A stretch of DNA of 36,624 nt from Candidatus Thorarchaeota archaeon (GTDB taxonomy: Archaea; Asgardarchaeota; Thorarchaeia; Thorarchaeales; Thorarchaeaceae): assembly GCA_018238205.1 (NCBI GenBank), contig JABCTV010000009.1:1-36624 (forward strand). The letters run 5' to 3'. The notes below the pieces were generated by a model. It saw nothing but the letters and a program-made list of their open reading frames with translations. It was not told the DNA's origin and made no database searches. This document shows positions 1 through 36,624 of this stretch, in pieces. The first letter of the stretch is position 1; every line of letters starts with the position of its first letter. A program made the position numbers and the translations under genes.

Positions 1-1
1 G

Positions 2-307
2 AAGTTAGCGCAATGCAGGTCCGATTCAGATCTGGCTATCAAGGACATCACAAGAGCACTAGAGCTATTGGAGGGATGCGACCATTCTGAAATAGGTGTA
101 GTACTCTGGCATGTGGATGCGCTCATCACAAGATGCGAATTGTCTGTGCTGCAGAAAGATGATAGTGACAAGACAAAGGAACTTGGGGAGTGGGCGAAAG
201 AGATGCATGATATGTATGATCAGTTACTTCAGCCGAGTGCTTTTGGAAAAGATTATCCCGATTTGAGCGGTCGGATTCGACAATTGCAAGAGAAGATCGA
301 GCTGTAG
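2..307 (+). CDS. Hypothetical helical protein, 5'-truncated
   Basis: The reading frame is open from the left edge to a TAG at 305-307, so the visible part (about 101 residues) is probably the C-terminus of a longer protein. An internal TTG at 68 could start a 79-residue version, but no ribosome site precedes it and the frame continues upstream with normal-looking coding sequence. The visible part is charged and probably all helical, with two cysteines and no membrane segment. It ends 60 nt before the nucleotidyltransferase gene in the same direction. I do not recognise the family. Confidence 0.6.
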   Translation, partial: KLAQCRSDSDLAIKDITRALELLEGCDHSEIGVVLWHVDALITRCELSVLQKDDSDKTKELGEWAKEMHDMYDQLLQPSAFGKDYPDLSGRIRQLQEKIEL

Positions 308-367
308 AAAAACTTACTCTTGAAAACAAAGGCTTTAATGTCGCATAGGAGAGGAGAACCTCGACTT

Positions 368-1651
368 ATGATGAAGAAGGCAGTCATACTTGCAGCTGGG
401 GACTCCACTAGGATGCTACCACTCTCTGCAAATCAACCAAAACATCTGCTTCCCATTGCAGGAAAACCACTAATCTTCCACACTCTAGAAGCTCTGCAAG
501 ATGCAGGTATAACAGAGGTTCTCATCATCTATGGATATCATAAGGAGAAACTCAATCAAGCAATAGAATCGCAAGATTGGGGGAAAATGACAGTATCATA
601 TGTTCATCAAGAGAAAAGAAAGGGTACAGCTCATGCTGCAGGTTATGCAAGAGAGTTTGTTGGTGAGGATTCATCAATTCTTATGAATGGGGATATCATG
701 CTCGGACCCGGTAGTTTTGAAGGTCTCATATCATATCACAAGAAAGGAGGATATGACCTAACTCTATCAGTGAGACCTGTTGATGATCCGAGTGCCTACG
801 GCGTCGTTGCTGTTAAAGAGGGGAAAGCAGTCAAACTTATCGAGAAACCAACAAAGGACCAGATGGTGAGTAATCTAGTAAACGCAGGACTCTATGTCAT
901 CAACAAATCTCTCATGGATGCTATTGATAAGACTAAAGCTTCACCTAGGGGAGAATTTGAGATTACAGATTCCATTGGAATGCTGATTAGGAAGGGAAAC
1001 GTTGGGGGTTACTCACTACCATCGTGGTGGTTAGATATAGGGAGAGCCTGGGATTTGCTAGAGGCCAATAAGATGATTCTTAATCAGATACGGACTAAGA
1101 TTGAGGGAATTGTAGAAGATGGTGCAGTCATCAAGGGTGTAATCATAGTCCAGAAAGGTGCAGTCATCAAGACTGGAGCGTATATTGAAGGACCAGCACT
1201 GATTGGAGAAAATGCAGTGATAGGTCCAAACTGTTACATCCGTGCATACACATCTATTGGAAAGAATGTGAAAATTGGAAACGCTGTTGAAATCAAGAAT
1301 TGTATAATAATGGATAACACTAACATTGGGCATTTGTCATATGTAGGTGACTCAGTTATTGGAAGAGGTTCTAATTTTGGAGCAGGCACAATCACTGCAA
1401 ACCTACGACACGATAATGGAGATATCAGCGTCACTGTGAAAGGAAAACGCGTATCATCAGGTAGAAGGAAATTAGGAGCTATAATTGGCGACAATGTGAA
1501 GACTGGTATTGGAACCTCAATCTCACCGGGAGTAATCCTGCATCAAGGTGCTAGAACTGGGATTGGTGTTATTGTAGACAAGGATATCGAGGCGAATAAA
1601 CTGGTGATAGCAACACAAAATCAGAAAGTTATAGATTTGAAAAGTGAGTGA
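368..1651 (+). CDS. Bifunctional sugar-1-phosphate nucleotidylyltransferase / acetyltransferase (GlmU-like)
   Basis: Predicted to activate a sugar-1-phosphate to an NDP-sugar and, through its C-terminal domain, acetylate an amino sugar, as in archaeal GlmU-like enzymes such as Sulfolobus ST0452 (known family). The N-terminal half has the pyrophosphorylase signature LAAGDSTRM (residues 8-16), a PKHLLPIAGKPL segment and the metal-binding NGD. From about residue 240 the protein is a left-handed beta-helix of hexapeptide repeats. GHLSYVGD carries a histidine (about residue 322) aligning with the acetyltransferase histidine of E. coli GlmU. ATG 368 or 371 is preferred over TTG 320 because an AGGAGAGGAG site lies just upstream. 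The 4-nt overlap with the next gene suggests translational coupling. The sugar substrate cannot be read from sequence. Confidence 0.88.
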   Translation: MMKKAVILAAGDSTRMLPLSANQPKHLLPIAGKPLIFHTLEALQDAGITEVLIIYGYHKEKLNQAIESQDWGKMTVSYVHQEKRKGTAHAAGYAREFVGEDSSILMNGDIMLGPGSFEGLISYHKKGGYDLTLSVRPVDDPSAYGVVAVKEGKAVKLIEKPTKDQMVSNLVNAGLYVINKSLMDAIDKTKASPRGEFEITDSIGMLIRKGNVGGYSLPSWWLDIGRAWDLLEANKMILNQIRTKIEGIVEDGAVIKGVIIVQKGAVIKTGAYIEGPALIGENAVIGPNCYIRAYTSIGKNVKIGNAVEIKNCIIMDNTNIGHLSYVGDSVIGRGSNFGAGTITANLRHDNGDISVTVKGKRVSSGRRKLGAIIGDNVKTGIGTSISPGVILHQGARTGIGVIVDKDIEANKLVIATQNQKVIDLKSE

Positions 1652-3183
1652 AGACCTTGCCAGCAACACCAGTGAGAGAGTTCAATGTAGTGGTGAAAGA
1701 CTCTAGCCGGGTTGACATACTCTTTGGACACTGTTATCCGTCCACATATCGTGTTGGAATGACGAGTCTTGCATTGCAAATTCTCTATTCTACTCTAAAT
1801 GCCAGAGAAGATACTTCTTGTGAGCGGTACTTCAGACATCAGACTCGATCTCCCGCGACTTCTATTGAAACAGGAAGGCCACTCAGAGATAACCACATTG
1901 TAGGATTCACACTTACGTATGAAGAAGACATTCTAAACATCATTCAAATGTTGGAAGCAGGAAATATTCCAGTCCTTGCAAAGAAACGATGTGAGGAAGA
2001 TCCGATTGTTATTGTTGGAGGGCCAGTTGTAAGTACAAATCCTGAGCCATATGCAGATTTTATTGACGCCTTTGTGATTGGAGATGGGGAACTCATTATT
2101 CATGAGATTGTCAATGAGGTTCAAGATGCAGAATCAAGAATTGAAGCAATCACAGCTTTATCCATGCTCCATGGAATATATGTTCCATCTGCAAGTCCTG
2201 AATCTGTTGGGCGCAATATGATTAGTGATCTTGATTCATTAGATTATCCTATAGCTCAGATTGTGCCAGATGTAGAAACAGGATCCAAGTTAGAACCTAT
2301 CTTTGGGAAATCGTTCCTACTAGAAGTGACTCGAGGTTGTGGACATTCATGTAAATTCTGTCTAATTGGACATGTTTGTCGTCCCCGAAGAACTCGTTCT
2401 TTGAATAAATTAAAAGAACTTGTCAAACTAGGATTAGAAAAGACTCCAGTAAGGAAAGTTTCTCTGATTGGTTCATCTTTAGGGGACATGGATAGACTGG
2501 AGGATCTTGTCTGTTGGATTGTGGATCAGAATGTGGATGTATCAGTGCCATCACTTCGAGCTGATTCTGTCACTCCTAACCTTTTGGAATGCCTTGTAAA
2601 GAGCGGACAACGAACACTAACTATTGCTCCAGAAACAGGTTCATCAAGACTTAGGAAAGTAATGGGGAAAGGTCTAGATGACGATGATATCGATAATGCT
2701 GTAAAATTAGCTGAAGCAGCAGGATATAGCTCACTAAAAATGTATTTTATAATCGGACTGCCAGGTGAAACAGATTCGGATGTGGAAGATACTGCAACAA
2801 TGATTCGGAATATTGCACAACATTCAACGATGAGAATCACTGCAAGTGTGAACCCGTTTGTACCAAAGGCTCAGACTAGATGGCAACAAGAACCCCAGCC
2901 AGAAATCGAGGTGCTCAGAAACAAAATCAAACAGATTGATGAGAAAGTCAAGAATGTACCAAGAGTCACTCTTGAAACTCTTGACCTGAGAGGAGCTCGA
3001 GTCCAGGCAGCCCTCTCGATTGGAGATAGGTCTCTTGGAAAGGTTATCCAAGCAGCTGCAACTTATGGTGGATACGGAGGTTGGAGAAGAGCTGAGAAAG
3101 AGTCTGGCATTCGATTTCTTACCTTAGCCAATGATACAGAGCATCTCTCAAAGGGATTTCCTTGGGCATATTTGAGAGAATAA
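1648..3183 (+). CDS. Radical SAM protein with N-terminal B12-binding-type domain
   Basis: A 511-residue protein with an N-terminal Rossmann-like region (about 1-190; VGFTLTYEEDILNI, IVGGPVVSTNPEPYADFIDAFVIGDGE) typical of cobalamin-binding radical SAM enzymes. The radical SAM core follows, with the cluster motif C231-GHS-C235-KF-C238. LEVTRGCGHSCKFC and the later ITASVNPFVPKAQTRWQQ resemble the YgiQ/TIGR03960-type group of uncharacterised B12-radical SAM proteins (from memory). The start is GTG 1648, overlapping the stop of the previous gene as GTGA; TTG 1657 is an alternative. The substrate is unknown, and its place behind a sugar-nucleotide enzyme does not settle it. Confidence 0.85.
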   Translation: MKTLPATPVREFNVVVKDSSRVDILFGHCYPSTYRVGMTSLALQILYSTLNAREDTSCERYFRHQTRSPATSIETGRPLRDNHIVGFTLTYEEDILNIIQMLEAGNIPVLAKKRCEEDPIVIVGGPVVSTNPEPYADFIDAFVIGDGELIIHEIVNEVQDAESRIEAITALSMLHGIYVPSASPESVGRNMISDLDSLDYPIAQIVPDVETGSKLEPIFGKSFLLEVTRGCGHSCKFCLIGHVCRPRRTRSLNKLKELVKLGLEKTPVRKVSLIGSSLGDMDRLEDLVCWIVDQNVDVSVPSLRADSVTPNLLECLVKSGQRTLTIAPETGSSRLRKVMGKGLDDDDIDNAVKLAEAAGYSSLKMYFIIGLPGETDSDVEDTATMIRNIAQHSTMRITASVNPFVPKAQTRWQQEPQPEIEVLRNKIKQIDEKVKNVPRVTLETLDLRGARVQAALSIGDRSLGKVIQAAATYGGYGGWRRAEKESGIRFLTLANDTEHLSKGFPWAYLRE

Positions 3184-3282
3184 CACATCCACGGCATCTT
3201 GGCAAACCTCTTAAGTCAAATATTGGAAGTGACTCTTGGAGAAGCCATGGTCATAATTGACCGAGGCCTTCTGGTGAAAACC

Positions 3283-3630
3283 ATGTCTAAAGACGAAGAA
3301 TTTCGTCGGGACTTCCCGGCTCTAAACAAAGAACTAGATGAAGGAAATACACGGACCTTCAGGATAGATGGTGTTCGAACGATGTCTGAAGAATCAACTG
3401 AAGAATCTAAAGAGGAGAAAATTGCATACACTCCAGATGTCGTGGATTACATACGACGATGTGATACATTAACTCAAGCAAATGAGATTGTGGACTTCTT
3501 GGCAAAACAAGGTGAAATTTCGCCAGGACAGGGAAGAGCTATCAAGGCCAAACTGAAAGCTGATGGTATTCGTAGTTTTGGAGCTAAAAAAGAAAAAGAT
3601 CATTACTTACATCACGGTCTCGACGAGTGA
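3283..3630 (+). CDS. DUF2095-like conserved archaeal protein
   Basis: A small soluble protein of 115 residues from ATG 3283. Segments EFRRDFPALNKELDEG, RIDGVRT, PDVVDYIRRCDT and the C-terminal GIRSFGAKKEKDHYL match what I recall of the archaeal DUF2095 family, whose function is unknown. ATG 3283 has a GGTGA site six bases upstream and gives the expected N-terminus. The longer frame from TTG 3199 or ATG 3247 would add 28 or 12 residues that do not look conserved. It follows the radical SAM gene in the same direction, probably as the last gene of that transcription unit. Confidence 0.75.
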   Translation: MSKDEEFRRDFPALNKELDEGNTRTFRIDGVRTMSEESTEESKEEKIAYTPDVVDYIRRCDTLTQANEIVDFLAKQGEISPGQGRAIKAKLKADGIRSFGAKKEKDHYLHHGLDE

Positions 3631-3778
3631 AACCCAATTGTTAGTATCTGTATACATGTGAAGAGATTCACAGTGTCATGATCTAGACCCCAATTTCTAG
3701 TAGTTTAATACTAATTCTGAATCATTAGAACATAGGCCATCGTATGGTCATTAGAATTATGGGGGAAGGGAACAAGAT

Positions 3779-4621
3779 ATGACATTGAAAAAGAAGAAAC
3801 TAACTAAGAAGCAGCTGAGATACATTGAGGATTTTGTAGTTACACAATTGAAGAAAGTGGATCTCAAATCATGGCAAAATTCCTGCAAGTCATTGGCGCC
3901 ACCAAATTATGATAATACAACCAGATCCAAATGGTGGAAAGAAAACAAATTTCGAGCAGATGTTGGTAGGAAAGTTGTTGAGTTCGTCGAGCAGATGGTA
4001 ACAGCTCTTAGAGAGGTTGATACTCTATCAAAAATTCGAGTGGTGGACCTTAAATCAGCAGTGGTGAAAGGAGTAAGGAAAGCCGAACAAAATCAGAATA
4101 TTACAAAATACTTGCTAAATGATGTGAAGTTAGCGACTCTGAGAACAATAGTAGGATGGATTGATCATCCTGAGAGAGTAAAAGGAGATATTGCAGATAG
4201 GTCAAGAAAAAAAACACGTAGAGGACGTAAAAAAGAGAAAGGCAAGTACAAACCTCCACAAATTAACCTAGTAAAAGAATGGGAAATCGTAAGCAACGAC
4301 TCTATTAGACTCACTTCTACAATCTCAAACAATTATTTGCATCCATACCAAAATGTCGAATTAGCGGTTGATTTTGGGCCACATCTAGTAGTAACAAGTG
4401 TTTCACCATTTAGTTGGTTACCAGATGAAAAGAGAATAAGAATTGGATATCTCAAGGCAGGTCTCGGAAACGAACCAATTGATACAATATTTAGAACCGA
4501 GCTGAATATTCGAAAGAAGGTCAAAACAATCACAATCTCTTGTAAGGTACACTTTGATAATTGTGACAAGGGTATTCAGGATGTTTCTAGAACAAGTAAA
4601 ACCTCCATCAGTCTTTTCTAA
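3779..4621 (+). CDS. Uncharacterised protein: basic helical region plus C-terminal beta-rich domain
   Basis: A 280-residue protein with no family I can name. Residues 1-140 are strongly basic and helical (begins MTLKKKKLTKKQLRYIEDF). Residues about 140-160 form a Lys/Arg-rich linker (RSRKKTRRGRKKEKGK). Residues about 165-280 alternate hydrophobic and polar residues, as expected of a beta-sandwich: SIRLTSTISNNYLHPYQNV, LAVDFGPHLVVTSVSPFSW and ITISCKVHFD. This strand pattern resembles adaptin-ear or immunoglobulin-like folds, but that is only an impression. The basic N-terminus and linker suggest nucleic-acid or acidic-membrane contact (inference). The start is ATG 3779 behind a GGGGGAAGGGAA purine tract. 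The last four bases overlap the convergent gene. Confidence 0.75.
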   Translation: MTLKKKKLTKKQLRYIEDFVVTQLKKVDLKSWQNSCKSLAPPNYDNTTRSKWWKENKFRADVGRKVVEFVEQMVTALREVDTLSKIRVVDLKSAVVKGVRKAEQNQNITKYLLNDVKLATLRTIVGWIDHPERVKGDIADRSRKKTRRGRKKEKGKYKPPQINLVKEWEIVSNDSIRLTSTISNNYLHPYQNVELAVDFGPHLVVTSVSPFSWLPDEKRIRIGYLKAGLGNEPIDTIFRTELNIRKKVKTITISCKVHFDNCDKGIQDVSRTSKTSISLF

Positions 4622-5331
4622 TTCATATTTTTGAGATTACCCAGTTTCATAACCAAACCACGTAGATATACAGGATGAGTCCATCCGAGCAGTTCTCTAT
4701 AGGGATTCTTTTGTTTCAATGCATAATTTGCAAGAATCCTCAATAGGTCACCCTTGAATCCCGTAATACCATGAATCTTGTGACCATTTTGTGAAAATGC
4801 TCTGACAATATCATGTGCTGAAGGTATGCAAAGCAGCTTCCCTTCAGAGAGGGTACGATTGAATCCAAGAATCATGGGTTCTACCGTATTCTTCCAATCA
4901 TTACCCAAAGTTAGGAAATACTTCTTACCCAATGCAAGATAGACCAGGTCAAATCCAGTTGCAAGTAATTCCTTAAAGTCTGAAGAAATATTCAGCCACT
5001 CAGCACGTTCTTGAATCTGTGATTTTCTCATACCTGTGAAACTACAATCATAAGGTGGTATCATGTCATTCTCTTCAACAAGACCAAAGCCAGCTGATAG
5101 AATTGAAAATTTTATTTCTGTTTTCTCAATCCGTCGTAGAAGGTCAACTCCTTTGACAAGTTCGCGATTCTGATTTCCTATATAGAGTTCACGAGCTCGA
5201 ATAGATGTACAACTTAGTTTCTTGCGCCACTTTCTGATGTTATCAATCGAATCAAGATCATCGCATGTAAGAGCTTCAGTAGATTGAATCAATTTCTTCT
5301 TACCACAACTCCCAATCACTAAGATACGCAA
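4618..5331 (-). CDS. DUF6884-like protein
   Basis: A 237-residue soluble protein. The N-terminus RILVIGSCGKKKL, then SIRARELYIGNQNRELV, SILSAGFGLVEENDMIPPYD and the later LGKKYF match the pattern of DUF6884-type proteins: a GCGKxK start, an ARELY block, and SAxxGLxxxxxxxxPYD. The biochemical role of that family is not established to my knowledge. TTG 5331 is chosen because GGAGG lies seven bases upstream; TTG 5337 lies too close to that site. It is convergent with the unknown 280-residue protein (4-nt overlap) and lies downstream of the ATPase B gene on the same strand, after a gap of about 60 nt. Confidence 0.7.
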   Translation of the reverse strand: MRILVIGSCGKKKLIQSTEALTCDDLDSIDNIRKWRKKLSCTSIRARELYIGNQNRELVKGVDLLRRIEKTEIKFSILSAGFGLVEENDMIPPYDCSFTGMRKSQIQERAEWLNISSDFKELLATGFDLVYLALGKKYFLTLGNDWKNTVEPMILGFNRTLSEGKLLCIPSAHDIVRAFSQNGHKIHGITGFKGDLLRILANYALKQKNPYRELLGWTHPVYLRGLVMKLGNLKNMN

Positions 5332-5391
5332 GGTCAATCCTCCTACTAAGAGGATATACTCAACTACACCTGATTAAGACAACGATAAAGT

Positions 5392-6789
5392 CTATGCAGA
5401 TTTGTAGAGTTTTTGGCTCTTTGCCCATGCGATTGTTTCGGGATCACAGCGCTTGAGTTCTCGCTCAGGAAAGTCACTAAGCAAGTCCCAGCCAATATCT
5501 AATGTCTGTTCAAAGGAACGGTCTTCAAACTCACCCTGATTGATGAACTCTGCTTCAAACCTATCTGCAAACTTCAGATATTTTTGATCTCTCTCGGTAA
5601 GTGCCTCAGCACCTACAACCGCCACCAAGTCACGCAGGTCACGACCTTCAGAGTATCCATAGTATAGCTGAGCCTGTACCTCTTTATGGTCAAATCTTGT
5701 CATTCCTTCACCAATACCTTCCTTCATCAATCGACTCAGGGAAGGTCCAGGATCTATTGGTGGATAGATACCTCTTCTGTGTACACTACGCCCAACGATG
5801 ATTTGTCCTTCAGTAATATATCCAGTAAGGTCAGGAATGGGATGAGTCATGTCATCTTGTGGCATTGAAAGGATTGGCATCTGCGTAATAGTACCCTTTC
5901 GACCTTTGATACGACCTGCACGCTCATAGATGAGACTAAGATCAGTATACAGATAGCCAGGATATCCACGTCTTCCTGGAATCTCTGATCTTGCAGCACT
6001 AATCTCACGTAGTGCTTCTGCATAATTGGTCATGTCAGTTAGAATGACTAGAACGTGTAAATCTGATTCGTAAGCCAGATATTCTGCAGCTGTAAGAGCT
6101 GCTCGAGGAGTAATGATTCTCTCAATTGCGGGGTCATTAGCAAGATTGAGGAACAAAGTAGTATGTTCGAGAGCTCCAGTTTCTTCGAACGAGTCCATGA
6201 AGTATTGTGCTTCGGTTGCAGTGATACCCATCGCTCCAAAGACTATGGCAAAATCGCCCTCTTCACCTGGAATTTTAGCCTGACGAACAATCTGTGCTGC
6301 AATCCGATTATGTGGAAGTCCAGAACCAGAAAATATAGGTAATTTTTGGCCGCGAACCAGTGTATTCAAACCATCAATAGAAGAAAGTCCAGTCTGAATT
6401 GGCTGGCGTGGATATTGTCTAGCATAAGGATTGATAGGAGAACCATAGATGTCCCAATGATCTTCAGCTGTGAGTGGAGGTCCCTTATCGAGTGGATTCC
6501 CAGCTCCGTCAAGGACTCTTCCGAGAATCTCTGTCGACACTGGCAGGTGCATTGTTTCTCCTGTAAATCTGACTGCGGTAAGGTCAGCATCAAGACCACT
6601 AGTTCCCTCAAATACTTGAATAATTGCTCTACCTCGACCAGTTTCAAGAACAGTTCCAGTTAGCAATTCACCATTTGGTGCGCGGACCTTAACAACCTCA
6701 TTGTAAGATACATTGTGAGTATTATCTACAATAAGAAGCGGACCACTTACATCCGAAACGGATCGATAGACAATGGAATCATTAGACAT
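5392..6789 (-). CDS. atpB: A-type ATP synthase subunit B
   Basis: The non-catalytic nucleotide-binding subunit of the A1 head of the archaeal membrane ATP synthase. At 465 residues it has the family's normal length. It shows the usual degenerate P-loop region [20 protein letters not shown] in place of a GKT motif, followed by [11 protein letters not shown], the ALREISAAR block and the [18 protein letters not shown] signature. The start is ATG 6789. It should sit directly after subunit A, but here two unrelated genes lie between them, and no subunit D gene follows: the next gene is the DUF6884-like one. Confidence 0.97.
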
Positions 6790-6870
6790 CTGAGAGACCG
6801 CCTTTGGCGTATTGCCAGTCAGTATTGGCTCGTATCTGTTGGTGGAGTTTTAAGAGTTGCGAAGTATCTA

Positions 6871-7395
6871 TCAAATAATGTATGGAGCAACATAGAAGTA
6901 TGAAAGTACAGCAATGAGTATCAAAGACCTGATTATCAAGGATTTACCTTGTGATTCCAAATCGCCAGCAGCTTTTGTAAAATAGAGGATTGCACCAGTA
7001 AGACAACAAATAGCAGCTACAGCATCACCAATCAACAATATCGTATAGATTAAGTCAGCATCAGGGATTCCAAAGAAATCTACCCAAACCGAGGTGGCAC
7101 CCTCAAAGGTCACTAGTTCAACAGTAGCTAACTGTGCAAAGACATTGGCCAATATTGGTCCTGCGAAATACAGAAAGAAACCAGCTACGACCAAAAATTT
7201 TGCTAATCCATCAACATATGTTGTTGTATATACTATGAAACCAATTAGAATGAAAATTAAGTATCCACGAATAGATATTGCATAGAACGCATTGAGTAAA
7301 AATGTAATAATAGAAAGCCAATATTCAAGTTGTGTAAACTCGATGGGAGATTGTGCCATCACAATAGATACTACTTCTGGAAGCATTGACCTCAC
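6871..7395 (-). CDS. Uncharacterised five-helix membrane protein within the ATPase cluster
   Basis: About 174 residues, almost entirely hydrophobic, with five likely membrane helices (near LSIITFLLNAFYAISI, YLIFILIGFIVYTT, FLVVAGFFLYFAGPIL, YTILLIGDAVAAICCLTGAI and SLIIRSLILIAVLSYF). It is not the rotor proteolipid: the paired hairpins with glycine repeats and the buried ion-binding Glu are absent. The last helix, following GKSLIIRS, loosely recalls VirB2/TrbC-like hydrophobic proteins, which I would not press. The start is uncertain: GTG 7395, ATG 7386 (GAGGT very close upstream) or ATG 7359. Its place between the uracil-DNA glycosylase gene and ATPase B suggests co-transcription with the ATPase genes. 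Confidence 0.75.
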   Translation of the reverse strand: MRSMLPEVVSIVMAQSPIEFTQLEYWLSIITFLLNAFYAISIRGYLIFILIGFIVYTTTYVDGLAKFLVVAGFFLYFAGPILANVFAQLATVELVTFEGATSVWVDFFGIPDADLIYTILLIGDAVAAICCLTGAILYFTKAAGDLESQGKSLIIRSLILIAVLSYFYVAPYII

Positions 7396-7430
7396 GATAT
7401 GAGATTAGCATTATCCAATATAACGACCAC

Positions 7431-7982
7431 TCATAACAGTTCAGATTGAAGAATCCTAAAATCTGCGCGCATCAGGTCTTTTACACTGGAAGAACGAAGA
7501 GCCGCTGCAGGATGAAATGTCATAAAGTAAGTCCTGCCTTTAGCCTCAAAGAACCGACCATGTGACTCGGTTACTTTCCAAGGACCAACTATCGAATAGA
7601 TTGCTACTCTACCTAAGAGAACAATTATTCGAGGATTAATCAGTTCAATCTGTTTTTCTACATACGGTCTGCACAACTCTATCTCTGACAGCTTTGGGGT
7701 CCTATTCTTTGGTGGCCTGCAATTGAGAATGGAAGAAATGAATACATCTTCTCTGGAGAGACCAATCTCCTCAATCATAGAAATGAGAAGTTTGCCAGAT
7801 CTACCAACAAATGGCTTTCCTGTGTCATCCTCTTGTGCACCTGGAGCCTCCCCAATGAAGAATAATTGTGCATTTATGGGACCTTCTCCAGGAACAGCAT
7901 TAGTACGTGTTTCATGTAAGGGACAAAGTCTACAACTATGTATTATTTCATGGAGAGCGTTCAATTCTTTTTCGCGTGTCAT
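7431..7982 (-). CDS. udg: Family 4 uracil-DNA glycosylase (4Fe-4S)
   Basis: Removes uracil from DNA after cytosine deamination, the first step of base excision repair. Sequence support is strong: GEAPGAQED (residues 44-52) and GKPFVGRSG (55-63) form the active-site blocks, and FHPAAALRS gives the late His motif. The four [4Fe-4S] ligands are in family spacing at C17, C20, C88 and C104. Length (183 residues) is normal. The start is ATG 7982 with AGGATA upstream. It lies 44 nt after ATPase A and 35 nt before the membrane-protein gene, inserted within the ATP synthase cluster, which is an unusual location. Confidence 0.96.
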   Translation of the reverse strand: MTREKELNALHEIIHSCRLCPLHETRTNAVPGEGPINAQLFFIGEAPGAQEDDTGKPFVGRSGKLLISMIEEIGLSREDVFISSILNCRPPKNRTPKLSEIELCRPYVEKQIELINPRIIVLLGRVAIYSIVGPWKVTESHGRFFEAKGRTYFMTFHPAAALRSSSVKDLMRADFRILQSELL

Positions 7983-8026
7983 TTCATTATCCTACTGTAT
8001 AGTTGAAGGGATAAAGTACACTTAGT

Positions 8027-9832
8027 TTAAACCACTGGTTCTGATAAGAGTCCAGAATCAGAGAGTTCTTGTAATAAAGATTGAAACTCGCGTTCCATTT
8101 TCTTTTCGACAGCGTCCATCTGTTCTTCATAGGAATCCCAAGGAGTGATTTTCATCCGTGCAATATTATCCAAAACACTCAGATCTAAGATTCTTCTTAC
8201 TTGAACTCCCATTTTGACTGCTGCAGCCATCTTCTGAGTAAATCCCATGATGACTCTGAGCATTCGGTAGGTCTTACCAATGGGCGAGTAAGTATCAATC
8301 TCATGAAGGGCACTCTGAGTTAGAAAGTCCTCCTTAATCATCCTAGCAGCTTCAAGGATGGCACGTTCAGACTCAGGAAGCGCATCTGGTCCTACGAGCT
8401 GTACAATCTCTCGCAATTCTTGGTCTTTCTGCAAAATTGCAAGAGCCTCTTTAACCAGTTCTGGCCAATCTTCACCGAGATTTTCTATGTGCCATTTTTC
8501 CAAGGTGTTATGATACAATGAATAACTAGTGAGTGTGTTAATAGCCGGGAAGAATCGTCTTGCGGCCAAGTCCTTATCTAATGCCCAAAATACCTTGACA
8601 ATTCTCAATGTTGCCTGAGTTACTGGTTCTGAAAAATCACCACCTGGAGGTGATACTGCTCCACAAAGTGTGATTGAACCAAGTCTTTCATCAGACGCCA
8701 GTGTCTTCACTTTACCCCCACGTTCGTAAAATTGAGCAAGACGTGAACCAAGATATGCAGGATATCCTTCTTCTGAGGGTAGTTGACCAAGCCTTCCAGA
8801 AATTTCACGAAGTGCCTCAGCCCATCGTGATGTGGAATCTGCCATGAGAGCTACATCGAAACCTTGGTCTCTGAAGTATTCTGCAATTGTAACTGCAACA
8901 TAAATTGATGCCTCTCGAGCAGCTACCGGCATATTGGAGGTATTAGCTATCAGAACAGTACGTTCCATTAGAGGCCGTCCAGACTTTGGATCTTTCAAGC
9001 TAGGCCATTCCTCAAGTGCCTCAGTCATCTCATTTCCTCGTTCCCCACAACCAACATACACAACCACTTGAGCGTCAGCCCACTTAGCGAACTGATGAAG
9101 GGTCACCGTCTTCCCGGTACCGAACCCTCCAGGAATTGCACCAGTTCCGCCTTTTGCTTGGGGCATAAAAGTATCAATAACACGTTGTCCCGTTAACAGA
9201 GGAGTATTCATTGGTGCACGTTCCTTGAATCCTCTACCTACTCTGACAGGAGTACGTTGCATCATAATAACATCATGAATGTCACCATGATTATCTTTTA
9301 CCTTACAGATTGTTTCAATTACTGCATATTCATCTTCAGAAGCGATTTCCACAACTTCACCCTGTACACCAACAGGAATCATGACCTTTGTCGTGAGAAT
9401 GCCTGTTTCAGGTACTTTACCAATAATATCGCCTGGTGTAACCTTGGCGCCAACCTCAACTGAAGGAATAAATTTCCATTTCTTCTCCTTGTCAAGTCCA
9501 TCGACATTGAGTCCCCTTGAGATGAAATCACCAGACATTTCCTGTAGTTCAGGAAGTGGACGCTGAATACCATCATAAATAGCTCCAAGAAGTCCAGGAC
9601 CTAATTCCACAGAAAGAGAATCTCCAGTAGATATCACGGGCTCTCCCGGGGCAAGACCAGATGTTTCCTCATAAACCTGAGTGGTGAACTCTTCGTCACC
9701 TACCTCGATGACCTCCCCAATCAGTTTTTGATTCCCAACTCGTACTACTTCATACATTCGAACAGAAGGTAACCCAGAACATTTTACAACTGGGCCCGCA
9801 ATAGTTTCAATTCTTCCTGTCGATTTAGTCAT
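8027..9832 (-). CDS. atpA: A-type ATP synthase catalytic subunit A
   Basis: The ATP-hydrolysing/synthesising subunit of the A1 head. The P-loop reads [10 protein letters not shown], a slight variant of the common [42 protein letters not shown] and [18 protein letters not shown] are diagnostic. The roughly 90-residue non-homologous insertion that separates A from B subunits is present. ATG 9832 (601 residues) is preferred because GGAGAT lies seven bases upstream and [16 protein letters not shown] is the expected N-terminus. ATG 9850 and an ORF start at 9886 would overlap or abut the subunit F gene. No intein is seen in the P-loop region. Confidence 0.97.
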
Positions 9833-9857
9833 GGTTTTTATCTCCAACATTGTGATA

Positions 9858-10178
9858 TTAGATATTGATTTCGATTCCCACAGCACGTCGAATGAGTTCC
9901 TTCAATATTGCTTCATAAGTACCAGTAGATCCAGTTCTATCTGAAATCAGTAAGATTACAGGTACAGGGGACTGTGAGAGTTCAACGACTGTGTCTTCTA
10001 CCTCTTGAGCAAGGGGTTCCGTAATGATGATTAGCCCCATACTGGGGTCTCGAAAGAAGGAGTGTAGCAACTCTCTTGTTTCATCAGGAGACTTGGGAGT
10101 TGCACATTCACTGACTCCGACTAATCGGAATCCTGTAACTGTGTCTATATCACCAATGACAGCAATCTTATCAGACAT
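9858..10178 (-). CDS. atpF: A-type ATP synthase subunit F
   Basis: The small central-stalk regulatory subunit. From ATG 10178 it is 106 residues and begins KIAVIGDIDTVTGFRLVG, the family's signature N-terminus, followed by GLIIITEPLAQEV and PVPVILLISD. TTG 10190 would add four residues and is less likely. It lies directly upstream of subunit A (25 nt), preserving the usual F-A order. Subunits C, E, K, I/a and H are not upstream: pyrI lies there instead, 89 nt away. Confidence 0.94.
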   Translation of the reverse strand: MSDKIAVIGDIDTVTGFRLVGVSECATPKSPDETRELLHSFFRDPSMGLIIITEPLAQEVEDTVVELSQSPVPVILLISDRTGSTGTYEAILKELIRRAVGIEINI

Positions 10179-10267
10179 GAGACCATCCAACTAATGTTGA
10201 CTTGTGCCTTGCTTCTAAGGTCTGCTAAAAAGCATTTGGAAATTGACTGGTGAGAGGTTATATCGTA

Positions 10268-10750
10268 TCAACTTGTAAACGCAGAGATTATGTGTCCTTC
10301 TTCAACGAGTGTCCAACAATAGAGACATTTGAGCTGGATTGGCTTGTGTGATATGACTTGGTACTTGCTATGGATTGGCTCTCGCTCTTTATTGGTGACA
10401 CATCTCTGATTAGGACACTTCATGATATCAGTCAAAGTATCGGGAAGCTCGATATGGATCTTTTTAATGAGTTTATTGTCTTTGATTAGATTGATTGTTG
10501 CATCAGGTGCAACAAGAGCAATTCGAGCCACTTCTTCGTCTTTGAGGAATCGATGTTCAACCTTGACAATGTCCTTCTTCTCAATCTTAGAGCTGCTAAT
10601 GTTCATTGCCAGAGATACAACATGACCATTCTCACCGGTGATTCTTAGAATCTTAAGCACCTCTAGAGCCATTCCTGCTTTGATGTGGTCAATAACGGTT
10701 CCATTGTGAATTTTCACAATTCTGATTTTATCGTCTCCAACTTCAGACAT
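10268..10750 (-). CDS. pyrI: Aspartate carbamoyltransferase regulatory subunit
   Basis: The regulatory chain of the ATCase holoenzyme, binding nucleotide effectors in pyrimidine synthesis. Residues 8-100 form the allosteric domain (IRIVKIHNGTVIDHIKAG). The C-terminal zinc domain carries C112-x4-C117 and C142-x2-C145, the expected four ligands. Length (160) and ATG 10750 fit the family. The catalytic partner pyrB, usually adjacent in archaea, is not in this window on either side. A TATA-like element about 40 bases upstream suggests its own promoter, divergent from SRP54. Confidence 0.95.
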   Translation of the reverse strand: MSEVGDDKIRIVKIHNGTVIDHIKAGMALEVLKILRITGENGHVVSLAMNISSSKIEKKDIVKVEHRFLKDEEVARIALVAPDATINLIKDNKLIKKIHIELPDTLTDIMKCPNQRCVTNKEREPIHSKYQVISHKPIQLKCLYCWTLVEEGHIISAFTS

Positions 10751-10785
10751 ATCTAATCACACGCAGGTCCGTCCTACTAGTCACT

Positions 10786-10794
10786 CATTTTTAG
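10786..10794 (-). promoter_or_regulatory. Possible TATA box for pyrI
   Basis: The minus strand reads CTAAAAATG at this position, about 40 bases before ATG 10750. That spacing would give a transcription start roughly 15 bases before the gene. It sits between divergent pyrI and SRP54. Weak, based on composition and distance only. Confidence 0.35.
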
Positions 10795-10842
10795 ACCTTG
10801 CTCTTTCGGATTCAAATTCAACATTCAAAGGCGAAGGTTGAT

Positions 10843-12231
10843 ATGTACAGCATAGGAGCAGTCCCAGAAGACGGTGATATTGTTTTGGTTCTAGAAGGTC
10901 TTGGTAAATCACTCAACTCGGCTCTGAAGAAACTCTTTGGTGCAAATGTCATTGACGAGGAATTAGTAAAGGAGCTTGTCAAAGACATACAACGAGCCCT
11001 GTTAGTAGCTGACGTCGATGTCACCCTTGTAATGGCAATTACTAAGAGAGTAGAAGAGCAGGCATTAGATGAGAACTTGCCTAGGGGGATTTCTCGACGA
11101 GAACATGTCATTCGTGTTGTCTGGGATACTCTTGCATTCTTTCTTGGAGAAAAGGCAGTACCACTTACCATCAATCCTGGCAAGCAAAATCTAGTGATGA
11201 TGGTAGGCATTCAGGGTTCGGGAAAAACTACGACAATTGGAAAACTAGCCAGATACTATCAGAAGAGAGGGATTAAGACCGGGGTAATCTGTGCAGACAA
11301 TTTCAGACCTGGAGCATATAATCAATTGATGCAGCTAGCTGAGAAATCAAACGTGCCTTTTTGGGGTGATGAGAACGAGAAAGATGCAGTCAAGCTAGCA
11401 AAGAAAGGATTCAAAGAGATGAAGAAGAAAGGCATTGAATTAATTCTCTTGGATACTTCAGGGCGCCATAAAGAGGAAAAAAGTCTCATAAAAGAAATGC
11501 GTGACATCTCCAAATCGGTTAAGCCCCAAGAGATTATTCTTGTCATTGATGGTACTCTGGGACAACAGGCAGGGGTTCAGGCGGAAGCATTTCGTAAAGC
11601 AACTCAAATCGGATCAATCATAATCACAAAACTAGATGGTAGTGCAAAAGGTGGTGGGGCAATATCAGCAATTGCAGCAACGAAGGCACCAATCAAGTTC
11701 ATTGGTCTGGGAGAAGGAATGGATGCAATAGAACCCTTCAATCCAACCAAATTTGCTGGTCGTCTACTGGGAATGTCAGACATTGGAGGTCTAGTTGAAA
11801 AAGTCAAAGAGGCCGAAATCGAGGTTGAAGATGACGCTGTGAAGCGTATCATGAAAGGGCAATTCTCACTGAAGGATATGATGTCTCAACTCAAACAATT
11901 GAAGAAAATGGGCCCAATTGGAAAAGTGATGGAAATGCTTGGTCTCCAGTATAAACTACCGGAAGGTATGGCAGAGATTCAAGAGGAGAACATGAAGAAA
12001 TGGGAAGTTATCATGAACTCCATGACAAAGGAAGAGATGGAAGAGCCCAAACTCATCAAAGCAGCACGAATCAAACGTATTGCAAAGGGTTCAGGTACTT
12101 CTTTGAAAGATGTGAGAGACCTCCTAAAACAATACGACCAAATGAAGAAAATGATGAAACAGATGGGAAAACAACGTCGCGGAAGGAAGGGAGGTATTCC
12201 AGGTCTTCCAGGCGGTCTACCGGGCATGTAA
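10843..12231 (+). CDS. srp54: Signal recognition particle protein SRP54
   Basis: The GTPase that binds signal sequences and SRP RNA and docks with the SRP receptor for co-translational targeting. All NG-domain motifs are present: GIQGSGKTTT (G1), DNFRPGAYNQL, LDTSGRHKEE (G3), TKLDGSAKGGG (G4) and the closing FIGLGEGMDAIEPFNP. The C-terminal M domain is methionine-rich and ends in a basic Gly/Pro-rich tail (QMGKQRRGRKGG). ATG 10843 (463 residues) is preferred, with AGGTTGAT just upstream. TTG 10798 would add 15 residues. SRP RNA was not found nearby. It leads an apparent translation/targeting operon. Confidence 0.97.
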   Translation: MYSIGAVPEDGDIVLVLEGLGKSLNSALKKLFGANVIDEELVKELVKDIQRALLVADVDVTLVMAITKRVEEQALDENLPRGISRREHVIRVVWDTLAFFLGEKAVPLTINPGKQNLVMMVGIQGSGKTTTIGKLARYYQKRGIKTGVICADNFRPGAYNQLMQLAEKSNVPFWGDENEKDAVKLAKKGFKEMKKKGIELILLDTSGRHKEEKSLIKEMRDISKSVKPQEIILVIDGTLGQQAGVQAEAFRKATQIGSIIITKLDGSAKGGGAISAIAATKAPIKFIGLGEGMDAIEPFNPTKFAGRLLGMSDIGGLVEKVKEAEIEVEDDAVKRIMKGQFSLKDMMSQLKQLKKMGPIGKVMEMLGLQYKLPEGMAEIQEENMKKWEVIMNSMTKEEMEEPKLIKAARIKRIAKGSGTSLKDVRDLLKQYDQMKKMMKQMGKQRRGRKGGIPGLPGGLPGM

Positions 12232-12249
12232 ACTGGAATTGGTAGTACA

Positions 12250-12831
12250 ATGCGACATTTCCTGATTCTATTTGATGACATCCCTATTGACAAGTTATCA
12301 GTAAAATCAGGCAATAATTCTCCTGAAGTTATCACAGCAACAAGGTGTGTGAATGTAGGACTTTTCATTTCAGGAAATCTACGAAGAGATGTAGTAGTAT
12401 CTCTAGCTAAAGGAACACCAGAAGACTTGAAGCTCATCTCATTTCCAGGAGCTAGTCTGAAACGTGTTTCACCTGATGAACGATCAATCTCATTCTTTCT
12501 AATGAAAGCTATTTCATTAGCCGAAGAGTTATCGATGGACTCTTTCAAAATAATGGATAACGGGATCGAAGTGAGAAGATCTAACTTGAAGAATTTCTGT
12601 GAATCATTAACTCCCACCAATGTCTATATTTCAACCCCAGGAAGCACATCTAACTTCACTGGTGTTGCAGAGAATGAAAATCCACTACTAATCTACTCCA
12701 TTGGAAAGCAATTCGATTCATATCAAATAGATGTCAAATGGACACAAGTTAAACTACCTTATTTTCCACATCCAGAGAGATTCATTTTGGATGTCAATAT
12801 GATAGTTGATAAGACCGCTTCTTGTTTGTGA
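12250..12831 (+). CDS. trmY: tRNA (pseudouridine54-N1)-methyltransferase TrmY
   Basis: SPOUT-class methyltransferase that makes N1-methylpseudouridine at tRNA position 54, in the T loop, in archaea. The diagnostic stretch TATRCVNVGLFISGNLRRDV is followed by LISFPGASLKRVSPDERSIS, as in the family. Length (193) is normal. The C-terminal third (from about residue 125) is harder to match to familiar TrmY sequences. It starts at ATG 12250, only 18 nt after SRP54, so co-transcription is likely. Confidence 0.88.
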   Translation: MRHFLILFDDIPIDKLSVKSGNNSPEVITATRCVNVGLFISGNLRRDVVVSLAKGTPEDLKLISFPGASLKRVSPDERSISFFLMKAISLAEELSMDSFKIMDNGIEVRRSNLKNFCESLTPTNVYISTPGSTSNFTGVAENENPLLIYSIGKQFDSYQIDVKWTQVKLPYFPHPERFILDVNMIVDKTASCL

Positions 12832-12877
12832 AGAAAGCTTCATAATGCAATATTTTCCAGAATATACTTGATTCCTA

Positions 12878-14053
12878 TTGCCTACTAATGTTACTCCAGA
12901 ATTCGATAAGCAACGGATTATCTACGAAGAAACAGAAGACATAGCGCAGCGGATAATAGAATTAGAAAAACTTCTTTCTCTTGCCCCACGCCATAAGGGT
13001 GGGGAACGAATGGTAGGAGACTACCGAAAGAAAATGGCTCAGCTCAAAGCACTACTAGAGAAGAGGCGAGAGCAAGATAGAGCCAGAAAGAGTGGAGGAA
13101 CAGAAGAGGGAGTCGTTCGGAAAGAGGGAGCTGGACAAGTTTGTTTGGTTGGAGTGACAAATTGCGGTAAATCGAGCATCATTAATGCGGTAACAAATGC
13201 AACTTTTGACATAGGAGACTATCCATTTACTACACCTATACCAACTCCAGCAATGTTAACATTGGAAGATATCAACATTCAACTCGTAGAACTTCCAGGA
13301 GTATTCGAAGGAAGTCATAAAGCAGGAATTGGCAGACAGGCTCTTGCAGTAGCAAGAAACACTGACTGCATCGCAATAATCATTGATTTGTCACAGGATA
13401 TCGATACTCAGATGAATATAATTCTGGGTGAATTGGATGCTGCAAGAATAAGGTTGAACAAGGAGAAGACCGCTGTTAGAATTGAGAGAGTTGGTCTGGG
13501 CGGACTCATGATCTATGGTGCTCAGAATTATCAGGGTGATATTGAAGAAGTAATGGAATATCTTAGAGCACGCAGAGTATCAAACATCATTGTCAGATTC
13601 CAGAAATCAGCGACTTTCGAACAGCTCATGGATGCAATGGATGCAAGCGTCGCTTATGTACGCGCCATGGTAATTGCTACAAAGGGGGATTCCGACGGAT
13701 CTGAAGGTAGATTCAAAGAACTGGAAGAAAAGTACAGTACAAGATTCGATATCATTCCAGTATCTGCTGAAAAAGGAGAGAATCTTGATGGAATGAGTTG
13801 GACACTCTACAACCATCTTGATATTCTGAGGGTATACACCAAGATACCAGGAAAGAAGAGGGAAAAGAAACCTATAGTCCTACCAGAAGGTTCAGTAGTT
13901 GAAGATGCAGCCGGCAAGGTTCACAAAGAGCTGTTTGTAGAACGCTTTCGGTCAGCTGTAATCCTTCGAGAAAATGACAAGATTAAACGCAGAGTTGTAG
14001 GTCTTAACTATCCACTCCAAGATGGTGACGTTCTTCAACTATCACATAGCTAG
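12878..14053 (+). CDS. DRG/OBG-family GTPase with C-terminal TGS domain
   Basis: A 391-residue GTPase of the translation-associated DRG/OBG group. Residues 20-70 form the charged helical N-terminus (LAPRHKGGERMVGDYRKKM, as in DRG). G1 is GVTNCGKSS (92-100), and the G2 region is FTTPIPTP. G3 is ELPG (138-141) rather than the usual DLPG. The probable G4 is TKGD rather than NKxD, with VSAEKGENLDG as G5. The last 60 residues (PIVLPEGSVVEDAAGKVH ... DGDVLQLSH) are a TGS domain. TTG 12878 is the first possible start after an in-frame TGA at 12869 and is needed to keep the conserved N-terminus. DRG proteins act at ribosomes; this variant's role is inferred. Confidence 0.85.
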   Translation: MPTNVTPEFDKQRIIYEETEDIAQRIIELEKLLSLAPRHKGGERMVGDYRKKMAQLKALLEKRREQDRARKSGGTEEGVVRKEGAGQVCLVGVTNCGKSSIINAVTNATFDIGDYPFTTPIPTPAMLTLEDINIQLVELPGVFEGSHKAGIGRQALAVARNTDCIAIIIDLSQDIDTQMNIILGELDAARIRLNKEKTAVRIERVGLGGLMIYGAQNYQGDIEEVMEYLRARRVSNIIVRFQKSATFEQLMDAMDASVAYVRAMVIATKGDSDGSEGRFKELEEKYSTRFDIIPVSAEKGENLDGMSWTLYNHLDILRVYTKIPGKKREKKPIVLPEGSVVEDAAGKVHKELFVERFRSAVILRENDKIKRRVVGLNYPLQDGDVLQLSHS

Positions 14054-14078
14054 ATGAATCTGGAGGGCGTGAAAATCC

Positions 14079-14813
14079 ATGGAACTACCAAATATTGTTG
14101 TGGTTCTAGTTGAGCCTGAAGAACCAGGCAACGTTGGTTTTGTTTCCAGAGTGTTGGCAAATTTTGGTGTTCAGGAGTTAAGAATTGTGGGATGGGACCC
14201 ACGGGAGGATATGACTGCACAGATCTTCTCCGTACGTGCAAACAATATTCTTGATTCTGCAGGTATTTTCGATGATTTACCATCAGCATTAGAAGATATA
14301 GATGCGGCTTGGGCGACATCAGCAAGAGCAGGTAGAAATCATAGCGTAACCAGAGCTTTGGTTCCCCTCAAAGATTTGCCGGACCCAACAACCCTTGAAG
14401 GAAAAATTGCTCTTGTCTTCGGAAGAGAGAGTTCAGGACTCACAAATGAAGAATTAGGTCTCTGTGAACTGGCTTTCACAATACCGACTTCAGAGGCGTA
14501 TCCAAGCCTCAATCTCAGTCATGCTGTCGCTGTTGTTCTTCATCACTTATTCTCAAATTATGGACTTGAAGAACCAAGCGAAATCATACTACCTAGAGCT
14601 GCTACTCGAAATGAACGGGATCAAGTAATGGTCTTCATGGATGAAGTAATCGATGGACTCAATCTGAAAGACTACAGAAAACCAATTGCAAAGCAGGTCT
14701 TCAGAAATTTACTAGGAAGAGCATACATGACAGGACGTGAAGTGACTACCTTGACTGGTATTGCTCGAAAACTGTACGATCTTGTTAATGAGTGCGAGAA
14801 GGTAGAAGATTAG
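14079..14813 (+). CDS. trmJ: TrmJ-like tRNA 2'-O-methyltransferase (SpoU/SPOUT)
   Basis: Predicted to methylate the ribose 2'-OH of a tRNA anticodon-loop nucleotide (position 32 in characterised TrmJ). SPOUT motifs are clear: NVGFVSRVLANFG (motif 1), ALVFGRESSGLTNEEL (motif 2) and LNLSHAVAVVLHHLF (motif 3). A helical C-terminal extension (about 170-244) ends GRAYMTGREVTTLTGIARKL. The start is ATG 14079 with GGAGGGCGTGA upstream. It lies 25 nt after the TGS GTPase and its 3' end overlaps the convergent uL16 gene by 4 nt. Confidence 0.9.
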   Translation: MELPNIVVVLVEPEEPGNVGFVSRVLANFGVQELRIVGWDPREDMTAQIFSVRANNILDSAGIFDDLPSALEDIDAAWATSARAGRNHSVTRALVPLKDLPDPTTLEGKIALVFGRESSGLTNEELGLCELAFTIPTSEAYPSLNLSHAVAVVLHHLFSNYGLEEPSEIILPRAATRNERDQVMVFMDEVIDGLNLKDYRKPIAKQVFRNLLGRAYMTGREVTTLTGIARKLYDLVNECEKVED

Positions 14814-15349
14814 ATTCCATATCCCATTTTACGTTTGAGCTCTGGATCAATCTTGTCAAACACAATCTTGCAAGGAGTTGGCATCTTGGGTGCAGCTTTC
14901 TTTAGTGCAGCCCTTGCTGCTTTGATGTGCTGCCGGTTCGTACGGATTGTGATGAGAGCCTGCTTTGGTTTGACTCTAGCCGCGGAACCTATGACTTTGC
15001 CCCATGCCCTTCGCATTCCATCCTGCACACGGTCCGCACCAGCTCCAGAGATCATCTTGTTCTCTCGAAGGTAGTGGAATGGCTTGATACGAACTCGAAG
15101 ATGATAGTTGGACCGACCAGCATTCTTGTTCATGTCACGGTTGGACGCAATACGTGCAGACTCAAGAGCCTGATGTCTAATCTGGCATCGCTCAAGACCA
15201 ATCAAGGATAACTCGACCTCAAATTCACCACCAGGATTGCCCATGTCAAAACTGACTATACGGCTAGCTGGTCGCCTGTGGATATACTTCTTCCTTACAA
15301 AGGCGGGTCTGTCGCACTCTCTGTAGCATTGGCCTGGACGTTTTCCCAT
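14810..15349 (-). CDS. rpl10e: Large-subunit ribosomal protein uL16 (L10e)
   Basis: Archaeal/eukaryotic-type L10e (uL16), 179 residues, a universal component near the peptidyl-transferase centre. MGKRPGQCYRECDRPAFVRK, NPGGEFEVELSLI, HYLRENKMISGAGADRVQDG and MRRAWGKVIGSAARV are diagnostic. The start is ATG 15349 because GGTGAT lies four bases upstream; GTG 15358 is disfavoured. It is the only minus-strand gene between two unrelated groups and has its own promoter-like element. Its 3' end overlaps trmJ tail to tail. Confidence 0.97.
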   Translation of the reverse strand: MGKRPGQCYRECDRPAFVRKKYIHRRPASRIVSFDMGNPGGEFEVELSLIGLERCQIRHQALESARIASNRDMNKNAGRSNYHLRVRIKPFHYLRENKMISGAGADRVQDGMRRAWGKVIGSAARVKPKQALITIRTNRQHIKAARAALKKAAPKMPTPCKIVFDKIDPELKRKMGYGI

Positions 15350-15410
15350 TTGAATCACCAGATTGGTTTTCGGTCACTAGCGTGGCCGGATTAGCTCGAA
15401 AGCCGAGAAG

Positions 15411-15423
15411 TTTGAATAAAAGG
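15411..15423 (-). promoter_or_regulatory. Probable BRE/TATA promoter of uL16
   Basis: The minus strand reads CCTTTTATTCAAA here, a plausible archaeal BRE plus TATA box about 65-70 bases before ATG 15349, which would give a leader of roughly 40 nt. The rest of the 15350-15611 gap holds nothing recognisable apart from repeat copy A at its far end. Confidence 0.4.
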
Positions 15424-15573
15424 ATTATGGAGTGGATGAGAATCTTTCAGGTATTACTTGTGTATAACATTCTATGTCTAAATGGCAAATATTGGTTATA
15501 GGAGAATAAAACTAACCATTCTGAATAATTTGTGCGAAAGAAACTCTTGATTGGGACTAGGGTCATGTACGCG

Positions 15574-15612
15574 TTCCCATAAACAATGAGTGTTTCTTGA
15601 TGAGCACCATCT
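15574..15612. repeat. 3'-end repeat, copy A
   Basis: Plus strand: ttcccat, then aacaatgagtgtttct, then tgatgagcaccatct. It abuts the stop codon of the first small membrane paralogue. It is nearly identical to copy B and shares its core with copy C and its right end (14 bases) with the fragment at 17401. Confidence 0.8.
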
Positions 15613-16091
15613 CATACAGAGGGCGTCTTTCGTTTGTAATAGATGGACAAAATAATACTGAAGATTACAATCATCGAGGTGATAGGAAGGGGTATTAGAC
15701 GACCATAGGTCAGGTGAAGCATTCCATTGTCAATCAATAAAATTGGGAGTGTCGTTTGAAGTATCAAGACAATTAATGCAGTAAATAATCCACGCTCTAG
15801 CCTTCTTGAATCCTTTACATCGAAATAGTAACTGATAATCAATACAATACCTAGGACAATCCAAGTCAGACTTAGGATGGTTCTATTCAATGGAGAAATG
15901 AATAGAACTTCAGTGTTCAGCAGACTAATCTCTATTATACCATTGATTTCAGAACATTGTCCCCAAACAAAAAGAATCCAAGGATCAAACCACTCTAACC
16001 ACATACTCATCACAAGCAGATAACATATTGGTGTGACGAATGTGACCAATATGATTAGAATCGGTAGCAGATTAGATCGAAGTTTGTACAT
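15612..16091 (-). CDS. Four-helix membrane protein, paralogue 1 of 3
   Basis: A 159-residue hydrophobic protein with four likely membrane helices (residues about 8-30, 65-85, 100-120 and 130-150). I do not recognise the family. Its C-terminal block TYGRLIPLPITSMIVIFSI aligns in position and pattern with YIGPIPIQLATGFLL and YIGPIPIQLVVGLLI of the next two genes, so the three are probably diverged tandem duplicates. It is the most divergent of them and has lost the GPK...PW tail. ATG 16091 follows GAGGGGAT directly. Confidence 0.7.
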   Translation of the reverse strand: MYKLRSNLLPILIILVTFVTPICYLLVMSMWLEWFDPWILFVWGQCSEINGIIEISLLNTEVLFISPLNRTILSLTWIVLGIVLIISYYFDVKDSRRLERGLFTALIVLILQTTLPILLIDNGMLHLTYGRLIPLPITSMIVIFSIILSIYYKRKTPSV

Positions 16092-16160
16092 ATCCCCTCG
16101 CGTCCATATTTCAAGATACTAATACATCATTTTCAGATAAATGGATTAGTTTGAAAATAA

Positions 16161-16196
16161 TTCCCATAACAATGAGTGTTTCTTGATGTGCACCGT
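16161..16196. repeat. 3'-end repeat, copy B
   Basis: Plus strand begins ttcccat, then aacaatgagtgtttct, then tgatgtgcacc. It lies about 17 bases beyond the stop codon of paralogue 2, the same relative location as copies A and C. It differs from copy A by one base in length and a few substitutions at the right end. Confidence 0.8.
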
Positions 16197-16212
16197 TTTG
16201 TCTGCTGGGTTT

Positions 16213-16689
16213 TCACCATGGCGATGTGATTTCTTTTGGACCAGCAAAATGCATCAACAAGAAACCAGTAGCTAGCTGTATAGGAATGGGACCAATGTAG
16301 ACGAAGACTCCTGACAAGAGCATAACAGGTAATGCTGCTATCAGTGATATAATTGGCAGGACTAAAGTCAGAGCTCCAGCTACAAGTGTACTTCTTTTAC
16401 TTGTTTTACCTCTTATGTAACGAATCACCTGAAATGCGAAGATGATATTGAAAAACCCGAGCATAAGTCCAGCGGTCAAGGAGTAATAATTCAGCACCTG
16501 TAATCCACCTATAGATGATTCAGGTGGATATATCGCCCAAAAGAGCGCATATATTGCTACACTCACGCTCATATGACCGCCATGACCGCCAAAACCATAT
16601 AGAAAGGTTGTATACGGTGGCACCACTGTCGCCAATGCCATAATTAGTGAAGCATATTTACGTATGAGTCGTCCGTCCACATCTGACAT
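16213..16689 (-). CDS. Four-helix membrane protein, paralogue 2 of 3
   Basis: About 159 residues with four likely membrane helices. It shares several blocks with the next gene: IYALFWAIYPP versus IYALLWAYIP, FFNIIFAFQVIRYIRGKTS versus FFNILFAVQVIRYIQDKTS, and YIGPIPIQLATG versus YIGPIPIQLVVG, with both ending GPK...PW. These blocks establish paralogy directly from the sequence. ATG 16689 is chosen because GGAGAG lies five bases upstream; the TTG at 16701 is disfavoured. A glycine/histidine-rich loop (GFGGHGGHMS) follows the first helix. Function unknown. Confidence 0.78.
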   Translation of the reverse strand: MSDVDGRLIRKYASLIMALATVVPPYTTFLYGFGGHGGHMSVSVAIYALFWAIYPPESSIGGLQVLNYYSLTAGLMLGFFNIIFAFQVIRYIRGKTSKRSTLVAGALTLVLPIISLIAALPVMLLSGVFVYIGPIPIQLATGFLLMHFAGPKEITSPW

Positions 16690-16762
16690 GATTCTCTCCA
16701 ACCACTTCAGCCCATATTAGTTACAATTGATAGTTGTGAAATTATGATTTGAATTATTCGTT

Positions 16763-16779
16763 AACAATGAGTGTTTCTC
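16763..16779. repeat. 3'-end repeat, copy C (core only)
   Basis: The core aacaatgagtgtttct of copies A and B recurs here, two bases beyond the stop of paralogue 3. The flanking parts of the element are missing or diverged. Confidence 0.7.
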
Positions 16780-16781
16780 AT

Positions 16782-17315
16782 CTATTCCCAAGGAGCATCC
16801 ACTGATTTCGGACCATATTTTCTGGCAATGAGTAAACCCACAACAAGCTGAATCGGTATAGGTCCTATATAATAGGGATGACCAATCATCAGCAGATGGG
16901 GCAGAAATAGAAAGGCTTGATACAATGGAATTGTAAAAGTCAATACACCTGCAATAATGGTCTTCTTCATTGATGTCTTATCTTGAATATAACGAATCAC
17001 TTGAACTGCGAAAAGAATGTTGAAGAATCCATTGACTGGAGCCCACAATAAAACTAGGGGATTAAGAATGTGGAAACCATAGAAAACACTACTTGGATCA
17101 ATTGGCAAGAAAATGCCAAATATCGATGTTCCAGCAAGATCCAAATTAGCACTAGGAATGTATGCCCAAAGTAGTGCATAGATAATATTGGGCCCCATAG
17201 AGGCCATGTTTCCTGCAAGTACATAGTAGAATACTGCGAAAGGTGTGAACAGTGTTATCAAAATCCATCCAATAAGTACTGACTTGGTAAACAATGATTC
17301 CTTTTTCTCTGACAC
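16782..17315 (-). CDS. Four-helix membrane protein, paralogue 3 of 3
   Basis: A 177-residue membrane protein clearly related to the 16213-16689 product (shared NILFAVQVIRYIQDKTS and YIGPIPIQLVVG blocks, GPK...PWE tail). It is longer because of an insertion near LDLAGTSIFGIFLPIDPSS. There are four to five likely membrane helices, the first at residues 12-32 (VLIGWILITLFTPFAVFYYV). The start is GTG 17315, with GGAGGG about 11 bases upstream. It is the first gene of the minus-strand array. Function unknown. Confidence 0.78.
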   Translation of the reverse strand: MSEKKESLFTKSVLIGWILITLFTPFAVFYYVLAGNMASMGPNIIYALLWAYIPSANLDLAGTSIFGIFLPIDPSSVFYGFHILNPLVLLWAPVNGFFNILFAVQVIRYIQDKTSMKKTIIAGVLTFTIPLYQAFLFLPHLLMIGHPYYIGPIPIQLVVGLLIARKYGPKSVDAPWE

Positions 17316-17400
17316 TATTTACTCGTCCCTCCAACAAATCGAGATTGATGGTAGTTGTATTTCAGTCTATCCAAAGTATTTTGATTGTACTATTTATCTC

Positions 17401-17414
17401 GATGAGCACCATCT
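17401..17414. repeat. Fragment matching the right end of 3'-repeat copy A
   Basis: gatgagcaccatct is identical to 15599-15612, and the following bases (tcaatccgagg versus catacagagg) are similar. It lies upstream of paralogue 3, where the 3' end of a lost fourth copy would be expected. Short, so a chance match is possible. Confidence 0.45.
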
Positions 17415-17478
17415 TCAATCCGAGGAAAAATGTTTATGGAAATTCACTATTTCAATAACCCTGCTTGGTGAGTAGAGG

Positions 17479-17700
17479 ATGAATCAAGAGGATTCAAACA
17501 AAGCAACCTCCAAACTTAACGTAATATACAAGGTTCTAGAAACTATGCTTGTATCTGAAATCATTTTGCTAATCTTAGGAGGTGTCTTTGTATCGAATCT
17601 TCATCCATTTCTACTACGTATTTTCTACTGGATTGTGATACCATGGTCAATCCTGATTACAGGAATACTGTTCATAATAGTACGTCACTTGAGAAGATGA
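17479..17700 (+). CDS. Small two-helix membrane protein
   Basis: 73 residues with a polar N-terminus (MNQEDSNKATSKLN) and two likely membrane helices (residues about 26-43 and 49-68), ending in a basic tail (VRHLRR) that suggests a cytoplasmic C-terminus. GGTGAG lies about eight bases before ATG 17479. No family recognised. It is divergent from the paralogue array and 70 nt upstream of another tiny membrane protein. Confidence 0.6.
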   Translation: MNQEDSNKATSKLNVIYKVLETMLVSEIILLILGGVFVSNLHPFLLRIFYWIVIPWSILITGILFIIVRHLRR

Positions 17701-17770
17701 ATTGATAACCTTTCGAGAGTATGTAAGGGGTAGAGGGATTCGTCAAGACTCCAAAAAGGAGTGAAAAAAT

Positions 17771-17989
17771 GTGGGAAAGAAAGGTGTCGCAGTAGGCGTC
17801 CTTACGTTCATAATTGGTCTGGCTATCTTCATTGATGACTTGCATGACTTTGTAGCAGGAACCGAGTTTCTTCACTGGCTACCGGATTTCGATCCAGTCA
17901 TCATTGCAAGTTTTCAGATTCACCACCTCTACATAGGTGCCCTGATTATGCTAGTTGGACTGGTACTAGCCACAAGGTATGATGAGTAG
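17771..17989 (+). CDS. Small two-helix membrane protein
   Basis: 72 residues: helix 1 at about 7-22 (VAVGVLTFIIGLAIFI), a short exposed loop with acidic and His residues (DDLHDFVAGTEFLHWLPDFD), and helix 2 at about 53-68 (YIGALIMLVGLVLAT). The start is GTG 17771, supported by GGAGTGA six bases upstream; the overlapping ATG at 17769 is in another frame. Function unknown. The Asp/His loop could bind a metal, but that is conjecture. Confidence 0.65.
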   Translation: MGKKGVAVGVLTFIIGLAIFIDDLHDFVAGTEFLHWLPDFDPVIIASFQIHHLYIGALIMLVGLVLATRYDE

Positions 17990-18041
17990 TGAGCATAGGA
18001 TTTACTGTTCGTTCTTGACTCGGACTGTTCAGTGGAATGAC

Positions 18042-18959
18042 TCAAGATATTGTTCCGATTACTAACAGAGGAAAGATGATAGTGGCATCTCCAATAACGG
18101 TTTCAAAGTTGGATTCTGTTTGCATCTTCTGCCAAGAAACCCCTTCAACAAGTGGAGCCCCACCAAGACTACCTCCTTCTGGGCGATCCAATGTGATTTG
18201 AACAGCCATATTGAGACCACCCTTGAGGATTGTTGAACCCATTGTGAAGTGCTTTGTGAGACCTCCTCCAAGCATGATTGCACCTGTCTTCTTGGTCTGA
18301 GTGATAATTTCTCCCAAGATTCGAAGGTCCTTGATAAAATCAAGTGATAGTTGCTTAGCAGTACTGTAAGTGTATAGATGGAATCCAAGCATTGAGTCCA
18401 TCAGCCCTGGTGAAAAAATCGGGACATTTCGTAGTGCAGCTTGCCTGAGAATAGAGGAATCATCTTTTTGCGCTAGCCCAAGCTCTCTGAGAAATTCAGT
18501 TGGTGCAAGGGTTGTCATTTTCTCTTCAGGTAGTCCATCAAGAAATGTATAGATTCCTTTCTCGAACTTTTCGAAATCCTCTTCTTTTACATAGATATCA
18601 GCAATACGACCCATTCCAGCTTCACGCAGTTCATAGTCATCTTTTCCAGTAGGTACTCTATAGTGCGCTCCCCCGTATGCTTCAACAAGATCATGGACTA
18701 TGTTAGCACCACTAGTCACTATTGCATCTATTTTGCCACTCTCAACAAGTTGACTCACTACTTTTCTTAGTCCTCCAGGAACCATTGGGCCAGACATTGA
18801 GAGAAAGGTAAAGCACTCCGAATCATCGAACATTCTTTGGATAATTCCTGCAGCTCTACCCAGACGACCAGCTCCAAGTACACCTACTTTTGCCATCGAG
18901 CCAAGAAATGTTTGAAGATTCTTGGTCTTTGTCGAATCGATATGATGAACTCTATCCAT
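18042..18959 (-). CDS. dys: Deoxyhypusine synthase
   Basis: Transfers the butylamine group of spermidine to a lysine of translation factor aIF5A, the first step of hypusine formation. Family blocks present include FLSMSGPMVPGGLRKVVSQL, VTSGANIVHDLVEAYGG, NVPIFSPGLMDSMLGFH, GGGLTKHF and GVSWQKM. The lysine of the last block (about K278) aligns with the catalytic lysine of human DHS. Length is 306 residues from ATG 18959, which follows CAGGTGGCC; GTG 18968 is an alternative. No aIF5A gene is in the window. Its leader contains a marked stem-loop. Homospermidine synthase is a related possibility, less likely given the archaeal context. Confidence 0.94.
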   Translation of the reverse strand: MDRVHHIDSTKTKNLQTFLGSMAKVGVLGAGRLGRAAGIIQRMFDDSECFTFLSMSGPMVPGGLRKVVSQLVESGKIDAIVTSGANIVHDLVEAYGGAHYRVPTGKDDYELREAGMGRIADIYVKEEDFEKFEKGIYTFLDGLPEEKMTTLAPTEFLRELGLAQKDDSSILRQAALRNVPIFSPGLMDSMLGFHLYTYSTAKQLSLDFIKDLRILGEIITQTKKTGAIMLGGGLTKHFTMGSTILKGGLNMAVQITLDRPEGGSLGGAPLVEGVSWQKMQTESNFETVIGDATIIFPLLVIGTIS

Positions 18960-19019
18960 AATGGCCACCTGTGTTCGAACCGGGTATTACGATGATAAGT
19001 GATTCTGTAAGAAAAGGGG

Positions 19020-19078
19020 GGATAGGTGGCGAGTCCAGGCAATATTCCGGGAGGGCAATACCCGGACCCGCACGATCC
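19020..19078. other. GC-rich imperfect stem-loop in the dys leader
   Basis: Arms pair as GGAT/ATCC, GTG/CAC, CG/CG and GTCC/GGAC with small bulges between them (left arm 19020-19036, right arm 19064-19078). The loop contains an alternative hairpin, CCGGG (19047-19051) with CCCGG (19061-19065), competing for the same bases. GGCAATA occurs twice in the loop region. On the minus strand it lies 60-120 bases before dys and is followed by a C-run then TTTT. It could be a leader regulator, attenuator or small RNA. No known riboswitch or tRNA pattern fits. Confidence 0.45.
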
Positions 19079-19224
19079 AAAATAAAACCTAAGACTAGAG
19101 TTTCTCCAGAGAGGTTCAGGTTTACGACAGTGTTATGTATTATAGAGTGAACAATGACGTAGTAGAGAGTGACCCGAAAGTATTGTACTATCGCGCTGTT
19201 GCATACGTTTAAACGCAAAAAATC

Positions 19225-19872
19225 GTGGGAAAACCTATGCAGGCCCTTTTCAGCCCAGTTTCACTGGTATTCGTTCTACAAGCTTTACTCCTGCAGGCTA
19301 TCTGGTTATACCTAGGTCGAATTTCACGAAATAGATACCTTGTTGATATCATGACCTTTCAAGCTCCATCTTCAAAACTATCTAGATACTATCACTGGCG
19401 CGTGACTAGTTTTGAGCATGCATTTGGCGAAGGAATTGCATATCTTCTAATTCTTTTAGCATCATTATATGGGCTGGGTTTTGCATTATTTGACTTTGAA
19501 CAAGTTAATGGAGCGTTTTTGATAGTACTCTTTGTTGTCTTGCTCTCATTTCTGAGTGCTTTACAACATGCTTGGAGAGTCAAAGAAGTTGTTGATAGTC
19601 GGAGTAGGATATCTATAGGTATTCAAATAGCAACTGACAAGATTGGTGTCACAAGAATGATGGTGGATGACCTATATAGTCAAGGAGCCATGGGAGATGG
19701 AAGAACTTGGTTTGCATTGTTTCAACTGGCTCAAAGGCAAGATCAGGTTGGATGGACAGTCAGGGATGTATTGTTAGAGAAAGGCAAAGAAGAAGATACT
19801 CGTTTTCAGAGTCAAGATTCAGAATCCAGTTCAATTAGCTCAAGTAAGGACGGTGGTCCAGACATCAGCTAA
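19225..19872 (+). CDS. Three-helix membrane protein, uncharacterised
   Basis: About 215 residues with likely membrane helices near residues 10-30, 68-90 and 97-117, then a soluble C-terminal portion (about 120-215) ending in a Ser/Asp-rich tail (SQDSESSSISSSKDGG). The start is GTG 19225 or ATG 19237. A 10-bp palindrome, CGTTTAAACG, lies just upstream (19206-19215). The gene is divergent from dys and is followed by eL33 in the same direction after about 90 nt. I do not recognise it. Confidence 0.75.
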   Translation: MGKPMQALFSPVSLVFVLQALLLQAIWLYLGRISRNRYLVDIMTFQAPSSKLSRYYHWRVTSFEHAFGEGIAYLLILLASLYGLGFALFDFEQVNGAFLIVLFVVLLSFLSALQHAWRVKEVVDSRSRISIGIQIATDKIGVTRMMVDDLYSQGAMGDGRTWFALFQLAQRQDQVGWTVRDVLLEKGKEEDTRFQSQDSESSSISSSKDGGPDIS

Positions 19873-19961
19873 TCGTAGGGAGTAATAATAAAGTTCATTC
19901 AGTAAGTCTTATATCCGATTCCCAGAGGCGTTCACGAGAACTCCCATAGGAGGAACTCCGC

Positions 19962-20243
19962 ATGTCTAAGAGTGTTACAACTGGTCAAAGAGGCGTTGTC
20001 GTAAGTTATCGTAGAGGCAAACATCTACAGCATCCTAATCAAGTGATTTTAATTTTTGATAGTATTAAGACCAGAGCAGAGGCAGCCGCCCTTATTAGCC
20101 GAAAGGTGAAATGGACTTCACCCGGGGAAAAGGAATTCTTAGGTAAAGTGCTTGGAGCGCATGGAAATAGTGGTGCAGTTCGAGCAAAATTCCGTACTAA
20201 CCTCCCAGGTCAGGCTATTGGCACTCCTGTTTTCCTCTTGTAG
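19962..20243 (+). CDS. rpl35ae: Large-subunit ribosomal protein eL33 (L35Ae)
   Basis: A 93-residue ribosomal protein found in eukaryotes and only part of the archaea. GVVVSYRRGKHLQHPNQVIL at the N-terminus, then RKVKWTSPGEKEFLGKV and GAHGNSGAVRAKFRTNLPGQ, match the eL33 signature. It starts at ATG 19962 behind a strong AGGAGGAACTCCGC site. It stands alone rather than in a ribosomal-protein operon. Confidence 0.94.
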   Translation: MSKSVTTGQRGVVVSYRRGKHLQHPNQVILIFDSIKTRAEAAALISRKVKWTSPGEKEFLGKVLGAHGNSGAVRAKFRTNLPGQAIGTPVFLL

Positions 20244-20286
20244 GACTATCACGAAGTTTTATCAAGAAATCATCGGAAGTCAACTC

Positions 20287-20320
20287 GGCTCCAGTGATGT
20301 AATTGGCTATCTGAGGGCTT
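20287..20320. repeat. Direct repeat flanking the permease, copy 1
   Basis: 34 bases beginning ggctccagtgatgtaa and ending gggctt. It matches 21906-21939 at 30 of 34 positions without gaps, in the same orientation. It lies 4 bases beyond the 3' end of the permease gene. Confidence 0.8.
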
Positions 20321-20324
20321 TCGG

Positions 20325-21773
20325 CTAGAATGTAGGACTCTGATAGAGAACTATCCTAGAATAGATGAATCCAGTCGTGGTTTCATTTTCAGTTGCAATC
20401 ACTTTTAGCACATATGTAAGAGAACCATAGTATGAACCAAGACTAATAGCCCCACCTCTACCAAAGGTTCCAGATGTAGTGTTTAGGGAGCTGCATTGAG
20501 TCCGCCTTTCAGTTTCATTGAAATTTTGGAACTCAGAAGATGACATATTTAGCATTGCATAGAAGAAGGTCAATTCATCAGGGCAATCATGTATCATCCA
20601 GTCTTCGGTCCGAGCACCATAATGAACTATATTAGGCAAATCATATTGTGCAGGCTGGACATTGCATGGGAAGATATACCAATCACCCAGATTGATCTGT
20701 TCCCCAGTTTCTGGGCTTTGGTGGAAGATGATAGTTGAATTATTGATTACTGTATTTGTATAAGAAGTAGTCCCAATTGTAGCAACTGTCAACACGATGA
20801 TGATAAGACTCACCAGTACTGAACTTCGCTTCACAACTCTACGTCGGATTTTTGCATTCTTTTGTTTGTGTTCTTGTTCAGTTTCCCAAATTCTTATTTT
20901 TCTGATTTCTCTTTCTTTTGACCAAATTGATGAGTTGCGTTGAAATAACTTGATGCTAGCAATAAATCCAATGAGAATAATTAATCCGAACATAGAAAGG
21001 ACCAGATAAATCGAGTCCATAGATGCTGTAAATCCGAAGGAACGAAAATATTCGAATGAAACCCCGCTGTTGGGATCATAGTTTGATAGTTTCCCCGCAA
21101 AAATCCTTGCAAGATTGGATGGACTGAGTATTGCTTGTACCTTCATGACCGAGAAAAACACTTCTCGAGAGTTCCAACCAAACAAGGTAGCAAGCCCTAT
21201 AGTTAGTGCACTTCCCATCATTGTAGAAATTATGAATTCGTCAGTAATCATCACAAAGATTACACCAATTGATGCTAAGACTAATGAAACAACGAGTGTG
21301 GCAATAATTACTGGAGGAAGATAGATGAGAAAACCAGTTCCCATTGGTTGACTGAACATAGTTCCCAATATAACAGGTTCATAGAACAGCACACCTGAAA
21401 CTATCAGGCTGAATACTAAGACTAGACTATAAACTTCAGCCAAACATCTAAGAAATACTAATGCAGGTTTCTTTCCGGATTGGACTAATCCTAAGATATT
21501 CTCTTTCCCGTTTGATGTACCAAAAACAATCCCTGCTGGTAAAAATACAGGAAGACCGATTGCCAGTACATAAGCAATCACGTTCATTGCATTGATGAGA
21601 ACTGAGAATTCATCCGTGTACCTAACTAATGGGCGATTTAGATAGCACAATATAATTACAATACTGGAAAAAATAATCCACACTGCGAACCAAGTCTTTG
21701 TGATGCAAAATCGACTGATTTTTGGTGCATTAATACTCTCCTCCACGATAATCCACTCCCTCGGAAAATACAT
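20325..21773 (-). CDS. Orphan ABC-2-like permease with extracytoplasmic C-terminal domain
   Basis: A 482-residue membrane protein. Six likely helices lie in residues about 30-290, followed by a highly charged cytoplasmic stretch (KEREIRKIRIWETEQEHKQK), a seventh helix (about 327-347) and a 130-residue C-terminal domain. That domain contains several N-glycosylation sequons (NNST, NMSS, NET, NTT), consistent with exposure outside the cell. The helix layout resembles ABC-2 type permeases, but I see no decisive motif. No ATP-binding partner gene is adjacent, which is unusual. Starts are ATG 21773 (no clear ribosome site) or GTG 21749 (GAGGGAG upstream). The gene is bracketed by 34-bp direct repeats. 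Confidence 0.75.
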   Translation of the reverse strand: MYFPREWIIVEESINAPKISRFCITKTWFAVWIIFSSIVIILCYLNRPLVRYTDEFSVLINAMNVIAYVLAIGLPVFLPAGIVFGTSNGKENILGLVQSGKKPALVFLRCLAEVYSLVLVFSLIVSGVLFYEPVILGTMFSQPMGTGFLIYLPPVIIATLVVSLVLASIGVIFVMITDEFIISTMMGSALTIGLATLFGWNSREVFFSVMKVQAILSPSNLARIFAGKLSNYDPNSGVSFEYFRSFGFTASMDSIYLVLSMFGLIILIGFIASIKLFQRNSSIWSKEREIRKIRIWETEQEHKQKNAKIRRRVVKRSSVLVSLIIIVLTVATIGTTSYTNTVINNSTIIFHQSPETGEQINLGDWYIFPCNVQPAQYDLPNIVHYGARTEDWMIHDCPDELTFFYAMLNMSSSEFQNFNETERRTQCSSLNTTSGTFGRGGAISLGSYYGSLTYVLKVIATENETTTGFIYSRIVLYQSPTF

Positions 21774-21905
21774 CTGTGGTAAATTGATGGTGTTCTTCGA
21801 ATGAGAACCTCAATCTACTTTGTGATACAATATAGTATATGAGGTGATAGATAAAAATCCTTACTCCAACACAGTATTGATAAACCTCCGATTTAATTCA
21901 TTCTT

Positions 21906-21939
21906 GGCTCCAGTGATGTAAATGGCTAACGTAGGGCTT
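21906..21939. repeat. Direct repeat flanking the permease, copy 2
   Basis: Second copy of the 34-base repeat at 20287-20320, about 130 bases upstream of the permease start and about 80 bases before the next plus-strand gene. The differences from copy 1 are four substitutions. Confidence 0.8.
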
Positions 21940-22017
21940 AATTGTCCGATTACGAGTCATAGTTAAGCTGAGGGGCCACTATAACAATCGTTGTTTGTTT
22001 CTGGTCGGTGAATATGT

Positions 22018-22572
22018 ATGATAGAATGGGTGGTGTATTTCTCAGCATATCTTCTTGCAGGATTGACCCTGAAGATTGGTGATGATCTTCTTGACGAACT
22101 AGACAGACCAGATCTTTCATGGATTCCACTTGCTCTTGCTGGTGTTCTTTTTGGTTTCATAATGACTGTATCAGAATGGGACCTAGCACTCATGACGAGC
22201 ATAATCATTGGGGTCCTTGTGTCAGGGAAAGTCAATCGATTGCAGTTTGTTGTGGGATTTGTGCTAATCTTTTCAGTGTTGATAATTGTAGGGCTTCCGC
22301 CCATTATCAGTTGGCTTGATTGGCTTACAGTTGTCATCATGATGTTTCTTGCAGCCGTGCTTGATGAACGAGGAAATGACTGGGCAAATCAAGAGATTTC
22401 TCCGAAGGCATACAAATTCTTCGAGTACAGATTTACACTGAAAACTTCTGTGATCCTAATATCGATACTTTGGCCACTTCTCTTCCCAGCAGCAGTAGGT
22501 CTCTGGTTCTTTGATTTGGGGTATGAACTTGCAGGCTGGATTGTAAGAAAGAATTACAGAAATGCTCTATAG
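22018..22572 (+). CDS. Polytopic membrane protein with a DDLLD motif
   Basis: A 184-residue protein with five or six likely membrane helices. A conserved-looking acidic patch, LTLKIGDDLLDELDRPDLSW, follows the first helix and another, AAVLDERGNDW, lies near residue 120. The two Asp-rich patches on helical hairpins recall lipid-processing prenyltransferases of the UbiA type, but the protein is too short for a full UbiA domain, so I do not assign it. ATG 22018 follows GGTGA by seven bases. The end overlaps the convergent radical SAM gene by 19 nt. Confidence 0.72.
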   Translation: MIEWVVYFSAYLLAGLTLKIGDDLLDELDRPDLSWIPLALAGVLFGFIMTVSEWDLALMTSIIIGVLVSGKVNRLQFVVGFVLIFSVLIIVGLPPIISWLDWLTVVIMMFLAAVLDERGNDWANQEISPKAYKFFEYRFTLKTSVILISILWPLLFPAAVGLWFFDLGYELAGWIVRKNYRNAL

Positions 22573-23642
22573 GCAAGACTACAGCACACATCCTCAAAGA
22601 CGGGGTTTAGTTCTTGCGCCCTTGCAAAATCCACACCTTCTTGACTGATAAGGGCAATACCATTTGTACCACTTCTGATTGCATACTTGTCTGTGTCAAT
22701 CTTGTGTTGTCCCATAGGACGTGCACATCCTAAAAGAATTGGAATATCTGGGAATCCAAGACGTGCCACTGTCAATACACGACCGATGCTTTCAGGAGAA
22801 GGTGGTGAAACATTCTCCATTGGCGTCTTCCGGACTGGACTGAGTGCAATAATGACCACTGCTGAAGGAGATCCCTCGGAAATCATCTGAAGAGCCTCGA
22901 TTTCACCCTTAATCTGTCCATAATTCAATCCAACGAGTACATGTGGAACTGTAGGTATCTTATGCTCCTCAAGGATATCAAGTGACCTTCTCATCTTCTG
23001 TGGACCATCAGATATGTGATACACTTTGGATGATACATCAGCATCACCGATTACATCAAGCATTGCAGCATCAATTCCTGCAGTTGCAAGTTGATACGCA
23101 GTTTCAGGTGTCACAAGACCCGTATGAACCACAACTAACATGTCCAGTTCATTCTTAATACGTCCAATTGCCTTGCCAAATCGTTCCAGTGGAACGTGAC
23201 CTGCAGAATCAGAGCCACCACTAATCAAAACACCTTCGCCTCCCTGATTCTTAATCTCCAGACAGCGTTCATACAGTGATTCTGGGGTAATAGTTGACTC
23301 CATGCCTTTTAGGAGCTGACCATCACAATGCTCACAGTTCAATGAACAAGAGGTGCCAGTCACACTAAGAGAAGGAAAATTGTTTGACCGCACATGTTTA
23401 TGATCTCTAATCTTGTAGGGATAGGCAGTGGGGCTATAACATAATAGATCCCTATCAAATGAACTCAATCTCGATTCGAAAGCTTTGTTCATCCACTGAT
23501 CAAGTTCCTCCGTGGGAGCATGTAGTATAGAATGGCCATCATTAAGAATATCAAATCTCAAGACTCTGCCTCTTGACTGGAAACTATCAATTGGGCTATT
23601 AGGATTGTTATCTAAGACCACAGGGCAAAGAACAAGTACCAC
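22554..23642 (-). CDS. Radical SAM protein, biotin-synthase-like (COG1856 type)
   Basis: The cluster motif is C99-SLN-C103-EH-C106 in SVTGTSCSLNCEHCDGQLL, followed by GVLISGGSDSAGHVPLERF. The BioB-like C-terminus (PILLGCARPMGQHKIDTDKY) matches what I recall of COG1856, an archaeal biotin-synthase homologue group. One archaeal lipoyl synthase half (LipS1/LipS2 system) belongs to BioB-like radical SAM proteins, so lipoate synthesis is a possible role, not a proven one. The first about 85 residues are an N-terminal extension. The start is GTG 23642, or GTG 23621. Only 27 nt separate it from the divergent acdA. Confidence 0.85.
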   Translation of the reverse strand: MVLVLCPVVLDNNPNSPIDSFQSRGRVLRFDILNDGHSILHAPTEELDQWMNKAFESRLSSFDRDLLCYSPTAYPYKIRDHKHVRSNNFPSLSVTGTSCSLNCEHCDGQLLKGMESTITPESLYERCLEIKNQGGEGVLISGGSDSAGHVPLERFGKAIGRIKNELDMLVVVHTGLVTPETAYQLATAGIDAAMLDVIGDADVSSKVYHISDGPQKMRRSLDILEEHKIPTVPHVLVGLNYGQIKGEIEALQMISEGSPSAVVIIALSPVRKTPMENVSPPSPESIGRVLTVARLGFPDIPILLGCARPMGQHKIDTDKYAIRSGTNGIALISQEGVDFARAQELNPVFEDVCCSLAYRAFL

Positions 23643-23669
23643 TTAGTTTACAATAAAGTCCATCTGAGT

Positions 23670-25121
23670 GTGAAAATCGTGAGTTGTGAAAATACGGAGT
23701 CAATTGACATATTTTTCAATGCAAAGAGTATCGCTATTTATGGAGCATCTGCGAGCCAGAATAGTGTGGGACAGTCAATCATTCAGAATTTTATCAAACC
23801 TCAATATGCTGGAAAAGTCTACGCAATCAATCCAAAATATACACAGGTCCTCGGTGTCCCATGTTTTGCAAATCTCCAAGAAATTAAAGATCCAATTGAT
23901 TTAGTAATCATTGCAGTACCCGCCAGAATAACACCCAGGGTATTTGAGGATATAGCAGCCAAAGGTGTTAAAGCATCAATAATCATCTCTGGTGGTTTTT
24001 CAGAAACAGGTGCCATTGGCACAGAACTTGAGGATGAAGTTGTAGCGATAGCAAAGAAACATGGAATACGCATCATCGGACCAAACTGCATCGGTGTTGT
24101 GGATACCCTCAGTCATATCGACACCTTCTTCCTGCCCGAGTACAGATGTGGTAGACCAAAGCCCAGCAATGTTGCGAATATTTCACTAGTATCTCAGTCA
24201 GGTGCTTTTGCTGCTGCAATCTCAGACTGGACATCTGAGCTAGGTCTCGGTGTTAGTAAGCTGATTAGTCTTGGTAACAAATGCGATGTGGATGATGATG
24301 ATTTGCTCTGTTATCTTGCAGAAGATAATTCTACTCAGGTCATTTGTTATTACACAGAAGGGTATGATCAAGATAAAGGTCGTACTTTCTTTGATACAGC
24401 AAGCAGAGTGACTCCTAACAAGCCTGTTATTGTTGTCAAAGCAGGAAGGGGTCAGAGAGCAAAAGCTGCTGCAAGTTCTCATACAGGTTCTCTTGCAGGT
24501 TCAGATAGTGTTGCCGATGCAGCTTACAAGCAGTCAGGTGTAATTAGAGTAGATAACTTTGAACATATGTTTGATGCAGCCAAAGCTCTGGCTATGCAAC
24601 CTCCAGCAAAGGGCGATAGAGTCCTTATGATTACGAATGGAGGCGGATTGGGTGTCATGACCACTGATGCTCTTGAAGCTCTTGAGTTAGCTATACCATC
24701 CCCATCAAAGGAACTAACAGAAATTTACAAAGAACGTCTCCCATCATATTGTGCAATAGGAAATCCCATTGATGTTGTCGGAGATGCAAATGCTTCCAGA
24801 TATGATATTGTCTTTGAAGAAGCAATCAAGAGTGGAGAGTATGATATGTTTGTTGTAGGCATGCTACTCCAGACACCTGGTCTAAGCATGGAAATAACCA
24901 ATGTCATTGCAAACCATCAACGTCAATCAAATCTTCCCTTTGTAGTGGTTTCTATGGGCGGTGGTTTCACAATTAAGGCAGGAGAAATCATGGAGTTGAT
25001 GGGTGTACCAACATATGCAACTGGGGAGAAAGCAGCACTTGCAGCAAAGGGGCTGGCACAATATGGTGAAATCAAATACGGAGATAAATTCAACAAGACT
25101 CTAATCTCCGATAAACCCTAA
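23670..25121 (+). CDS. acdA: ADP-forming acetyl-CoA synthetase, alpha subunit
   Basis: Together with the beta subunit it converts acetyl-CoA, ADP and phosphate to acetate, CoA and ATP, conserving energy in acetogenic peptide or sugar fermentation. Residues about 10-130 form the CoA-binding Rossmann domain (SIAIYGASASQNSVGQSI). Two succinyl-CoA-ligase-like domains follow (LVSQSGAFAAAISDW; VLMITNGGGLGVMTTDALE). The phosphorylated histidine is the one in SSHTGSLAGSD (about H271). The start is GTG 23670. acdB follows after 45 nt. The substrate could be another acyl-CoA (for example aryl or branched). Confidence 0.94.
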   Translation: MKIVSCENTESIDIFFNAKSIAIYGASASQNSVGQSIIQNFIKPQYAGKVYAINPKYTQVLGVPCFANLQEIKDPIDLVIIAVPARITPRVFEDIAAKGVKASIIISGGFSETGAIGTELEDEVVAIAKKHGIRIIGPNCIGVVDTLSHIDTFFLPEYRCGRPKPSNVANISLVSQSGAFAAAISDWTSELGLGVSKLISLGNKCDVDDDDLLCYLAEDNSTQVICYYTEGYDQDKGRTFFDTASRVTPNKPVIVVKAGRGQRAKAAASSHTGSLAGSDSVADAAYKQSGVIRVDNFEHMFDAAKALAMQPPAKGDRVLMITNGGGLGVMTTDALEALELAIPSPSKELTEIYKERLPSYCAIGNPIDVVGDANASRYDIVFEEAIKSGEYDMFVVGMLLQTPGLSMEITNVIANHQRQSNLPFVVVSMGGGFTIKAGEIMELMGVPTYATGEKAALAAKGLAQYGEIKYGDKFNKTLISDKP

Positions 25122-25166
25122 AAGGAATGGACCACGGTAGCAAGTAGAGCAGAGGTCTGGAAAACA

Positions 25167-25901
25167 ATGAAGGAAGCGAAAAAAATCTTCAAGACTGCCC
25201 TCGAAGAGGGAAGAATGTTTGTACTGGAGCACGAAGCAAAGGACATAATGAAAGCATATGGGATTCCCATTCCAGCTTATGATACTGCAGTAACTGCAGA
25301 AGAGGCTATAGAAAAATCCAAAGCTATCGGTTTTCCTGTAGTACTCAAGATCCTCTCCAAGGATGTTTTACACAAATCCGACGCAGGAGGAGTGAAAATC
25401 AATCTTAAGAATGAAGAAGAGGTTCGTAAAGCGTTCAACGAGATTATGGAAAATGCAAAGAACTATGGAAAAGAGAAAGACATTGATGTGGACCTGAGTC
25501 GAGGTGTATTCATTTCTGATTTTGCAGATATGGGCACAGAGATTATTGTTGGTGTCACTAAAGATCCTCAGTTTGGGCATGCATTAATGGCAGGTCTTGG
25601 TGGCATTTTTGTTGAAGTCCTGAAAGACGTATCTTTCAGATTGATTCCATTCACCGAGAATGATGCCAGAGAGATGTTGAAGGAACTAAAAGCATACAAA
25701 ATATTGGAAGGTATCCGTGGCGAACCTCCAAGAGATATAGATTCTCTAGTTAATGTCATGTTGGCTGTATCCAAGATGATTGCAGATAATCCGGAGATCA
25801 CAGAACTGGATTGCAATCCAACCTTTGTATACGAAAAGGGAAAGGGAACTCTAGTTGTTGATGCACGGATTCTGATTGGTAGCTCGGAAGCTAGCCACTA
25901 A
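25167..25901 (+). CDS. acdB: ADP-forming acetyl-CoA synthetase, beta subunit (ATP-grasp)
   Basis: The nucleotide-binding subunit, 244 residues, with an ATP-grasp fold. Blocks include EAKDIMKAYGIPIPAYDTA, GFPVVLKILSKDVLHKSDAG, GTEIIVGVTKDPQFGHALMA, GLGGIFVEVLKDVSFR and ITELDCNPTFVY. It stands as a separate gene behind acdA, as in Thermococcales, rather than fused as in some other archaea. ATG 25167 follows an AGAGCAGAGG tract. The last 11 nt overlap the convergent unknown gene. Confidence 0.95.
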   Translation: MKEAKKIFKTALEEGRMFVLEHEAKDIMKAYGIPIPAYDTAVTAEEAIEKSKAIGFPVVLKILSKDVLHKSDAGGVKINLKNEEEVRKAFNEIMENAKNYGKEKDIDVDLSRGVFISDFADMGTEIIVGVTKDPQFGHALMAGLGGIFVEVLKDVSFRLIPFTENDAREMLKELKAYKILEGIRGEPPRDIDSLVNVMLAVSKMIADNPEITELDCNPTFVYEKGKGTLVVDARILIGSSEASH

Positions 25902-27186
25902 TTAGCTTGTAAAGAAGAATCAGACCTCTCTTTATATCAGAGTCCTCAATTGGAGCGGTTGGAGAGTCTTTGGTATTACTGGCCAGTAGTAATATCAATG
26001 CAATAAGTCGTGGTACAAGACGGGCATATTGTAAGAGAAAATCCCTGTTTCCAGTAGAATCTACGATTAAACCTTCAAGTCGTCTGATTAAGAGCTGAAT
26101 GCGTTCATCAACTCCATCTCCAGGACGAAAACTCTTGAAAATAGCAACAGCTGATGAATCATTTTGAAGAAAGTCAGATGAAACTCCTACACTCTCTATT
26201 AGTTCTAATGCACCAACAATGATGGCATCATAGTGCTCTTCTTCCAGACGTTCAATACCCTGTTTCACGGCTTGAAGTTGGCCAAGTAGTCTCAATGAAT
26301 TTGTGAGAATGGAACGAGATGCGCCCGAGGTAGCCTTTGCCATCTGAATAAGATACTCACCATGTTCTTTCTCAAGACTTGCAGCTACTGATGCATTTAG
26401 CTTCTTTTCAAATCCGGGAGAGAAATTAACACTTGCAACCTTTGGAAGTAAAGTATGAGTCCCTAGTTGACGAACAATAGAGAGAGCTTTGAAATCGTCA
26501 AGGCTAACATAGAATAGAAGTATACGTACAACATCATAAGATGTTTCAAAATCAGCTTCTGACGCAACATTTCTACCCTGTCCCTTGCATGCAAATGCAC
26601 TAAGTAGAGCCCAAGCAGAGAGCATACCATTACAGAGCCGTTCAACCGCTCCTGATTTTTCAATTTCATGTTCTTCAAGAAACCTAGAGAGTTTGTCTGT
26701 AGATCCAGAGATCCTTTGAAGAGTTGTTCCACCAACATGAAGATCAGCAATGGATTTAATGAAACCACGAGCTTCACGGGAAGGGGGTCTCAGAACAATA
26801 CTTGGTTCCTGTCGCGTGACTGTCCACCACTTAGAAGCAGAAGTAAGGTAGTCAAGGAGGTCAACAGACATTGTCAGATGACTGTGATTGGCACTTGTTT
26901 CAGAGTCTATTAATGCTATCAAACGTGTTGTGAGATCAAGAAACCTATTGAGATGAATGGATAACTTTTCTCCAGCAAATACAAAATCAGTAAATCTAGA
27001 TACGACTGAGTTAATCTGTTCCGCTATTTTGTCATCGAGCTGTGTTTGCACGAGACCTCGATAGACATCAACTGGAGTTCTAGCCAATGTCTCATAGTCT
27101 CCTAATATCAAACAAGTAAAATGGATGGCATATAAAACACTGTGTTGTTTGAAATCACTTACCGTATCGCCTTGACCGCGCACCAT
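25891..27186 (-). CDS. Uncharacterised all-helical protein downstream of cis-prenyltransferase
   Basis: About 432 residues, predicted almost wholly helical, soluble, without Cys motifs or nucleotide-binding signatures I can see. The most distinctive segment is WWTVTRQEPSIVLRPPSREA near residues 122-141. The C-terminus is hydrophobic (ARLVPRLIALILLLAS) before an acidic tail. The likely start ATG 27186 lies inside the end of uppS (32-nt overlap); ATG 27213 would overlap further, and no good start exists just after uppS. The deep overlap suggests translational coupling to uppS. I cannot name a family. Confidence 0.7.
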   Translation of the reverse strand: MVRGQGDTVSDFKQHSVLYAIHFTCLILGDYETLARTPVDVYRGLVQTQLDDKIAEQINSVVSRFTDFVFAGEKLSIHLNRFLDLTTRLIALIDSETSANHSHLTMSVDLLDYLTSASKWWTVTRQEPSIVLRPPSREARGFIKSIADLHVGGTTLQRISGSTDKLSRFLEEHEIEKSGAVERLCNGMLSAWALLSAFACKGQGRNVASEADFETSYDVVRILLFYVSLDDFKALSIVRQLGTHTLLPKVASVNFSPGFEKKLNASVAASLEKEHGEYLIQMAKATSGASRSILTNSLRLLGQLQAVKQGIERLEEEHYDAIIVGALELIESVGVSSDFLQNDSSAVAIFKSFRPGDGVDERIQLLIRRLEGLIVDSTGNRDFLLQYARLVPRLIALILLLASNTKDSPTAPIEDSDIKRGLILLYKLISG

Positions 27187-27931
27187 AGGAACGTAATGCC
27201 CGCCAAATATCAATCCGTCTCACTGCAGGCCAGTAAATCTGTGCAAAGTATAGTTCAGAATAAGCGGATTGCCAGAGAAGGAAACCCGATAATCGCTCTT
27301 CGCCTGATGTTCGAATAATGAGATCTGGGTCTGGTACACCATTAGTGTAGAGATGGCCTTCAATTACATTCTCATTGATATCGGCAGGGCTCATTGTACC
27401 TGCTTCTATCTTCTCGCCAATGGCCTTCACTGCATCCACAAGTTCTGCTCGACCAGAGTAACCAATAGCCACATTGAGAATATGATCTGTATAATCTCTA
27501 GTTTCTTCTTCAGCAGCCATTATTGCAATCTGAACATCCTCTGGTAGTAAATCGACTCGCCCAATAGCTTGAATCCGAACTTTGTATTTATGAACGTCGG
27601 GGTTGTCAACGACTTCTGAGAACTTTTTTTTAGCAAGGGACATGATCTCTTCGACCTCATCCTTGTTTCTCTCAAAGTTCTCTACTGAAAATGCATAGAG
27701 TGTGCATACTTTGACCCCTGCTTCCCATAGAATACGTAGTACTTCCATAACCTTGGCTGCACCTTTCTGATGACCAAACCATGGAACATCCATACCCTGT
27801 TTCTTTGCATAACGTCGGTTTCCATCCAGAATGATACCAACATGACGGGGAGCTAATTCCTTGTCTAACTGACGATACAAGAAGTATTCGTATAATCGAT
27901 AGACAGGACCTGTAGTATTCAATAATAACAC
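27155..27931 (-). CDS. uppS: cis-Prenyltransferase (polyprenyl diphosphate synthase)
   Basis: Builds long-chain Z-polyprenyl (dolichol-type) diphosphates, the lipid carriers for archaeal glycan transfer, by adding isopentenyl units. Signature blocks: HVGIILDGNRRYAKK with catalytic D36, WFGHQKGA, TLYAFSVENFERNKDEV, and RTSGEERLSGFLLWQSAYSE. Length (259) is normal. The N-terminal 28 residues are hydrophobic/amphipathic, as in many archaeal members. The start is GTG 27931 or the nearby TTG 27922. It lies 61 nt after a Roadblock gene in an apparent operon with the MglA-like GTPase. Confidence 0.95.
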   Translation of the reverse strand: MLLLNTTGPVYRLYEYFLYRQLDKELAPRHVGIILDGNRRYAKKQGMDVPWFGHQKGAAKVMEVLRILWEAGVKVCTLYAFSVENFERNKDEVEEIMSLAKKKFSEVVDNPDVHKYKVRIQAIGRVDLLPEDVQIAIMAAEEETRDYTDHILNVAIGYSGRAELVDAVKAIGEKIEAGTMSPADINENVIEGHLYTNGVPDPDLIIRTSGEERLSGFLLWQSAYSELYFAQIYWPAVRRIDIWRALRSYGARSRRYGK

Positions 27932-27992
27932 TCTCTGTAATGATAATTTGATATGTAAGCCTAATAGAGTTGGTGCTAGGAGTCCTAACGTA

Positions 27993-28364
27993 CTAAATCA
28001 TGACTGCTACTTTTTCTGCAGCACGTTTCATGTCTAAGAATATGAGCCCAAGCTTGGCATTTGCAGTTGTAGAAACAGTAAGACAAGCGTTCATTCCCGC
28101 TTGGACAACAAGGAGCCAGCCATTGATTCCCTTGATATTTACCTGTTCAAGTTCACCTTTGCCTAGTTCCATTGCAGCCTTCTCTCCCAGTGTTAACATT
28201 GCTGCAGTCATAGCTGCGACCTTCGCCTCATCAACATCTGTGGGAAGTGCTGACACAATAGGGAGCCCTTCAACACTTACTATGGCACAGGCTTCAATCT
28301 CAGGAATACTTCCTTGAAGTTCATTCAGAACACCTTCGAGTGTATTTTCGCGGGATTCTCCCAT
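27993..28364 (-). CDS. Roadblock/LC7-domain protein
   Basis: A 123-residue single-domain Roadblock/LC7 protein: an N-terminal helix (LEGVLNELQGSIPEIEACAI), the strand pair AIVSVEGLPIVSAL, a central helix rich in Ala/Met (AKVAAMTAAMLTLGEKAAME), then WLLVVQAGMNACLTVS and a final helix ending RAAEKVAVMI. Roadblock proteins of the MglB type bind small GTPases as activating or scaffold subunits (known). ATG 28364 follows AGGTGA by six bases. It lies only 16 nt after the GTPase gene, mirroring mglA-mglB pairs, so a direct partnership is likely (inference). Confidence 0.9.
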   Translation of the reverse strand: MGESRENTLEGVLNELQGSIPEIEACAIVSVEGLPIVSALPTDVDEAKVAAMTAAMLTLGEKAAMELGKGELEQVNIKGINGWLLVVQAGMNACLTVSTTANAKLGLIFLDMKRAAEKVAVMI

Positions 28365-28380
28365 TTTATTTCACCTGATT

Positions 28381-28953
28381 TTACTTGTACATTCTTTTCA
28401 ATATGACTTCTCGTGCGATAGCTTGGAACGCCCTCTTAACTCCTACGCCCTGAACTGCAATAGTTTCATAGATTGGAACATTGCCTCCAAGACCAAGAAG
28501 ATCAAGCATTTCATCACGTGACATTCTATTGGGTAGGTCTCTCTTGTTGAGCATGACCACAATTGGGATTTCACGCCCAAGAGCATCACCCAAGAATAAT
28601 TTCAATTCTTCAAAGCTCTCCGTATTCTCATCACGCTGGTCTGGTGATGAGTCAGCAACAAAGAGGATACCATCTGTACCTTGTAGTACCACCTTTCTCT
28701 GGTGACGATGGCGCTTCTGTCCTGCAACTGTAAAGACGTCAAAGAGGACACGACCACCTGCACTCATAGGAACATAATCAAAAAACAGTGTTCTGTTTGT
28801 TTCATCCTCGATAGCAGTGAACTCTCCCTTTTGAAGACCTTCTACTTTTCCATAGAGCCATCTGAGAGCTGTTGTCTTACCACCAAGGGATGGTCCGTAG
28901 AAGACCAATTTCAAATGAATTCTGCCCTTGTCGTCTTTGCGAATTGTCAACAC
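28381..28953 (-). CDS. MglA/Ras-superfamily small GTPase
   Basis: 190 residues. G1 is GPSLGGKTT (20-28); the switch I region is NRTLFFDYVP (53-62), close to the MglA pattern; G3 is TVAGQ (75-79) with the catalytic-type Gln79; G4 is NKRD (136-139). The rest of the fold ends in a basic helix (REVILKRMYK). There is no C-terminal CAAX box or N-terminal myristoylation signal, so membrane attachment, if any, would be through partners. GTG 28953 is the likely start; an upstream promoter-like element lies at 29012-29021. It is flanked by Roadblock genes on both sides. Confidence 0.93.
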   Translation of the reverse strand: MLTIRKDDKGRIHLKLVFYGPSLGGKTTALRWLYGKVEGLQKGEFTAIEDETNRTLFFDYVPMSAGGRVLFDVFTVAGQKRHRHQRKVVLQGTDGILFVADSSPDQRDENTESFEELKLFLGDALGREIPIVVMLNKRDLPNRMSRDEMLDLLGLGGNVPIYETIAVQGVGVKRAFQAIAREVILKRMYK

Positions 28954-29011
28954 CTCATTATATCGAAACTTGGGTCCTGTGATGGGAGATTGATTGAGTT
29001 AGAAATCATGT

Positions 29012-29021
29012 CTCATAAAAG
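29012..29021 (-). promoter_or_regulatory. Possible TATA box for the GTPase gene
   Basis: The minus strand reads CTTTTATGAG preceded by AAAGG, about 60 bases before GTG 28953. The 191-nt gap 28954-29144 between GTPase and the preceding Roadblock gene is otherwise featureless, so a separate or additional promoter here is plausible. Confidence 0.35.
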
Positions 29022-29144
29022 CCTTTGTGGGACAAGAATCTCGTATCTCACCAGTCCAGACCTCTGATTTAGACCTTCAAGTAATATTAACTAATCTTGA
29101 GTAGATAAGACAAAGCAACCACTGCAATTGTGTGTTGCTTTTGG

Positions 29145-29609
29145 TCATACACGTTCGAGCTCAGCTAGAGCAGACTTGAGATCTTCTTCGTCAAGCTCAC
29201 TTTCCTTGGGGGACAATGGCTCAACTGCTAAGAATTTGTCAAGCTCGTCGGCAAGCTGTACACCTTGCTTCTTCATAACAAGCCGGATCAGACCAATGTT
29301 AACCTCTGCCTCTGATACTACACAGAGTACACCTTTTCCACAGGCTGAGGCGAAAATCTTACCCTCCGAAAATTCAGAAGTGACTATTTCAAGCTCCCCA
29401 ATCTGCAGGTTCTTGCCCTGCTCCTCACTTGCACAGAATACTGCGCTAGCGATAGCACCGATTGAATCGACATCTACAGGATAATAACTCAACTTTGACA
29501 CATTGGCGATTGTGAGCCCTGTTTTGTCGACAAGTATGACCTTCTTAATGCCCTTGTCCTGTCTTATGATCTCAGTCAGTATTTTATCGAAGGCTTTCGG
29601 ATCACTCAT
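29145..29609 (-). CDS. Roadblock/LC7-domain protein with acidic C-terminal tail
   Basis: 154 residues. The Roadblock fold covers about 1-120 (FDKILTEIIRQDKGIKKVIL, VDKTGLTIANVS, SIGAIASAVFCASEEQGKNL, KGVLCVVSEAEVNIGLIRLV). An acidic helical tail follows (PLSPKESELDEEDLKSALAE), which could contact a partner. Compared with its neighbours it is longer and carries the extra tail. ATG 29609 follows GGAGTG by about eight bases. It lies 15 nt after the previous Roadblock gene, so the two are probably co-expressed and may form a heterodimer. Confidence 0.88.
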   Translation of the reverse strand: MSDPKAFDKILTEIIRQDKGIKKVILVDKTGLTIANVSKLSYYPVDVDSIGAIASAVFCASEEQGKNLQIGELEIVTSEFSEGKIFASACGKGVLCVVSEAEVNIGLIRLVMKKQGVQLADELDKFLAVEPLSPKESELDEEDLKSALAELERV

Positions 29610-29624
29610 TCAAGTACACTCCAT

Positions 29625-29924
29625 TTATTCATTATTTTTGAGGACTACTAATATTACGCCCTCGCTCACATCAGGTGCGATGTTAATCTGACCCTTGGTT
29701 GTATCCAAGGTCAGGAATTGCAGCGACCCCTCACGAAGTTCCCTCACTGCATCGAGGGACTTTCCAACAAGAGAGGTAATAATTGCAGCGACGTTCTCGG
29801 TTGTTTCAGGGTCTAGATCACTGCTAAGTGGAAGACCCTCCATATTGGTCACAACAACTCCTCGTACACCTTCCTGCGACTTAAGCCGCGCTAAGATTTT
29901 TTGGAGTTTTTCTTGTGTAATCAA
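29625..29924 (-). CDS. Roadblock/LC7-domain protein, minimal
   Basis: 99 residues, a minimal single Roadblock domain: LQKILARLKSQEGVRGVVVT, then NMEGLPLSSDLDPETTENVA, a central helix (AIITSLVGKSLDAVREL) and a closing strand pair (INIAPDVSEGVILVVLK). The final amphipathic helix of many LC7 proteins is absent. The start TTG 29924 has GGGGAT eight bases upstream. It is the first gene behind the palindrome-containing promoter region. Confidence 0.88.
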   Translation of the reverse strand: MITQEKLQKILARLKSQEGVRGVVVTNMEGLPLSSDLDPETTENVAAIITSLVGKSLDAVRELREGSLQFLTLDTTKGQINIAPDVSEGVILVVLKNNE

Positions 29925-30021
29925 TTTACGGAATCCCCGCTGTTTTCAACTGTGCACTAACAACAATTACGCCGCAGTTGACTATTTTAGACTTGTGGAG
30001 ATATGCTGCTATGCACCTGTC

Positions 30022-30037
30022 CAAAATGCGCATTTTG
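30022..30037. promoter_or_regulatory. Perfect 16-bp palindrome, candidate operator
   Basis: CAAAATGCGCATTTTG is a perfect inverted repeat. On the minus strand it directly follows a TATA-like stretch (30041-30049) and precedes the Roadblock gene starting at 29924 by about 100 bases. A dimeric regulator bound here would sit over the expected transcription start. Confidence 0.5.
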
Positions 30038-30040
30038 AAC

Positions 30041-30049
30041 ATATACTAT
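30041..30049 (-). promoter_or_regulatory. Possible TATA box of the Roadblock operon
   Basis: The minus strand reads ATAGTATAT immediately upstream of the 16-bp palindrome. A start of transcription about 25 bases on would fall in or just past the palindrome. A second candidate, CTAAAATAG, lies at about 29982-29990. Confidence 0.35.
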
Positions 30050-30075
30050 GTTGTGTTATGCTAAAATAAAGTTAG

Positions 30076-30095
30076 CCGTGCTGCATTCAGCACGG
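30076..30095 (-). terminator. Hairpin terminator of the vWA gene
   Basis: An 8-bp perfect stem, CCGTGCTG/CAGCACGG, with a four-base loop lies about 30 bases beyond the stop of the vWA gene. On the minus strand it is followed by CTAACTTTATTTTAG, a T-rich tract. It resembles a bacterial-type intrinsic terminator and separates the vWA gene from the Roadblock operon. Confidence 0.6.
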
Positions 30096-30125
30096 TATAT
30101 TCTATTGTGATCTTGCATCTCAGGA

Positions 30126-31757
30126 TTATTCTTCATCTTCATCTTCATCGCCAAAGAGACGTTTTGAGCTTCTCTTCATCTGAGCAAGATTCTCTGTGAA
30201 GGCTTCATCTGCCGCGCCTGATGGAGCAGATGTGGGTGAGGCTTCCATCATTTTCTCTTGACGTTGAATCTCTTTCTCCTCTAAATCTAGAGCTCTGTCG
30301 GCCTTCTCAAGCATTGTCTGTACAGCTTGTGGAGCGGCTCCAGCCCTAATTTTCATAGCTGATCTGAAGGATGCAATCCTCTTGCGACCCTTTTCTCGGT
30401 CTCCACTAAAAGACTCTTCTCCAGCCTTTTGTGTGACAAAAGTCGCACCAACAGTTGGATCCAGAGTGGCCATGATCTCATCTTCCTTCTTTGAAACCTT
30501 TAGCTTGGTTGTAATCGCACGTACACGGCGGGCACCTGCCTCATCAGTATACGTAACTTGGACCTGAATTGGTACTTCGGATTCCTTGATCTCCTTCTTA
30601 GGAGCAATCTCAAAGTAGAGTTCATGATCTTCACCTACAACACCGATTTTGCTATGGCTCTTCTTCTTGAGTGTTTCAACTACTGCCCGTGATACTCCTG
30701 AAGCATCTTTTATGGTGACTCCAGGTGGCGTAACAAGGCGGACCTCTACATCACGACCTAGCATGGATGCACCCGCTAGTTCGGAGAGACTTCTATCAAG
30801 CTCATTTGGTGTGACAAAATACATCTGTCCACCAGTAGCCTCAGGTAGCAGACCAAGTGTCTTCAGTTCCATTCCACGACCAGAAGCAATACCTACAACA
30901 TCAACAGCGGCTCCAATATCTAAGAACATCTTTCCTAGATCTTCGTAGTACTTGTTTGCAGGAGTGACCTGGTAACCCTCAAGGGCGCCAATTCCCTCAT
31001 TTGCAAGACCGTCGGTGAGAAGTACAATTCTTCCTACATCTCGATGTTTCGAAATGACATAAGCCATTGCTGCTGCAGGCCCGAGAGCAGTACCACCCTG
31101 GTCGCGCAATGCTTGCACGTGACCCTTTATTTTGTCCGGGTTCTGTCCTACATTGACCAGCTTGATATTATCTAGGAGTTTTTTGGTGGACTCCATTATA
31201 GCATCAAGACTTGCAAAGGATTCGCGAGGTAACTGGATGGCTTCTCCAGTTTCCAGATTTCTCGATACAACAGTGCTCTCAAACTCGATGAGGCCAAACA
31301 TCGTGTCGGGGGCATTTGCAGCTAAACTATCTATAGAAGTATTCAGACTTCGCTTTACAGCAGCAAGATTTGCACCACTCATAGATCCAGAAACATCAAT
31401 CAATGCTAGGAAGGACTTACCACTTGGCGATACAATACCTGTACTAGTGTCAGTCGTATCTTTTGGTGGTTCTACAATAAAGTCTGTGTCATTTCCAGCA
31501 ACAACAATCTCGCCTTCAATAATATTCAGGGTACCACAGAATGGACAGATGAAATGTTTACCTACCTTCGGGTCTTCCTGAATTTGATCTAAACTAAGAA
31601 GGAAACCATTACACTTGTGGCATGCGATTGGCTTCCCAACTATCTTTGTGGTCTCGTGTGCAAGATGGCTAAACTCTACACGCAAGACGTATGGAATGTC
31701 GCTCATGATGTCTTTCGACGCTGGAAAGGACTCAGAGCTAGTTCTCAACATTGGCAT
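30126..31757 (-). CDS. Zinc-ribbon plus vWA-domain protein (Sec23/Sec24-like architecture)
   Basis: 543 residues. An N-terminal zinc ribbon has C46-x2-C49 and C71-x2-C74. The vWA domain (about 113-300) has an intact metal site: DVSGS (121-125), GGTALGP and LLTDGLANEG. A beta-rich segment follows (about 330-430; VEVRLVTPPGVTI, PIQVQVTYTDEAGARRV), then a helical segment with coiled-coil character and an acidic tail (GDEDEDEE). Zinc finger, vWA trunk, beta segment and helical segment is the order seen in COPII coat proteins Sec23/Sec24, whose Sec23 is a GTPase activator; no gelsolin domain is seen. ATG 31757 follows GGAGG. An ordinary vWA chaperone-like protein is the alternative. Confidence 0.85.
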   Translation of the reverse strand: MPMLRTSSESFPASKDIMSDIPYVLRVEFSHLAHETTKIVGKPIACHKCNGFLLSLDQIQEDPKVGKHFICPFCGTLNIIEGEIVVAGNDTDFIVEPPKDTTDTSTGIVSPSGKSFLALIDVSGSMSGANLAAVKRSLNTSIDSLAANAPDTMFGLIEFESTVVSRNLETGEAIQLPRESFASLDAIMESTKKLLDNIKLVNVGQNPDKIKGHVQALRDQGGTALGPAAAMAYVISKHRDVGRIVLLTDGLANEGIGALEGYQVTPANKYYEDLGKMFLDIGAAVDVVGIASGRGMELKTLGLLPEATGGQMYFVTPNELDRSLSELAGASMLGRDVEVRLVTPPGVTIKDASGVSRAVVETLKKKSHSKIGVVGEDHELYFEIAPKKEIKESEVPIQVQVTYTDEAGARRVRAITTKLKVSKKEDEIMATLDPTVGATFVTQKAGEESFSGDREKGRKRIASFRSAMKIRAGAAPQAVQTMLEKADRALDLEEKEIQRQEKMMEASPTSAPSGAADEAFTENLAQMKRSSKRLFGDEDEDEE

Positions 31758-31880
31758 CTAATTATTCGCCTCCAAAATTCTTAGCCACCATTTGCGTGAG
31801 GGAATTTAAGTCAATCGACAGTTGTTACGTCCTTGAATGTTCCAAAAGTTGATTTTGAGAGAAATGGCGCGGTCTAGCGA

Positions 31881-31893
31881 ATAAGATTTAAAG
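31881..31893 (+). promoter_or_regulatory. Possible TATA box for the divergent Roadblock gene
   Basis: The plus strand reads ataagatttaaag about 60-70 bases before ATG 31952. This fits a transcription start near 31915 and a leader of roughly 35-40 nt. It lies in the 194-nt divergent gap between the vWA and Roadblock genes. Confidence 0.4.
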
Positions 31894-31928
31894 ACTCCAA
31901 CGTCCAACACGATATTAGAAAGTTGAAA

Positions 31929-31940
31929 CCTCTTAAGAGG
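31929..31940 (+). promoter_or_regulatory. Palindrome covering the ribosome-binding site
   Basis: CCTCTTAAGAGG is a perfect 12-bp palindrome whose right half is part of the AAGAGGAG ribosome site of the Roadblock gene starting at 31952. In RNA it could fold as a 4-bp stem with a TTAA loop and hide the site. The stem is short, so the effect may be small. Confidence 0.35.
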
Positions 31941-31951
31941 AGAATTCACAG

Positions 31952-32320
31952 ATGGTAGACCAAGCTAAGATTGAAGAGATTGTTACTGAAACAATGTCGA
32001 ATAACGCAGACCTCCAAGGAATAATCGTTTGCGACGCAAAGGGAAAGGTGCTCTTTGGACATACTATTACTGGAGGTATCAAACACGAAGATGTTGCAAA
32101 TCTTGCGGTGAAAATAGCAGGTAACTCTTCTCAACTGACAGCAGGTCTTGACAAGGGAGGCCTCAAAGAAGTTAACATATCCTCGGATCATGGCCTTGTA
32201 ATTATCCTTGGTGATGTAAAAATAGTGATGGCTGCAGTTGCTGGAGAAGGAGCCCGCGAGAGCCAAGGTCTCTTATTGATGGCGCTTCGTAGAACTTTAC
32301 TCGCAATATTAGATAATTGA
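31952..32320 (+). CDS. Roadblock/LC7-domain protein, divergent from the vWA gene
   Basis: 122 residues: helix 1 (KIEEIVTETMSNNADLQGII), the strand pair IIVCDAKGKVLFGHTITGG, a central helix (VANLAVKIAGNSSQLTAGL), strands around VNISSDHGLVIILGD and a last helix (ALRRTLLAILDN). The fold is as in its three neighbours, but pairwise identity looks low, so it is an old paralogue, not a recent duplicate. AAGAGGAG precedes ATG 31952. A T-run at 32334-32338 shortly after the stop may end transcription. Confidence 0.85.
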   Translation: MVDQAKIEEIVTETMSNNADLQGIIVCDAKGKVLFGHTITGGIKHEDVANLAVKIAGNSSQLTAGLDKGGLKEVNISSDHGLVIILGDVKIVMAAVAGEGARESQGLLLMALRRTLLAILDN

Positions 32321-32498
32321 TATCAGAGTTACCTTTTTGTGCTTTAGATTACCGGGTCATAAGAAGAACAGAGGTATATTCTAATATAGCTCGGGTATTA
32401 CCCACGTCATACTAACGATATTTAGGCCTCTGTAACATCTGAATAATACAAACGCAGACGCGCCGAATTGATTGAAATTGCCGGGAAGGGAATGGGAC

Positions 32499-35400
32499 TT
32501 GGTCTATATAGAGAAGCTAGTATGCAAGGGCTTCAAATCATTCGGCCGAGACTCCGTTACTATAAAATTCAACAAGGGCTTCACATGCATTGTTGGTCCT
32601 AATGGTTCTGGAAAATCAAATGTAATTGATGCGATTTTATTTGTTCTGGGACAATTGAGCGCAAAAACGCTCCGTGCCACAGTCTTCTCTGATTTATTGT
32701 ATTCCCCTCCAAAACCACATATGCCACCAAAAGCCAAGTCTGCAGTTGTTGAACTCCATTTTAATAACAAAGATAGAAAACTGCAAGTTGAAGCAGATCG
32801 CGTTGTTATTGAGAGACAGCTTGATGACACAGGGAAGTCAGTTTGCCGCATTAATGGTAAAACCTACACTCGTGGTGCAGTTCTTGACGTTCTTGGAACC
32901 ATTGGTGTCGATCCTAATGGTTACAATCTTGTACTGCAGGGTGAGATTGCCCAAATGGTCAAGGTTAGCCCCAGTGAGCGACGCAAACTTATCGAAGAGA
33001 TAGCTGGAATATCTGCCTATGATGAACAGAAAGATCGTGCGCTAAAGAAACTAACAGAAAGCGAGAGTAATCTTGGAAAAGTAGATACTCAACTTCAAGA
33101 ACGTAGACGCCAGCTTGAGAAACTTGAAGGTGAGAGGGGAGATGCTCTGCGTCATAAAGGATTGAATGACCAGATAGAGAAATTCAAAATTGATATTCAA
33201 TCTTGGAGTATCATCAAGGGTAGATTAAGGATAGACACAATAAATGAAACTCTTGCTCAAAGAGCACAAGAGGCTGAAGGACTTGTCACAGAACTCGTAG
33301 AGGTTGAAACAAATAGCGGCACAACTGAAACCGAGATAGATACTATTGACCATGAAATAGATCAGATAACTGGAGGAGATTCATCAAGAGTTTCTGAACA
33401 ATATGGTATTGTTTCTGCAGCTGTGAACCATGTTAGATCTGATCTTGAACGTGCACAAGGAGAACATGACGGGTCTGCTAGTGATAGAGCGGGGTTGATG
33501 GAAGAGCTAGAAGAAACACAGGACGAGATAGCTCAAAATGAGAAACTAATGAAAGAGAAGAACGAAGAACTTCAAAAACTGGAGAAGGAAATCTCAGGAA
33601 CTTCAGCTCAGATTATTCGAATGGAAGATAGAGCAGAGAAAGAGCAGACTACGTATTACGAAACAACTCTTCGCTTACAGGATTTGAATAACCAACTACG
33701 TGCACTTGATGAGGGTGTTTCAGAAGTTCGATCATCAATTAAATCTGATAATAGAGAACTTGGTACATCGTATGAAGATATTCGTGATTCAACAGAGAAT
33801 CTTGAAAAAACAGTTGAGGACCTTGAACAGCTAAAAGGAATCATACCTGAAAAGAAAGAATCACTTGAGAAGACAGAACAGATTGAGTCCGAAAGAAAAG
33901 TTGAGATTGAAGAGATTATAAAACAGTTGAAGGTAGCAGATGCAGAAGTTGATGAGAGTGCAAAGATTGTTGCAGCAACTCGAGAGGAACTGATTAAGGT
34001 ACAGGCACGTCAAGATGCACTAAAAGAAGCAGAAGATACATTTCTGAAGAGGCGAAGAGCTCTAGCAAAGGTCCTTGAGCTAAGAGACACTGGTACTATA
34101 GAAGGAATCCATGGCACCGTTGCAGAATTGGGAACTATTAATCCAGATTATGCCACAGCTATGGAGATTGCAGGGGGCAATAGATTATCCCATATAGTTG
34201 TAGAAGATGATAGCGTAGCCTCTGCATGTGTGGATGTTTTGAAACGAGATAGAGTAGGAAGAGCCTCTTTCATACCCCTTGATAAAATCAAAACCCATAC
34301 ACCAAGAAAACTTCCAAATGATGCGGGAGTCATAGATTTTGCTCTTAATCTTGTGAACTTTGAACCGAAGATGAAACCAGCCTTCGAATTCGTATTCTCA
34401 GATACCATTGTAACTGAAGATTTTGATACTGCTAAACGATTAGGATTCAAGGGTCAACGTGCGGTTTCGCTCGAAGGCGACCTAGTTGAAAGGTCAGGTC
34501 TTATGACAGGTGGTTATTATCAAAAAAGTGCGGCGAGGCTATCACTTCAAGTAGAAGATACTAGTCCAGAAATAACAAAACGGCTTCAGGGTCTAGATGC
34601 TATTCTGAGTGAACTCCGTGAGAAACAAGAGAAAATGAGGAGCCAGAAAAAGAAAATTGATACTGAGATTCAAGAACTATCAAAGAAAAATTATCGTGGT
34701 CGACTTGATCTTGAAAAATATGAGGAGCGATATGATGAGCAAGAATATCGAAGTGGTATTCTGAAAGAAAGAATCGAGAAGGCTACACTCACAATCAATG
34801 AACTTGAGGCTCAAATTGCCAATCTCCAAGAACGTGATGATGAACTTACTGTCCAACGGGAACGTGTAATGGCACAACGTGACCAGTGCAATGAAGACCT
34901 TACAAAATCAGATTCTGCGAAATTGAATCAGGATATTAAAGATCTAAAAGAGGTCCTAGAGCAGTACCAGAAAAAACGTGAAAAGATGCAGAGTGACCTT
35001 ACAGCCCTTAGAGTTGGACTTGATGAACGGCTCGGACCAAAGGCTGTCGATATCGAGTCCAAAATCCAAGCCCTAGATGCAGTGCTGCCGGGATTTGAAG
35101 AACAGGTCAAGCGATTTGAAATGGGACTCGCTGAAAGAGAGAAAGAGTTTGTCAAGTTAAAGAGCGAGCGAGAAGAGATTGATGAGGCCGTTAAGGACAA
35201 ACGAGTCCGCCAACTAGCTTTGAAGGAGAAAATACGTAACCTAAGGATGAGACATGAAGAGATTCGTGAAGCTCAAACATCGAATGAGAAAGCCGTGTAT
35301 AGACTACAGACTGAACAAAATCGTCTTGAAGCGGATATAGTTGCATTTATCGCAGAACTTGGAACTCTCACTGATACAAATGAAGCACTTGAAGATAGAA

Positions 35401-36089
35401 AGGATGAACGTGAACTTACTTACAGAGAACTAGAAGAGTTTCAAGAGAAAATCAAAGAGATTGAAAGAGAACTTGAAGCAATGGGCCCTGTTAATCTGAA
35501 AGCATTAACAGATTATGAAACTGAACGAGATCGATATGACGAGATAGTAGATAAAAAGACCCAGCTGGAAGAGGAACGTAAAGAAATTCTTGCATTTATG
35601 GAAGAACTTGAGGCAGAAAAGACTCAGAAATTCCTAACGGTCTATAATGAGATTGCTGATAATTTCGCTACAGTATTTGCTCGGCTATCACCTGGTGGAG
35701 ATGGCACTCTAATGCTTGAAAACCCTGAGCACCCATTAATGGGCGGGATTACTGTAAGATCAAAACCAAGAGGTAAAGAATTAGTCACTCTTGACGCTAT
35801 GAGCGGTGGAGAGAAGACCATAACGGGTCTTGCTCTAATCTTTGCAATCCAGATGTACAATCCCACTAGTTTCTATATTTTTGATGAGATTGATGCAGCT
35901 CTGGACAATGTGAATGCTCACAATGTAGCCCTGCTAATCTCAGAGATGGCTAGAGCATCTCAGTTTGTTGTGGTATCATTAAGAGACACTACTGTTAGAA
36001 AAGCTGATCTTCTCATTGGCGTATCTAACCAAGATGGAATATCAAAGATTGTATCGGTAGATCTAGAAGAGGTGAGTGCTGAATCATGA
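32499..36089 (+). CDS. smc: Chromosome segregation/condensin ATPase SMC
   Basis: About 1196 residues. The N-terminal ATPase half has VGPNGSGKSN (Walker A, about 33-41). Long coiled-coil arms run to a hinge at about 540-680 (GTVAELGTINPDYATAMEIA ... LVERSGLMTGGYY). The second arm is followed by the C-terminal ATPase half with DAMSGGEKTITGLALIF (signature, M in place of the usual L) and FYIFDEIDAALDNVN (Walker B). It dimerises through the hinge and, with ScpA, organises chromosomes. TTG 32499 gives the canonical start VYIEKLVCKGFKSFG and has GGGAAGGGAA upstream. TTG 32472 would add nine residues. It overlaps scpA by 4 nt. Confidence 0.97.
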   Translation: MVYIEKLVCKGFKSFGRDSVTIKFNKGFTCIVGPNGSGKSNVIDAILFVLGQLSAKTLRATVFSDLLYSPPKPHMPPKAKSAVVELHFNNKDRKLQVEADRVVIERQLDDTGKSVCRINGKTYTRGAVLDVLGTIGVDPNGYNLVLQGEIAQMVKVSPSERRKLIEEIAGISAYDEQKDRALKKLTESESNLGKVDTQLQERRRQLEKLEGERGDALRHKGLNDQIEKFKIDIQSWSIIKGRLRIDTINETLAQRAQEAEGLVTELVEVETNSGTTETEIDTIDHEIDQITGGDSSRVSEQYGIVSAAVNHVRSDLERAQGEHDGSASDRAGLMEELEETQDEIAQNEKLMKEKNEELQKLEKEISGTSAQIIRMEDRAEKEQTTYYETTLRLQDLNNQLRALDEGVSEVRSSIKSDNRELGTSYEDIRDSTENLEKTVEDLEQLKGIIPEKKESLEKTEQIESERKVEIEEIIKQLKVADAEVDESAKIVAATREELIKVQARQDALKEAEDTFLKRRRALAKVLELRDTGTIEGIHGTVAELGTINPDYATAMEIAGGNRLSHIVVEDDSVASACVDVLKRDRVGRASFIPLDKIKTHTPRKLPNDAGVIDFALNLVNFEPKMKPAFEFVFSDTIVTEDFDTAKRLGFKGQRAVSLEGDLVERSGLMTGGYYQKSAARLSLQVEDTSPEITKRLQGLDAILSELREKQEKMRSQKKKIDTEIQELSKKNYRGRLDLEKYEERYDEQEYRSGILKERIEKATLTINELEAQIANLQERDDELTVQRERVMAQRDQCNEDLTKSDSAKLNQDIKDLKEVLEQYQKKREKMQSDLTALRVGLDERLGPKAVDIESKIQALDAVLPGFEEQVKRFEMGLAEREKEFVKLKSEREEIDEAVKDKRVRQLALKEKIRNLRMRHEEIREAQTSNEKAVYRLQTEQNRLEADIVAFIAELGTLTDTNEALEDRKDERELTYRELEEFQEKIKEIERELEAMGPVNLKALTDYETERDRYDEIVDKKTQLEEERKEILAFMEELEAEKTQKFLTVYNEIADNFATVFARLSPGGDGTLMLENPEHPLMGGITVRSKPRGKELVTLDAMSGGEKTITGLALIFAIQMYNPTSFYIFDEIDAALDNVNAHNVALLISEMARASQFVVVSLRDTTVRKADLLIGVSNQDGISKIVSVDLEEVSAES

Positions 36090-36624
36090 TGGGTGACGAC
36101 TCACCATTCTGGGCAACTCCACCATATATCCTTCTTACTGATGTCCTTCAATTGGATAAAGTGGAACCTTGGAATGTAGATGTTGGAAAACTTGTTGTTG
36201 GTTTCCTCAATGAAATGAAGAGAATGGGAGATATTGATTTCCGCATATCAGGAAATGCTCTTTATTCTGCATCGGTCATCTTCATGCGTAAGACACGAGA
36301 TCTTGTTCAACTGGGAATACTTCCGCCAGAGGTAGATGACAATGAGGAAGAACTTGAGATTCCTTTGATCCGTCCACCATTTAGACTGACTAACCGTAGA
36401 GTTACTATAGAAGAATTACTAATAGCAATGGACCATGTCTTGAGTAAGGGGGTCAGAAGGAGAAGTACTCCCACCAAGCGCCATTATAGAACAAAGGTAG
36501 ATTCACTTACATTTACAATGAATGTGGACCAAGCGAATATCGAAGAAACCCTAGCAGAGGTTTATGCTGATCTGCAAAGACTACTGAAAGTAGGCGAGTC
36601 TTCCAAATTCAATGATATCTTAAT
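36086..36624 (+). CDS. scpA: Segregation and condensation protein ScpA (kleisin), 3'-truncated
   Basis: The kleisin that bridges the SMC heads. The first 179 residues are visible and the frame is open at the right edge. YILLTDVLQLDKVEPWNVDV and LVVGFLNEMKRMGDIDFRIS, then ALYSASVIFMRKTRDLV, form the N-terminal SMC-binding helical domain. A linker with PLIRPPFRLTNRRVTIEELL follows. ATG 36086 overlaps the SMC stop as ATGA, with GAGGTGAG about 15 bases upstream. The C-terminal winged helix is outside or only begun in the window. Confidence 0.92.
   Translation, partial: MMGDDSPFWATPPYILLTDVLQLDKVEPWNVDVGKLVVGFLNEMKRMGDIDFRISGNALYSASVIFMRKTRDLVQLGILPPEVDDNEEELEIPLIRPPFRLTNRRVTIEELLIAMDHVLSKGVRRRSTPTKRHYRTKVDSLTFTMNVDQANIEETLAEVYADLQRLLKVGESSKFNDIL

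Follow-up and report, generated by a model that had tools for sequence, protein, structure and literature searches.

In the bacterial MglA-MglB system, the Roadblock dimer positions an arginine of the GTPase MglA, with MglB's C-terminal helix acting as the driver of exchange. In MglA proteins of Group 1 this arginine is intrinsic and lies beside the G2 threonine, and the G3 motif is TVPGQ. The known couplings of MglA and MglB genes are 1:1 or 1:2 (PMC4316618). Among the Asgards, the GTPase genes of MK-D1 are generally not located in operons with RB genes, which makes it difficult to match regulators by layout, and a role as a helix-binding scaffold was proposed for Odin-RBLC7 (Tran et al. 2024, PMC10933270). 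Here we describe a locus in a window of 36,624 nucleotides (the whole stretch of DNA analysed) from a Thorarchaeota contig. With a probability of roughly 0.6, we read it as an ancestral Asgard GTPase switch consisting of one MglA-type GTPase and four dedicated, anciently separated Roadblocks, RoA to RoD. No report of a 1:4 GTPase-Roadblock locus in Asgards was found in the literature searched, subscription papers being mostly outside it.

All six genes of the cluster are open frames of the contig at the coordinates given in Table 1. The sequence-only reading had listed one GTPase, four Roadblocks (three on the minus strand and one divergent) and a zinc-ribbon vWA protein, and the frames agree with the Pfam and PDB profiles on this inventory. 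The whole genome of 3.57 Mb contains 13 Robl matches according to Pfam; from this number and from the gene order that recurs across Asgard lineages, the clustering of Roadblocks is considered to be beyond chance. Within Thor, the mean identity to the window was 97% for the GTPase, 94% for RoB, 90% for RoA, 84% for RoC, 81% for the cis-prenyltransferase (UPPS), 73% for the Sec23-like vWA protein, and 70% for both RoD and SMC. Measured by these identities, no pair of the region is under stronger constraint in Thor than the GTPase and RoB. The survey covers Asgard genomes as MAG assemblies, with genes assigned by profile and lineages named as in the database records, some of which are apparently mislabelled. 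Most non-window rows of the alignments (A2-A6) are one C-terminal residue short owing to coordinate trimming, and the conclusions are unaffected by this.

Table 1. Genes of the locus, with their coordinates in the window and the supporting matches
Gene product	Coordinates	Strand	Match or remark
cis-Prenyltransferase (UPPS type)	27155-27931	-	Pfam 7.5e-76; conserved 3' neighbour in several lineages
RoA, Roadblock/LC7, 123 aa	27993-28364	-	Pfam Robl_LC7 4e-17; last gene of the core array
MglA-type small GTPase, 190 aa	28381-28953	-	PDB profile MglA 4e-46
RoB, MglB-like Roadblock, 154 aa	29145-29609	-	Pfam Robl_LC7 1e-9
RoC, short LC7-type Roadblock, 99 aa	29625-29924	-	Pfam Robl_LC7 2e-17
Sec23/Sec24-core vWA protein, 543 aa	30126-31757	-	Pfam Sec23_trunk 5e-10
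RoD, fourth Roadblock, 122 aa	31952-32320	+ (divergent, upstream of smc)	Profile against 9jq8 1.7e-25
SMC protein	32472-36089	+	Pfam SMC_N 3e-67 and hinge; conserved neighbour of RoD

The Pfam matches of the GTPase are to Arf/Ras, but in the PDB profile search Arf came next after MglA, at only 4e-17, and the top 14 Foldseek matches of the GTPase model were all MglA. A Sar1/Arf identity, as suggested by Pfam, was therefore ruled out, MglA being far closer in both profile and fold. The motifs of the protein are GPSLGGKT at G1, the arginine-threonine pair R54-T55 at G2, NKRD at G4, and TVAGQ at G3, which lacks the DxxG Asp and stands in place of the DxxGQ of Arf/Sar1-type proteins. Across the aligned GTPases, Thr, Ala and Gly of G3 are invariant and Gln nearly so, Pro of TVPGQ being replaced by Ala, and the arginine beside the G2 threonine is found in 10 of the 11 representatives aligned, the Borr protein being the one without it. 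The presence of R54-T55 together with TVAGQ makes it likely that the arginine is self-supplied as in MglA Group 1, and therefore that only its positioning is needed. Judged from its motifs and matches, the GTPase is of MglA type and keeps the catalytic arginine of MglA. A C-terminal Roadblock domain of the Rag type was not found in the frame or by Pfam, the protein being a single domain.

RoB combines its match to Robl_LC7 with one to MAPKK1_Int (LAMTOR3; 1.5e-7), and the best PDB profile match is MglB (3e-6), with LAMTOR2 at 1e-3. Its identity across Asgards is approximately 55-70%, and a conserved C-terminal helix (EELKAALxELEK) is located at the position of the GEF helix of MglB. RoB shares with MglB the Roadblock fold and a gene coupled to an mglA-type gene. 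The place of MglB Asn37 is occupied by an invariant Thr30, and that of Arg98 mostly by Lys and sometimes by Arg or Gln, so that the analogy with MglB is good but inexact. One locus (L102) encodes an in-frame read-through chain of RoB and the GTPase, for which AlphaFold2 gave a pTM of 0.48 from a shallow set of 14 paired rows, drawn also from other genomes, with one RoB copy; at this depth the fold of the GTPase domain is good and that of the Roadblock moderate, and their mutual placement is not predicted.

In most Asgard arrays the RoA orthologue follows the GTPase on its 3' side, and the profile of these orthologues matches the solved Roadblock 7f8m at 1.7e-31. RoC is of the LC7 type, without the C-terminal helix; its profile matches the Odin crystal structure 7f8f at 5e-44 and the dynein roadblock light chains at about 1e-24 over nearly the full length. 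The RoC copy in the Odin array (L055) is identical to 7f8f over 93 of 93 residues, and 7f8f fits Odin-RBLC7 of Tran et al. 2024 (PMC10933270). For RoD, the Pfam score for Robl_LC7 (0.0019, 18.3 bits) is below the 23-bit cut-off; nevertheless, RoD is assigned to the Roadblocks because the profile of its orthologues matches the solved Roadblock 9jq8 (Table 1). RoD is the fastest-evolving of the four and keeps the long form, as do RoA and RoB, leaving RoC as the sole short Roadblock.

The pairwise identity among the four Roadblocks of the window is 16-29%. In a maximum-likelihood tree of 103 Roadblocks, for which rows were pre-assigned by profile and the bootstrap had not fully settled, RoA, RoB, RoC and RoD formed four groups with supports of 98-100 (paired values of 100/98 for the RoA clade and 100/96 for the RoD clade), each containing many Asgard families. 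This result is in accordance with the earlier impression that the Roadblocks are too divergent to be recent duplicates, and a recent tandem duplication was ruled out by the clades together with the low identity. On the basis of this tree, the four Roadblocks are distinct subunits that predate the sampled Asgard radiation.

The gene order in Thor is smc / RoD (divergent) / Sec23-like / RoC-RoB-GTPase-RoA-UPPS. The core RoC-RoB-GTPase-RoA, without the Sec23-like gene, is found in Hermod, Frey/Jord, Borr, Baldr and Njord, where RoD is usually divergent alongside and smc and UPPS are often present. Odin has a RoD/RoC-RoB-RoA array with the GTPase located elsewhere, and Heimdall has RoB-GTPase-RoA without RoC and RoD. 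Since the order recurs across Asgard lineages, a local accident was ruled out; comparison of gene order had been proposed as a check of the sequence-only reading, and its outcome was positive, the core being complete or nearly so in Thor, in the five non-Thor groups named first and in Odin. The acyl-CoA ligase genes, UPPS and smc are conserved neighbours as well.

When the distance between RoB and the GTPase was compared over the named loci, the GTPase followed within 500 bp in all 18 loci of Frey/Jord, Borr, Baldr, Njord, Hermod and Heimdall, mostly with a gap of less than about 100 nt, and in 21 of 31 Thor loci, the remainder having mostly longer spacers, whereas this was the case in none of the 22 Loki/Hel loci. 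RoC was directly before RoB, often with very short spacing, in 30/30 Thor loci and in 15/18 other array-bearing loci. The array genes are dispersed in Loki, Hel and Sigyn, and the GTPase of Loki/Hel is more divergent. Our data agree with Tran et al. (PMC10933270) for Loki and are opposite for most other lineages. RoC and RoD are divergent neighbours in the array-bearing lineages and form a tandem pair in Loki, Hel, Sigyn and f27 genomes; the survival of this pair after the other array genes scattered is the best evidence for a partnership of the two. In 16 genomes, mainly from lineages with a broken or partial array, strong matches were found for RoA (16/16), the GTPase (16/16) and RoC (15/16), and the RoD match was clear in the majority and weak or lacking in a small number. 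Matches to RoD are only weak in Heimdall/Hod genomes, which have two RoC-like genes in tandem, and in some lineages RoD was not found near the array.

The way in which the array breaks bears on a narrower reading, in which the MglAB-type pair is limited to RoB and the GTPase, possibly joined by RoA, and RoC and RoD belong to a scaffold module of their own that serves, for example, SMC or cytoskeletal proteins and is simply located nearby. The array does split along this line, with RoB-GTPase-RoA alone in Heimdall and RoC-RoD alone in Loki, Hel and Sigyn. In addition, RoD is directly upstream of smc in Thor, Hermod and Frey/Jord and also in two loci where the array is broken (L177 and L181), and RoC belongs to the type of the dynein light chains, for which GTPase binding is not required. 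Nevertheless, RoC directly precedes RoB in 45 of the 48 Thor and other array-bearing loci, and all the families are retained together in nearly every genome tested; we therefore regard this separation as rather unlikely.

Conservation of the metabolic neighbours and of smc could also mean that essential housekeeping genes (smc, cis-prenyltransferase, acyl-CoA ligase, GTPase) simply keep an ancestral order without a shared mechanism, and that the Roadblocks act elsewhere, all the more as the examined Asgard genomes encode several further GTPases and Roadblocks. This explanation seems very improbable because a set of four Roadblocks and one MglA-type GTPase makes functional sense, MglA and MglB coevolve where their genes are coupled (PMC4316618), and RoC-RoD and RoB-GTPase persist as pairs after scattering.

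The vWA protein contains a four-Cys zinc finger (C46, C49, C71, C74), a vWA trunk, a beta-sandwich and a helical domain in the order of Sec23/Sec24. In Pfam, the trunk match (Table 1) is accompanied by Sec23_BS at 1e-7, just under the cut-off, and by a weak zf-Sec23_Sec24, and the PDB profile matches Sec24 at 1.7e-17 over profile positions 44-470. The AF2 model (pLDDT 86, pTM 0.88) gave Sec24/Sec23 chains or close relatives as all of the top 46 Foldseek matches (E 4e-30, TM 0.70). The gelsolin domain was not found by Pfam or in the model, the chain stopping after the helical region at residue 543. The protein is a true homologue of the Sec23/Sec24 core that lacks the gelsolin domain, with Pfam, PDB profile, model and Foldseek in agreement, and the earlier description as a zinc-ribbon vWA protein was correct.

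In Sec23, the GAP arginine is carried by the gelsolin domain. The sequence-only reading had placed the vWA protein in one system with the GTPase in the manner of Sec23 and Sar1, that is, a COPII-like module with the Sec23-like protein as GAP or effector. The fold and sequence of the Sec23/24 core favor this idea, and so does the position of the gene inside the array in 27 of 29 Thor loci. However, the linkage was found in 0 of 35 non-Thor loci although the protein occurs there (it is present in 80 of 228 genomes of the phylum, and its gene is unlinked in the other Asgards that carry it), and in Thor itself one locus (L085) lacks the gene and another (L086) has only a decayed fragment. Moreover, the domain that bears the GAP arginine is missing and the GTPase is not Sar1-like. 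As the core of the system, a COPII-like module in which the vWA protein acts as GAP was rejected because of the Thor-only linkage and the missing gelsolin domain, and the wider reading, as GAP or effector, is highly improbable. The gene is not counted as part of the core, since it is linked only in Thor and two Thor genomes lack it or carry a decayed copy at the locus. Of the claim that these genes form one system, therefore, the part that holds is the conserved unit of the GTPase and four Roadblocks, as seen from gene order and tree, and the part that is not supported is the vWA protein as a member of that unit.

Considered alone, the vWA protein could instead be an ArnB-like, phosphorylation-controlled regulator and not a vesicle coat. 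The matches include the ArnAB structure 8s05, whose title refers to an archaeal ortholog of the Sec23/24 core motif, and the MIDAS (DxSGS...T...D) is intact, together with the four zinc cysteines, in all the aligned homologues. In sequence and fold, however, the protein is nearer to Sec24/Sec23 than to ArnB (TM 0.70 versus 0.48), and it has the zinc finger in the chain as in Sec23/24, so that we hold this possibility only tentatively. Overall, it is best described as a Sec23/24-core (or ArnB-like) protein whose gene was added to the locus in Thor. As a neighbour specific to that lineage, it could have the role of an effector at most.

For the GTPase and the four Roadblocks, we infer that the Roadblocks physically control the GTPase, in a locus where homology, gene order, four orthologous clades and conserved catalytic residues are established at the sequence level. 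By analogy with MglB, a RoB dimer on the switch regions would probably position R54 and the magnesium-binding T55 and thereby act as GAP, its C-terminal helix promoting exchange. RoC and RoD may dimerize with each other into a scaffold linking the switch to a membrane or to a partner protein, although we put this at slightly below even. More doubtfully, RoA could be a further regulator, either as a homodimer or paired with RoB. The switch reading is supported by the adjacency of RoB and the GTPase in every locus of the six non-Thor groups, by the Asgard-wide distribution of the four clades and the persistence of the families where the array is broken, by the similarity of the GTPase to MglA and of RoB to MglB/LAMTOR2 with a helix at the GEF-helix position, and by the strongest conservation of the GTPase and RoB in Thor. 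It is weakened by the dispersed array and more divergent GTPase in Loki/Hel, by the GTPase outside the array in Odin and RoD away from it in some lineages, by the weak RoD matches and doubled RoC-like genes of Heimdall/Hod, and by the substitutions at the Asn37 and Arg98 places of RoB. A bolder version, in which the five proteins form one stable Asgard-ancestral complex, with a RoC-RoD dimer and a RoA/RoB dimer carrying the MglA-type switch, and in which RoC is the source of dynein LC7 and RoB and others that of Ragulator subunits, is considered unlikely.

Asgard genomes contain many small GTPases and Roadblocks, and in most non-Loki lineages the array assigns one GTPase and four Roadblocks to each other. 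Because it names them, one can produce and assay a defined set of five small proteins, and such assays would show whether Ragulator-like or MglAB-like regulation predates eukaryotes. For the dynein LC7 family, the array also provides a likely home among prokaryotes.

Among known systems, the actinobacterial conservon (CvnA-D) is likewise a conserved locus with an MglA-like GTPase and an MglB-like Roadblock, but the array of the window has three extra Roadblocks and, according to frames, Pfam and neighbourhoods, neither the histidine kinase CvnA nor CvnC. The vWA protein shares zinc finger, vWA, beta-sandwich and helical core with Sec23/Sec24 and archaeal ArnB and differs by its missing gelsolin domain, its intact MIDAS and the lack of a Sar1-type partner. 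RoC resembles the dynein roadblock light chain (DYNLRB1/LC7) in its nearly full-length alignment, whereas the locus has no dynein gene and RoC is embedded in a GTPase array. With the Asgard RB/RBLC7 proteins of Tran et al. 2024 (PMC10933270) the array shares 7f8f, which is RoC of the Odin array; that study does not mention the array, and its view of operons as uninformative was drawn from the Loki genome MK-D1. As in Ragulator (LAMTOR2/3 and LAMTOR4/5) with its Rag GTPases, there are four Roadblocks, both long (RoA, RoB, RoD) and short (RoC), with RoC-RoD as a candidate heterodimer and weak similarity of RoB to LAMTOR2/3 and of RoC to LAMTOR5. However, the division is one short and three long instead of two and two, which disfavors a short heterodimer of the LAMTOR4/5 type because RoD is long; no gene for a LAMTOR1-like membrane-anchored wrapper was seen among the array genes or conserved neighbours, and the GTPase is single, of MglA type and, unlike the Rags, without a C-terminal Roadblock domain. 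From the MglA-MglB polarity switch of Myxococcus and Thermus, the locus differs by its four distinct Roadblocks and by TVAGQ instead of TVPGQ at G3, and it shares with that switch an MglA-type GTPase coupled to a Roadblock gene, the catalytic arginine beside the G2 threonine, a G3 without Asp and the C-terminal helix of RoB.

The gene of the Roadblock/LC7 protein RoD is followed directly by smc in the same orientation, and the same arrangement is found across several Asgard lineages. At two loci (L177 and L181) this adjacency is kept despite dispersal of the remaining array genes, and it possibly reflects a link with chromosome organisation. A truncated second copy of the Sec23-like vWA gene, RoD and smc was observed in a single-contig Thor genome, resulting from either a duplication or an assembly artefact.

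On the other side of the array, the cis-prenyltransferase gene comes after RoA in the Thor, Baldr, Hermod, Njord and Frey/Jord lineages. The 440-aa protein keeps its position within Thor and its sequence is fast-evolving, with a mean identity of 55%.

Nearly all Thor genomes searched also encode a second MglA-like GTPase (L171), which carries a long extension of about 100 residues at its N-terminus. The genome carrying the array has a further GTPase-Roadblock neighbourhood (L172), consisting of three consecutive frames: a GTPase, a 306-aa unknown protein and a Roadblock-like frame.

Features and compared loci
Feature	Location	Position	Strand	Remark
440-aa protein	window	25891-27213		without Pfam match
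cis-prenyltransferase	window	27155-27931	-	UPPS type
RoC	window	29625-29924	-	
RoD-smc	window	31952-36089	+	
Second GTPase (L171)	G000:C212	19869-20411		
Second Sec23-like/RoD/smc (L043)	G036:C1	931703-934777		truncated
Tandem RoC-like pair	L180	5228-7428		

In Heimdall/Hod genomes (L180 and L186), a tandem pair of RoC-like genes lies close to a GTPase gene and perhaps substitutes for the RoC-RoD pair. Eukaryotic dynein roadblock light chains are strikingly near matches of RoC orthologues (E about 1e-24), and RoC may be related to the ancestor of DYNLRB1.
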